Below, piece after piece: positions 1-49,440 of a stretch of 49,440 nucleotides of DNA (position 1 is the first letter of the stretch; each line of letters opens with the position of its first letter). Source of the DNA: Bacteroidales bacterium (GTDB lineage: Bacteria; Bacteroidota; Bacteroidia; Bacteroidales; UBA932); the NCBI GenBank assembly GCA_017469425.1, contig JAFUGJ010000020.1, forward strand, positions 1-49,440, in the 5' to 3' direction. A program made the translations under genes and the position numbers. The notes beneath the pieces are model-generated. The model was not told the origin of the DNA. It worked only from the letters and a program-made list of their open reading frames with translations, and ran no database searches.

Positions 1-1603
1 AGTGCATGGCCCCGTGGAACTCCTTGGCAGCAGCAGGCAGCGCGTGCAGTTCGAAGGAAAAGGAGACCGGCTGCTTAGTTTTGCACTCAAGGCCACAGGC
101 GAAGGAACGGCCGACATAAAAGTTACGGCCAGCGGCGCCGGGCACAAAGCCTTTGACAGCGTGAGCATCCCCGTCACAAATCCAAATCCTGTCCGCAGCA
201 TTGTAAGCCACAAGGAAATCGCCGCCGGAGCGACTGTCTCGTTCACTCCTGCAGGCACTTCGTATCTGCAGCTGACCGCCTTCCCCGCCTTCGACGCCCG
301 TGCGCTCTACAACGAAATGCTGAACTATCCTTACAACTGCTCCGAACAGCTGTCGGCACGCGGCCTGAGTTTCCTGCATCTCTCCTCCTTTACCGGCGAA
401 AAGCCCGATTCCGGCTTGATTGAATCAATAGTGCGGCTGCTCTATGCAAGGCAGAATGCCGACGGGGGCTTCGGTTACTGGAATAATGGCAGCAGCAACA
501 GCTGGGTCAGTTCCATGGCAGGGCTCTTCCTGTCCGAAGCCGGCAAAGCCGGATACAGCGTGGACAAATCCGTCCTCCAGGCATGGACCCGCTATCAGCA
601 GAAACTCACCAATGCCTACAGGATAGCGGGAAGTTCCGTATTCTCGCATCTCGACGAGGCTTTCAGGCTCTACTCCCTCGCTGCGGCAGGCTCCCCTTCC
701 ACTGCCTCCATGAACAGGCTCAAGGAAAAATCCGACATAGGATACAGGGCTTCATGGGTGCTTGCATCAGCATACGCAATATGCGGGAAGAAGCAGATTG
801 CAAGCGAAATGACAGGCAGGATTGCACGCAGTTTCGAAAAGACCGCGCCCGACAGTTTCACCTTCGGCACAGACCTGCGCGACAAGATGTTCGCCCTCGA
901 AGCTTACGCCCTCACAGGGAATCTGGCGGAGGCCGTTCCTCTTGCACAGGAGCTTGTAAAGGAAAAGAACCTTTCCACCCAGGAGACGGCATTCGCCGCC
1001 ATCGCCTTCGACCGCCTGCGCTCCAGCCTATCCGCAAGCGCAGTCAAGGCATCTGTCGGCGGCAAGGAGATTAGCGCTGCAGGGCAGGTGTCGGTGCCCG
1101 TGGAAAGTGCAGTGGAAGTAAAGAATCTCTCCGACGGACCTCTGTATCTGAGTTTCGTGGATATGGTGAGGGATGCCGCAGGCACGCCCGTTCCAGCTTC
1201 TTCGAACGGACTTTCCCTTACGGTACGGTACGAAGATGCAGCCGGACGCAGGCTCGACACAGGCGAGATTACCCAGGGAAGCATGTTCCATGCAGTTGCG
1301 GAAGTGAAGAATCTTTCGGCGGTAACGGATTATGAGATGCTGGCTCTTTCGCTCCGCATTCCTTCCGGCTGGGAAATCCAGAATGAAAGGCTCACTTCTG
1401 GAACGGAAACCACTGCTGACATTCGCGATGACCGCTGCAACTGGTTCTTCAACCTGGCCAAGGGGCAGAGCAAGACATTCAGACTGGCCCTGAGGGCTGC
1501 TTACGAGGGCAGTTACATTCTTCCTTCTGCTGAATGCAGCGCAATGTACCAGCCCGGGATTTCGGCATGCACAGCATCTTCGCACACTGAAGTGACGCGA
1601 TGA
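1..1603 (+). CDS. Alpha-2-macroglobulin family protein, C-terminal part (5' end outside window)
   Basis: The reading frame enters from the left edge and stops at 1603, so only the last ~533 residues are visible. A thioester motif C-S-E-Q lies about residue 113 of the visible part, in the context NYPYNCSEQ, as in thioester-containing bacterial macroglobulins. It is followed by the alpha/alpha-toroid thioester domain (repeats such as QNADGGFGYW) and a C-terminal beta domain. Bacterial members are large periplasmic lipoproteins thought to trap foreign proteases that enter through a damaged envelope. The stop overlaps the start of pbpC by four bases (ATGA), the same pairing known from E. coli yfhM-pbpC, where a trap protein goes with a murein repair enzyme. 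The GTG at position 2 is in frame but is not taken as the start. Family assignment is firm; the trapped target is unknown. Confidence 0.9.
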   Translation, partial: VHGPVELLGSSRQRVQFEGKGDRLLSFALKATGEGTADIKVTASGAGHKAFDSVSIPVTNPNPVRSIVSHKEIAAGATVSFTPAGTSYLQLTAFPAFDARALYNEMLNYPYNCSEQLSARGLSFLHLSSFTGEKPDSGLIESIVRLLYARQNADGGFGYWNNGSSNSWVSSMAGLFLSEAGKAGYSVDKSVLQAWTRYQQKLTNAYRIAGSSVFSHLDEAFRLYSLAAAGSPSTASMNRLKEKSDIGYRASWVLASAYAICGKKQIASEMTGRIARSFEKTAPDSFTFGTDLRDKMFALEAYALTGNLAEAVPLAQELVKEKNLSTQETAFAAIAFDRLRSSLSASAVKASVGGKEISAAGQVSVPVESAVEVKNLSDGPLYLSFVDMVRDAAGTPVPASSNGLSLTVRYEDAAGRRLDTGEITQGSMFHAVAEVKNLSAVTDYEMLALSLRIPSGWEIQNERLTSGTETTADIRDDRCNWFFNLAKGQSKTFRLALRAAYEGSYILPSAECSAMYQPGISACTASSHTEVTR

Positions 1604-3735
1604 AGCGGCGGCGCAGATGGCTTGTTGCCGGAGGGATACTGCTGCTGGGGCTGATTGTCTTTTCGCCTCGGCGCCCCTTTGCAGGCACAAGCTATTCTAC
1701 GGTAGTAACCGATGCCGGGGGCCAGCTTCTCGGAGCGAGGATAGCTTCCGACGGGCAGTGGCGTTTCCCGCCGTCCGACAACATCCCGGAGCGGTTCAAG
1801 ACCGCGCTGCTGCAATTTGAAGACAGGCATTTCTACTATCACCCCGGGGTAGATCCCGGAGCGGTCCTGCGCGCCCTCATATCCAATGTCAGGGCGGGGC
1901 ATGTCACCAGCGGCGGCAGCACCATCACCATGCAGGTGATACGCCTCTCAAGGGGGAAGGAACGCACTTTCGGGCAGAAGTGCATCGAGGCGCTGCAGGC
2001 CGTGCTTCTGGAATGCCGCTATTCGAAAAAGCGTATTCTCGGGATGTACTGTGCCCACGCCCCTTTCGGTGGCAATGTGGTGGGTCTGGAAGCTGCCGCA
2101 TGGCGTTATTTCGGACGCCCCGCTTCGGAGCTTTCCTGGGCTGAAGCCGCCACCCTTGCGGTGCTGCCAAACTCGCCATCTTCGATTCATCCCGGCAAAA
2201 ACCGCGAACGGCTTCTTGCCAAGCGAAACCGCCTGCTGCTCCGCCTGCGCGACAAAAAATACATATCGGAAGAAAGCTGCTTGCTGGCAATGGAAGAGCC
2301 CTTGCCGGATGCACCCCTCCCCCTCCCTTCCTACGCGCCACATTTTGTTGCTGCTGCTCCTGAAGGCGTGCTCACCCGAAGCACCCTGCGGCTCCCGGTG
2401 CAGGATAAAGTCGAGCAGATAGCCCGACGCCAAAGCGATGCACTGGCTCGGGAGGGCATCGCCGACCTTGCGATAGTAGTGCTTGACAACGCTACCGGAG
2501 AACCGGCAGCCTGGTGCGGCAACGCTTCCCCTGAAAGGAAAAGGCCCGGAGCGCAGGTGGATATAGCGAAATCGCCGCGTTCCACCGGAAGCATACTCAA
2601 ACCTTTCCTGTACTGCGCCGCGCTTCAGGAAGGGCTTATCCTTCCCGCTACCCTGCTGAAGGACACCCCGGTGAGCCTGAACGGTTTTTCACCCCAGAAT
2701 TTCGACCAGAAATTCTACGGAGCCGTGCCCGCTTCCAAGGCACTTTCCCGCTCCCTGAATGTTCCTGCAGTGCATCTGCTGCGCGAATTCGGCGTACCCA
2801 GATTCCATTCCCTGTTGAAAGAAGCAGGCATCACCTCGCTCGACAAAGACGCCTCGTGGTATGGCCTGTCGCTGATTCTGGGGGGAGCTGAAGCCTCCCT
2901 CTCCGAGATATGCGGACTCTACTGCTCCATGGTGCAGAGTTATTCTCATGTGAAAGACTTCCCGATAAACGACCCCGTCGCCATCTGGTACACTTTCGAA
3001 GCTCTTAAAGATGTAAATCGTCCGGACGAACTGGACTGGCATCTTCTTCCCTCACTTCGCAAGGCGGCATGGAAAACGGGCACCAGCTATGGATTCCGCG
3101 ATGCCTGGGCAGTGGGCATGACTCCGGAATACACGGTCGGGGTATGGGCGGGCAATGCCGAAGGGAAGGGCGTGCCCGGGCTTACGGGAGCATCTGTTGC
3201 AGGGCCTGTACTCTTTGATGTGCTGAATGCCCTCCCTGCCTCTTCTTCTTGGTTCAATGAGCCGGAAGGAGGGATTTATGCCGAAGTCTGCCCGCAATCC
3301 GGACATCTGCGCGGCCCGGACTGCCCCGAAGGAGAGGAGATGCTGCTGCCTTCCGCCGCCCTTGAAAGCGACCCCTGCCCCTACCATGAAGGCGGAATCT
3401 TCTCCCTTCCTCCCGCGATGGAATGGTACTACAGGCAGTATCATCCCGAATATACCGTTCCGAAAGCCGAAACCCGGCAGCTGGAATTCATCTATCCCGA
3501 AAACGGGAGTACGCTGTCCATCCCCCGCCAGCTTGGAGGTGAAGTGGAGGGGGTGGCATTCCAGCTTGCAGTGCGCGACCCTTCGCAGGCGGTATGGTGG
3601 CATCTGGACGGAAATTATGTCGCGGAAACGCGCTTCGTTCACAACATCCGCCTTCTCCCCCAGCCGGGGCGGCATGTGCTGGTGGCGGTAAATTCTCAGG
3701 GAAGCACTGCCGCGGTGCGCTTTACAGTGGTGTAA
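1600..3735 (+). CDS. pbpC: Penicillin-binding protein 1C, bifunctional peptidoglycan synthase
   Basis: This 711-residue protein has a short cytoplasmic tail and one membrane anchor (residues ~6-22), then a GT51 glycosyltransferase domain with EDRHFYYH at 74-81 (catalytic Glu74) and GGSTITMQ at 105-112. The Met in the last motif is typical of PbpC rather than PBP1A/1B. The transpeptidase domain carries the active-site SILK (Ser331, Lys334), SLN at 385-387 and KTG at 492-494. The last ~90 residues match the C-terminal domain of the PBP1C family (BiPBP_C). It would polymerise and cross-link glycan strands in the periplasm. It is translationally coupled to the upstream macroglobulin gene through ATGA, which implies an envelope-repair or defence role. 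All catalytic motifs appear intact. Confidence 0.95.
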   Translation: MKRRRRWLVAGGILLLGLIVFSPRRPFAGTSYSTVVTDAGGQLLGARIASDGQWRFPPSDNIPERFKTALLQFEDRHFYYHPGVDPGAVLRALISNVRAGHVTSGGSTITMQVIRLSRGKERTFGQKCIEALQAVLLECRYSKKRILGMYCAHAPFGGNVVGLEAAAWRYFGRPASELSWAEAATLAVLPNSPSSIHPGKNRERLLAKRNRLLLRLRDKKYISEESCLLAMEEPLPDAPLPLPSYAPHFVAAAPEGVLTRSTLRLPVQDKVEQIARRQSDALAREGIADLAIVVLDNATGEPAAWCGNASPERKRPGAQVDIAKSPRSTGSILKPFLYCAALQEGLILPATLLKDTPVSLNGFSPQNFDQKFYGAVPASKALSRSLNVPAVHLLREFGVPRFHSLLKEAGITSLDKDASWYGLSLILGGAEASLSEICGLYCSMVQSYSHVKDFPINDPVAIWYTFEALKDVNRPDELDWHLLPSLRKAAWKTGTSYGFRDAWAVGMTPEYTVGVWAGNAEGKGVPGLTGASVAGPVLFDVLNALPASSSWFNEPEGGIYAEVCPQSGHLRGPDCPEGEEMLLPSAALESDPCPYHEGGIFSLPPAMEWYYRQYHPEYTVPKAETRQLEFIYPENGSTLSIPRQLGGEVEGVAFQLAVRDPSQAVWWHLDGNYVAETRFVHNIRLLPQPGRHVLVAVNSQGSTAAVRFTVV

Positions 3736-3739
3736 TGAT

Positions 3740-4633
3740 TCAGCGGAAGGACTCCAGCCATTTGATTATCAGCTCCATCCTCTCTGCAAATACGGGATAG
3801 TCCAGCGACTCCGCGGTGTCGCTTTCCCGGTTTGTGGACAAGGTGATGCCGGAAGTGAACATAAGAACAGGTATCCCCCTGCCCAGGAAAAAACGGTGGT
3901 CGCTGACTTTTCTGTAGAACAGGTCGGTAAAGGAGCGGCTGCCGTAGTAGTCGTAGTATAGATGGAGGTTGATGCCGTAATTGAGGCTGGTGAATTTCTG
4001 GGAATACCGCCCGCCACCAAGGATGATGAGATAATCCTTCCAATACTTGTCGGGCGGAGCCATCGTGCTGCCCAGGATGTCGAAGTTCACCACCAGTTTC
4101 AGGGATTGCTGGGCCAGAGTTTCTTTTAGTGCCTCGGCACCTGCCGAATTGGCATTGTGGGCATCCACGAAAGCGATTATTACATCTTCCCTGTCCTTTA
4201 TCCTGGAAGCGACGCTCAAAAGGGCTGCTACCCCCGACGCATTTGCATCCGCACCGGGATAGAAGCGGTCGCCTATCTTCCCGAGACCGTCGTAATATGC
4301 CATCAGAAGTATTGCCGGTCTGCGTGCGGAAAGCGACTGCGGCGTTATGACTATATTGCGTCCTATGGCATCGGATGATGTGCGGAAACTCTGCACGGCG
4401 GGCTTGTATCCCATGTTGGAAAGCCTTCCTATAAGATAAAAAGCCGCCTCGGTGCTGCCGGCGCTGCCGGTTTTCCGTCCGCCGCAAAGGCTGTCGGAAA
4501 GAAATTCCACATCGTTGCGGAGTTCTTTCTGCAACACTTTCTGCAGTTCCGGCTCCACTTCCGCAGCCCGTCCGGTGAGGCAGGACAGGAGAGCGATAAG
4601 AATTATTTTTGCCGTTCGGGCGGAAATAGGCAT
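3740..4633 (-). CDS. M28-family peptidase homologue, probably catalytically inactive
   Basis: The 297-residue product has an N-terminal hydrophobic export signal with a possible lipobox (LLSC, Cys18). The fold signature is that of M28 aminopeptidases: AYYDG at 112-116, GADANASG at 128-135, NFD at 183-185 and SDH at 244-246. In active members these read AHYD, GADDNASG and an EE pair before the NxD motif. Here the first ligand His is Tyr113, the bridging Asp is Ala130 and the Glu pair (catalytic base plus ligand) is replaced by Ala158-His159. Only Asp185 and His246 remain. A dead peptidase used for binding is therefore more likely than an active zinc enzyme, though His159 might still hold one metal. 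The gene converges on pbpC, with the stops four bases apart. Fold assignment is confident; loss of activity is an inference from residues. Confidence 0.8.
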   Translation of the reverse strand: MPISARTAKIILIALLSCLTGRAAEVEPELQKVLQKELRNDVEFLSDSLCGGRKTGSAGSTEAAFYLIGRLSNMGYKPAVQSFRTSSDAIGRNIVITPQSLSARRPAILLMAYYDGLGKIGDRFYPGADANASGVAALLSVASRIKDREDVIIAFVDAHNANSAGAEALKETLAQQSLKLVVNFDILGSTMAPPDKYWKDYLIILGGGRYSQKFTSLNYGINLHLYYDYYGSRSFTDLFYRKVSDHRFFLGRGIPVLMFTSGITLSTNRESDTAESLDYPVFAERMELIIKWLESFR

Positions 4634-4642
4634 AATTAATGT

Positions 4643-4650
4643 TATATTTG
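4643..4650 (+). promoter_or_regulatory. Putative Bacteroidales -7 element for the TPR gene
   Basis: TATATTTG matches the TAnnTTTG -7 consensus and lies 29 bases before the GTG start of the TPR gene. No good TTTG -33 box is found at the usual 19-21 base spacing, so this is a half-supported promoter. Confidence 0.45.
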
Positions 4651-4679
4651 CTTACTTGTAAACAAGCGGCACAAAATTA

Positions 4680-6731
4680 GTGAAAAAGTCGGTCGTTGCA
4701 ATATTCTTTTTTATCTGCCTTGCCCTCGGTACGGCGGAAAGGCTCGCCGCGCAATACGACAAGGATGTGTTCATGATGCGAGGACGCCAGGCCCTTTCCG
4801 ACGGGAAATACGCCCTCGCCATCGAAAACTTCAATGTGCTCGCGAGGCTCGACACCGCCGACTACTGGAATCTTTTCTTCCGGGGCATTGCCAAATACAA
4901 CCTCGGCGATATCCGCGGAGCGCAACAGGATTTCGACAGGTCGGTGCGCATCAATCCCATATTCACCAACGGATACCACTACCGTGCCATTACAGAGAGC
5001 CGCCAGGGGCAGTACGAACAGGGCCTCAGCGACCTTGAGAAGGCCATCAGCCTGAGACCGGGGCATGTGGGCCTGTATTTTACGCGTGGCGTAACCTATT
5101 TCCTCGCACAGCGCTTCGACGAATCCATTGCCGACTTCAACCGCTACATAAAACAGGAGCCCAAGGATCCGGGGGCATATCTCAACCGCGGGGCATGCCA
5201 TCTTTACCTGAAAGATACGCTCAAGGCCCTTGCCGACTACAACAAGGCCATCAAGCTCGACCGCTACGACCCTGAAGGATATATCAGGCGCGGGCGTCTC
5301 TATGCGGCCCAGGAGCGTTATGACGAAGCCATAGCCGACCTCGACCAGGCGATTCTTCTGGACCCCAAGAACAATTTCGCCTATTTCAACAGGGCCTTGA
5401 TGCATTCCGAAACCAATGACCTCAATGCAGCCATGGCCGACCTGGACAAAGTGCTTGAAGATGATCCCGGCAATGCCCTCACCCTCTACAACCGAAGCCT
5501 GCTCCGGGCACGCGTGGGCGACTTTGAACAGGCCCTCGACGACATGGACCGCGTAATCAACATCAACCAGGGGAATGTGCTTGCCTACTTCAACAGGGCC
5601 GGTTTCTTCATAGAAATGGGCCGCTGGCAGGACGCCCTCGAGGACTACAACATGGCCATCGCCCTCTACCCCGACTTTGCCAAGGCGTATATGAACCGGG
5701 CCTATGTGGAGAACAGGATGGGCCGTTACAAGGCGTCCAAGGCCGACTACGACATTGCCCGCAAGAAGGTTGCAGAGTATGAGAGCAAGAATGCCAGCGG
5801 TACGGCGAACTTTGCCGACACCACGCGAAAATACTCCTCGCTGCTCGCCCTGGATGCCGATTTTGCGAAGAAGGACTTTGACAACGAGCTGCTTCAGCAC
5901 CGCGACATCGACATCCGTCTCAAGCCTCTGTTCAAGTTCCGCATTTCCGACGCAGACGAACAGAATTCAGGCGTGCTTGCACACAATTTCGAGAATCCCC
6001 TTATCGAGCGCTTCCTGTCGGTCGTGCCGCTGCCCGTGGAGATTTCAAATACGGAAGCCGGTACCGTGCAGCTTAAGCGCAGCCTGGGCAGCATCCTTGC
6101 GGGCGACACGAGCGCAGGGCCGGGAAGGACAAATATCAGCCCTTCGGAAATCAGTTTCATCCATGGCATATACGAGGTTCAGAACAAGCAGTACAATGCC
6201 GCCCTCGACTACTTCGACAAGGCGGCCAAGCTGGCCGACAACGATGCCATGCGCGACCGATATGCCCGCTTCTACAAGGCATTCTACCTCATGAACCGAG
6301 GCGTGCTCAGGGCGGAGATGATAGATTTCATCGCCAGCATGGAGAGCAATGTGCAGACCCTCACCATGGATGAACAGGGTGCAATCCGTGCAAGGGTGAG
6401 CGACAGGGCCACCCGCAGCTACGACTACTCGGAGGCCATCGCCGACATGCAGGAAGCCGCCCGCATCCTGCCCGACATCCCCTACCTCTATTTCAACCTG
6501 GGCAACCTGCACTGCCTGTCCGGTGACATGGTGGAGGCCATCGACAATTACGACAGGGCCCTGCGGCTGTATCCCTATCTGGGTGACGCCTACTTCAACC
6601 GGGGGCTCGCCCTTATTTTCCTGAAAGACAAGGAAAAGGGATGCATCGACCTGTCGCGGGCCGGAGAACTCGGCATAGCCGACGCCTATAGCGTCATTTC
6701 CAAATATTGCGAACTCGATGACAACAGATAG
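4680..6731 (+). CDS. Exported tetratricopeptide-repeat protein
   Basis: The 683-residue protein starts at a GTG, chosen because the next 24 residues form a clean Sec signal peptide ending AERLAAQ; the first ATG lies beyond it. About ten 34-residue TPR units fill residues ~25-365, with the typical pattern AYFNRA...A..D...A. A linker of ~130 residues follows, then further TPRs (~490-680). TPR arrays are protein-interaction scaffolds, and no catalytic motif is seen. The last 14 bases overlap the start of the metallo-beta-lactamase gene, so the two are co-translated. Its partner and function are not recognisable from sequence; a periplasmic scaffold is an inference. Confidence 0.85.
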   Translation: MKKSVVAIFFFICLALGTAERLAAQYDKDVFMMRGRQALSDGKYALAIENFNVLARLDTADYWNLFFRGIAKYNLGDIRGAQQDFDRSVRINPIFTNGYHYRAITESRQGQYEQGLSDLEKAISLRPGHVGLYFTRGVTYFLAQRFDESIADFNRYIKQEPKDPGAYLNRGACHLYLKDTLKALADYNKAIKLDRYDPEGYIRRGRLYAAQERYDEAIADLDQAILLDPKNNFAYFNRALMHSETNDLNAAMADLDKVLEDDPGNALTLYNRSLLRARVGDFEQALDDMDRVININQGNVLAYFNRAGFFIEMGRWQDALEDYNMAIALYPDFAKAYMNRAYVENRMGRYKASKADYDIARKKVAEYESKNASGTANFADTTRKYSSLLALDADFAKKDFDNELLQHRDIDIRLKPLFKFRISDADEQNSGVLAHNFENPLIERFLSVVPLPVEISNTEAGTVQLKRSLGSILAGDTSAGPGRTNISPSEISFIHGIYEVQNKQYNAALDYFDKAAKLADNDAMRDRYARFYKAFYLMNRGVLRAEMIDFIASMESNVQTLTMDEQGAIRARVSDRATRSYDYSEAIADMQEAARILPDIPYLYFNLGNLHCLSGDMVEAIDNYDRALRLYPYLGDAYFNRGLALIFLKDKEKGCIDLSRAGELGIADAYSVISKYCELDDNR

Positions 6732-7530
6732 AATCGTTTTCCAGTCCTTTTCCAGCGGAAGCTGCGGCAACTGCTACTTTCTCCATGTCGACGGCATCGA
6801 CGGCGGGGCGGGAATCCTGATTGATGCCGGGGTGAGCATGCGGCGGCTCAAGCAGGAGTTGCTTCGGAGCGGTTTTACCTTCGACAATGTCGACGGGGTT
6901 CTCATCACCCACGACCACATGGACCATATCCACAACCTCGGCCCTTACTGCAAGCGCATGCTCAAGCCGGTGTGGATGACGGGGCGCCTTCGTCGTTCCC
7001 TCGCAACCCACTGGATGACAGGTCCGTACCTTGCAGGGGTCGTGCATCAGCTTTCGGACTGCGACGAATGGAACGAGATTGTGCCGGGCAGCATCAGGGC
7101 AAAATACTTCATCGTTCCACACGATGCAACCCAGACCGTGGGCTACTGCATCGACCTCAAAGGATACCTGTTTACCATCATGACCGACATAGGCCGCATG
7201 ACCGACGAGGCCATCGGCTATGCCGCAAAGAGCGCGACAGTGGTAATCGAAGCGAATTACGACCTGGAAATGCTGCGTGGCGGAAGCTACCCCGTAGAGC
7301 TGCAGGACCGCATTTGCGGAGGACACGGGCATCTTTCCAATGCCGAATGTGCCGAAGCGCTGCGGGAATTCCTGCACCCCGGCCTCAGGAATGTGTTCCT
7401 CTGCCACCTGAGCGAGCATAACAATACTCCCCAGAAAGCAGTGGCAGCCTGCTCCCCCGTCTTGGAGGGCAGCAAAGTCCGGCTCGCGGCACTGCCCCGC
7501 CAGAGCGCTTCACCCCTGTTTATTCTGTAA
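6718..7530 (+). CDS. Metallo-beta-lactamase-fold hydrolase, YycJ/WalJ-like
   Basis: This 270-residue cytoplasmic protein begins with the SSGSCGNCYF segment seen at the N-terminus of the YycJ/WalJ branch of the fold. The metal motif THDHMDH (64-70) supplies His65, His67, Asp69 and His70. Later ligands are offered by PHD (~139), TDIG (~154) and CHLSEHN near the C-terminus. YycJ-type proteins are predicted nucleases linked to DNA repair or cell-wall coordination in Firmicutes; in Bacteroidota the role is not established. The start lies inside the 3' end of the TPR gene. The substrate is unknown, but an intact binuclear metal site is visible. Confidence 0.85.
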   Translation: MTTDRIVFQSFSSGSCGNCYFLHVDGIDGGAGILIDAGVSMRRLKQELLRSGFTFDNVDGVLITHDHMDHIHNLGPYCKRMLKPVWMTGRLRRSLATHWMTGPYLAGVVHQLSDCDEWNEIVPGSIRAKYFIVPHDATQTVGYCIDLKGYLFTIMTDIGRMTDEAIGYAAKSATVVIEANYDLEMLRGGSYPVELQDRICGGHGHLSNAECAEALREFLHPGLRNVFLCHLSEHNNTPQKAVAACSPVLEGSKVRLAALPRQSASPLFIL

Positions 7531-7537
7531 TTTTGAT

Positions 7538-7545
7538 TATCTTTG
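7538..7545 (+). promoter_or_regulatory. Possible -7 element before the ABC exporter
   Basis: TATCTTTG fits TAnnTTTG but ends only nine bases before the ATG at 7555, and no TTTG -33 box is seen at the right distance. It may be chance or give a very short leader. Confidence 0.3.
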
Positions 7546-7554
7546 CCGGGTAAT

Positions 7555-9384
7555 ATGAAATCGTTCTGGAACATGCTGCGGCGCTATGTTTCGCCGTACG
7601 GAAAATATCTCTGGGGCTCAGTGCTGATGAACATGCTGAGCGCCGTCTTCAACATCTTCTCCTTCGCTCTCATAATCCCTGTCCTCAAAATCATCTTCCA
7701 GATGGACCAGACCGTTTATGAGTTCATGCCCTGGGGCAGCGAGGATTTCATGAAAGTGCTTGGGAACAACTTCAACTGGTTCGTAAACGAATACAACACC
7801 ATCCACGGGCCGGTCATTACCCTTGTCAGCCTGTCTGCCGTAATGATAGCGATGACCGCTCTCAAGACCGCCTGTTATTTCGGGTCCACCGCGGTAATGG
7901 TGCCGCTTCGCACCGGAATCGTACGCGACCTCCGCATGCAAATCTACAACAAGATTCTCTCCCTCCCCCTCGGATTCTTTTCGCAGGAGCGCAAGGGCGA
8001 CATCATTGCCCGCATGAGCGGTGATGTGCAGGAGGTTGAAAATTCAATCACGGGGTCGCTCGACATGCTTATCAAGAACCCCATCCTCATTGTCATTTAC
8101 CTCGCCACCCTGATTGCCATCTCCTGGAAGCTCACCCTCTTCGTGCTGGTGTTCGCTCCCCTGATGATATGGCTGATGGGTATCATAGGGCGCAATCTGA
8201 AGAAGAAATCGACCGAGGCACAGGCCCTGTGGAGCGATACCATGAGCCAGGTGGAGGAAACCCTGGGAGGGCTCAGGGTCATCAAGGCATTCCTCGCGGA
8301 AAAGGTCATGGGCATACGCTTCGGAAAGGTTACGGACGCAATGAGGCGGAAGAACGCCAGGGTTGCCACCCGCCAGGCCCTTGCGCATCCCGTGAGCGAG
8401 TTCCTCGGCACCGTGATGATATGCATAGTCCTCTGCTTCGGCGGAGCCCTCATCGTAGGTGACAACGCCTTTATCGACGCGCCCACCTTCATCTACTTCA
8501 TGACCATCCTCTACAGCATCATACAGCCCATAAAGGACCTTTCCAAGGCTGCTTACGGCATCCCCAAGGGCCTTGCTTCCATGGAAAGGATAGACCGCAT
8601 CCTGAATGCCGACAACAGCATACGCGAAAGCGAAGGGGCACGGGAGATTGAAGAGTTCGGGAGCAGCATCCGCTTCGATGCGGTCAATTTCAGCTATGAG
8701 CCCGGAAGGCAGATTCTGCACGACATCAATCTGGAAATCAAGAAGGGCCAGACCATAGCCATAGTGGGAGCTTCCGGCGGAGGAAAATCCACCCTCGTGG
8801 ACCTTATACCCCGTTTCTACGATGTCGATTCCGGCTGCATCAGCATCGACGGCATCCCCATAAGCGAATTCAAGATTGACAGCCTGCGCTCGCTCATGGG
8901 CAATGTGAACCAGGAACCCATACTGTTCAACGACACCATCTTCAACAACATCGCTTTCGGGGTGGAAGGCGCAAGCGAACAGCAGGTAATCGAGGCAGCC
9001 AAGATAGCAAACGCCCACGAGTTCATAATGGAGAAGGAAGAAGGCTACCAGACCAATGTGGGCGACCGGGGATGCAAGCTAAGCGGCGGACAGCGGCAGC
9101 GGATCAGCATCGCCCGTGCCGTCCTCAAGAATCCTCCCATCCTCATTCTTGACGAAGCTACGGCCGCACTCGACACCGAGAGCGAACGCGCAGTACAGGA
9201 AGCGCTCGACCGCCTGATGCACAGCCGCACGACCATCGCAATCGCCCACCGCCTCAGCACCATCAAGGATGCCGACGAAATCATAGTCATCGACGAAGGG
9301 CGCATCGTCGAACGCGGACGCCACGACGAACTTATAGCAAAAGGCGGATACTATCGCAAACTTCACGACATGCAGGCCCTATGA
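7555..9384 (+). CDS. ABC exporter half-transporter, MsbA-like lipid flippase family
   Basis: The 609-residue product fuses an exporter transmembrane domain (six hydrophobic segments in residues ~1-325) to an ATPase domain. Walker A GASGGGKST is at ~405-413, the signature LSGGQRQR at ~509, Walker B ILILDEATA follows, and the switch His lies in AHRLS. Architecture and length match MsbA and related homodimeric exporters that flip lipid A or other lipids across the inner membrane. ATG 7555 is preferred over an in-frame TTG at 7543, which would overlap a promoter-like motif. The stop overlaps the VanZ-like gene by ATGA. The true substrate cannot be read from sequence, and the neighbours do not include lipid A genes. 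Confidence 0.9.
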   Translation: MKSFWNMLRRYVSPYGKYLWGSVLMNMLSAVFNIFSFALIIPVLKIIFQMDQTVYEFMPWGSEDFMKVLGNNFNWFVNEYNTIHGPVITLVSLSAVMIAMTALKTACYFGSTAVMVPLRTGIVRDLRMQIYNKILSLPLGFFSQERKGDIIARMSGDVQEVENSITGSLDMLIKNPILIVIYLATLIAISWKLTLFVLVFAPLMIWLMGIIGRNLKKKSTEAQALWSDTMSQVEETLGGLRVIKAFLAEKVMGIRFGKVTDAMRRKNARVATRQALAHPVSEFLGTVMICIVLCFGGALIVGDNAFIDAPTFIYFMTILYSIIQPIKDLSKAAYGIPKGLASMERIDRILNADNSIRESEGAREIEEFGSSIRFDAVNFSYEPGRQILHDINLEIKKGQTIAIVGASGGGKSTLVDLIPRFYDVDSGCISIDGIPISEFKIDSLRSLMGNVNQEPILFNDTIFNNIAFGVEGASEQQVIEAAKIANAHEFIMEKEEGYQTNVGDRGCKLSGGQRQRISIARAVLKNPPILILDEATAALDTESERAVQEALDRLMHSRTTIAIAHRLSTIKDADEIIVIDEGRIVERGRHDELIAKGGYYRKLHDMQAL

Positions 9385-9788
9385 CGACTCCAAAGACAAT
9401 ACTGGCAAGGCTCCTTTTCGTTGTATATCTCGCCGCCGTGGCATTTCTCTGCTTCATGCGGGTGGACAGGCTTCCGGATGTACAGAAGTTCATCCTGGGA
9501 ATTCCAACCGACAAGATTGCCCATTTCCTGATGTTCCTGCCCTTCCCCATCCTGGCTTATCTGGCTTACGACCATCTCACGAACAAAGTATGGAACGCCG
9601 TGGCCTTTGCCGTCATAACTCTCGGCGTCGGGCTTCTGCTCGCATACGGCACGGAATATGTCCAGGGGAAGCTCCCCTACCGCTCCATGGACATGGCCGA
9701 CTTCAAGGCAGACGCCATAGCCATTGCACTGAGCAGCATTTTCGTATTCTTCATCGACATCACCCATCTTAAAGTCAGGAAAAACTGA
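9381..9788 (+). CDS. VanZ-like small membrane protein
   Basis: The 135-residue protein has four predicted membrane helices (~7-25, ~45-65, ~70-90, ~110-125). It carries VanZ-family marks: DKIAHFLMF at ~44-52, TEYVQG in the third helix region and R.MD..D.KAD.I at ~102-115. VanZ domains are widespread in Bacteroidota, and their molecular function is not settled beyond a link to envelope and glycopeptide resistance in Enterococcus. The gene overlaps the ABC exporter stop by four bases and ends one base before the amidase gene, so it sits mid-operon. Confidence 0.8.
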   Translation: MTTPKTILARLLFVVYLAAVAFLCFMRVDRLPDVQKFILGIPTDKIAHFLMFLPFPILAYLAYDHLTNKVWNAVAFAVITLGVGLLLAYGTEYVQGKLPYRSMDMADFKADAIAIALSSIFVFFIDITHLKVRKN

Positions 9789-9789
9789 T

Positions 9790-12714
9790 ATGCGCCGCAC
9801 CCTCCTTTCTGCCGTACTGTTTCTGGCCGGAATATGTGCTTCCGCCCAAACCGCCCTTCTGAAGGAGTTCAAGCCGGTCTGCGACTCCATGACCGTCCTG
9901 GCAAAGGAAAGGTTCAATGTGCGCAGCATCGTCAAACTGAACAAGGCCATGAAGCGTGGCGGACAGTTGGACCTGTATTTTTCCAAAGAGCTTTCCGATT
10001 ACCCTTGGCGCGATGCGGATATCCGATGGTTCAAGGCCAGACTGAAAGAACTTTGGCCCGTGGGAAGCCACAGCCTCGGAAGCATTTTCTGTGAAAGCGT
10101 GGCATTCGAAGACCTCGGTATGCCCGCAATCGGCAACGATGGCCGTCCGTCCGCTTCCCGATATACCGTGAAGGCTGCCGCCCGCAACCGCTTCATTGAA
10201 AGAATAGGGGCGCACAAGGCCGACAGAGGGCTTGACGGGCGCCACATAGCCCTGTGGCAGAGTCACGGGCGGTATTTTGACAATGGCGCCGGACAGTGGA
10301 GCTGGCAGCGCTCCCCCAACTGGAGCACTACCGAGGACCTGTTTACCCAGAGCTATGTGATTCCTTTCCTCATCCCTATGCTGGAAAGAGCAGGCGCCTA
10401 TGTGATGACTCCGCGCGAGCGTGATGTCAACACCACCGAAGTCATCATCGACAACAATGCCCATTTCCGCTCTCCCGGCTTTCCCGTGCGCACTCATGGC
10501 AGCTATAAGGAAAAAGGTGCATGGAGCGATGCGGGAGCGGGTTTTGCCGACAAAAAGGAAGTTTATGTAAAGGATGACAATCCCTTTACCATGGGAACAG
10601 CCCGGAAGGCCGCCTGCGTGCAGGGGAAAGCCAATGCCAGCGTCCGCTGGGAACCCGGGCTCGAAGAGAATGGCAGCTTTGCCGTTTACATCTCTTACAA
10701 GACTCTTCCCGAAAGCAGCAGCAACGCGCATTACACCGTGGTACACCGCGGAGGCAGAAGTGAATTTATCGTCGACCAGAAACGCGGAGGCGGCACCTGG
10801 ATTTATCTGGGCACCTTCGAACTCGGCCCGGATTCCTATGTGATGCTCGACAACGGCACCCCGACGGGAAGGACCTTCCGCAGCGGAGTCGTCAGCGCCG
10901 ATGCGGTGAAGATAGGCGGAGGCATAGGCAAGATTGCGCGCGGACGCGGGAAAGACACTTCCACATGGGAAATCTCCGATGTTCCCGGCTATCTGGAAGG
11001 CGCCATGTACTGGGAACAGTGGGCCGGAATGCCCTACGAACGCATCAATCAGTGGAATACCGACTATACCATGGATTTCGCTTCGCGCGGAGAATGGGTC
11101 AAGATGATGAAGGACGACAAAGACATCCCCTTCGACCTTTCCCTGGCTTTCCACAGCGATGCAGGCGTTACCCCCAACGATTCCATCGTGGGTACTCTTT
11201 CGATTTACACGCTGATGGCCGACGGAAGCCGCAAGTTCCATAATAGCGGGGCCGACAGGATGAGCTGCCGCCTTCTCGCCGACTTTGTCCAAAGCCAGAT
11301 TGTCGACGACCTCCGTGCCGATTTCGACCCGCGGTGGACGCGCCGCCAGCTTTGGAACCGCTCTTATTCCGAATCGCGCACGACCGATGTGCCCGGAATG
11401 CTGCTCGAACTGCTTGCACATCAGAATTTCGCCGACATGAAATTCGGGCTTGACCCTTCGTTCCGTTTCGAGGTCTGCAGGGCGGTGTATAAAGGAATGC
11501 TGAAGTTCCTGAGCACATATTACGGTGAAAGCTATGTGGTTGCGCCCATGCCCGTAAGCGGATTCTCCGTCGATTTCGCCCCTTCCGGGAAGGCCAGGCT
11601 CAGCTGGAGCGCAGTCGATGACCCTAAGGAGCCGACGGCGGTTCCCACCGAATATATAGTTTACACCCGCAAGGACGACGGGGCTTTCGACAACGGATTC
11701 AAGGTTGCCGCATGCACTGTGGAAATGCCGGTCGAAAAAGGGCATGTATATTCTTACAAGGTGGAGGCCGCCAACCGCGGCGGACGAAGTTTCCCTTCGG
11801 AAATCCTTAGCATTGGCATTGCCTCGGAAGAAGCCAGGAAAGTGCTTGTCGTAAATAACTTCGACCGTGTGAGCGCGCCTTCATGGTTCGACTCCGAGGA
11901 CTTTGCCGGTTTCGATGCCCGGCGCGACGGAGGTGTGCCCTACATCAAAGACATCTCCTATGCCGGGGAGAGCTACGAATTCCGCCGCGACAGGAAATAC
12001 ATCAACAACTCCGCTCCCGGCACCGGGGCCTGCGACACCGACATGGCGGGATTCCAGCCTGCAGGCAACAGCTTCGACTACCCTGCCGTGCATGGCAGGC
12101 AGCTGCTTGAACTCGGATACAGCTTCTGTTCGCAGAGCAGGGATGCCTTCTGCACTTCCGATTTCAATCCGGATTATTTTGCAATTGACCTCATCTGCGG
12201 AAAACAGATAAGTACCCTTGTGGGAAATCAGCGTGGCAATGTGCGTTACAAGGTGTTTCCCAAAGAACTGCGTCAGGCTCTCTACTCCGCGCTCGCAACC
12301 GGTTCCAACCTGCTGATTTCAGGGGCATACATCGCCACGGACGCCTGGGATGAGTTCTACCCTATCGGCGACGATGCATACCAGCAGGAGGCCCGCGCTT
12401 TCGTGGAAAACACTCTCGGTTATCGCTGGGTCAGTTCGCGCGGTTCGGTTAACGGAAAGGTCAAGTTCGACGACCGCATGCTGCACTACTGCAACACTTT
12501 AAGCGAAGAGAGCTATTGCGTTGAAATGTCCGGGGCAATCCGTCCTACTTCCGGAGGGCGCACAATAGCAAGCTACACCAACCGCACCGGAGCTGCGGTT
12601 TATCATCCTTTCGAAGACTACAAAGTTGTTGCCATCAGCTTCCCCATCGAGATAACAGAGGGGGCCGACGACATGAAGTATATCTTTAAGCAATCTATGC
12701 AACTATTTGAATAA
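9790..12714 (+). CDS. Large exported N-acetylmuramoyl-L-alanine amidase-like protein with inserted golvesin-type domain
   Basis: The 974-residue protein has a signal peptide ending ICASAQ (~20). An amidase_3-type zinc site can be traced: His159 (SHGRYFD), Glu182 (STTEDLF), His455 (AFHSDAG) and Glu540 (MLLELLAHQ), in the family order H-E-H-E. The helix after Glu182 ends in VMTPRERD, as in amidases. About 200 residues with a beta-rich, golvesin-C-terminal-like pattern (~260-430) are inserted between the second and third metal residues. A fibronectin-III-like segment (~585-675) follows, then a C-terminal ~300-residue domain beginning KVLVVNNFDRV. Bacteroidota homologues are often labelled golvesin-domain or xanthan lyase proteins. 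Peptidoglycan amide cleavage in the periplasm is inferred from the retained zinc ligands; activity on another polymer cannot be excluded. Confidence 0.75.
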   Translation: MRRTLLSAVLFLAGICASAQTALLKEFKPVCDSMTVLAKERFNVRSIVKLNKAMKRGGQLDLYFSKELSDYPWRDADIRWFKARLKELWPVGSHSLGSIFCESVAFEDLGMPAIGNDGRPSASRYTVKAAARNRFIERIGAHKADRGLDGRHIALWQSHGRYFDNGAGQWSWQRSPNWSTTEDLFTQSYVIPFLIPMLERAGAYVMTPRERDVNTTEVIIDNNAHFRSPGFPVRTHGSYKEKGAWSDAGAGFADKKEVYVKDDNPFTMGTARKAACVQGKANASVRWEPGLEENGSFAVYISYKTLPESSSNAHYTVVHRGGRSEFIVDQKRGGGTWIYLGTFELGPDSYVMLDNGTPTGRTFRSGVVSADAVKIGGGIGKIARGRGKDTSTWEISDVPGYLEGAMYWEQWAGMPYERINQWNTDYTMDFASRGEWVKMMKDDKDIPFDLSLAFHSDAGVTPNDSIVGTLSIYTLMADGSRKFHNSGADRMSCRLLADFVQSQIVDDLRADFDPRWTRRQLWNRSYSESRTTDVPGMLLELLAHQNFADMKFGLDPSFRFEVCRAVYKGMLKFLSTYYGESYVVAPMPVSGFSVDFAPSGKARLSWSAVDDPKEPTAVPTEYIVYTRKDDGAFDNGFKVAACTVEMPVEKGHVYSYKVEAANRGGRSFPSEILSIGIASEEARKVLVVNNFDRVSAPSWFDSEDFAGFDARRDGGVPYIKDISYAGESYEFRRDRKYINNSAPGTGACDTDMAGFQPAGNSFDYPAVHGRQLLELGYSFCSQSRDAFCTSDFNPDYFAIDLICGKQISTLVGNQRGNVRYKVFPKELRQALYSALATGSNLLISGAYIATDAWDEFYPIGDDAYQQEARAFVENTLGYRWVSSRGSVNGKVKFDDRMLHYCNTLSEESYCVEMSGAIRPTSGGRTIASYTNRTGAAVYHPFEDYKVVAISFPIEITEGADDMKYIFKQSMQLFE

Positions 12715-12723
12715 AACTTTCTT

Positions 12724-14130
12724 ATGGAAAACAAACAATTCAGGACAGAATCCGATTTGCTCGGAGAGCTCCAGGTACCTGCCGACGCCTACTACGGCGT
12801 TCAGACACAGAGGGCCATCAACAATTACAAGATTTCCAATACCAACATGAGCGACTACCCCGAATACATAGTCGCCATGGCTTATGTGAAATGGGCTGCC
12901 GCTTCTGCCAATGCGGAGCTTGGCGCACTCGACAAAAACATTGCCGATGCAATATGCAAAGCCTGCGAGGAGATTGTCGGCGGAGCCCTCCACGACCAGT
13001 TCCCCGTCGATATGATGCAGGGCGGTGCCGGAACATCGGTGAACATGAACGCAAACGAGGTCATTGCCAACCGTGCCCTCGAAATCATGGGACATAAAAA
13101 AGGAGAATACCAGTTCTGCTCCCCGAACGACCATGTGAACTGCGCACAGTCCACAAACGACGCTTATCCTACCGCATTCCGCTATACATTCGTAAGGATG
13201 AACAGAATCATGGTGAAAGCTCTTCAGGACCTTATCGATGCCTTCCGTGCCAAAGGCGAGGAATTCAAGGACATCATCAAGATGGGCCGAACCCAGCTTC
13301 AGGATGCAGTGCCCATGACCTCCGGGCAGGAATTTACTGCCTTTGCCGACAATCTTGAAGAAGAACTTGCGAATCTTGAGCGCAATGCAGTGTTGCTCAA
13401 GGAGATAAATATGGGTGGTACGGCTATCGGAACCGGCCTGAACGCCGTTCCCGGCTTTGCAGAACTTTGCGCCAGGAGAATGAGCGAGCTTTGCGGTGAC
13501 GAGCTTATTTCCGCTCCGGACCTCGTGGAAGCGACTCCCGATACCGGAGCCTATGTCAGCTATTCCGCAGCGCTCAAACGCCTTGCAATCAAGCTGAGCA
13601 AGACCTGCAACGACCTCCGCCTGCTTGCGTCCGGCCCCCGCTGCGGTCTTCACGAAATCAACCTCCCCCCTATGGCTCCCGGTTCTTCAATCATGCCCGG
13701 CAAGGTAAATCCGGTCATCCCTGAAGTAACCAACCAGGTGTGCTACAAAGTGATAGGAAACGACACTACCGTGGCTTTCGCCGCAGAAGCCGGTCAGCTG
13801 CAGCTCAATGTAATGGAACCTGTCATTGCAGAATCCATACTGGAGAGCATCACATGGCTTACCAATGCAATGAACACCCTGCGGGAGAAATGCGTGGTGG
13901 GCATTACAGTCAATAAGGAGCATTGCTACGAGATGGTCAAGAACTCCATCGGCATCGTTACCGCGCTCAATCCCTATATCGGCTACAAGAACAGCACGAA
14001 AGTGGCCAAGGAAGCCCTGGAAACGGGCGGAAGCGTGTACGATATTGTATTGCAGAAGGGCCTCATGACAAAAGAAGCTCTTGACGATGCCCTTGATCCG
14101 TCCAAGATGCTGCATTCACATAAGCTTTAG
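12724..14130 (+). CDS. aspA: Aspartate ammonia-lyase (aspartase)
   Basis: The 468-residue protein belongs to the fumarase/aspartase superfamily. The superfamily signature [11 protein letters not shown] is at 320-330, with the catalytic serine in the SS pair (321/322). The N-terminus ([20 protein letters not shown]) and the length fit aspartase better than class II fumarase. It interconverts L-aspartate with fumarate and ammonia in the cytoplasm, which feeds the fumarate respiration common in Bacteroidales. It begins nine bases after the amidase stop, so it is probably read from the same transcript, and it is followed by a strong terminator. Confidence 0.92.
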
Positions 14131-14161
14131 ATGAAGGTCTCCAAAGACCTGACAATAAACG

Positions 14162-14196
14162 AAAAAGGGCAGCAGTTTTCACTGTTGCCCTTTTTG
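14162..14196. terminator. Bidirectional intrinsic terminator between aspA and the tRNA pair
   Basis: A 14-pair stem (AAAAAGGGCAGCAG at 14162-14175 with CTGTTGCCCTTTTT at 14182-14195, one G-U pair) closes a six-base loop. It is flanked by A and T runs, so it can stop transcription from aspA rightwards and from the tRNAs leftwards. Confidence 0.9.
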
Positions 14197-14269
14197 TGCA
14201 CCCCTAGGGATTCGAACCCTAGACCCACTGATTAAGAGTCAGTTGCTCTACCAGCTGAGCTAGGGGTGC
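14197..14269 (-). tRNA. tRNA-Lys(CTT)
   Basis: The 73-base cloverleaf has acceptor stem GCACCCC/GGGGTGC, anticodon stem ACTGA/TCAGT with loop CTCTTAA (anticodon CTT, plus-strand AAG at 14234-14236), T-arm TAGGG-TTCGAAT-CCCTA and discriminator A. CCA is not encoded. It reads lysine AAG codons and runs directly into the terminator shared with aspA. Confidence 0.95.
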
Positions 14270-14295
14270 TGATAAAAAATTATCTCAAAGTTCTG

Positions 14296-14368
14296 TGACC
14301 CGTTCGGGGCTCGAACCCGAGACCCCAACATTAAAAGTGTTGTGCTCTACCAACTGAGCTAACGAGTC
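14296..14368 (-). tRNA. tRNA-Lys(TTT)
   Basis: The 73-base cloverleaf has acceptor stem GACTCGT/ACGGGTC (one G-U pair), anticodon stem CAACA/TGTTG with loop CTTTTAA (anticodon TTT, plus-strand AAA at 14333-14335), T-arm TCGGG-TTCGAGC-CCCGA and discriminator A. CCA is not encoded. It lies 26 bases upstream of tRNA-Lys(CTT) on the same strand; the two isoacceptors cover both lysine codons and are probably one transcript. Confidence 0.95.
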
Positions 14369-14383
14369 TCCGATTTGGGATTG

Positions 14384-14415
14384 CAAAGGTATAACTTTGC
14401 GCTGAATTATCCAAA
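14384..14415 (-). promoter_or_regulatory. Bacteroidales-type promoter for the tRNA-Lys pair
   Basis: Read on the minus strand, TTTG (14415-14412), a 20-base spacer and TACCTTTG (14391-14384) match both consensus boxes. They point to transcription starting about 10 bases before tRNA-Lys(TTT). Confidence 0.8.
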
Positions 14416-14421
14416 TATATT

Positions 14422-15366
14422 TTAACTTTTTTTTGCAATGCTTTTGGCACGCTGATATTCGTCCTGGGCGTCCTTGACTTCCTGGGGAATCTGCTTCCCG
14501 GTTACCTTCTCGATGGAGGCAAAACTGCCAAGGTCATCCCATGGCCAGTCGGCCCGGATGCAATAGACATAAGGGGATTTTTCCATAACGGCATAATCGA
14601 TGGATATTTTCTCGCAAGTGGGGAAAAGGCGTCCGAGTTCAGCTTCTTCGGAAGGGGTCCCGAAACTCTCCGAAAGCTCGTCCATCACAGCTGCAATCCG
14701 AGGAGAGTGAGCCCGGATTTCCGACTCTATGGTCCGGGAATTCCAGACGAAAATTCCGGCGTTCCAGAAGTATCCACCCGCCTCAAGATAGCGTTTTGCA
14801 GTCTCTGCGTCCGGTTTTTCCTTGAAAGCGTCCACCTTGACAATATCGCTTTGATTTTCAGCTATTTGCCATTCGTCAAGTGACGAAATTTGGATATAGC
14901 CATAGCCTGTATGAGCCTCGGTCGGTTGAATGCCTACACAAACAACAGCAGGTTCTTCCCGCGCTGTAAAATCAAGGGCCTTATTCATCGTAAGTGCAAA
15001 TGAATCAATGGGTGAAACATAAGCGTCAGCAGGGCTAACAATTATGTTACACAGCCCAAATTCGGCTCTGATGCGCCAACAGGCATAAGAAATGCACGGA
15101 GCAGTGTTGCGAGGCACCGGTTCCGCGAGTATGTGGGAGGCCGGAATGGATGGTAACTGCTCCTCTATCCAATGAACATAATCCTTGGAAGTCACCACCC
15201 AGAATTGGGCATCGGGATCCACCGCGAGGAAGCGTTCATAAGTCAGTTGAATGAGGCTCTTCCCTACCCCGAGAAGGTCAAGGAACTGCTTGGGTTTTTC
15301 AGCCGTGCTGAGGGGATAGAGCCTGGTGCCCTGTCCGCCTGCCATGATAACTATGTGATTGGTCAT
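14422..15366 (-). CDS. Mannose-1-phosphate guanylyltransferase
   Basis: The 314-residue nucleotidyltransferase starts with the GT-A pyrophosphorylase loop AGGQGTRLYPLS (~9-20) and EKPKQF (~23-28). It continues with SPADAY, a GYGYIQ segment, FWNAGIFVW and DYAVMEK, all characteristic of GDP-mannose pyrophosphorylases. It would make GDP-mannose from mannose-1-phosphate and GTP for glycan assembly. It lacks the C-terminal isomerase domain of bifunctional ManC and is somewhat shorter than the common ~350-residue form. It is divergent from the GH27 gene and ends just before the tRNA promoter. Confidence 0.88.
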   Translation of the reverse strand: MTNHIVIMAGGQGTRLYPLSTAEKPKQFLDLLGVGKSLIQLTYERFLAVDPDAQFWVVTSKDYVHWIEEQLPSIPASHILAEPVPRNTAPCISYACWRIRAEFGLCNIIVSPADAYVSPIDSFALTMNKALDFTAREEPAVVCVGIQPTEAHTGYGYIQISSLDEWQIAENQSDIVKVDAFKEKPDAETAKRYLEAGGYFWNAGIFVWNSRTIESEIRAHSPRIAAVMDELSESFGTPSEEAELGRLFPTCEKISIDYAVMEKSPYVYCIRADWPWDDLGSFASIEKVTGKQIPQEVKDAQDEYQRAKSIAKKS

Positions 15367-15411
15367 GTGTCTGTGATTAATTTTGCTCCGCTAATATACA
15401 CACTTTTTGCT

Positions 15412-15419
15412 TATATTTG
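15412..15419 (+). promoter_or_regulatory. Putative -7 element for the GH27 gene
   Basis: TATATTTG lies 22 bases before ATG 15442, the usual distance in this window. No TTTG box is seen at 19-21 bases upstream. It supports the choice of ATG 15442 as start over an upstream in-frame extension. Confidence 0.5.
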
Positions 15420-15441
15420 CCATTATCCTATTTATCCTGCC

Positions 15442-17058
15442 ATGAAACAAACCTGCACTGCATCCTTACTTGCCGCATCCCTGATACTGTTCTCCTGCCG
15501 CCCTGTTCCGCCTGCCGTCAAGCCTCCTATGATGGGTTGGAGCTCGTGGAATGCTTTCGAAATAGGGATTTCCGATTCGCTGATCATGCAGCAGGCCGAC
15601 CTTCTCGTGAGCACCGGCCTGGCCAAGGCTGGTTACACCAATGTAAATATCGACGACGGATTCTTCGGCTTCCGTGACTCGACTACCGGATGCATGACTC
15701 CGAATCCCCTGCGTTTTCCGGGCGGAATTGAAAAAGTTACCGCACACATACATGGCCTCGGACTCAAGGCAGGCATTTATTCCGATGCCGGAGCCAACAC
15801 CTGCGGCAGTTATGGAAACGGCGACATTTTCGGCCGCGGAGCCGGTCTGTACGGACATACAGACCAGGATGCACAGCTTTATTTCAACGACTGGAACTTC
15901 GACTTCATAAAAATCGACTACTGCGGGGCGCAAAGACTGAAGCTCGAACCGAAAGAACGGTACACGCGCATACGCGAGGTGATAGACAGCGTATCCGACC
16001 ACGCAGTAGCGCTCAATATATGCCGATGGCACTTTCCCGGCATCTGGGCGGCGGAAATAGCTGACTCATGGCGCATCAGCGGCGACCTTCTCCCGGAATG
16101 GAAGTCGGTCCGCAGCGTAGTGGAAAAGAACCTGTACCTGTCGGCCTATGCAGGAAACGGACATTACAACGACATGGACATGCTCGTTGTAGGATACAGC
16201 AAAAAGCCATGCGCAATATCCTGGACCAAATACGACGAGCTCTGCCTCGAGGAAGAAAGCGCCCATTTCGGCATGTGGTGCATCATGTCCTCTCCCCTTG
16301 CACTGGGATTCGACCTTGCCGCAATGCCGGAAGAAACATTCGAACTGATTACCAACCCCGAACTGATTGCAATTAATCAGGACCCCCTTGGACTTCAAGC
16401 CTATGTCATTCAACATGAGGGAGAAAGCTATGCTCTTGTAAAGGATGTCATTAAGCTTGGCGGGAAGCAAAGGGCGCTTGCCCTCTACAACCCTTCTGAT
16501 GAACCTGTCGATTTCGACCTTCCCATCGAAAAACTTGAACTTGAGGGAAAAGTACGCCTGCGCGACCTGATTCTCAGGGAAGACCTGCCCGATGCTGAAG
16601 CATCAATCAGAATGAGCGTTCCCGCACATTCTGCAAAGATACTTTCGGTGAAAGGTTCCAAGAGACTTGAAACCAAGCATTTGGAAGCAGAATGGAGTTT
16701 CATCCCCGCCTATAATGACATCGGTCCTGAAGGCGGAAAATACATTGAGGTCGACGGAGCATCATGTGGCGCAGGTGTATTGAATCTGGGAGGCAGCCCT
16801 GAAAACCGTATGGAATGGCGCAACATCATCCGAAGAAAGAAATGCCATCATACGGCCTCCATACGCTATAAAGCACTGCGCGACTGCGATGCCTATCTGG
16901 AAGTCAATGGAAAACGCATCCCATTGAAACTAAAAGCTTCGGATGATTTTATCTCAACCAAAGCTCAAATAGTTCTTGCCAAGGGAACCAATACAATAGC
17001 CCTGGGTAATGACGAAGCCCGGCTGCCGGTTACCTTCGACTCAGTCGATTTGCTTTAA
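15442..17058 (+). CDS. GH27 alpha-galactosidase-like lipoprotein
   Basis: The 538-residue product has a lipoprotein signal (LFSC, Cys19) and a GH27 TIM barrel starting with MMGWSSWNAF. The nucleophile motif FIKIDYC places Asp159, and RISGD places the acid/base at Asp215. A C-terminal beta domain and a further ~130-residue beta-rich extension (~400-538) make it longer than single-domain GH27 enzymes. It should release terminal alpha-linked galactose (or alpha-N-acetylgalactosamine) from glycans at the cell surface or in the periplasm. The frame is open upstream to 15172, but that part is antisense to the guanylyltransferase gene and lacks a signal peptide. The stop overlaps the nadE stop by four bases (TTAA). 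Confidence 0.9.
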   Translation: MKQTCTASLLAASLILFSCRPVPPAVKPPMMGWSSWNAFEIGISDSLIMQQADLLVSTGLAKAGYTNVNIDDGFFGFRDSTTGCMTPNPLRFPGGIEKVTAHIHGLGLKAGIYSDAGANTCGSYGNGDIFGRGAGLYGHTDQDAQLYFNDWNFDFIKIDYCGAQRLKLEPKERYTRIREVIDSVSDHAVALNICRWHFPGIWAAEIADSWRISGDLLPEWKSVRSVVEKNLYLSAYAGNGHYNDMDMLVVGYSKKPCAISWTKYDELCLEEESAHFGMWCIMSSPLALGFDLAAMPEETFELITNPELIAINQDPLGLQAYVIQHEGESYALVKDVIKLGGKQRALALYNPSDEPVDFDLPIEKLELEGKVRLRDLILREDLPDAEASIRMSVPAHSAKILSVKGSKRLETKHLEAEWSFIPAYNDIGPEGGKYIEVDGASCGAGVLNLGGSPENRMEWRNIIRRKKCHHTASIRYKALRDCDAYLEVNGKRIPLKLKASDDFISTKAQIVLAKGTNTIALGNDEARLPVTFDSVDLL

Positions 17059-18983
17059 AAGTCGGTAAAGCTTGCGGAGGAGGCATCGGAAGGCATACGC
17101 CAGTCGCCACGGGGCGAAAGGGAGACACTTCCCACCTTCGGTCCGTCCGGAAGGCAACTGCGCTTGAACTGCTGGCTGAAGAAACGGCGGTAAAACACCT
17201 TCAGCCACTTGCGTATGACCTCCGCATCGTAGCTCCCTTCGAATGCCTTTTCTGCAAGGAACAGGACCTTGGAAGGCGTGAAGCCCCAGCGCATTACATT
17301 ATACAGGAAAAAATCGTGCAGTTCGTAAGGACCTACAAGGTCTTCGGTAACCTGCAGGATGGTGCCGTCCTCGGAGGCGGGCAGAAGTTCGGGCGAAATC
17401 GGGGTATCCACGATGTCGGCAAGCACTTCCTGCGCTCCGCCGAAATGTTCCGCAGCGGCAAAAACCACAAGGGTGCGCACCAAGGTCTTGGGAACCGATG
17501 CATTCACCCCATACATGGACATGTGGTCGCCATTGTATGTGCACCAGCCGAGGGCGAGTTCGGAAAGGTCGCCCGTACCCACCACGATGCCTCCTTCCTG
17601 CCCGGCGACATCCATCAGTATCAGGGTGCGTTCGCGGGCCTGTGCATTTTCGTATGTAGTATCGTGATTTTCAAGCGGATGCCCTATGTCGGCAAGATGC
17701 TGCGTCGTGGAAGGCACGATGGATATTTCCCTGGCGGAAACGCCGAGTTTTTCCATAAGGACATCGGCGTTCCCTTTGGTGCGGGAGGTAGTGCCGAAGC
17801 CCGGCATGGTAACGCCTATAATGCGGCTGCGCTCCCAGCCGAGTTTGTCGAATGCAAGCACGGTAACAAGCAGTGCGAGGGTGGAATCCAGCCCCCCGGA
17901 AATGCCTATGACAGCCGATTTGCAGTTGATATGCTCCAGCCTCGTGCAGAGCCCGGCCACCTGGATGGAAAGGATTTCCCGGCATCGTGCCGATAGTTCC
18001 GGACCTTCGGGCACGAAGGGATGAGCCTCTATTTTTTTCAGCAGTTCCTTCTTGAAATCCGTGGCAACGGCTTCACCGGCATCAATGCAACTGAATGTTC
18101 CTTCATGGGAAAGGATGTCGCGGAAATTTGGATTCTTGGCGCGCACGCCATCCAGACGCTCCACATCGATGTCGGCATAGATGATGCCTGAGCCGAGGCT
18201 GAAACGCTCATTCTCGCAAAGCAGCGCCCCATTCTCATAAATCATCGATGAGCCGGCCCAGACAAGATCCTGGGTGGATTCGCCATATCCGCAGCTGCAA
18301 TACACATAACCCGCATTCAGACGCGCTGAAGTGGAGCCGACGAGAAGCTTGCGGTAGTCGTTCTTGCAAAGGGCTTCATTCGATGCGGAAAGGTTAAGTA
18401 TAATATTGGCCCCTGCAAGCGCCGCCCTTGTGCAGGGAGGCACGGGAACCCAGAGGTCCTGACAGATTTCCACTCCTATCACCGCCTTTCCGAGGCGGAA
18501 CAACTGCCTGATGCCAAGGTGCGTCTGCTGCCCGGCAAAAAGCACATCCGCATCAATTCCGGCACCGCTCTCGAACCAGCGCATTTCATAGAATTCAGCG
18601 GAATTCGGCAGATAAACCTTTGGAACTATGCCGAGAATCTTTCCTGCCTTGATGAGCACAGCACAGTTGTAAAGTCGCCCTGCATGGCGCAGAGGGGCCC
18701 CAATGGCAATAAGGGCGCCACAGCCCGCTGAAGCGGCGGCAATGTCGGCCACGGCCTTTTCAGAAGCGTCGAGAAGGGCCTGCTGCGCAAACAGGTCGGC
18801 GCAGGTATATCCGCATACGCAAAGTTCGGGAAACACTATTATGGATGCCTCCCTTGCGGAAGCCTCGGCAATCTGACTGACAATCACTTCCGCATTGCGT
18901 GCGGGAGAGGCAAGGTAAACCCTGGGGCTTGCGGCGGCGACACGCACGAAGCCATAGCTGACATATTCCGATACTTTTGACAT
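17055..18983 (-). CDS. nadE: Glutamine-dependent NAD+ synthetase
   Basis: The 642-residue enzyme joins an N-terminal nitrilase-fold glutaminase to a C-terminal NAD synthase. The glutaminase triad is Glu53 (FPELC), Lys122 (VPKVYLP) and Cys174 (VEICQDL). The synthase P-loop-like motif SGGLDS is at 362-367. It amidates nicotinic acid adenine dinucleotide to NAD+ using glutamine. The start at 18983 is chosen because the protein begins at the conserved MSKVSEYV and leaves ~20 bases to the -7 box; the frame is open a further 15 codons with no homology. It is divergent from fabZ and convergent with the GH27 gene. Confidence 0.95.
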   Translation of the reverse strand: MSKVSEYVSYGFVRVAAASPRVYLASPARNAEVIVSQIAEASAREASIIVFPELCVCGYTCADLFAQQALLDASEKAVADIAAASAGCGALIAIGAPLRHAGRLYNCAVLIKAGKILGIVPKVYLPNSAEFYEMRWFESGAGIDADVLFAGQQTHLGIRQLFRLGKAVIGVEICQDLWVPVPPCTRAALAGANIILNLSASNEALCKNDYRKLLVGSTSARLNAGYVYCSCGYGESTQDLVWAGSSMIYENGALLCENERFSLGSGIIYADIDVERLDGVRAKNPNFRDILSHEGTFSCIDAGEAVATDFKKELLKKIEAHPFVPEGPELSARCREILSIQVAGLCTRLEHINCKSAVIGISGGLDSTLALLVTVLAFDKLGWERSRIIGVTMPGFGTTSRTKGNADVLMEKLGVSAREISIVPSTTQHLADIGHPLENHDTTYENAQARERTLILMDVAGQEGGIVVGTGDLSELALGWCTYNGDHMSMYGVNASVPKTLVRTLVVFAAAEHFGGAQEVLADIVDTPISPELLPASEDGTILQVTEDLVGPYELHDFFLYNVMRWGFTPSKVLFLAEKAFEGSYDAEVIRKWLKVFYRRFFSQQFKRSCLPDGPKVGSVSLSPRGDWRMPSDASSASFTDF

Positions 18984-19008
18984 AGAGTTCGAATTGTAAG
19001 TAATCATA

Positions 19009-19040
19009 CAAAGATAGGTATAGGGCATAAATTTTGCAAG
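19009..19040 (-). promoter_or_regulatory. Putative nadE promoter
   Basis: On the minus strand CTTG (19040-19037, three of four matches to TTTG), a 20-base spacer and TATCTTTG (19016-19009) precede the nadE start at 18983 by about 25 bases. Confidence 0.6.
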
Positions 19041-19067
19041 AAACGGACCGTACTAAAATAGATTCAG

Positions 19068-19508
19068 ATGACAAGAGAAGAAATCAAAACCATCATCCCC
19101 CACAGGGCTCCCATGCTGCTTGTGGACGAGAGTGAAATCCAGGCCGACGGCAGTGTAATCTCCAAATATACCATTCCCCAGGATGCATTCTTCGTGCAGG
19201 GGCACTTCCCCGGATACCCGGTAGTACCCGGCGTAATCCTTTGCGAAATCATGGCACAGGGCAGCGTGCTGCTTATCCCGAGGGAACTGCTGCAGGTAAA
19301 CACCGCGATGTATGCAGGGCTTGACGGCGTAAAATTCAAGAATTCCGCCTTCCCCGGAGACACCATCGAGGTGAGTTCCAAGCTTGTCGAGCTCCGTGCT
19401 CCCCTCGTGATAGTGGAATCCGCCGCAAAGGTCAACGGAAAACTTTGCGCCAAAGGAACTCTCAAATTCTTCCTTGTTCCCAAAGAAAACCTGAAAGGCA
19501 TACAATGA
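19068..19508 (+). CDS. fabZ: 3-hydroxyacyl-ACP dehydratase, FabZ type
   Basis: The 146-residue hot-dog-fold protein has the FabZ active-site segment GHFPGYPVVPGV with His46, and the second catalytic residue Glu60 in ILCEIMAQ. It begins with the typical IKTIIPHRAPML. It removes water from 3-hydroxyacyl-ACP in fatty-acid elongation. The stop overlaps the thioesterase start by ATGA, which pairs chain elongation with chain release. In many Bacteroidales FabZ is fused to LpxC; here it stands alone, so a second copy elsewhere is likely. Confidence 0.88.
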   Translation: MTREEIKTIIPHRAPMLLVDESEIQADGSVISKYTIPQDAFFVQGHFPGYPVVPGVILCEIMAQGSVLLIPRELLQVNTAMYAGLDGVKFKNSAFPGDTIEVSSKLVELRAPLVIVESAAKVNGKLCAKGTLKFFLVPKENLKGIQ

Positions 19509-20251
19509 TGGCTGCTCCCATAGTAGAAGACAAATTTGTCATCAGCAGCTACGAGACCGACACTGCAGCCCGCATCAAGGGCCAGTACATCCAGAATCAC
19601 CTGCAGGAGATTGCTTACCAGGGCTCGGAATTCTGCGGATGCAGCTACGAAGTGCTTCGCACACGCGGGCTTTTCTGGGCTCTCAACCGTATTCATTTCC
19701 AGGTGCTGGAATGCCCGAAATGGGGCGACGAGGTCATCCTGCAGACATGGTCGCGCGGGCAGACAGGGCCCCTTTGGCACCGTAATTTCCGGATGTACAA
19801 GGCCGGTGACATGTCCAGCCCCGTCATTCTCGGCACTTCGGCATGGACACTACTTGATTTGGAGAACCGCAGCATTTTCAGGGGCGAAACCGGGTTCGAC
19901 GAAAGTCTGCACTATGCCGAGGACACACTCCCCTTCTGCACCAAGATAGCGGTTCCCAGGGAGCTCGGACAAGTAGGCGAGGCGACGCATACCGTCTTAT
20001 TCTCGGATTTGGACACGAACGGCCATGCGAACAACTGCCAATATACCCAGTGGGCGATGGATGCCCTTCCCCTCGAATATGTGAAATCACATATCCTTCG
20101 CGATGTGCAGGTGTGCTATTATCACGAGATTCATGCAGGCGAAACCGTCGCCCTGAGCGTCGCCCGTGACGGCGACACCTGGTTCGTCACCGGCAAAGTG
20201 GGTGAACTGCAATGCTTTGTGGAAAGGATTGAATTTGCGGCAGAGGCTTAG
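19505..20251 (+). CDS. Acyl-ACP thioesterase (FAT family)
   Basis: The 248-residue protein has two hot-dog halves. The catalytic Asn172 and His174 lie in the DLDTNGHANNCQY segment, and the first half has RTRGLFWALNR, a typical FatA/FatB-like stretch. It hydrolyses acyl-ACP to free fatty acid, ending chain growth. ATG 19505 is taken as start because it overlaps the fabZ stop (ATGA); translation upstream would run through fabZ in another frame. The stop shares TTAG with the convergent glpC stop. Confidence 0.88.
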   Translation: MMAAPIVEDKFVISSYETDTAARIKGQYIQNHLQEIAYQGSEFCGCSYEVLRTRGLFWALNRIHFQVLECPKWGDEVILQTWSRGQTGPLWHRNFRMYKAGDMSSPVILGTSAWTLLDLENRSIFRGETGFDESLHYAEDTLPFCTKIAVPRELGQVGEATHTVLFSDLDTNGHANNCQYTQWAMDALPLEYVKSHILRDVQVCYYHEIHAGETVALSVARDGDTWFVTGKVGELQCFVERIEFAAEA

Positions 20252-21462
20252 TCGTCCAGAGCCCGGGCCAATATTTCTACAGGATTGAGTACGGGAACTC
20301 CCGTGCTCATTTCTATTTGCCATTTGCAGGTTTCACACTCCGTAGCCACGACGGTTCCCTCAGAATACCCTTCCCTGATGTCGGAGAACAGCCGCGAACC
20401 TATTTCCTGGGAATAGGCGTAGTTCTCTTTCTTGAAGCCGAAGGTGCCTGCAATGCCGCAGCAGTTCTGGTCGAGCGCCACCAGTTCCAGCCCCGGAATC
20501 ATTTTCAGGAGTTCGAGCGAATAGTATTGCCAGCCGAGTTTCTGCATGTGGCAGGCGATGTGATACAGCACGCGCATGCGAAAATCCTTGCGGAAACGCA
20601 GTTTCACTTCGCCGGAAACAATCTTGGTATAGAGCCAGCGGCTTGCGAGCATAATGGAATCGCGCACATCGGCATTGTCAATTCCGAGGACATCGGGATA
20701 CTCGTCCCGCATGGTGAGAGTGCAGGTAGACGATACCGTGAGCACACTCTCCCCTGCCTCGACCGCCTTGCGCATTGAGAAGAGGTTGACATTCGCCTGC
20801 CTGCGGGCTTTTGCCGCAAAGCCGTTGCTCATCAGGGCCACTCCGCAGCACTTCTCCTTTTCAAGAAGATGCACCCCGTAACCGGCAGCATTTACGAGCT
20901 TCACCAAATCCTTACCGAGCTGAGGATAATTATAGTTGGTGTAGCATCCGTGGAAGAAGGTCACGAATTTGTCGAAAGCGCTTTGGTCCTGCTTGCGGAA
21001 CCAGCTCTCGAACTTCTCGCCACAGTAGCGGGGGAAGCTGCGGTGCTTGTCAACACCAATCACTCCATGCATCAGGGCCTTCACGCCCTTCATCTTGAGA
21101 GCGCCGTTCACGATAGGCGAAAGCGGGCTGGCAATGCTTCCCACGAGGTCGGTGGATGCAAGCGTCCAGTCGCGCACGCCCCGCAGGCCCTTGACCTTTG
21201 CCTGCGAGCCATATTGGATGCGGGCCTGCTGAATCATGTCGCCCACATGCACATCGGAAGGACAGGCAACCTCGCAGCGCTTGCAGTTCAAGCAGTATTT
21301 GAGGGCATAATCGTAGAATGCAGGATCCTTCAGGCGGTAGCGCTCCCCGTCCGGTCCGGCCTTTTTGGGGCCGGGATAGTCGGGATTTGCCGCAAGCATG
21401 GGGCATACCAGGGTGCAGAGGTTGCACTTCAGGCAGCTTTCGAGTCTATTCTTTTCCTGCAT
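20248..21462 (-). CDS. glpC: Anaerobic glycerol-3-phosphate dehydrogenase subunit C
   Basis: The 404-residue iron-sulfur protein has two ferredoxin-like 4Fe-4S motifs, C-x2-C-x2-C-x3-C at Cys10-Cys20 and at Cys57-Cys67, and two CCG-type cysteine domains (CCGVALMSNG and CCGIAGTFGF). It is the membrane-associated electron-transfer subunit that passes electrons from GlpA to the quinone pool. The start MQEKNRLESC is chosen from the family N-terminus and overlaps the glpB 3' end by 17 bases. It is the last gene of the rmlB-to-glpC run. Its stop overlaps that of the convergent thioesterase. Confidence 0.9.
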   Translation of the reverse strand: MQEKNRLESCLKCNLCTLVCPMLAANPDYPGPKKAGPDGERYRLKDPAFYDYALKYCLNCKRCEVACPSDVHVGDMIQQARIQYGSQAKVKGLRGVRDWTLASTDLVGSIASPLSPIVNGALKMKGVKALMHGVIGVDKHRSFPRYCGEKFESWFRKQDQSAFDKFVTFFHGCYTNYNYPQLGKDLVKLVNAAGYGVHLLEKEKCCGVALMSNGFAAKARRQANVNLFSMRKAVEAGESVLTVSSTCTLTMRDEYPDVLGIDNADVRDSIMLASRWLYTKIVSGEVKLRFRKDFRMRVLYHIACHMQKLGWQYYSLELLKMIPGLELVALDQNCCGIAGTFGFKKENYAYSQEIGSRLFSDIREGYSEGTVVATECETCKWQIEMSTGVPVLNPVEILARALDD

Positions 21463-22021
21463 GGTCCAACAAATAATCAAGGTCGCATTCATCAAAACCG
21501 GCTGCCACTATGTCACCTGCGGCATAGAGATTGAGAGCCGGAACCCCGCCGAACAGAATCCTCCCGTACGCATCGGTCCTGACTCCGAAATCCATGAATG
21601 GCTGTCTCTCGGAAAAACCTTCCTTGAACCAGTCCGTCCTGTCGCCTGCGGACAGCACATCGGAGCCGAATACCGGTTCCCAGACATGCAGCTTGTCCGA
21701 CAGCAATCCTCGGGAGAAGAACTTTCCCGTGGCAAGGATGAAATCCGAAGCGTACAAAGGCGTGCCGTTCCCAAGGTTTCTGGTATATATGGCAAGGAGC
21801 CCGGAGCCGTCCCAGATGCCGCCCTCGGCCCGGTCGCCTCTCAGGATGACTGCGCCCTTGCTCTGAAGGGCAGCCAAACGCGCATAGGGCGAAGGGGAAG
21901 CGCTCTCAGAGAGCGAAAGCCCGTCGGAAACGACGCAGACCTTCATTCCCGCCGCGCAAAGGCGCCCGGCAAGACTGCATCCGGTCCATCCACCCCCGAT
22001 TATGACAATGTCAAAGTTCAT
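21446..22021 (-). CDS. glpB: Compact glycerol-3-phosphate dehydrogenase subunit B
   Basis: The 191-residue flavoprotein begins with the dinucleotide-binding loop IIGGGWTG (~7-14). It keeps the GlpB C-terminal landmarks EPVFGSDVL, RTDWFKEGF, FGVRTD and YAAGDIVAA. Family members are usually ~420 residues. Comparison from memory places the loss in the middle, with the first ~45 residues joining directly to the part that begins near AGDRxxxGI in long forms. The frame is uninterrupted and overlaps both neighbours (11 bases with glpA, 17 with glpC), so the short form looks like a real gene and not an obvious frameshift. GlpB is thought to hold flavin and link GlpA to GlpC. Confidence 0.8.
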   Translation of the reverse strand: MNFDIVIIGGGWTGCSLAGRLCAAGMKVCVVSDGLSLSESASPSPYARLAALQSKGAVILRGDRAEGGIWDGSGLLAIYTRNLGNGTPLYASDFILATGKFFSRGLLSDKLHVWEPVFGSDVLSAGDRTDWFKEGFSERQPFMDFGVRTDAYGRILFGGVPALNLYAAGDIVAAGFDECDLDYLLDHAGKE

Positions 22022-23564
22022 TTCCGTTTGTCCTTATCATATATTCCGCTTCCCGTAGAGTCTCACCCCAAAGCACGGGAGTCATCCCCTTCCAGCGCTC
22101 ATCCAGATACTCTTTTACAAGCACATCGGCAGGATAAGCATCGCTTCCGAGTATTTCCGAAAGGACGGCAGCTACCTTACGGACGCAGAAAGAGCCCTGG
22201 CAAGTGCCCATTCCTACACGGGTATGGCGCCTCAGGTCCGAAACATTCCGCACTCCGAAATGTCGCACGGCATATTCGATTTCTGCGCGGGTAACGCTTT
22301 CGCACTCGCAAATCACTTCCCTGCCCTTCTCAAAATCCATCATGGACACTTCCCCGCCATGCCGTCCGATTGCTGCCTTCGCATAGCCGGGATCCTCAAA
22401 ACGGGGTTTTCTGCCCTCGGAACCGGGAAGGGAAAGACGGGCGGTCATGCATGCGGCACTGACGCCCAGTTTCCTGCACACGAGGTCGGTAGCCATCTCG
22501 GCCATGAGCCTTGCGGTTGTAAGCTTGCCGCCAGTGATGGTAATCAGCCCGGGAATGGAATCCCTCTCTTCATGATCCAGGAGCACGATGCCACGGCTGA
22601 CATTGCGTCCGTCACCTGCGGGATCGGCCACAACCAGAGGCCGCACTCCGGCATAGGCGCGGATAATGCGCGTCCTTTCAAGGGATGGCACAAGCTGTAT
22701 TCCCTCACGAAGAAGCAAATCGACTTCGGCGGGAGTCGCCCTCATGTCGTCGATGGTATCCATCGGAACCTTGTCGGAGGTGGTGCCCAGAACACTTACA
22801 ACATCGCCCGGCACGAGAATGTCGGCATTCGCGGGCTTGCGGCAACGGTTGATAACCATATTCGCCACCCTGTGGCCGAATATTATAAGGGAGCCCTTGC
22901 TGGGCATCATGCTGATTTGCGCTCCGGCTGCGCGGGCGATGTCCGCAGTCCATATTCCGGCTGCAAGAACCACCTGCGAGGCGTAAATATCGGCGCCAAA
23001 TGCGGTGCGTACGCCCTTTACACGGCCATTATCCTTGATAAGGGATGCCACTGCCGTAAACTTGAGTATGTCGGCGCCGTGGCGCTGTGCGTCAAGAATG
23101 TTTGCATCCACCAGGCGGAAAGGGTCCACCGCGGCATCCGGCACCTTGACGGCACCTATTATCGAAGGATTGACCGCCGGTTCAAGACGCAGCGCTTCGG
23201 CAGGGTCCATCGCTTCGGCACTGATGCCTGCTTCGCGGCATTTGGCAATGAATCCCGCCTGATAGTCAAGACCGTCTTCCGGAAGGCTGATGAAAAGGCC
23301 CTCAGTCTGTTCCACGCAATTCGAGGCTATGCGGCGGAGAATCCGGTTTTCGATGATGCATTCTTCTGCGCCTTCCCTGTCGGTGACGGCATAGCGGGCC
23401 CCGCTGTGGAGCAGGCCATGATTACGCCCGGAAGCTCCATCGCAAATATCTCCGCGCTCAATCAGAAGGGTTTTCAGCCCCCGAAGAGCACAGTCGCGGG
23501 CCGTAGACGCACCGGTAACGCCTCCTCCGACTATAATGACATCATATTCCCTGCGCAGCTGCAT
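22011..23564 (-). CDS. glpA: Anaerobic glycerol-3-phosphate dehydrogenase subunit A
   Basis: The 517-residue FAD enzyme has the Rossmann loop VGGGVTGAS at 12-20 and the FAD-dehydrogenase segment GASGRNHGLLHSG (~44-56). A C-terminal BFD-like [2Fe-2S] domain has Cys417/Cys419 (CEC) and a C-x4-C pair near 453-458 (GTCQGSFC). It oxidises glycerol-3-phosphate to dihydroxyacetone phosphate and hands electrons to GlpB/GlpC. It starts five bases after the UDP-sugar epimerase gene, so it lies within a sugar-nucleotide transcription unit and not beside glpF or glpK. Confidence 0.93.
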   Translation of the reverse strand: MQLRREYDVIIVGGGVTGASTARDCALRGLKTLLIERGDICDGASGRNHGLLHSGARYAVTDREGAEECIIENRILRRIASNCVEQTEGLFISLPEDGLDYQAGFIAKCREAGISAEAMDPAEALRLEPAVNPSIIGAVKVPDAAVDPFRLVDANILDAQRHGADILKFTAVASLIKDNGRVKGVRTAFGADIYASQVVLAAGIWTADIARAAGAQISMMPSKGSLIIFGHRVANMVINRCRKPANADILVPGDVVSVLGTTSDKVPMDTIDDMRATPAEVDLLLREGIQLVPSLERTRIIRAYAGVRPLVVADPAGDGRNVSRGIVLLDHEERDSIPGLITITGGKLTTARLMAEMATDLVCRKLGVSAACMTARLSLPGSEGRKPRFEDPGYAKAAIGRHGGEVSMMDFEKGREVICECESVTRAEIEYAVRHFGVRNVSDLRRHTRVGMGTCQGSFCVRKVAAVLSEILGSDAYPADVLVKEYLDERWKGMTPVLWGETLREAEYMIRTNGNEL

Positions 23565-23569
23565 CCTTT

Positions 23570-24550
23570 TTATTTAAGAGGATTCAAATCGGATTTGTAC
23601 CACTTCATGAATTCGGATATGCCCTCGTGCAGGTTCCAGTGGGGCTTGTATCCCACTTCCCGTTCAAGATGCGAAGTGTCGGCATTGGTCTGATAAACAT
23701 CGCCTGGCTGCATGGGAAGGAAAGTCTTGTTGGCTTCCTTTCCGTAGGCCGTCTCGATTTCGGAGATAAAGTCCATGAGCCTGACCGGATTGGAGCAGCC
23801 GATATTATACACCTTGTAGGGAACGCCGTTGGGGCAGTCTTCAGCCTTTGGCTGGTGGTCGAGAACCCTGATGGTTCCTTCCGCAATGTCGTCGATGAAG
23901 GTGAAGTCACGAATCATGTCGCCATTGTTGAACACCTTGATGGCTTCGCCGCGGGAAATTGCTCCGGCAAAAAGCATCGGGCTCATGTCCGGACGCCCCC
24001 AGGGGCCATACACGGTGAAATAACGCAACCCGGTCACGGCAAATCCATAGAGCTTTGCGTAGGCATGGGCCATCAGTTCGTTGCTCTTTTTGGTTGCGGC
24101 ATACAGCGAGACAGGATTATCCACTTTGTCGTCCTCACTGTAGGGAACCTTCGCGTTGAGCCCGTAAACCGAAGACGAAGATGCGAACACGAGGTATCTG
24201 ACGCCATGATTCCGGCAAGCTTCCAGAATGTTCAGGAAGCCCACCAGATTGCTTTCCAGATAAGAATAGGGATTGGTGATTGAGTAACGCACCCCCGCCT
24301 GGGCGGCAAGGTTGATGACTTTGTCGAATTTTTCCGCTTCAAAGAGGGCGTCAACCGCAGCCTTGTCGGCTATGTCCATCTTGCGTATCCTGTCGCCGAG
24401 CCCGAAAGCTTCCACACGCCCGTGTTTCAGACGGACATCGTAATAATCGTTGAAATTATCGACTCCAATGACATCATCACCCCTTCGAAGGAGCATCGAC
24501 ATCACCTTTGAGCCTATGAACCCGGCAGCGCCGGTAACCAATATCTTCAT
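23570..24550 (-). CDS. NAD-dependent sugar-nucleotide epimerase, UDP-glucuronate 4-epimerase type
   Basis: The 326-residue short-chain dehydrogenase has GAAGFIG (7-13), a substrate segment DNFNDYYDVRLK (31-42), the serine of SSSSVYG (~124-130) and the YxxxK pair Tyr150/Lys154. YGPWGRPDMSPMLF is characteristic of UDP-glucuronate 4-epimerases, which make UDP-galacturonate for capsule or LPS. Its start overlaps the upstream dehydratase stop by ATGA. The exact substrate is inferred from motifs, and a related UDP-hexose epimerase is possible. Confidence 0.82.
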   Translation of the reverse strand: MKILVTGAAGFIGSKVMSMLLRRGDDVIGVDNFNDYYDVRLKHGRVEAFGLGDRIRKMDIADKAAVDALFEAEKFDKVINLAAQAGVRYSITNPYSYLESNLVGFLNILEACRNHGVRYLVFASSSSVYGLNAKVPYSEDDKVDNPVSLYAATKKSNELMAHAYAKLYGFAVTGLRYFTVYGPWGRPDMSPMLFAGAISRGEAIKVFNNGDMIRDFTFIDDIAEGTIRVLDHQPKAEDCPNGVPYKVYNIGCSNPVRLMDFISEIETAYGKEANKTFLPMQPGDVYQTNADTSHLEREVGYKPHWNLHEGISEFMKWYKSDLNPLK

Positions 24551-26517
24551 TGCTGATGTTTATTTTTGTCAAGTACGGAATATACCGAATTGTTGCTCAC
24601 ATATTCGGGCACTATTTCCTTCATTTTCGCCACGGTTTCCATGGGCTGATAGGTCTTTGCTATGACAAAGAGCTCGTCTATCTGCCTGCAGGCAATATCC
24701 CAGTCGTACTCGCGGACTTGCGCCACGCGAATCTTCTCATGGAACGAGGGCAGGGTTCCTTCCTTGTTGCTGAGCACTTCCTCGTAGAGCTTTTCACCTT
24801 CGCGAAGGCCCGTATAAACAATTTCCACCCCTTCCGCACCGGAAAGGCGTATCATTCTCTTGGCAAGGTCGGAAATCTTGACGGCCTCGCCCATGTCGAA
24901 CACCAGAATCTGACCTCCCTCTCCCTGGGTTCCGGCTTCGAGCACCAGTTTGCAGGCTTCGGGAATGAGCATGAAGAAACGCACTATGTCGGGGTCTGTG
25001 ACCGTCACCGGACCGCCCCTGCGGATTTGCTCCTTGAACAGAGGAATCACCGAGCCGTTGGAACCGAGGACATTGCCGAAACGGGTCGTGACGAACTGCG
25101 TGTTTCCTTTGACTTTGCCCGCCTGCTCCGCAGCATTGAGAGCCTGGACATAGATTTCGCAGATTCGTTTGGAGCAGCCCATCACATTGGTAGGGTTCAC
25201 TGCCTTGTCGGTGGAAATCATCACGAATTTCCGGACTCCATATTTGACCGAAAGGTCGGCAAGAACCTTCGTGCCGTACACATTGTTGAGAACGGCTTCG
25301 GGGGGATTGTCCTCCATCATGGGCACATGCTTGTATGCGGCGGCATGGAATACATAATCGGGGCGGAAGGACTTGAATATGGCGTCCATGCGGCTGGAGT
25401 GGCATATCGAAGTAACGATGGCCGACGACTTGACATCGGGGAACTCCTTGTTCATCATGATGCGGATGTCGTGCTGAGGAGTTTCAGCCTGGTCGAGAAG
25501 CATCATTTCGGCAGGGCCGAACGAAGCGACCTGCCGCACTATTTCACTGCCTATCGAACCGGCAGAACCGGTAACCAGGACCCTCGTACCATGGAGCATC
25601 TTACCGATGGACTCCATGTCGACTTCTATCTGCTCACGGGGAAGAAGGTCTTCGATATTCACCTCCTGAAGCTCGGGAGCCTTGCCCGGAGCCCACTCGT
25701 CGGGGCGATGCATCATGTAAATCTTCGCCCCGGATGCAATGATGAGGTCCTGCAGGCGCTGGTCGCGGCGGAAAGTTTCGTTGCGGAGCGGAGAAATCAG
25801 CACCGCCTTGATTTCTTTCTTCTGCAGGATTCCGGTCAGCCTGTCATCGACCGCATAGACCTTCTCCCCGAGAAGATGGGCGTATCCCAGTTTGGGATCG
25901 TGCGATATGAATCCCTTGATATTGAACCTCGAAGGCTTTTCATTGCGAATGCTCTTTGCAAGACCGATTCCTCCGCTTTGGATACCGTACACAAACGCCT
26001 TCGGGGCATCCTGCACCTGGTAGATAAGGTCGTAAAGCATCTTCACCGCGAGACGCACAAGCATCATCCCGATTGCAGCCGTAATGCTGACTATCAGTAT
26101 CTGGGCGGTGCGGGTGTCGGTAAAGAAGCCGGAGCCGTCACCATTCAGAAGGAAGTGAAGACCTACTGCGAAGACGCATCCGAAAATCATTGCATAGATT
26201 ATCTGCAACAAATCGACGAAGGAAGAATAACGGACGACTGCAGTATATGTGTGGAAAATGCGGAAGCCGACAATGTACGGAATTCCCAGCACCGCAAAAG
26301 TTCGGACAAGCGCAGGCAGATTATCCCTGAAGGCATTGAAACCCATGAACGACACATAGACGCAGACCGACGCGAAGGCCAGAATCAAGGTGTCAATCAG
26401 GATGAGCAGCCAATATGGCGCCACCCTCTTGCTGAAATACCAGTCGACTATGTTGTGCAGTTTTGCTGTAAAGAAATTATTCGGCATGGCATTCCGTATT
26501 TTGTTCTTTTGAGTCAT
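24547..26517 (-). CDS. FlaA1/PglF/CapD-like membrane nucleotide-sugar 4,6-dehydratase
   Basis: The 656-residue protein has four membrane helices (~34-58, ~72-90, ~104-124, ~138-160), a CoA-binding-like Rossmann segment (~170-290) and a C-terminal dehydratase domain. That domain has GSAGSIG at 317-323, the catalytic TDK at 436-438 and the MGCSKR form of the YxxxK motif (Met446, Lys450), which marks the long PglF type. These enzymes dehydrate UDP-GlcNAc at the start of bacillosamine or QuiNAc pathways. The ATG follows the rmlB stop with no spacer (TAAATG), and the stop overlaps the epimerase start. Confidence 0.9.
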   Translation of the reverse strand: MTQKNKIRNAMPNNFFTAKLHNIVDWYFSKRVAPYWLLILIDTLILAFASVCVYVSFMGFNAFRDNLPALVRTFAVLGIPYIVGFRIFHTYTAVVRYSSFVDLLQIIYAMIFGCVFAVGLHFLLNGDGSGFFTDTRTAQILIVSITAAIGMMLVRLAVKMLYDLIYQVQDAPKAFVYGIQSGGIGLAKSIRNEKPSRFNIKGFISHDPKLGYAHLLGEKVYAVDDRLTGILQKKEIKAVLISPLRNETFRRDQRLQDLIIASGAKIYMMHRPDEWAPGKAPELQEVNIEDLLPREQIEVDMESIGKMLHGTRVLVTGSAGSIGSEIVRQVASFGPAEMMLLDQAETPQHDIRIMMNKEFPDVKSSAIVTSICHSSRMDAIFKSFRPDYVFHAAAYKHVPMMEDNPPEAVLNNVYGTKVLADLSVKYGVRKFVMISTDKAVNPTNVMGCSKRICEIYVQALNAAEQAGKVKGNTQFVTTRFGNVLGSNGSVIPLFKEQIRRGGPVTVTDPDIVRFFMLIPEACKLVLEAGTQGEGGQILVFDMGEAVKISDLAKRMIRLSGAEGVEIVYTGLREGEKLYEEVLSNKEGTLPSFHEKIRVAQVREYDWDIACRQIDELFVIAKTYQPMETVAKMKEIVPEYVSNNSVYSVLDKNKHQQ

Positions 26518-27666
26518 TTATCCTGCCCCCCCCCCATAATACATTTCGGCGTAGTATTTCTGGTACTCTCCGGAGGTGACATTGTCCATCCAATCCTGGT
26601 TTTCAAGGTACCAGCGGACGGTTTTTTCAATTCCTTCCTCGAACTGAAGGCTGGGCTCCCAGCCAAGTTCGCGCTGAAGTTTGCGGGAATCGATGGCATA
26701 GCGGAGGTCGTGCCCGGCACGGTCGGTCACATAGGTTATCAGGTCCAGGTCGGTACCCTCAGGGCGGCCCAGAAGACGGTCGACGGTGCTTACGAGCACT
26801 TTGATGATGTCGATATTCTTCCACTCGTTGAAACCTCCGATATTGTAGGTTTCGGCAATCTTGCCTTCATTGAAGATAAGGTCGATGGCCCTGGCGTGGT
26901 CCTCGACATAAAGCCAGTCGCGCACATTCTCACCTTTACCATAGACGGGCAGCGGCTTGCGGTGGCGGATATTGTTTATGAAAAGCGGTATCAGCTTTTC
27001 CGGAAACTGATAAGGCCCGTAGTTGTTGGAACAGTTGGTGACGATGGTGGGAAGGCCGTAGGTGTCGTGGAAGGCACGGACGAAGTGGTCGCTGCCGGCC
27101 TTGGACGCGCTGTACGGGCTGTGCGGCTGATATTTCAAATCTTCAGTGAAGAACTTTTCGCCGTAGGCAAGATGATGCGCGCCGGAACTGGCCTTGGTCG
27201 TGAAAGGAGGTTCGATGCCCTGCGGCTCGGTCATTTCGAGCGCTCCATAAACCTCGTCGGTGCTGATGTGATAGAAGCGCTTGCCTTCGTATTTCTCCGG
27301 CAGGCTCTCCCAAAAAACTTTTGCAGCCTGCAGAAGGCTCAGAGTGCCTATCACATTGGTGCGGGCAAATGTAAAGGGGTCCTTGATGCTGCGGTCCACA
27401 TGACTTTCGGCGGCAAGGTGGATTATGCCTTCCACCTTTTCTTCGCGCATCAGCGAAAGCATGGCGTCGAAATCACAGATATCCGCCTTCACGAAGCGGT
27501 AATTGGGTTTGTCCTCTATATCTTTCAGATTCGCAAGGTTGCCCGCGTAAGTAAGCTTGTCGACATTGATTATCCGGCTTTGGGGATATTTATTTACGAA
27601 AAGACGAACCACATGGCTCCCTATGAAGCCTGCCCCGCCCGTGACAATAATTGATTTCTGAAGCAT
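26518..27666 (-). CDS. rmlB: dTDP-glucose 4,6-dehydratase
   Basis: The 382-residue enzyme has GGAGFIG at 10-16, LTYAGNL (~38-44), the catalytic STDE at 135-138 and the Tyr185/Lys189 pair in PYSASK. It converts dTDP-glucose to the 4-keto-6-deoxy sugar used for rhamnose and other deoxysugars. A ~20-residue insert (~150-180) before PHSPYSASK is longer than in the commonest RmlB forms. The last codons run through a tract of ten G (26526-26535) giving a Gly-Gly-Gly-Ala-Gly tail. No rmlA, rmlC or rmlD is in the window. ATG 27666 fits the conserved N-terminus and the promoter spacing. Confidence 0.93.
   Translation of the reverse strand: MLQKSIIVTGGAGFIGSHVVRLFVNKYPQSRIINVDKLTYAGNLANLKDIEDKPNYRFVKADICDFDAMLSLMREEKVEGIIHLAAESHVDRSIKDPFTFARTNVIGTLSLLQAAKVFWESLPEKYEGKRFYHISTDEVYGALEMTEPQGIEPPFTTKASSGAHHLAYGEKFFTEDLKYQPHSPYSASKAGSDHFVRAFHDTYGLPTIVTNCSNNYGPYQFPEKLIPLFINNIRHRKPLPVYGKGENVRDWLYVEDHARAIDLIFNEGKIAETYNIGGFNEWKNIDIIKVLVSTVDRLLGRPEGTDLDLITYVTDRAGHDLRYAIDSRKLQRELGWEPSLQFEEGIEKTVRWYLENQDWMDNVTSGEYQKYYAEMYYGGGAG
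26526..26535. repeat. Homopolymer C10/G10 tract at the rmlB 3' end
   Basis: Ten consecutive C on the plus strand (G on the coding strand) lie six bases before the rmlB stop and nine before the next start codon. Such runs are slippage-prone both in replication and in sequencing. Confidence 0.95.
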
Positions 27667-27688
27667 TTTACACACATCTATAAGTGTG

Positions 27689-27719
27689 CAAAATTAAAAA
27701 TATTAATCAATAATTCAAA
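27689..27719 (-). promoter_or_regulatory. Bacteroidales-type promoter of the rmlB-glpC operon
   Basis: On the minus strand TTTG (27719-27716), a 19-base spacer and TAATTTTG (27696-27689) match both consensus boxes, 23 bases before the rmlB ATG. The -33 box lies inside the end of the upstream co-directional gene. Confidence 0.8.
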
Positions 27720-29260
27720 GAGATAAGCTTTATAAAGAGAGCCGCGTCCGATGCCGACATGCTGAATTCGGCACTTTCCCCCGCCTTGATGCTTAATGCA
27801 GGCTGCCAAAGCAAAGTCCGCCCGGCAGGCTCCCCCGGAGCTGCCGACCCCTCCTTCAAAGCGAGGGGAAATGAGCATCCTCGGAAGTCGATAATGCGGA
27901 CATTGTCCGCGAAGCGGAGGGCGGACATGTCGTGCTTTGCGGTCACGAAATTCACCACGCCGGAAAAGACCGTCTTTCCCATTGCATAGTTGTACGGATA
28001 CACATACACATCGCTCAGAGCGAGGGCGTCGTAGGCAAGCAGGCGTTCGTGATTGCTTACCGGCACGCCGTCCAGCATGACCAGCACATTTGAAGAGCGG
28101 GTCTTTGCAAGGGCGTCGGCGATAATCATTTTTATCTGCTTGTGTCCCTTTACCTTGCGCACTCCAACATTGGGCACGAGTTCCAGCAGGATGTCTTCAA
28201 TAGTATTGAAGCGGGTGTAATCGTCAAGATGGTAGTTCGTGCAGTCTTTTGAGGAAAACAGCAGGTTATCCCTTTTCGGCAGGAAATCGTATAGCGTATC
28301 GGCCTTGGCCTCGGCTTTCAGCGCCTCATGCCTGGCGGCAAGGGCCTGGCGCATGGAGGGCGAAAGCCGCATTTTCTCGAAAGAAAGCCCGTCCGGAGTC
28401 ACGAAAGGACTTTGGGGGCTGAAATGGCAGTCGAGCTTTTCATCCTCCAGTCCGAGGATTTCGCAGACGAGGTCCCTGTCGCCATAGATATTGTTCGTAT
28501 TGAAGGTGATGATGCCGTCTGAGCCGATTTTCCCGGTATAAGTATCGGCGGCGGACCCGGGCGACGAGATGAGCGCGGTGAGCCATGGACGGTTCCTGAC
28601 GCTGAGGGCATCCGGACCATAGACAAAGGCACGCACTATCTCTCCGTCAGGTTCAGCCTCGCGCGGCGTCAGCGTTATCATCTGGGGCGAGAAAGCCGGG
28701 CGGAGCGCATCGTCCTCGCTCACCGATACGGCGACGGTGGCATCCTTCGAGCTGCCGTTGTAAAGGATGATACGCATTACCTCCCCCAGTTTCTCGGTAC
28801 GGATGCTTACGGGGCCTTCGACTACACGCCCGCCGATTGCCTTGGGAAGTTCGTCGTCACAAATCTCGACGCCACCCCTTACGCGTATGCCGGACATGGT
28901 GTTGAACACGCTTATGTCCGAGGCGGTAGCCGTCTCGGAAATTGCGGTATATGCAAAAATCTTGTAATTGCCGGTGGGAATACTTGCCGGGAGCGGCATT
29001 ACGCCGGTGCCCCTTCCTCCCACAAGGGCGATTTTCGAAGTGGCGGCGACTCCGTCGGACGAAACCAGTTCGACATAGGCGACGGCCGACGCACTGCTGA
29101 GTTTCTCCCCGTCCGTGCAGAAGGCGGAGCACCAGATGAGGTCGCCTGCCACATAAACCTGCTTGTCGGTTACAAGACGCACGGATTCGGCTGATTCAGC
29201 TTCAGTTCCGTTGCAAAAGAAGCCGACAAAGGCGGCAAAAAGGAATAATGACTTTTTCAT
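27707..29260 (-). CDS. Exported MG2-like protein with TonB plug-like domain and no barrel
   Basis: The 517-residue product has a Sec signal peptide (~1-20), then a macroglobulin MG2-like beta domain (~27-110, with TDKQVYVAGD near its start). Further beta-rich sequence follows, then at ~350-440 a stretch resembling a TonB receptor plug (NVLVMLDGVPV, TVFSGVVNFVTAK). No outer-membrane barrel follows. Proteins combining MG2 and plug-like domains occur in Bacteroidota surface systems, but their function is unknown. It is the third gene of a run with a TonB receptor and a DUF4249 lipoprotein, starting two bases after the latter. ATG 29260 is preferred over a TTG five codons upstream. Confidence 0.7.
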   Translation of the reverse strand: MKKSLFLFAAFVGFFCNGTEAESAESVRLVTDKQVYVAGDLIWCSAFCTDGEKLSSASAVAYVELVSSDGVAATSKIALVGGRGTGVMPLPASIPTGNYKIFAYTAISETATASDISVFNTMSGIRVRGGVEICDDELPKAIGGRVVEGPVSIRTEKLGEVMRIILYNGSSKDATVAVSVSEDDALRPAFSPQMITLTPREAEPDGEIVRAFVYGPDALSVRNRPWLTALISSPGSAADTYTGKIGSDGIITFNTNNIYGDRDLVCEILGLEDEKLDCHFSPQSPFVTPDGLSFEKMRLSPSMRQALAARHEALKAEAKADTLYDFLPKRDNLLFSSKDCTNYHLDDYTRFNTIEDILLELVPNVGVRKVKGHKQIKMIIADALAKTRSSNVLVMLDGVPVSNHERLLAYDALALSDVYVYPYNYAMGKTVFSGVVNFVTAKHDMSALRFADNVRIIDFRGCSFPLALKEGSAAPGEPAGRTLLWQPALSIKAGESAEFSMSASDAALFIKLISLNY

Positions 29261-29262
29261 GG

Positions 29263-30498
29263 CTACATCTCCCAACCGTCAGGTTTTTCAATGGTTCCGC
29301 TCATCATCCTGCAATCTATGCAGGAGCGGGGCACCCAATAATTGACATCATCGACATTTCTGTAAGGCAGATATCCATGTGCATATGCATTCCGGTTGAT
29401 TTCTTCAATCGTCGCCCTGATATCGAACGGCTGAAGATACGGATTGTAGTAGAACCGGCTCGGATCAAGATATGAACGCCTGCCTGTGGTATTCACTTTG
29501 AGGATACGCCGTGCATTTACGCTGGCGCCGACATAGCCTATCGCATAATCGGTAGAATCCGCCACATTGCGGATGTTCCCGACGGTTTCCCCTGGAACAG
29601 GCGTGAGAAGCGAACCTACATTCTCGGAATTACGGTTGACAGCTCTCAGATAGCGGTACTCCTCTTCGGGGATGGTCTTGGCAATAAGGCGTATGTAATA
29701 TTTGCCTTCCTGCAGGGCAAGGGAGGTCAGGGACATGGTCATGAATTCATGGTCCTGCAGGTTCCATCCTTCGAGGGCCTTGGCTATGGCTACTTCGGTG
29801 CGGTATGAATGCTGCTGCCTCCAGCAATATGTGTACGGCCACCAGTCCAGCCTCACCATATCCATGGAATGGTCGATTACCCTCGCCGAATCCGCGTCAT
29901 ACTCGAGCGAAGGAGCGTCAAGGTCGGCCTTGAAGTAGAACAGCTCTTCATAATCCCACCTGTAGCAGCCGCTGGTGTTCTCTGCCGACAGGGAAAGGCC
30001 GAGTGAAAGGTGATCCATGGTTCCGTCGCCGTCGCGGTCGAGTTTGTGTTCCTCCAGGTCTCCGATTACCGGGGCAGGTTCCGGGGTCATCCAGGGAGTC
30101 CGGTATTCGGCAATATCAGCGTCGACCGTCCTTTTCACCTTCACACGGAGACGATACTTCCTGTCCGTGGGAGCGGAACTGAGGTCTATCGCGGCAGTCG
30201 GGGAATAAGTGTAAGCCCCGCCATACATCATTCCTCCTGTCTCGGCAGAGTAGGAATTTCCAAGCTCGTCTTCAACCGTGAACAATGCATATTCCACATT
30301 GCGACCTTCCTTCAGCTTGTCATAATCCGGATTGAAAGGATTCACTTTGGAAACAGTGAAGTAACATACTTCTCCAAGACTGATGTCGCCTTCTATGACA
30401 AGGCGTCCAAAATCCTGTCCTGTCTCGGGGTCGTATTCATACAGGCACGAACTCAATGGCAGCAGGGCCATCACCATCATAATCAATCGCTTTTTCAT
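29263..30498 (-). CDS. DUF4249 family lipoprotein
   Basis: The 411-residue protein has a lipoprotein signal (PLSSC, Cys18) and the beta-rich layout of DUF4249, with the conserved N-terminal LVIEGDIS segment and a C-terminal cysteine-containing region (SCIDCRMMSG). DUF4249 proteins are found directly after TonB-dependent receptors in Bacteroidota and are presumed surface lipoproteins that help capture the ligand; no ligand is known. Its start overlaps the receptor stop by one base. Confidence 0.85.
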   Translation of the reverse strand: MKKRLIMMVMALLPLSSCLYEYDPETGQDFGRLVIEGDISLGEVCYFTVSKVNPFNPDYDKLKEGRNVEYALFTVEDELGNSYSAETGGMMYGGAYTYSPTAAIDLSSAPTDRKYRLRVKVKRTVDADIAEYRTPWMTPEPAPVIGDLEEHKLDRDGDGTMDHLSLGLSLSAENTSGCYRWDYEELFYFKADLDAPSLEYDADSARVIDHSMDMVRLDWWPYTYCWRQQHSYRTEVAIAKALEGWNLQDHEFMTMSLTSLALQEGKYYIRLIAKTIPEEEYRYLRAVNRNSENVGSLLTPVPGETVGNIRNVADSTDYAIGYVGASVNARRILKVNTTGRRSYLDPSRFYYNPYLQPFDIRATIEEINRNAYAHGYLPYRNVDDVNYWVPRSCIDCRMMSGTIEKPDGWEM

Positions 30499-33400
30499 CA
30501 GAACAGGAAATTAATATTGACATAGGGCACCTGGGTGGCGAAAATGCTGAGTTTATACGCCTGCATGCCGCTGCCACGGTTAGTGTCGTAGAAAACAGAA
30601 TAAGCATTCTTGCGCCCGGTCACATTGTAGCATCCTATGGTTACCGAAGCATGCGCGAAAGCCTTGAGATAATGTCCGGCGTCGATATTGTAGGCGACAT
30701 CTACCCTGAAATAATCCGGAATGCGGTATGTATTGCGTCCGGAATATGCAAGCCTGAATCCATTGGCATAGCTGTAGTATCCGACAGGGAAAGAAATTGG
30801 ACGGCCGGTGCTGTAATCTATGGTCACCGATATGCTGTACCGGCTGGTGAATGCATAATTGCCGACCAGCTTGAAGTCGTGCGGCTTGTCGGTAGAGGAC
30901 CTGTACCAACGGCCTCCGTTGATGGCCGTGACGCCGTCGAAGCCGGTGTCTCTGAGCAGCGAGCGCGACCAGGTATATGATATCCATCCGTTGAGCCGTC
31001 CTACACTTTTTTTCGCCATGAGTTCCAGGCCGTAGGATTTGCCTATGGTTGCAACCACATCATCTGCAAGATGGTGGTTCATGACCAGCTCCGCAGCCTG
31101 GCCGTAATCGAGATAATTTCTCAGACGCTTGTAGTAGCTCTCCGCGCTGAGGTCCAGCTTGCCGCCCAAAACGGTCCAATAAGCTCCTCCGGATGCCTGC
31201 CAGCCCGTGGTAGGACGGATTTCGGAATCCGTCATTTTCCATGTGTCCATGGGCGAAATGGAAGAGGTGTTGGAGATAAGATGGATGTACTGCGACATGG
31301 TGTTAATCCCCCCTTTCAGCGAAAATACGGGAGTAAAGGAGTAGCGCCCCGAAAGCCTCAGCTCCGGATAAGCATAGAAGGCACCTTCTCCGATATAGCC
31401 TGCAAGCCGCAGCCCGGCATCGACTGATACGGCTTGGGAAGGCGACCACTTGTCGGAGAAATAAAGCGAGGGCTGGAAAGCCACTTCGGTGGGAAGGTCG
31501 TCCGCAACCACAAGCGAACTTTCGCCCAAAGGGCGCCGATGTCCGCCATCAAGCATATAGAGAATGGCCTCGCCTCCATAATTGAAGGTATGCCGTTCAT
31601 TTTTGCGTTGCCTGAGGTTGAAGCGGGCGAACACCTGGTTGATTGCCGTGGTGAGCCTGTAAGCTTCCGTGTCGTCCTGCTCTTCATCCACCCTATTGTC
31701 GTAGTGGTCAAAACCGACGGAAGCCTTCATAAGCACGGAATCCCGGTCATGCTGCCAGTGCAGGGAAGCATTTGCATTGCCGTAGCTGAATGTCGTATCG
31801 GCTCCGAACGCAAAACTGTCGGACGACAGGTAGGCAAAAGCCTGGAAGGTATTGCGCCCGCTTTTGTGCGTTATTCCGAGATTCGCGTCGTAGAATCCGG
31901 CGCTGCCTCCGGAAAACTCGCTCTTCGCAGGAAGGAATCCCAGCAGCCAGTCGGAGTAGGATGTCCGCGCTCCAAGGGTATAAGTCGTGGTTTTGGCCTT
32001 CGTAAGCGGTCCCTCGACATGGAATCGGCTTGTAAGCAGGCCCAATCCGAGCGACCCCTTGAAGCCGCTTGCGTTTCCATGCCTTGCGGAAACATCAAGG
32101 ACCGAACTGATTCTGCCGCCGAACTCTGCGGGGATGCTGCCCTTGTACAATTCCACTCCGTCAACCAAATCGGGATTGAAGACCGAGTTGATGCCGAAGA
32201 AGTGGGTAGGATAATAGATGGTGTTGCCGTTGTACAGTATCAGATTCTGGTCGGTACTGCCTCCGCGGACATTGAATCCGGCAGACGCCTCCCCCACCGT
32301 CTGCACTCCGGGGAGGGTGAGGACAACCTTCAGGATGTCGTTTTCTCCAAAAACCGTAGGAATCTTGGAAATGGTTTTGGCGCTTATCTTCTCCACGCCG
32401 GTTTCGGAACTGCGGTGCTGGCGCATGCTTTCCGCTGAAATCATGGCCCCGTCGAGCAATGTGGAACGGTCGTGGAGCGAAACATTCAGCCCTCCGTCAC
32501 CGTTGAGCACCACATTCAGTTTCTGTTCTTCCTTGTCGGCATCGTTGAATATGATGAATGTTTCACCTACGGGAAGAACCAGGGAATAGCGCCCGTAAGC
32601 GTCGCTTCTTGCATAGTTGCCCGTGCCTTCGTCAATGACCACGACCCCTTCCAGGGCTTTGCCTTCATCGTCGGTGACAATTCCGCTCAGCCTGGCTTTT
32701 GCCCCGCCACCGGGGGTGCCTATAATATAGACCTTGTTTTTATATCGGGCTTCGGAGGTCTGTTCGATTGCCGAAACCGCAGGCTGTTCGGAAAAATACC
32801 CGGCGGGCAGTCCATCCAGACTGATGACATTCGCCCTCTTGATGCCCGGCGGCACCAGTTCGGAGCCCGTTCCTTCCACCGGATGCCACAGGAAAAGAGC
32901 AGAGCTGTAACTTCCGTCCTGCCTGGAACGCTCTTTCAATCTGGCAGCCTTGCGGGCACGGAGCCTCACCAGCCTGCCGTTTTCGATTGTCCACCAGCTT
33001 TCCTTATATTCATAAAAGGATGTCAGCTTGTCGTCATACCCGGGATCCCTGTAGCCTATGAGGGCACCGTTATGCGATGCGGTGTTCGACCTCAGGATTT
33101 TTGTCACACACCTGAAAACAGGCTTTTCCGAGTCGGACACCAGCTGATAGAACGAATTCGGAGTCTTTATTCCCTGGTAATTCAGGTTGACATAAAGCTC
33201 CTTTCCGCGGGTAAACCAGCTGACCTGGCGCTCATCGGGATTCGTGGGCGCCATCTTGCCGTCCTGACGCACTACAAGCTTGCCCAGGGCCGCATCTATC
33301 CTGAGTTGCACATCCTCATAAAGCCGTCCGTTGTACATCACTTTTCCGGTGCGGAAAGAAAGCGTATCCCAATAAGGGGTGCCGTTGAAATCGGAGGGAT

Positions 33401-33545
33401 ACTTCCTGGCGACCCTGCCCCTGTACAGCATGGGCGGCGTATCTGTTGCATCCCGAGGCTCCTCCTGGGCACTTAGCGAAAGACCAGTGCCCAGCAGCAT
33501 TGCCACGGAAAAAACAGGCAGTACTATTTTTCTCAACAAAACCAT
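30498..33545 (-). CDS. TonB-dependent outer-membrane receptor with N-terminal extension
   Basis: The 1015-residue protein has a signal peptide ending SLSAQ (~26). A ~250-residue extension follows that I do not recognise, then a carboxypeptidase-D-like regulatory domain (~282-370, starting ARLSGIVTDDEGK), a plug (~395-520, with FNVRGGSTDQNLILYNG) and a beta-barrel to the C-terminus. It ends in Phe (INFLF), as is usual for barrel proteins. It should move a ligand across the outer membrane using TonB energy. No sus genes or glycoside hydrolases lie in the same operon, so the ligand is open. It is first in the operon with DUF4249 and the MG2/plug protein. Confidence 0.88.
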   Translation of the reverse strand: MVLLRKIVLPVFSVAMLLGTGLSLSAQEEPRDATDTPPMLYRGRVARKYPSDFNGTPYWDTLSFRTGKVMYNGRLYEDVQLRIDAALGKLVVRQDGKMAPTNPDERQVSWFTRGKELYVNLNYQGIKTPNSFYQLVSDSEKPVFRCVTKILRSNTASHNGALIGYRDPGYDDKLTSFYEYKESWWTIENGRLVRLRARKAARLKERSRQDGSYSSALFLWHPVEGTGSELVPPGIKRANVISLDGLPAGYFSEQPAVSAIEQTSEARYKNKVYIIGTPGGGAKARLSGIVTDDEGKALEGVVVIDEGTGNYARSDAYGRYSLVLPVGETFIIFNDADKEEQKLNVVLNGDGGLNVSLHDRSTLLDGAMISAESMRQHRSSETGVEKISAKTISKIPTVFGENDILKVVLTLPGVQTVGEASAGFNVRGGSTDQNLILYNGNTIYYPTHFFGINSVFNPDLVDGVELYKGSIPAEFGGRISSVLDVSARHGNASGFKGSLGLGLLTSRFHVEGPLTKAKTTTYTLGARTSYSDWLLGFLPAKSEFSGGSAGFYDANLGITHKSGRNTFQAFAYLSSDSFAFGADTTFSYGNANASLHWQHDRDSVLMKASVGFDHYDNRVDEEQDDTEAYRLTTAINQVFARFNLRQRKNERHTFNYGGEAILYMLDGGHRRPLGESSLVVADDLPTEVAFQPSLYFSDKWSPSQAVSVDAGLRLAGYIGEGAFYAYPELRLSGRYSFTPVFSLKGGINTMSQYIHLISNTSSISPMDTWKMTDSEIRPTTGWQASGGAYWTVLGGKLDLSAESYYKRLRNYLDYGQAAELVMNHHLADDVVATIGKSYGLELMAKKSVGRLNGWISYTWSRSLLRDTGFDGVTAINGGRWYRSSTDKPHDFKLVGNYAFTSRYSISVTIDYSTGRPISFPVGYYSYANGFRLAYSGRNTYRIPDYFRVDVAYNIDAGHYLKAFAHASVTIGCYNVTGRKNAYSVFYDTNRGSGMQAYKLSIFATQVPYVNINFLF

Positions 33546-33581
33546 ATACTATTAAAACCGAGCGCTTACGAAAACTTGCAT

Positions 33582-34532
33582 CTATTTCTTTTGGGCCTCA
33601 ATCAGTTCATAGGAATTGACGATATTGTGCCATATTGCGTACAGTCCTCCGGCGACTGAACTGACCGGAGTCATGTAATTCAATCCGAGCCAGATGATGA
33701 AGCCCGTGTTCTTCTGCCCCAGGGCCTGCCCTGCGGTAAGCGATTCTTCCCTGCCGTATGCGCGTGCCACCCTTCTGCCCAGGGCGAACTGCGAAAGGCA
33801 GCAGACCAGAGATACTACACCTATCATCAAGGTCATCCACACGCTGATGCCGCTTTCCACCAGGGCCGAACACGCAAGCGAGAGGGCAAGGGCAAGCCCT
33901 ACGGCCCAGACATAGAATGCCCAGCCTACATAGGATTCAAGTCTTTTCTGAAGAGATGGAAACACATACCGGATAAACCACGCCAGCAGAGTGGGAAGCA
34001 CCAGAATTGAGAACACTTTCTTGATGATTGCCCAGAATGCGGCAAAAAAGCTCAAATCAGCCGAAGGATGAACAACCGGCACCATCAACGGTATCAGCAG
34101 GGCGGCCAGGGTGTCGGAGAGGACCGTATAGGTCATGATGCCCGGAAGACTGCCTCCAATCTTCGAGGTAATCACTCCGGCGGCAGCAGCCGTGGGGCAG
34201 ATAAAGCAGAGCATGGCACATTCGAGAAGTATGCGGAGGCCGGAGTCCTGCACCCGGGAAGCCATAAAGGCGAAAATGGCGAACAGCAGCGCCTGTACCA
34301 GCAACAGCAGAAAATGCCAGCGGTGAAATCGGAGGTCGGAGGGCGCAATCACATTGAGCTGAAGGAAAAGCATCACGCTGATGAGGACCGGCTGAAGCCA
34401 GCGCGCCAATCCGAGATAAGCGGATTCGTCGAATGATGGCATGAAATGCAAAAAAAGATAAATGGCTACGCCAAGGCTCATGGCTATGGGCAACATCCAA
34501 CTCTTGAGAAACTTAACCATCCGTCCAAACAT
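33582..34532 (-). CDS. Bile acid:sodium symporter (BASS) family transporter
   Basis: The 316-residue membrane protein has nine or ten hydrophobic helices. The family's crossing-helix motifs are present: CPTAAAAGVITSKIGG (~112-127) and GQKNTGFIIWLG with MTPVSSVAGG near the C-terminus. BASS proteins take up organic anions (bile acids, pantoate, 2-keto acids) with sodium; the substrate is not determinable. ATG 34520 (MVKFLKSW) is an alternative start that would leave a more typical leader after the -7 box at 34541-34548. The gene is divergent from the barrel protein gene at 34635. Confidence 0.88.
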   Translation of the reverse strand: MFGRMVKFLKSWMLPIAMSLGVAIYLFLHFMPSFDESAYLGLARWLQPVLISVMLFLQLNVIAPSDLRFHRWHFLLLLVQALLFAIFAFMASRVQDSGLRILLECAMLCFICPTAAAAGVITSKIGGSLPGIMTYTVLSDTLAALLIPLMVPVVHPSADLSFFAAFWAIIKKVFSILVLPTLLAWFIRYVFPSLQKRLESYVGWAFYVWAVGLALALSLACSALVESGISVWMTLMIGVVSLVCCLSQFALGRRVARAYGREESLTAGQALGQKNTGFIIWLGLNYMTPVSSVAGGLYAIWHNIVNSYELIEAQKK

Positions 34533-34540
34533 TACGGGCG

Positions 34541-34548
34541 CAAATTTA
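34541..34548 (-). promoter_or_regulatory. Putative -7 element for the BASS transporter
   Basis: TAAATTTG on the minus strand, ending nine bases before the first ATG. No TTTG box is seen at the correct spacing. It lies back to back with the promoter at 34578-34609. Confidence 0.4.
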
Positions 34549-34577
34549 CATAAAAAAGCATTTGGATTGGATTAATA

Positions 34578-34609
34578 TTTGCATCATTGAAAAAAACCGT
34601 TTATATTTG
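34578..34609 (+). promoter_or_regulatory. Bacteroidales-type promoter for the barrel protein gene
   Basis: TTTG (34578-34581), a 20-base spacer and TATATTTG (34602-34609) match both consensus boxes, 25 bases before ATG 34635. Confidence 0.85.
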
Positions 34610-34634
34610 CAGTGTTATAGTAAACTAATACACT

Positions 34635-37130
34635 ATGTCCAAAAGAAATGTTGTTGTAGGGGTATTATCCGTGATAGCATGTTTTTCCTTCGCATCGCAA
34701 CCCCTTTTTGCACAATCCAAGGTAGAAGGGAGGATAGTAGACGCCAAAAGCCAGGAGCCCGAAATCGGAGCAATCGTACAAGTGTTTGCCGATGAGGCTG
34801 CTACAGAAAATTTGGAAGGGTATGCGGTAAGTGATTCTCTCGGGATATTCACCGTGGTCCTGCGCGCTTCGCGGGATGCCGGAAAGCATATAGTACAAAT
34901 AAGCAATCTCGGGCGCAAAAGCATCCTGCGGGAGCTGGACGGCCTCTCACCCGTCGTAGACCTTGGTGAGATTCCCATTGAGGACGATGCCGAGGTGCTG
35001 AACAGCGCCAAAGTGAGTGCGGCCAGGCCCCTCATCAAGATGGAAGCCGACAAAATCTCGTATGATGTCGCAAGCGATGTGGATGCCAAGGCCAATACGG
35101 TGCTGGAGATGCTTCGCAAGGTGCCTATGGTTACGGTGGACGGGCAGGACAACATAACCGTAAACGGAAGCAGCAGTTTCAAGGTGTATGTCGACGGCAA
35201 ACCGAACCAGATGCTGAGCTCGAATCCCTCGCAGATTTTCAAGAGCATGCCCGCATCAGCCGTTCAGGGCATAGAAGTCATCACCAATCCCGGTGCGCGT
35301 TACGATGCCGAAGGTACAGGCGGTGTGCTGAACCTGATAACCGCACGCACTTCCACAGGAGCCTCGGCCATCCCGGACGGGGCAAATGGAACGATAAGCG
35401 CAGGCCTCAACAGCAAAGGAGCGTTTTCCGGCGGATTGTATGCAAATGCCAAGAAAGGAAAACTTACCCTGGGGGCAAACATCAATGCCGGTTCGCAGCG
35501 CGACGGCGGAGTAAATTCCGAGAATACGCAGACTTCTTCCGACGGACTCGGCATCACCACCGTTTCCGACGGAGCCACCCAGAACGGGCGCATGCTGTTC
35601 GGGGATTTCAGCGCCAGTTACGACCGCGACTCCCTGAATCTGTTTTCGGCATCGCTCGGGGTACAGCGCTACACATATGGAACGAGCGGACCCTATTCCC
35701 TCCGGGCGGACATGAACGGCTCTCCCCTTTTCGGCTACAACGGAAGCAATTCTTCGGACGGATTGTGGGCCGGTACCAATGCCAGTGTCGACTGGCAGCA
35801 CAGCTTTGCAGGCAATAAAGAGAAGATGTTCACCCTCTCCTACCGCCTTTCCAATCAGCCGTCCGGCCAGAACAGCAAAACCATCTACGACCAGGTCAGC
35901 GGCACAAGCGTTTTCGACCGCAAGACAAACGGCAAGTCGCATCAGAACGAGCACACCCTGCAGGCCGATTTTTCCACTCCCATCGCCCAGGGGCAGAGCA
36001 TAAGCACCGGAACAAAATTCATTTACAGGCACAATTTCTCCGACAACGAGTTCTATCTCGACAAGGGAGCTGGATTTGAGCTCGAGGATTCGGACGATGG
36101 TTACAACCACTACAATTACATAGCCGCCGCTTACGGGGAATACTCCGGCAGTTTCGGGTCCTTCTCCCTCAAAGGCGGACTAAGATATGAATACACCTGG
36201 CAGGAAATCAATTATACCGGAGGCCGCTCCTTCTCCACCGGCTATGGAAACATGGTTCCCAACCTCAGCCTTCAGTACAATCTCTCGCCCATCAGCAACA
36301 TCGGGCTGACATATAATCTGCGCATCCGCAGACCGGGCATCAGCTACCTCGATCCTTTCATCAACCGAAGCAGCACCACATCCATATCTTATGGCAACTC
36401 CGACCTTGAACCGGAAAAGAGCCATTCCGCTACTCTCAAATACAACTTCTTCTCTCCCAAGCTGATGGTCAACTTCTCCCTCAATTACCGCTACGGCGAA
36501 GGAGGGATAGCATCCTACAGTTTTTACGGACCTGACCCGGAAGATGCATCATCCAATATCCTGCATTCGACCTATGGCAACATTGTCCGCGACAACACCC
36601 TTGGCATCAATTATTTCGTAAACTGGAACCCTGCAAAGGACACCAGGATATATTCTAGCGCCAATGTCGGTTACTCCAACTATTTCAGCAGGCAACTCGA
36701 CCAGAAGAACTCCGGCGCAAGCGGCTTCTTCATGGTCGGAGGACAGCAGACCGTTCCCTGGGATCTCAGGCTCAGCGCGAATGTTTTCGGGTCGCTTCGC
36801 CGCTACACCCTTCAGGGATGGAACAGCGGTTTCAGCGGGGTATCTCTCGGAGTAAGCAAGAGTTTCCTTGAAGAAAGGCTGAATGTCAGCCTGCGCGGTT
36901 TCAGCAATCTCGGAACCGGGAAGGCTCATTTCAAGGGATACACAAAGGGCGAAGGATTTGAGAGCAGCAGTTTTACAAGTATCCCGCTCCGTCAGATTGG
37001 TCTCGAAATCAGCTGGAAATTCGGAAAGAACAATTTCCAGGTCAAACGCGCCCGACATACCATCAGCAACGACGATGTCGCCAATGCGGAGCGCAGTTCA
37101 ACGGCAAGTCAGTCAGCTCAAATGCAGTAA
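34635..37130 (+). CDS. TonB-receptor-like outer-membrane beta-barrel protein
   Basis: The 831-residue product has a signal peptide ending PLFAQ (~27), a carboxypeptidase-like regulatory domain (~28-110) and a plug-like domain (~115-240, with VNGSSSFKVYVDGKP and YDAEGTGGVLNLIT). A long barrel of the OMP_b-brl_2 type follows. This group resembles TonB-dependent receptors but has a diverged barrel; transport substrates are mostly unknown. The last residues are polar and lack a terminal aromatic. The HAD phosphatase gene starts seven bases after its stop, so the two are probably co-transcribed from the promoter at 34578. Confidence 0.85.
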   Translation: MSKRNVVVGVLSVIACFSFASQPLFAQSKVEGRIVDAKSQEPEIGAIVQVFADEAATENLEGYAVSDSLGIFTVVLRASRDAGKHIVQISNLGRKSILRELDGLSPVVDLGEIPIEDDAEVLNSAKVSAARPLIKMEADKISYDVASDVDAKANTVLEMLRKVPMVTVDGQDNITVNGSSSFKVYVDGKPNQMLSSNPSQIFKSMPASAVQGIEVITNPGARYDAEGTGGVLNLITARTSTGASAIPDGANGTISAGLNSKGAFSGGLYANAKKGKLTLGANINAGSQRDGGVNSENTQTSSDGLGITTVSDGATQNGRMLFGDFSASYDRDSLNLFSASLGVQRYTYGTSGPYSLRADMNGSPLFGYNGSNSSDGLWAGTNASVDWQHSFAGNKEKMFTLSYRLSNQPSGQNSKTIYDQVSGTSVFDRKTNGKSHQNEHTLQADFSTPIAQGQSISTGTKFIYRHNFSDNEFYLDKGAGFELEDSDDGYNHYNYIAAAYGEYSGSFGSFSLKGGLRYEYTWQEINYTGGRSFSTGYGNMVPNLSLQYNLSPISNIGLTYNLRIRRPGISYLDPFINRSSTTSISYGNSDLEPEKSHSATLKYNFFSPKLMVNFSLNYRYGEGGIASYSFYGPDPEDASSNILHSTYGNIVRDNTLGINYFVNWNPAKDTRIYSSANVGYSNYFSRQLDQKNSGASGFFMVGGQQTVPWDLRLSANVFGSLRRYTLQGWNSGFSGVSLGVSKSFLEERLNVSLRGFSNLGTGKAHFKGYTKGEGFESSSFTSIPLRQIGLEISWKFGKNNFQVKRARHTISNDDVANAERSSTASQSAQMQ

Positions 37131-37137
37131 TACTCAT

Positions 37138-38331
37138 ATGAAAAAACTCTTTGTCATCTTTACGGCTGCGGCCCTGTTTGCCGCATGCAACTCCCCCATG
37201 CCCCGGGGCGACTGGAGCAAAGCCCCGTACAAGGCGCTTTGCCACCTCATGAATGAATGCAAGGCGGAGGCCGGGGCCGCCGGGCGCAATGTGAACTACG
37301 CCGTGTTCGACTACGACAACACGACCGTGATGAGCGATGTCGAACTCGCCGCAATGAGCTGGCAGATAGAAAACCTGCGCTTCAAGTTCGGCCCCTCCCG
37401 GGTGCATGAGATATTTTCCCGCCACATCCCCGACCTCGATTCCGTGCTGGTGAAAGCCGGTGCGGAAGGAATAAGCGCAAGAATGCTGCTGGACGACCTT
37501 GCTTCCGACTATGCGGCAATGCTCTCGGCAGCGGGCGTCAGCTGTGGCGAAGAACTGTCCGAAGGGCAGTTGTCCGAAGTTCAGGCCATGCCGGAGTTTG
37601 CCGATTTTAGGGTTAAACTCTGGGGGCTTTACGAAGGGGTTTACCATACTTTCGACTACCGGGAAGGCTTTTTCATCATTGCAGGCATGTTCGACGGATT
37701 CACTTATCCGGAACTGGATGCCATGGTGAAAGAAGCAGTCCGCGCACAGGTTGCCAAAGGCAGGATACAGGACATCGTCTGGGAAAGCCCTGACATGGGA
37801 AAAGCCGGGAAGGTGCGGTATGAGATTCCCGACGGGCTTGCCCTCAGCCGCGAGATGCGCAGCCTGTATTCCTCGCTGAAGGACAACGGCATCGATGTCT
37901 ATGTCTTTTCCGCTTCGATGGAAGCAGCGGTGGAAGCGATGGCCTGCGACCCCGAATATCTCGGACTCGACACTTCCAGGGTCTTTGCCCTCAGGATGAG
38001 AAAAGACTCCACCGGACTTGTGCTGCAGGAGTATCAGCCCGGGTATGTCAGGCCCTACAAAGAAGGCAAGACCGAGGCTATCAAGGCTTATGTCGCCCCC
38101 CTTTATGACGGACGCGGCCCTGTGCTTGTCGGCGGCGACAGCGTCGGCGACCTCTCCATGCTCACATCGTTTCCCGACATGCGCGTGGGACTTATAATCG
38201 ACAAAGGGCAGAAAGGCCCCGGCATAGGTGAATTACGGCAGAAGGCCCTCGATGCCGAAAACGGCGGAGAGCCTTCCAGGTATGTCCTGCAGCGCCGCGA
38301 CGACGCCCATGCCCGATTCAGCAGGCGTTAA
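37138..38331 (+). CDS. Exported HAD-superfamily phosphatase lipoprotein
   Basis: The 397-residue protein has a lipoprotein signal (LFAAC, Cys17). HAD motifs are in order: DYDNTT with nucleophile Asp58 and acid Asp60, a Ser/Thr motif near VFSAS, Lys in KEGKTEAI, and GGDSVGD for the metal-binding acidic pair. The cap region (~70-260) is helical, as in phosphoserine-phosphatase-like HADs. It probably dephosphorylates small molecules in the periplasm or at the surface. The start ATG 37138 follows the barrel gene by seven bases. Its stop shares TTAA with the convergent P-type ATPase. Substrate unknown. Confidence 0.82.
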   Translation: MKKLFVIFTAAALFAACNSPMPRGDWSKAPYKALCHLMNECKAEAGAAGRNVNYAVFDYDNTTVMSDVELAAMSWQIENLRFKFGPSRVHEIFSRHIPDLDSVLVKAGAEGISARMLLDDLASDYAAMLSAAGVSCGEELSEGQLSEVQAMPEFADFRVKLWGLYEGVYHTFDYREGFFIIAGMFDGFTYPELDAMVKEAVRAQVAKGRIQDIVWESPDMGKAGKVRYEIPDGLALSREMRSLYSSLKDNGIDVYVFSASMEAAVEAMACDPEYLGLDTSRVFALRMRKDSTGLVLQEYQPGYVRPYKEGKTEAIKAYVAPLYDGRGPVLVGGDSVGDLSMLTSFPDMRVGLIIDKGQKGPGIGELRQKALDAENGGEPSRYVLQRRDDAHARFSRR

Positions 38332-40235
38332 GCCATGGTGCGCATGGCATTCAGCACTGCCAGTACGGTAACGCCCACATCGGCAAATACCGCCAGCCAC
38401 ATGGGTGCATAGCCCAAGGCCGCAAGCAGGAGTACCGCAATCTTTACCGCAATTGCGAACCATATATTCTCGCCCGCAATACGAACAGTACGGCGGGCGA
38501 TTTTCATTGCCGTCGCAATCTTCCCCGGGTCGTCATCCATCAGCACTACATCCGCAGCCTCGATTGCGGCATCCGAACCGAGGGCTCCCATTGCTATGCC
38601 GACATCCGCACGGGCGAGAACAGGAGCATCGTTGATTCCGTCGCCCACGAATGCCAGCGTGCCTTTGGGCGCCTTTTCCGCGAGCAGCCTTTCCAGTTCC
38701 TGCACTTTTCCTTCTGGAAGAAGTTCCGCACGATAATCGTCCAGCCCGAGTTCTCCGGCAACCGCAGCCGCCACCTTGGCATTGTCTCCGGTAAGCATTA
38801 CAGCCCTGCGCACACCGTTTTCCTTCAGGGCCCGGATTGCATCGGCGGAACCTTCCTTGGGAGTGTCCGAAATCAGGATATGTCCGGCATAAACACCGTC
38901 TATCGCGACATGGACGATACTCCCCTTCCCTTCGCAGCAGTCACAGCCGTGAACGGCAATTCCGAGCGTCTCCATAAGTTTCAGATTGCCTGCCGCCACG
39001 CTTTTTCCGTTCACCACGGCCTGCACACCCTTGCCTGCAAATTCCTTCACCTCCCCTACTTCGCAGTCGTCGTCTTCGTTGCCGTAGGCCCTTCGCAAAG
39101 CGTCTGCAATGGGATGCAGGGAATGGCGTTCGACATGTGCGGCGAGATGCAGCAGACTCCGGGCGTCGGCCAGCTCGGGATGCACCGCACTCACCTCGAA
39201 AACCCCTTTGGTGAGGGTTCCCGTCTTGTCGAACACTACCGTATCGAGCTTGGAAAGAGCCTCAAGATAGTTTGAACCTTTTACGAGTACGCCCTTGCGG
39301 GAGGCCGCCCCGATTCCGCCGAAAAAGCTGAGCGGCACCGATATTACCAGGGCACAGGGGCAACTGACAATAAGGAAGGTAAGGGCCCGGTACAGCCAGG
39401 TTGCGAAGCTTCCCGCTCCCGCAACAGGAGGAATGATGGCAAGCAGCACTGCTGCAGCGACCACAATAGGAGTATATATCCTGGCAAAGCGCGTAATGAA
39501 CGACTCGCTTCGCGACTTGTTTTCCGATGCGTTCTCCACCAGATCCAGAATGCGGCTTGCGGTGGATTCTCCGAACAGTCTGGTGGTCTTTACCCTCAGG
39601 ACGCCGCTCAGGTTGATGCATCCCGAAAAGATATCCTCCCCTGCCGAAATGCTTCTCGGAGCGCTCTCCCCCGTAAGGGCCTTGGTATCGAGAGTGGAAC
39701 TGCCTTCGAGGACGGTTCCATCCACCGGTACTTTTTCTCCCGGTTTCACCAGTATTACCGAGCCTGTCTGCACCTCCCCGGGGCTTACCGTGCGCACGCC
39801 ATCTGCAGTTTCGAGATTCGCGCTGTCGGGCCGGATGTCCATGAGTGCAGATATGCTGCGGCGGCTGCGGCCCTCGGCAATGCCTTCGAAAAGTTCACCC
39901 AGCTGGAAGAAGAGCATCACGAACACGGCTTCCGGGAATTGAGTCTCCGCTCCCGGAAGAAACCCGATGGCGAGTGCTCCTATGGTGGCCACTCCCATCA
40001 GGAAATCTTCGTCAAGGGCCTCCCCTTCCAGCAACTTTTCCGCCCCTTCGTGCAAAGTCTCCCATCCGACAATGAAATACGGAACTAGATAAATGAGCAG
40101 CAGCTGCCAGGTTTTGAGCCCGGGGAACAGTTTTTCAACAGCGATTGCAGCTATCAGCAGCACAGCGCCTACTACAATCTTTACTATGCTTTCATGGAGC
40201 TCTCCATGCTCTTCGTGATGATGTTCGTGTGCCAT
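38328..40235 (-). CDS. Heavy-metal P-type ATPase, Zn/Cd/Pb exporter type
   Basis: The 635-residue P1B-ATPase has a His-rich N-terminus (HEHHHEEH) instead of a CxxC HMA domain. It carries TGES at ~188, the transmembrane metal motif CPC at 292-294, the phosphorylated Asp336 in DKTGT, His372-Pro373 and GDGINDAP at 529-536. CPC with this layout is typical of ZntA/CadA transporters that pump Zn2+, Cd2+ or Pb2+ out of the cytoplasm. An unusual GCDCC cluster sits at ~428-432 in the nucleotide-binding domain. No metal regulator gene is adjacent. Confidence 0.9.
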   Translation of the reverse strand: MAHEHHHEEHGELHESIVKIVVGAVLLIAAIAVEKLFPGLKTWQLLLIYLVPYFIVGWETLHEGAEKLLEGEALDEDFLMGVATIGALAIGFLPGAETQFPEAVFVMLFFQLGELFEGIAEGRSRRSISALMDIRPDSANLETADGVRTVSPGEVQTGSVILVKPGEKVPVDGTVLEGSSTLDTKALTGESAPRSISAGEDIFSGCINLSGVLRVKTTRLFGESTASRILDLVENASENKSRSESFITRFARIYTPIVVAAAVLLAIIPPVAGAGSFATWLYRALTFLIVSCPCALVISVPLSFFGGIGAASRKGVLVKGSNYLEALSKLDTVVFDKTGTLTKGVFEVSAVHPELADARSLLHLAAHVERHSLHPIADALRRAYGNEDDDCEVGEVKEFAGKGVQAVVNGKSVAAGNLKLMETLGIAVHGCDCCEGKGSIVHVAIDGVYAGHILISDTPKEGSADAIRALKENGVRRAVMLTGDNAKVAAAVAGELGLDDYRAELLPEGKVQELERLLAEKAPKGTLAFVGDGINDAPVLARADVGIAMGALGSDAAIEAADVVLMDDDPGKIATAMKIARRTVRIAGENIWFAIAVKIAVLLLAALGYAPMWLAVFADVGVTVLAVLNAMRTMA

Positions 40236-40352
40236 AAATTATGATTTTTGCAGGAGCGAATTTAGGCTTTTGTACTCACTGCAAGGCCCGCACTCACAAT
40301 AAATGATGATGGCAACGGGCGGAGCAATTGATAAATAGCCTTTTTCTAATTG

Positions 40353-40382
40353 TTTGGAATTACAAAAAAAACTCTATATTTG
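40353..40382 (+). promoter_or_regulatory. Bacteroidales-type promoter for the DUF2795 gene
   Basis: TTTG (40353-40356), an 18-base spacer and TATATTTG (40375-40382) lie 27 bases before ATG 40410. This supports the internal ATG as start. Confidence 0.75.
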
Positions 40383-40409
40383 CGCCGAATAAACAAAAGG
40401 GAAAACACT

Positions 40410-40631
40410 ATGTTTTGGACACTTGAATTAGCCAGCAGCCTGGACGATGCTCCGTGGCCGGCAACAAAAGAAGAGCTCATAGACTACGCCAACCGCTCCG
40501 GAGCTCCCGAAGAGGTTATCGAAAACCTTCAGGAACTCGAAGAAGACGGGGAAATATACGAAACCATCGAGGACATCTGGCCCGACTACCCCACAAAAGA
40601 AGATTTCTTTTTTAACGAGGAGGAATACTAA
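40410..40631 (+). CDS. DUF2795 family small acidic protein
   Basis: The 73-residue protein is strongly acidic and matches DUF2795 as found in Bacteroides, with PATKEELIDYANRSGAPEEV (~17-36) and a C-terminal EDFFFNEEEY tail. No function is known for the family. It stands alone with its own promoter and a strong terminator, as expected for a highly expressed monocistronic gene. The start is fixed by the promoter; the 20 codons of open frame before it overlap that promoter. Confidence 0.88.
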   Translation: MFWTLELASSLDDAPWPATKEELIDYANRSGAPEEVIENLQELEEDGEIYETIEDIWPDYPTKEDFFFNEEEY

Positions 40632-40665
40632 GGAGTTAAGAGCCTGACAATAAGCTATTTAAGCG

Positions 40666-40706
40666 CATCGGGCACGGTTTTTACAGACCGTGCCCGATGG
40701 CGTTTT
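40666..40706 (+). terminator. Intrinsic terminator after the DUF2795 gene
   Basis: A perfect 13-pair stem (40666-40678 with 40687-40699) with an eight-base loop, followed by GCGTTTT. The plus-strand T tract favours stopping the DUF2795 transcript. Confidence 0.9.
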
Positions 40707-40856
40707 ACGGCATTTTAAGGAAAAGAAAGTTACCGCATTTTTATAATGGTAATAGTTGCTCCCGGCACGCTGAGACAGCGTTTTTGCCTTTTGAAAGCTT
40801 ATGGCTGTTCATTGGCTTTCGACCCTCGGAAAGCAGACGAAAACAGAGGGTTCTTC

Positions 40857-42557
40857 TTAGCGTGACAGCACTTCCTTGAGCCAGGTGTAGGCTTCGGGAA
40901 CATCGTAGTCGCCGCTGTGGGGCTTGAGCCAGGCAAAGCCGACATTGTGGGCCTTGACGGTGGGGCTGGTGCGCACGGAAAGGAAGAGGGTGGTCTCCAC
41001 CGCAAAGGAATTGTCGCGGTCATCCATGCCGTGGCGCACATACCAGTACGGGGCGATATCGGCCTTGTTTTCAAGAAGATAATCCATGGCGCAGGTCATC
41101 TTGAGCTGTTCCAGGAGAGCCTTGCCGTCGTCGGTTTTGAGGTACTCGTCCCATCTGAGGCCGGTATCGTCGAGGCCTACGCTGTTCCTTCGGGCATCGT
41201 GGTTCCAGGACCAGGAGTTGAAGGGAGCGTATTCCTGGTCACGGGCGCCGAAAAGGTTGTCCTCGTTCATGTTGTTGTCGTACAGACCCAAGTTGGAAAA
41301 GGAAGGGGCCACTTTGAGCGCCGTATACTTGGCCACATAGTAGAGGTGTTTGTCCAGGTTGTAGTTGTAGGAGCCGTCTTCGTTAAAAGTGAGCCACCCG
41401 TTGTTCACGCGGTGCTGGGCCGATGCACCGGCCTGTGCGTTCTGCCCCTGCGGTCCGCCTATGCCAGGGCCACCCATGCCGGGACCTCTCTGACCGCCAG
41501 GACGGGGACCGCCGCCCTGCGGCCCGCCGCCAAAGCGCCGTGCTCGGATTTCCTGCTCGATATCGGCCTTCATCTGATCCACACCCAGTTCGGCGATGGT
41601 GGCTTCGATTTCCTCCTTCATGAGGCGGGTAATTTCGTCGCGGAGATTCCGGTCCGTCACGGGTGTGCCGAATTCGTCTTTGAGTCCGAGGCCGTTGAGG
41701 TACGGTACATACAGGGCGGCAAGGGCGTCGGAGGCCTCGAGAACCGTTGCCTCATCGGCATAACGATAGTTCATTTCACCGGCGAGATACAGGGCCTTTC
41801 GGGTGCTGCCGAAGAGCCACTCGTAGGCGTAGCAGGAATGGCCGAGGTCCGTGATGGGACAGTAAGCAATGACACCGAGGACATTGTCCCCAAGCGTTGA
41901 GACATAGCTTCCGTCCTTTGCCTTGGAAATGCCCGCAGCGCCAATCTCATACAGGTCTTCAAAGTAGTCCGGGCTGTTGCCGCTGGCTGCAATCACGGTG
42001 GAAAGGGCGCCGCCGCCTGAGGTCCCCGTCACGAAAATCTTGTCCGTATCGCCCGCCGGGAGCGCCTTCTTATTGAAGCGCAGGTAGCGGATGGCGGCCT
42101 TGGTGTCCACCATGATGGCCGGAGAATGCCCCAGATACTTTCCGTCCGTGAGGCCGTTGCTACGGCTGCGTCCGCCGTAGGAGACCACCACATAGCCTTC
42201 CTTGAGGGCCACGCCCACCTTGTTGCTGGTGCCGTCGTAGTCCTGCCAGTCCTGGATGGTATTTTCCGGATAGGTGTTGGCCTGCCAGCCGGCGTTGTTC
42301 ACATAGAAAAGGATGGGAGAAGCCTTGGTGGCATTTGCAGGGATGTAAACATTTATCTTCTGATCCTCGGGACGGTTGGGATTGGTCACATATGTTCCCA
42401 CATATCGGGTAACTTTGACGGGATTTCCGTCCACAGATACATTCAGAACGGTCTTCCGGGCCGATTTCAAGTTGATGCATTCGCCTTTTGTTTTGTCCGC
42501 GCCGGAGGCCGTGAGGGCCACGGACAGGGCCAGGACTGCTACGAATAAGTTCTTCAT
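40857..42557 (-). CDS. Exported alpha/beta-hydrolase, tannase/carboxylesterase-like
   Basis: The 566-residue protein has a signal peptide (~1-20) and an alpha/beta-hydrolase fold. The nucleophile elbow is GTSGGGALS (Ser180), an oxyanion-type segment YVNNAGWQAN is at ~85-94, the acid lies in DDRD (~512-515) and the base is His547 in KPHSGDYD. The HGMDDRDNSF arrangement resembles bacterial subtype-B tannases, which cleave galloyl esters, but feruloyl or acetyl esters are equally possible. A Gly/Pro/Gln-rich stretch (~343-378) is inserted before the last third. The gene has a -7 box just upstream and no co-directional neighbour. Fold confident, substrate uncertain. Confidence 0.75.
   Translation of the reverse strand: MKNLFVAVLALSVALTASGADKTKGECINLKSARKTVLNVSVDGNPVKVTRYVGTYVTNPNRPEDQKINVYIPANATKASPILFYVNNAGWQANTYPENTIQDWQDYDGTSNKVGVALKEGYVVVSYGGRSRSNGLTDGKYLGHSPAIMVDTKAAIRYLRFNKKALPAGDTDKIFVTGTSGGGALSTVIAASGNSPDYFEDLYEIGAAGISKAKDGSYVSTLGDNVLGVIAYCPITDLGHSCYAYEWLFGSTRKALYLAGEMNYRYADEATVLEASDALAALYVPYLNGLGLKDEFGTPVTDRNLRDEITRLMKEEIEATIAELGVDQMKADIEQEIRARRFGGGPQGGGPRPGGQRGPGMGGPGIGGPQGQNAQAGASAQHRVNNGWLTFNEDGSYNYNLDKHLYYVAKYTALKVAPSFSNLGLYDNNMNEDNLFGARDQEYAPFNSWSWNHDARRNSVGLDDTGLRWDEYLKTDDGKALLEQLKMTCAMDYLLENKADIAPYWYVRHGMDDRDNSFAVETTLFLSVRTSPTVKAHNVGFAWLKPHSGDYDVPEAYTWLKEVLSR
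41424..41531 (-). repeat. Gly/Pro-rich low-complexity insert in the esterase gene
   Basis: About 36 codons made mainly of Gly, Pro, Gln and Arg in short GGP/GPQG-like units interrupt the hydrolase fold (residues ~343-378). Confidence 0.8.
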
Positions 42558-42574
42558 GTCAAAAATGTTTTCAG

Positions 42575-42582
42575 CAAAATTA
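42575..42582 (-). promoter_or_regulatory. Putative -7 element for the esterase gene
   Basis: TAATTTTG on the minus strand lies 17 bases before the esterase ATG. The -33 region offers only a T-rich near match. Confidence 0.5.
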
Positions 42583-42676
42583 GTCTTTTTCCCGAATCCT
42601 AAAAACCCCTTTCTCCGACTTTCTCATTTTTGACAAAAATTTGCAAGCAGAGGCAAATCTGCTGCCGGAAAATCAA

Positions 42677-42684
42677 CTACCTTT
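42677..42684 (+). promoter_or_regulatory. Putative -7 element for the nitroreductase gene
   Basis: TACCTTTG lies 21 bases before ATG 42706. No TTTG box is seen at 19-21 bases upstream. Confidence 0.5.
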
Positions 42685-42705
42685 GCCCATATAAATAATT
42701 GTTTC

Positions 42706-43335
42706 ATGAGAAAAGCTTTACTTCTAATGCTATTGACCCTGCTTACCGCCTCGTGCGCGCAGACATCGGCCCCCGTTTCCGAAGGAGACGCCGCCCTTTC
42801 CGTTATTATGAACCGCAGGAGCGTCCGTACATTCAGCGGAGAAAAACTCTCCCAGGAGCAGATTGACATGCTCCTCAAGGCCGCTATGGCCGCTCCCACC
42901 GACGGCAATGTCCAGCCTTGGGAGTTTGTGGTTGTCACCGACAAAGATATTGTGGAGGCCGTTTTCGGGCAGGGGCGCCGGGCCGATATGTATCGCAACG
43001 CCGGTGCCGTCATCATCGTCTGCGGCCATACCACCCGCTTGCGGATTCCGCGCGGAGAGCCGGATGCCGCACCCGTGGAAACGCCCAACGGCTCCTGGTA
43101 TGAGGACTGCAGCTGTGCCGCGGAGAACCTGCTTCTCGCTGCCGAAGCCCAGGGCCTGGGCGCCGTCTGGATGTCGGCCTATCCCAACGAGCAAAAGATG
43201 GCCGGCATCGTGGAGTACTTCCATCTCCCAGCCGATGTCCTTCCCCTCGCCATCATCCCCGTGGGCTATCCTGCCGGTGACGAGCAGCCCAAAGACAAAT
43301 GGGCCCCGGAAAAGGTGCACTATAACAAGTGGTAA
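42706..43335 (+). CDS. Lipoprotein nitroreductase-family flavoprotein
   Basis: The 209-residue protein carries a lipoprotein signal (LTASC, Cys17) in front of a complete nitroreductase domain. FMN contacts are expected at NRRSVRTFS (~36-44), AAMAAPTDGNVQPW (~60-73) and GLGAVWMS (~150-157). Members reduce nitro groups, quinones or flavins with NAD(P)H in the cytoplasm. Here the signal peptide predicts export and lipid anchoring, where NAD(P)H is not available, so the electron donor would have to differ. The start is set by the -7 box. Confidence 0.85.
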   Translation: MRKALLLMLLTLLTASCAQTSAPVSEGDAALSVIMNRRSVRTFSGEKLSQEQIDMLLKAAMAAPTDGNVQPWEFVVVTDKDIVEAVFGQGRRADMYRNAGAVIIVCGHTTRLRIPRGEPDAAPVETPNGSWYEDCSCAAENLLLAAEAQGLGAVWMSAYPNEQKMAGIVEYFHLPADVLPLAIIPVGYPAGDEQPKDKWAPEKVHYNKW

Positions 43336-43345
43336 AAGGCTCTCC

Positions 43346-43435
43346 ATGAAACTCCGTTCCCTTCTCGTCGTCCTTCTTCTCCTTAGCGGAAGCACCGTTT
43401 TCGGCCAGGAACATGTGGAGCACGCCCGTGGATGA
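43346..43435 (+). pseudogene. Orphan signal-peptide remnant of an exported protein gene
   Basis: A 29-codon frame encodes a perfect Sec signal peptide (MKLRSLLVVLLLLSG, cleavage near VFGQ) and stops nine residues after it. In the next frame 30 more codons stay open to 43506. It starts ten bases after the nitroreductase stop. This looks like the 5' end of a gene whose body was lost or frame-broken; a genuine 29-residue peptide is less likely. Confidence 0.5.
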
Positions 43436-43508
43436 CAGCACTACCGAAGATGTGGGTAGCCGACGCGGCAACGCCCGTGAGGCATCCATGCGGCCCGCTT
43501 TTCTGTAC

Positions 43509-44783
43509 TTATAAGACGTTCCTAAGAAGCCAGTCAACTATGTTGACTTTCTTGATTTTAGCGCCACCATACTCCTCATCACCCCTTTCATTCAGGGTTA
43601 TCAGCGTTAGATTCTTGCAGCCGAATTGGGCGTAGCCTTTAGCGAGGCCGCCCAATTCGCGGTTTCTGGTCTTTACTGTGTCAATCTTATAGGTGACCTG
43701 AATGAGTTCCAGAATCTTAGTCTTATCCACAACTACGAAGTCTATTTCATACCCATCCTTGTGGAAATAGACATCCACGTTTTCCCTCTTGTATCGGCGC
43801 AGAAGTTCGATATACACTATGTTTTCCATACGGTAGCCCAGATTCTCCGTCGTGAGCGTACTCTCCCTGTCGGACTGGAAAGCAACATCCACGATGTAGG
43901 CCTTCTCGCCCCTTATTCTTTCGGCGCTCTTGTATGAATACTTGTTTATTCCCTGGAGCAGGAAGGCCTGCTTCAGATAGGAATAGTAGTTTTCGGCCGT
44001 ATGGTCAGAGCCGAAGCCAAAGAGTTTCGCCAAGTTAGAGACCACCACTTCTTGGCAGAAGTTGTCAACCAGGTAGTTGGCCATCTTGCGAAGTGCGTCC
44101 ACGTAGCGAATCTTGAAGCGCTTGGCGATATCTTTCTTGATTATGGCATCCATAAGGGAGGTGACATAACCCCTCTGTTCCTTCAGGTTGAAGGTCTCAG
44201 GGAAACCGCCTTTTCGCAGATATTCGCCAAAGGCGACCTTGATGAACGCCTGGGTCTTGGTGGAGAGGTCTTTGGTATCGAGCCCCTTCATCCGGCAGAA
44301 TTCCTCGAACGAGAACGGGTACAAGGATATCTCATTGTACCGGCCTGTAAGGTGTGTGGCCAGATCTGAACTGAGCAGTTTCGCATTGGACCCGGTAAGG
44401 ACGATGTGCATCTTCTTTCGCAGCAGCCTGTTCACGAACAGATGCCACCCCGTGACGTTCTGCGCTTCATCCAGAAACAGGTAATCGAAATCTCCATATA
44501 CCATGTATGCAGCCTCCAAAACCGTATTGAGATCCTTCTTCGTCAGGTCCTCCAGGTTTTCATCGTCGAAGTTCACGTAGCCGAACTTCTTCCCCGATTC
44601 TATGAGGACCTTGAGGCAAAGCATGGATTTGCCGCTCCGGCGAACACCGATGACGACTTGTGCCAGCTTGCTCTCCAGATCGAACTGGCTCTCCTCCCTG
44701 CGGGGGCAGAGGTCTTTAACATCAACTTCCTCGATTTCTTTTTTCTGGTCCGTAAGTATCCGGACAATATCGTAAAGGTCCAT
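43509..44783 (-). CDS. AAA_14/DUF4143 family ATPase
   Basis: The 424-residue protein has an N-terminal P-loop domain with GVRRSGKS (46-53) and Walker B YLFLDEAQN (101-109), a TGSNAKLL sensor-like segment (~135-142) and TGRYNEISLYPFSFEEF. The C-terminal half is DUF4143, with the family ending around EIDFVVVDKTKILELIQV. These ATPases are abundant in Bacteroidota and archaea and often vary between strains; their cellular role is not established. The -7 box TAACTTTG lies 20 bases before the ATG. No partner gene is coupled to it. Confidence 0.9.
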   Translation of the reverse strand: MDLYDIVRILTDQKKEIEEVDVKDLCPRREESQFDLESKLAQVVIGVRRSGKSMLCLKVLIESGKKFGYVNFDDENLEDLTKKDLNTVLEAAYMVYGDFDYLFLDEAQNVTGWHLFVNRLLRKKMHIVLTGSNAKLLSSDLATHLTGRYNEISLYPFSFEEFCRMKGLDTKDLSTKTQAFIKVAFGEYLRKGGFPETFNLKEQRGYVTSLMDAIIKKDIAKRFKIRYVDALRKMANYLVDNFCQEVVVSNLAKLFGFGSDHTAENYYSYLKQAFLLQGINKYSYKSAERIRGEKAYIVDVAFQSDRESTLTTENLGYRMENIVYIELLRRYKRENVDVYFHKDGYEIDFVVVDKTKILELIQVTYKIDTVKTRNRELGGLAKGYAQFGCKNLTLITLNERGDEEYGGAKIKKVNIVDWLLRNVL

Positions 44784-44945
44784 GGCAAATAGCGTTAACT
44801 GCGCAAAGTTAGCATTTCTTTTTGATTAAAGTGCAGTATTCGAGGAGTTTTGAGACAGTAAACTGCGCTAAGTCGGTAATTGTTGAATTCCAAAGTGCAA
44901 TTTGTTTTTTGGGCATTTTACCTGCAGAAAATGTAAAGGCGGCAA
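44784..44945. other. Non-coding gap
   Basis: About 160 AT-rich bases hold only the -7 box of the DUF4143 gene at its left end. No tRNA, hairpin terminator or conserved frame was seen. Confidence 0.5.
44804..44811 (-). promoter_or_regulatory. Putative -7 element for the DUF4143 ATPase gene
   Basis: TAACTTTG on the minus strand, 20 bases before the ATG at 44783. No clear TTTG box at the expected spacing. Confidence 0.5.
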
Positions 44946-45101
44946 TCATAACAGCATCTTGATGGCCGCCTTGGAATCTTCTTCAACCAACCCGGTATGA
45001 GGATCCATCCTAAGCTGGTTTTCAAACCCCAAATCAGCATCATCAAGGATGACGTATCGGTCATCCGGATGTTGCTTTATCTTGTCCATAGCGAGTATCA
45101 T
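44946..45101 (-). pseudogene. C-terminal remnant of a HAD domain like those of Swiss-Army-Knife RNA-repair proteins
   Basis: A 51-codon frame encodes YVILDDADLGF followed by MDPHTGLVEEDSKAAIKML. This is the pattern of the end of the small HAD domain (HAD_SAK type): a hydrophobic strand ending in DD, then DPxTGLTxxDAxxAIxxL. The catalytic N-terminal half (DxDG motif) is missing; upstream, the same DNA is read in another frame by the unknown gene at 45061-45501. It therefore looks like a gene stump left by a deletion. Assignment is by motif memory and needs a profile search. Confidence 0.55.
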
Positions 45102-45501
45102 TCATGATAATTTTCCAATTCAGGGGGAACAAATGCACCGCCCCGAAGATGACGAAGTGGTTTTTGCTCACACGTGAAAAACGCAAATTCTTATATGGGC
45201 AAAAGTTCCATTTCTTTGAACCGTCGGGAGGAAAATACCGCTTTTTGTTCTGCTGAAGGAATTTAAGAAAAGGAACAATCTGTTCAGGCCTAAGGAAAGT
45301 ACCTTCATCCTTCTCTTCGATATCATCTCTCTCAAGAGGCGAGGCCTTTTCAAAGTCGAAAACCGGCGTATCCTTACAAGTGAAGTCTTGCATATCACAT
45401 GATACCATGTGTGCGTCTTCCGGTACACAGTATTCGTCAAGCGGAATTCCAGGATGTTTTCCGAAAGGGGGATTATAAGCCCCCCAGTACGATCCGGCCA
45501 T
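45061..45501 (-). CDS. Hypothetical protein, unrecognised
   Basis: The 146-residue product starts MAGSYWGAYNPPFG; a TTG two codons upstream would instead overlap the 415-residue gene by four bases. It has no signal peptide or membrane segment and contains four Cys (CVPED, SCDMQ, FTCKD, FCPYK) that could bind metal. I do not recognise a family. Its last 14 codons overlap the HAD remnant in another frame, so the natural C-terminus may have been replaced. It is apparently co-transcribed with the 415-residue gene before it. Confidence 0.6.
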   Translation of the reverse strand: MAGSYWGAYNPPFGKHPGIPLDEYCVPEDAHMVSCDMQDFTCKDTPVFDFEKASPLERDDIEEKDEGTFLRPEQIVPFLKFLQQNKKRYFPPDGSKKWNFCPYKNLRFSRVSKNHFVIFGAVHLFPLNWKIIMNDTRYGQDKATSG

Positions 45502-45503
45502 CG

Positions 45504-46751
45504 TCAACTCCTTTTTACATCATTAAGATTCAGGAACTTGATTCCGGCATCTTCGAAGAGTTTCCGTTGGCTGTCACCACGAGATTTCTTGTCCGAATGA
45601 GATGTCGGGCCGAAGAACAGAATGTCACCTCGGCCTCGTCCTGAATCCGTGTATATGGCAGCAGTGGCAGGACGGATATCCTCATAGCCGCGAACCATTG
45701 CTACGTCCGTGAGTGCCTGCAGGCCCCTGTCGTTGCTGTAGAAAGGAACAAAGCGGCCGTCGTCCTCATAAAATCCGGTGTCAATCTTGTTGACGTACCA
45801 GTACACCATTGGATGAACTTCTCCTCCCATAGAGAAGTACTTGAAGTCGTACTGCTCGGCATCCTTGACAAACTGGCTCCCGGGATCAAAGTCGTAATTT
45901 TGCATCGACAGGTGTTCGACACGGCACGGCTCGCAGCCGAGCTTCTCGGCAACATCCATCACGATGCGCGCAACTCTATCCGAATAGCCTCCGACGCGGA
46001 TAGTGATGTGCCGGGTTGCGGTAAGGATGTATTGGACAATGTCCGCGTGTAATAAATAAGGCGGTTCCGGAAACATTGTCCTGGCGAAGGCCTTCCCCTC
46101 ATCGAATATGGCCAGCACTGCACCAGGGGTGTCTATGGAATCAATGAAATCCTTGACTTGCAGAGGTAGTGGACGTCCGTGATAGGGCCTTTCTTTCCGG
46201 CGTTCCTTCTCTTTGGCTTCTGCCTCCGCCCTTATGCGCAGAATCTCTTCTTCGGAGAGTCTCTTTTCAAGGGTTTTCAAATGCTGCTCTCTCAGAGCGT
46301 AATTCATCACGCTATTGTAGTGTGACTGCAGAGCAGACCAGTCTTCCTTCCCTTGCCTGTACCCTTCATTTCGGAACCGGAGTGTCCAAGAATAAAGATG
46401 CGAGTAATCACTAATTCTCAGAATGTCGCCCGTACCGGAAGGGTTAAACCCGGAGAGGTCGACTTCATCTGTGATAACCAGTCCGGTTTTGTCCTTGACA
46501 ATGCCGATTATAACATCATTTCGCTTCTGTAAATCTTCATGACCAGGAACGGCGTAAAGAATCTTGAAGCAGGAGAGCAGCGTAGCGAGTGGCGCTCTGT
46601 CACTCCCGAAAAGCTGCACAGGTTCTGTAAACAACCCTTTCCGGAAGTGAGGCATTTCAGCTAAGCAACTGAATTTTTGGACATTGCTGAAGAAGGCGGC
46701 GAGGGTGAGCTCTTCTTTGTAGTTAAGGTCTCTTTTGATTGTCTCTTGCAT
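45504..46751 (-). CDS. Hypothetical two-domain protein, unrecognised
   Basis: The 415-residue soluble protein has an N-terminal mixed domain (~1-165) and a charged helix likely to form a coiled coil (~170-195, rich in E, K and R). A C-terminal alpha/beta domain follows (~200-415), with segments such as GAVLAIFDEGKAF, ITIRVGGYSDRVAR and GRGRGDILFFGPTS. No catalytic signature that I know is visible. It follows the kinase/Thg1-like/phosphoesterase genes on the same strand after a 54-base gap and precedes the 146-residue gene without a gap. A link to those genes is suggested only by position. Confidence 0.65.
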   Translation of the reverse strand: MQETIKRDLNYKEELTLAAFFSNVQKFSCLAEMPHFRKGLFTEPVQLFGSDRAPLATLLSCFKILYAVPGHEDLQKRNDVIIGIVKDKTGLVITDEVDLSGFNPSGTGDILRISDYSHLYSWTLRFRNEGYRQGKEDWSALQSHYNSVMNYALREQHLKTLEKRLSEEEILRIRAEAEAKEKERRKERPYHGRPLPLQVKDFIDSIDTPGAVLAIFDEGKAFARTMFPEPPYLLHADIVQYILTATRHITIRVGGYSDRVARIVMDVAEKLGCEPCRVEHLSMQNYDFDPGSQFVKDAEQYDFKYFSMGGEVHPMVYWYVNKIDTGFYEDDGRFVPFYSNDRGLQALTDVAMVRGYEDIRPATAAIYTDSGRGRGDILFFGPTSHSDKKSRGDSQRKLFEDAGIKFLNLNDVKRS

Positions 46752-46805
46752 GGCATTCGGATTTGATTCACCATACTATACGTTCGCTTTTAGAATAATG
46801 TAAAA

Positions 46806-47072
46806 CTACTCCTTTTTCAGATTGAGAATAATCTTATCATCAGCAGCGATCTGCCTGATTTCTATTACCCTATATTTTCCGATAAATCCACCAGCCACAA
46901 TCATTGGTCCCCCTTCCGGATCTACGGCGACAATAGGGTCTTCTCCGGTGATAGTCAAATAATTTCCATGGTAGTTAAGTTCATACCAAGGACTATCAGG
47001 ACAGGTCTGCTGAAGGTAGTTGCCCCGGCTATACCGGTTGGAAAGGAAAATGATTTCCTTGTGCTCCGGCAT
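46806..47072 (-). CDS. Small hypothetical protein downstream of the metallophosphoesterase
   Basis: The 88-residue frame starts MPEHKEIIFLSNRY and has a beta-rich central part (ITGEDPIVAVDPEGGPMIV) that looks like a small barrel or SH3-like domain. No family is recognised. The start lies 22 bases after the metallophosphoesterase stop. The frame is open upstream through the 3' end of that gene, where it encodes a plausible phosphoesterase C-terminus, so this may be the tail of a fused or frameshifted gene and not a separate one. Confidence 0.5.
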   Translation of the reverse strand: MPEHKEIIFLSNRYSRGNYLQQTCPDSPWYELNYHGNYLTITGEDPIVAVDPEGGPMIVAGGFIGKYRVIEIRQIAADDKIILNLKKE

Positions 47073-47094
47073 GTTTTCCGTAGGACAGTCCAAA

Positions 47095-47853
47095 TCAACT
47101 GCGCGGTCTCCTGAGAAGTTCCTTGCACATACACCATATGCGGCGTACCCACACCTGGTTGGATGCCATACGAGTCTGGCCGATGACCGTTTCAATGCTC
47201 CTGTGCGAGTGTCCGTACACCCATAGGTCGATTCCGGAATCGGCAATATAGTCCGTCAAATCGACGGTAAAACCGCATTCAAGGTTGGACCTTACGAATT
47301 CGGGGGCAACCAGAAGTCGGCTGGGCACATGATGGGTCACCACCACTTTATGCTTTGCCGTACTCTTGTACACGGCGGCCTTAATGAAATCCAAGTCCCT
47401 TTCGTGCAATTCATTATAAGTCGTCGCCGTGAAGGGTTTCCTACCATTCTTAATCAAACTGAAATCGCTCATCCCGACCTTGAGTGTCAGCCATTTGCTC
47501 ATCGGGATATGGGACCACAGCGTGGACAGGATAAACTCGGTATCGTCCACGATGACGTTTCCGTTTTCATACATGGCCACATTGTCCCGCAGAGGCCGGC
47601 GCCAGGCGACCGGATACTTCGAGATGTCATCGCGGTAGTATTCGTGATTGCCCGGAACCAGGAATGTCTCCTTGAAGTTGTCGGCGCACCAGTCAAAGAA
47701 TCGGTGCTGCTTATAACTATCGAACTCTTTCAGCGGAAGCGTGTCTCCGGCAAGAACCAGAACATCACCTACAACCTTGAAAGGGTTTCGGGCAATGAAC
47801 ACGGAGTTATCGTAGAGCTCCAGGTGCAGGTCTGATGCGTATTGTACTTTCAT
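47095..47853 (-). CDS. Calcineurin-like metallophosphoesterase, C-terminus possibly frameshifted
   Basis: The 252-residue protein has the full binuclear metal site of the fold: DLH (Asp8, His10), GDT (Asp37), GNHEYY (Asn69, His70), THH (174-175) and GHSH (His215, His217). After TRMASNQ (~228-233) the usual hydrophobic GY strand is lacking in this frame but appears one frame over (GYAAYGVCARNF), pointing to one extra base near 47151-47154. The catalytic part is unaffected. It overlaps the Thg1-like gene by ATGA. A role in removing phosphates or cleaving phosphodiesters at RNA ends fits its neighbours but is inferred. Confidence 0.85.
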   Translation of the reverse strand: MKVQYASDLHLELYDNSVFIARNPFKVVGDVLVLAGDTLPLKEFDSYKQHRFFDWCADNFKETFLVPGNHEYYRDDISKYPVAWRRPLRDNVAMYENGNVIVDDTEFILSTLWSHIPMSKWLTLKVGMSDFSLIKNGRKPFTATTYNELHERDLDFIKAAVYKSTAKHKVVVTHHVPSRLLVAPEFVRSNLECGFTVDLTDYIADSGIDLWVYGHSHRSIETVIGQTRMASNQVWVRRIWCMCKELLRRPRS

Positions 47854-48596
47854 TTAATAAGATCTATTGGGACATAGTTTTTTGCCAGTTCATAATCTGC
47901 GTAAACTTCACGGCGGATGGCCTTTACATCTTTACCCGTGATCGGGTTATGGCCGACCTTCTCGTAATTTCTCCAGTAGACACCGACTCCTCGTTTCTGC
48001 CATACGGGAAGGTCATTGAAATTGATGCCGCGCTGGAAGAGGAACTCGTTCTTGTAAGCGATGCTTTTCCCCTCCAGCTCTTCTGAAGCTTTAGCGGCGT
48101 TCCTGCCCTCCTTCCTAAGGCTCCAATAGCACCAGGAATTGAGGCAGTTGCGGTGTGCGTCTTCCATCCTCCAGCGAAAATAGTCGGCGACCAAGTCTTC
48201 ATTCGGAAGCGGAATAATCCGACAGTCAAAGACAGCCGGGAGTCCAACCTGTAAGGAGAAACGGGCACTTGCGGCACCGGCAAGAATTGAGTTCAGTTTG
48301 CGGACTTTGCGCCCGAAAACCTGAGCGTCCCTGCCAAAGAGCAGGGAGATTTCGTCGCTCTGGGTATATCCGTAGACGATTTCCATACCCGTATCTGCCA
48401 CCAGGCCTTTTACAGTCTCCACCATCATCTGGTTGAAGCGTTCGTCGAAGGGCGCTTCAAACTTGCAGACTTCCTTGGTGAGCCTGGTGAAACTTCTACC
48501 GTCTATGCGGGCCAGAAGGTAGTTTTCCGGCGGTATTATCTGGTCCAGCGACCGCTCGTAGACGCGCATTTTGGCGTCCAAATCATCAAATTTCAT
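47850..48596 (-). CDS. Thg1-like protein (tRNA-His guanylyltransferase superfamily, 3'-5' polymerase)
   Basis: The 248-residue protein has the palm-domain metal motifs of Thg1: RIDGRSFTRL with Asp32 and Gly33, and YTQSDEISLLF with Asp81 and Glu82. Further shared segments are FDCRIIPLP and DAHRNCLNSWCYW, the latter standing in for the HINNLYN motif of eukaryotic Thg1. Bacterial Thg1-like proteins add nucleotides in the 3'-5' direction and can repair truncated tRNA 5' ends; many bacteria do not need them for tRNA-His because G-1 is encoded. It overlaps the kinase gene upstream and the phosphoesterase gene downstream, each by ATGA, so the three are made together. Confidence 0.92.
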   Translation of the reverse strand: MKFDDLDAKMRVYERSLDQIIPPENYLLARIDGRSFTRLTKEVCKFEAPFDERFNQMMVETVKGLVADTGMEIVYGYTQSDEISLLFGRDAQVFGRKVRKLNSILAGAASARFSLQVGLPAVFDCRIIPLPNEDLVADYFRWRMEDAHRNCLNSWCYWSLRKEGRNAAKASEELEGKSIAYKNEFLFQRGINFNDLPVWQKRGVGVYWRNYEKVGHNPITGKDVKAIRREVYADYELAKNYVPIDLIK

Positions 48597-49048
48597 AGTT
48601 CATCTTCCTCTATAAAAGTGCTGACATCAAACCCGTCCGGGGCAATCCGGACAAAAAATATATTATCAAATCCTTCCACCCTGGAAGGCATCTCCAACTT
48701 ATTGGAAGTCGCCGCAATAGCATGCGAAGGAACTTTCATTCCACGTTCTTCATTTCTTAGGATACAGTCCTTGACCCTACTCTGAAAGAAATAACATTCA
48801 ACGCGATATCCTGCCGCCTTTAGCTTGGGAATATAACGCTGTCGGTCTTCACGTGTAGGATTCGTATTGTCAATCACAATGGACTCCCCGGATGAGATGC
48901 TTTGATCCAACATTCTCTGTTCCCGCCTGCGATAATGAAGCAGGTCCATACTGACATGGGTATAGCCCAGCGGCTTTAACCGTTCCCTGTAAAAGGTCGA
49001 TTTACCGCTGGCCTGTATGCCCACAAATATGATGGCTTTCTTTTGCAT
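48593..49048 (-). CDS. P-loop kinase of the polynucleotide-kinase type
   Basis: The 151-residue protein is a bare P-loop kinase domain: Walker A GIQASGKST (10-18), Asp35 as likely base in VSMDLL, IDNTNPTREDR (59-69) as in Pnk and AAA_33 kinases, and an arginine-rich lid (R91, R98, R102). The NTNPT context is typical of 5'-hydroxyl polynucleotide kinases such as T4 Pnk. Phosphorylating a 5'-OH RNA end would create the substrate for the Thg1-like partner. It is first in the operon, behind the promoter at 49059-49090. Specificity for RNA is inferred from context. Confidence 0.85.
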   Translation of the reverse strand: MQKKAIIFVGIQASGKSTFYRERLKPLGYTHVSMDLLHYRRREQRMLDQSISSGESIVIDNTNPTREDRQRYIPKLKAAGYRVECYFFQSRVKDCILRNEERGMKVPSHAIAATSNKLEMPSRVEGFDNIFFVRIAPDGFDVSTFIEEDEL

Positions 49049-49058
49049 ATCCCGTTCA

Positions 49059-49090
49059 CAAATATAGTGCTTCTGCCATATCGTTTCAAA
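49059..49090 (-). promoter_or_regulatory. Bacteroidales-type promoter of the kinase/Thg1-like/phosphoesterase operon
   Basis: On the minus strand TTTG (49090-49087), a 20-base spacer and TATATTTG (49066-49059) match both consensus boxes. The -7 box ends ten bases before the kinase ATG, giving a short leader. The -33 box begins directly after the end of the broken phosphoesterase frame. Confidence 0.82.
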
Positions 49091-49440
49091 TTATTGCGAG
49101 ACTTGCAGACTCAAACTATTGCTTTTATAATTCCTCTTTCCGAGAGTCGGGAACAGCATATTCAGACGCGGGTTGTCCAACCCGGTATGCGACAGCGGGC
49201 CACTGTGGACATGGCCGAAGAGTTGCGGACATCACGATATGAGCCTCCATAGCACAGGAAAGGATTGTGGTTCAGGCTGATACTCTGCCCACCAACGCAA
49301 ATGGACATTTGCCGGGTCACCAGCTCAAAGCGCTGCATGCATCCGCCTTTGATGTTCTTCATGTCGTGGTTACCCAAGATAAGGTAAATCTTCCCGTGGA
49401 GTCGGTACACGATGTCATTCCAATCGCGCGGGTGCCCCAT
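49091..49440 (-). pseudogene. Second metallophosphoesterase, frameshifted and with a lost C-terminus (5' end outside window)
   Basis: The frame entering from the right edge encodes LGNHD (~22-26), an LNHNPFLCYGG metal segment (His58) and SYRDV, then becomes nonsense and stops at 49162. One base off, the DNA encodes QLFGHVHSGPLSHTG and NPRLNMLFPT, the expected end of a phosphoesterase with its GHVH metal ligands. A one-base loss near 49226-49227, in a codon that is usually Trp, accounts for this. After LFPT the shifted frame runs 17 unrelated codons to 49091, so the usual tail is also missing. As written, the enzyme lacks its last two His ligands. Confidence 0.8.

What the first reader, a model, noticed from the sequence alone, without database searches (positions are those of the whole stretch)
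47095..49048. Three-gene kinase / Thg1-like polymerase / metallophosphoesterase operon: candidate RNA end-repair cassette
Seen: three genes overlapping by ATGA on both joints, behind a two-box promoter, each with intact catalytic motifs (Walker A and NTNPT; RIDGR and QSDE; the full phosphoesterase metal set). Known: Pnk-type kinases phosphorylate 5'-OH ends, Thg1-like proteins extend RNA in the 3'-5' direction from a 5' end, and phosphoesterases can remove phosphates or open cyclic ones. Inference: together they could clean, phosphorylate and rebuild damaged tRNA 5' ends, for example after ribotoxin attack. There is no ligase in the window, so a host ligase or a gene beyond the right edge would be needed.
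Basis: partly seen in the sequence, partly recalled or inferred. Interest (0 to 1): 0.72.

Follow-up and report, generated by a model that had tools for sequence, protein, structure and literature searches.

The report
Kinase plus reverse-polymerase RNA repair operon
A rumen-type Bacteroidales genome carries a small operon pairing an RNA 5'-end kinase with a polymerase that builds RNA backwards, a pair already known from bacteria and probably used to mend damaged RNA ends; here it sits among phosphatase genes, two of which look broken.

Summary
The kinase (48593-49048), Thg1-like protein (47850-48596) and metallophosphoesterase (47095-47853) are real: minus strand, ATGA overlaps at both joints, Bacteroidota-type promoter upstream. 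Kinase-Thg1 is the conserved core: a kinase lies directly upstream of Thg1 in 59 of 83 related bacterial loci. That pair and its RNA-repair reading were published in 2010 (PMC2904730). The third gene is weaker. Its frame breaks after residue 234; the remainder, as in an own-genome paralog, lies in another frame as a separate ORF. A second phosphoesterase at the contig edge is also frame-broken. By my three phosphoesterase profiles, none of the 83 loci has an upstream kinase and a phosphoesterase near Thg1. Yet both phosphoesterase families recur beside RNA ligases, Thg1 or other repair genes, so RNA repair is the best reading. The bin shows no RtcB, RNA_ligase or PNKP_ligase match, but the contig ends there. 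Newest point: this Thg1 clade has mostly lost the basic residue that positions ATP for 5'-end activation (K/R in 6 of 88; 6 of 6 chosen outgroup), predicting GTP-dependent activation or pre-activated substrates.

The parts
48593..49048 (-). [quoted passage not shown]
   Evidence: Pfam AAA_33 E 2.9e-14; best PDB sequence matches are PNKP kinase domains, E 9e-16; D60, N61, T62, N63 and R102 kept in 58-60 of 60 aligned kinases
47850..48596 (-). Thg1-like 3'-5' RNA polymerase, 248 aa
   Evidence: Pfam Thg1 7.5e-31 and Thg1C 1.2e-14; PDB 5axk, annotated Thg1-like protein, E 7.9e-38; D32, S80, D81, E82, K100 in 88 of 88 clade members, A48 in place of the activation lysine
47095..47853 (-). Calcineurin-like metallophosphoesterase (family called MPEc0 here); residues 1-234 in frame with relatives, last 18 out of frame
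   Evidence: Pfam Metallophos 8.9e-12; D8, H10, D37, N69, H70, H174, H215, H217 invariant in 40 aligned members; relatives stop matching at 234-235 or, in 77 of 80 viral rows, at 226-240
46806..47246 (-). ORF whose frame carries the C-terminal part of the same phosphoesterase gene
   Evidence: 45% identity over 115 columns to residues 233-345 of the own-genome paralog L108:7135-8172, E 1e-30
49148..49440 (-). Second phosphoesterase (family called MPE2 here), remnant in two frames, cut by the contig end
   Evidence: 67.6% over 71 aa (49228-49440) and 73% over 26 aa (49148-49225) to L108:3726-4349 in two different frames; phrog_547 phosphoesterase E 9.4e-6
49059..49090 (-). Bacteroidota-type promoter TTTG-N20-TATATTTG ahead of the kinase
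   Evidence: 5 matches in the window, 0.73 expected; consensus recalled
45061..45507 (-). ORF of unknown function shared with the second phosphoesterase-rich island of this genome
   Evidence: 24% over 134 aa to L108:6555-7133, E 6e-7

Best explanation
The locus is an RNA end-repair (healing) module, probably on a horizontally acquired island. Most likely order of work: an endonuclease leaves a 5'-OH and a 3' or 2',3'-cyclic phosphate; the kinase phosphorylates the 5'-OH (inferred); the Thg1-like enzyme activates that 5' end and adds back lost 5' nucleotides against the paired strand (inferred from family biochemistry); a phosphoesterase clears the 3' end (inferred, weakest step, and possibly already lost here because its gene is frame-broken); a ligase supplied from elsewhere seals, or no sealing is needed when the substrate is a 5'-shortened tRNA acceptor stem. 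Shown here: family membership, conserved motif residues, operon layout, conserved kinase-Thg1 linkage, recurrence of Thg1 and of both phosphoesterase families beside RNA ligases and other repair genes. Not shown: any activity or substrate.
For: Kinase directly upstream of Thg1 in 59 of 83 loci carrying ten phylum labels. In the 39 loci with at least 9 kb on both sides, kinase homologues lie within 4 kb in 28 and beyond 5.5 kb in 1; a ligase or RtcB profile lies within 4 kb in 12 (beyond 5.5 kb: X348 in 1, RtcB in 1). Neighbours include RNA_ligase, RNA_lig_T4_1, RlaP, Hen1 and RtcB. Butyrivibrio L017 has contiguous Thg1, RNA ligase, MPE2, second RNA ligase, AAA_33 kinase. Viral contig L147 has, on one strand, an AAA_33 kinase, two ORFs without a Pfam match, Thg1, MPEc0, a T4-Rnl2-type ligase, an NfeD-like protein (below cut-off) and an SPFH protein. 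A genome of the same family has MPE2, MPEc0 and an Rnl2-type ligase side by side (L116). The own genome also holds TROVE and HAD_SAK_2 ('Swiss Army Knife RNA repair') genes with phosphoesterases on contig C45. The tRNA-His gene seen already encodes G-1.
Against: An upstream kinase and a phosphoesterase never flank Thg1 together in the 83 bacterial loci, by three phosphoesterase profiles. The nearest relative (L011, Thg1 84% identical) shows no kinase in its 11.4 kb. Phosphoesterase frame broken. No RtcB, RNA_ligase or PNKP_ligase match in the 94%-complete bin. Eleven of 83 loci have none of upstream kinase, ligase or phosphoesterase nearby, though one of them (L032) has only 205 bases upstream. 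The 12 loci with a phosphoesterase are mostly one rumen Lachnospiraceae group, so they are not independent. MPEc0 also occurs in a different module with a nucleotidyltransferase-like gene in 11 of 80 viral loci. The viral MPEc0 counts have no background control. Around phage-type Thg1 the X348 ligase is not enriched (3 loci near, 4 far).
Confidence: 0.68

Rival explanations
1. Only the kinase-Thg1 pair is functional; the phosphoesterases are decaying passengers of a phosphoesterase-rich mobile island, so there is no three-gene system. (This can hold together with the best explanation, as it concerns the third gene only.)
For: Both phosphoesterase genes are frame-broken while kinase and Thg1 are open with their own promoter; intact paralogs of both sit on contig C45; kinase and phosphoesterase do not flank Thg1 together elsewhere (0 of 83); GC falls from 0.538 at 42-44 kb to 0.485 at 44-48 kb, though 14-16 kb is also low at 0.500.
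Against: Frame breaks near a contig end may be assembly errors; both phosphoesterase families recur near Thg1 or RNA ligases in other genomes and phages.
Confidence: 0.45
2. The Thg1-like protein matures tRNA-His by adding G-1.
For: Family name and founding activity (PMC6471195, section 3.2 read).
Against: The one tRNA-His gene seen in the own genome encodes G-1 with an eight-pair acceptor stem; only 1 of 199 genomes of the family and 5 of 395 of the phylum, own included, carry a Thg1 match; neighbours are often repair genes.
Confidence: 0.04
3. An anti-phage or counter-defence module acting on nucleotide signals or nucleic acid ends rather than a housekeeping repair system.
For: Patchy distribution; phage-borne relatives of both phosphoesterases; weak match of MPEc0 to PADLOC candidate model PDC-S10, E 4.6e-9; the gene after Thg1 in L055 is HsdM.
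Against: No PADLOC match at E 0.001 for kinase or Thg1; with two peptide patterns the Thg1 clade was found in only 1 viral contig.
Confidence: 0.15
4. The kinase and polymerase act on unrelated small molecules or DNA.
For: AAA_33 is a broad kinase family (recalled); the PSTK model also matches the kinase (E 1.3e-5, far below its cut-off) and so does Zeta_toxin (E 5.5e-6).
Against: Best solved-structure match by sequence is PNKP (E 9e-16); neighbours of the pair elsewhere are RNA ligases, RlaP and Hen1.
Confidence: 0.08

Closest known systems
PNK-Thg1 conserved gene neighbourhood of bacteria (Anantharaman, Iyer, Aravind 2010, PMC2904730; abstract and passages seen)
   Same: [quoted passage not shown] the same inference of 5'-end repair; RNA ligases in a subset
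   Different: No MACRO match among the 10 right-end ORFs scanned and no ligase match in the bin; phosphoesterase genes flank the pair, and the word phosphoesterase occurs once in that paper, in a reference title
Bacterial Pnkp/Hen1/Rnl and RtcB RNA repair systems (PMC4411300, PMC7790460, seen in listings only)
   Same: Kinase, phosphoesterase and nucleotide-adding functions; Hen1 and RlaP lie beside the kinase-Thg1 pair on a Deinococcus plasmid
   Different: No RtcB or PNKP_ligase match in the own bin; Hen1 was not searched there
Jumbo-phage RNA repair sets (PMC7824862 section 3.4.9, passages seen)
   Same: Kinase, calcineurin-like phosphatase, Thg1 and Rnl2 are all named there as repair parts; viral contig L147 carries them together
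   Different: The window Thg1 belongs to a bacterial clade separated from the phage Thg1 proteins sampled (SH-aLRT 100, quick tree)

Membership tests
PNK-Thg1 repair neighbourhood (PMC2904730) | P-loop kinase of the PNK type encoded next to Thg1 | tested here: met
   59 of 83 relatives share it
PNK-Thg1 repair neighbourhood (PMC2904730) | RNA ligase in the neighbourhood (only a subset of published cases) | tested here: inconclusive
   No RtcB, RNA_ligase or PNKP_ligase match in the bin, with controls ringing in 9, 6 and 1 of 14 genomes; RNA_lig_T4_1 search rang nowhere; contig ends at 49440
Thg1/TLP family | Thg1 and Thg1C domains over curated cut-offs; metal carboxylates and SDE motif | tested here: met
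   D32, S80, D81, E82 in 88 of 88 clade members
ATP-activated Thg1/TLP mechanism (BtTLP K43, ScThg1 K44) | Lysine that contacts the activating ATP | tested here: not met
   A48 in the window; K or R in 6 of 88 clade members, 6 of 6 chosen outgroup proteins; role of K43/K44 from PMC3701042 passages
tRNA-His G-1 maturation by Thg1 | tRNA-His gene lacking encoded G-1 | tested here: not met
   The tRNA-His gene in L317 encodes G-1 opposite C73; 16 of the 46 tRNA matches came without a locus, and not all of those were typed
Calcineurin-like phosphoesterases | Metal-binding motif set (set recalled) | tested here: met
   but the gene frame breaks after residue 234
RNA 3'-phosphatase of repair systems | Activity on 3' or cyclic phosphate RNA ends | not testable with these tools
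   needs an enzyme assay

The most novel reading that the evidence does not exclude
A large bacterial Thg1-like clade, carrying at least ten phylum labels and tied to a 5' kinase and RNA ligases, has given up the lysine that positions ATP for 5'-adenylylation. These enzymes would then be a second kind of reverse polymerase: activated by GTP, or extending ends already capped as App-RNA by the partner ligase or left as triphosphates, and rebuilding 5' ends of nicked RNA before sealing, with calcineurin-like phosphatases as the matching 3'-end healers.
Probability: 0.22. Interest if true: 0.68.

Novelty: new variant of a known kind. Interest (0 to 1): 0.43.

Why it matters
The natural substrates of bacterial Thg1-like proteins are an open question (PMC6471195, section 3.2, read). 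The kinase-Thg1-ligase clusters catalogued here, and the loss of the activation lysine in most of the clade, turn that into a direct biochemical test with named enzymes. If the phosphoesterases belong, they give these clusters the 3'-end healing step that the published pair lacks.

Tried and rejected
Rejected: the three genes as a conserved unit, because an upstream kinase and a phosphoesterase do not flank Thg1 together in any of 83 other bacterial loci (three phosphoesterase profiles only, so other families could be missed). Rejected: phage origin of the Thg1 gene, because phage Thg1 proteins match at no more than 36.1% in the rows listed (60 of 118 records listed, 30), the phage ones sampled fall outside the clade, and only 1 viral contig carried a clade member (two peptide patterns). 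Rejected: tRNA-His maturation. Considered and set aside: lysine K41 as a clade-specific replacement for the lost activation lysine; it is common in the outgroup too (K in 3, R in 2 of 6), and 46 of 88 clade members have no K or R from position 42 to 48.

The tree is the quick version, the careful search did not finish, and it warns of long branches.

Profiles used for counting were built from the same loci. The 88 proteins were 84 hand-picked, mostly from the operon walk (one search listed 227 same-strand neighbours), plus 4 from two plasmids chosen for their annotation; RlaP 7 and Hen1 3 include plasmid genes, and most of the 88 matched no repair family. The six outgroup proteins were my choice. 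The 80 viral loci include near-copies (for example L214, L215, L217), and L210 is the same contig as L147.
Full report
What is there. On the minus strand three ORFs lie in tandem: 48593-49048 (151 aa), 47850-48596 (248 aa) and 47095-47853 (252 aa), each joint overlapping by ATGA. Ahead of the first lies TTTG-N20-TATATTTG at 49090-49059; the window has 5 such matches against 0.73 expected. Pfam names them AAA_33, Thg1 with Thg1C, and Metallophos. The kinase matches PNKP kinase domains best among solved structures by sequence (E 9e-16), the Thg1-like protein an entry annotated as Thg1-like, 5axk (E 7.9e-38). The contig ends at 49440.

The third ORF is not whole. Relatives were found in 12 of 199 genomes of the family, own included; every match there that spans the region stops at residue 234 or 235. 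Of 80 viral matches, 77 end at 226-240 and 3 at 250-252. In the alignments most relatives go on with a conserved NQ-GY motif. The own genome holds a paralog of 345 residues on contig C45, 74% identical over residues 1-234; its last 113 residues match window ORF 46806-47246, in another frame, at 45% (E 1e-30). So one gene is split by a frame break. Just upstream of the kinase promoter a second phosphoesterase (MPE2) is present as two pieces in two frames, 68% and 73% identical to an intact C45 paralog. Whether these breaks are decay or assembly error near a contig end cannot be told here. GC is 0.538 at 42-44 kb and 0.485 at 44-48 kb, with another dip to 0.500 at 14-16 kb. C45 carries a sister island with four phosphoesterase genes, one fused to HAD_SAK_2, and some 17-24 kb from them a TROVE gene.

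How conserved is the linkage. Thg1 is rare: 1 of 199 genomes of the family (the own one) and 5 of 395 of the phylum, own included. A scan of species genomes gave 350 relatives; the best 80 were kept. With L007-L009 these are 83 loci. A kinase homologue lies directly upstream of Thg1 in 59, an RNA ligase or RtcB within 4.5 kb in 21, a phosphoesterase of three profiled families within 4.5 kb in 12, upstream kinase plus phosphoesterase in 0; 10 of the 12 also have a ligase; 11 loci have none of the three. In the 39 loci with at least 9 kb on both sides, kinase homologues are within 4 kb in 28 and beyond 5.5 kb in 1; MPE2 6 and 0; MPEa 5 and 2; any ligase or RtcB within 4 kb in 12. The commonest kinase-Thg1 overlap, by longest-ORF starts, is 11 bases (29 loci), so tight coupling is general though its form differs from the ATGA seen here. 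The quick tree puts 88 Thg1 proteins on one side and six phage, plasmid and other bacterial ones on the other (SH-aLRT 100), and pairs the window with L011, a ruminant Bacteroidales, away from the main Bacteroidota group, as expected for lateral transfer; it warns of long branches.

Company kept. Three layouts recur. First, the bare kinase-Thg1 pair. Second, kinase-Thg1-RNA ligase, often followed by a second kinase-bearing protein (HD plus AAA_33 in L045), in Planctomycetota and in Pseudobacteroides, with Hen1 in L074 and L085 and RlaP profile matches in eight loci of the set. Third, in rumen Lachnospiraceae, Thg1 without an upstream kinase but with an OB-fold RNA ligase, MPE2 and, in some, a T4-Rnl1-type ligase; L017 adds an AAA_33 kinase, all contiguous. 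On a Deinococcus plasmid the kinase-Thg1 pair is followed about 0.9 kb on by Hen1 and two nucleotidyltransferase genes, the first an RlaP. The nearest relative L011 has MPE2, an 83-residue ORF and Thg1, no kinase in the stretch seen, and an MPEc0 gene 5.8 kb away on the other strand. Of 80 viral MPEc0 loci, 2 also hold Thg1, 11 a ligase profile, 2 RtcB, 2 RlaP, 1 TROVE, and 11 a nucleotidyltransferase-like gene; there is no background control for these. Viral contig L147 strings together an AAA_33 kinase, two ORFs without a Pfam match, Thg1, MPEc0, a T4-Rnl2-type ligase, an NfeD-like and an SPFH gene. Around 80 phage-type Thg1 loci, profiles within 4 kb and beyond 6 kb count: HAD_SAK 13 and 1, Rnl2 5 and 0, MPE2 3 and 0, kinase 3 and 1, MPEc0 1 and 0, RlaP 1 and 0, but X348 ligase 3 and 4. 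In a same-family genome MPE2, MPEc0 and an Rnl2-type ligase adjoin, without a Thg1 match in the 13 kb seen (L116). These results carry the RNA-repair reading and extend it to the phosphoesterase families, though not to the exact three-gene unit.

Mechanism. The one tRNA-His gene seen in the own genome encodes G-1 paired with C73, so G-1 addition would be redundant. The likeliest chain is kinase making a 5' phosphate, Thg1 activating it and adding lost nucleotides, phosphoesterase clearing the 3' end, and a ligase from elsewhere. Searches of the bin for RtcB, RNA_ligase and PNKP_ligase found none while controls rang; the bin is 94% complete and the contig ends here, so a ligase may be out of view, or the target may be a 5'-shortened tRNA that needs no sealing.

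The unexpected point. In BtTLP and yeast Thg1 a lysine (K43/K44) contacts or positions the activating ATP; K43A in BtTLP leaves GTP activation virtually unchanged, and the authors think the role likely universal (PMC3701042, passages seen). In the window this position is Ala48. In the clade it is A in 71, S 5, K 5, V 3, T 3, R 1 of 88; in the six outgroup proteins I chose, K 4, R 2; the solved structures 5axk and 3otb also show K there (alignments). The stretch from T40 to P49 is three residues longer than in the six outgroup proteins in 86 of 88, but 5axk has the longer form with K, so length alone does not explain the change. Other activation and transfer residues stay invariant (R30, S80, D81, E82, K100, R126 in 88 of 88). 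In 46 of 88 no K or R lies from position 42 to 48. This predicts GTP-dependent activation or use of pre-activated ends. The rows listed by the paper searches showed nothing on this loss or on phosphoesterases as partners of Thg1, but the library is partial and only titles and abstract starts were seen for most; PMC7824862 already names calcineurin-like domains as a repair phosphatase in a few jumbo phages.

Verdict. A real kinase-Thg1 operon of a published kind, with a frame-broken phosphoesterase attached. RNA repair is well supported by context, not shown as an activity.

Noticed in passing
own genome contig C45, loci L107 and L108: A second phosphoesterase-rich island: four phosphoesterase genes, one fused to HAD_SAK_2, and some 17-24 kb away a TROVE/Ro60 gene, a second HAD_SAK_2 gene and a phosphoesterase fragment.
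   Followed up: partly
L109, L110, L111, L112, L114, L121 and 10 of the 80 viral loci: A recurrent three-gene module of a winged-helix-like gene, a nucleotidyltransferase-like gene (name by eye; no Pfam match in L109) and an MPEc0 phosphoesterase; in L121 it lies among phage-like genes (by eye). Possibly a toxin-antitoxin or defence unit.
   Followed up: partly
L147, 395-7406: Viral contig with kinase, Thg1, MPEc0, Rnl2-type ligase, NfeD-like and SPFH genes in one run, perhaps a complete phage RNA repair set.
   Followed up: partly
L123 (Deinococcus taeanensis plasmid): Kinase-Thg1 pair followed within about 1 kb by Hen1 and two nucleotidyltransferase genes, the first an RlaP.
   Followed up: partly
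window 45504-46751: 415-residue protein without a match in Pfam, NCBIfam, PHROGs or PADLOC at the thresholds used, downstream of the operon.
   Followed up: no
window 43509-44783: AAA_14/DUF4143 ATPase matching PADLOC candidate defence model PDC-S01, E 5e-99.
   Followed up: no
L055, 10776-13317: HsdM-type methylase gene directly downstream of Thg1, so this copy may sit in a defence island.
   Followed up: no
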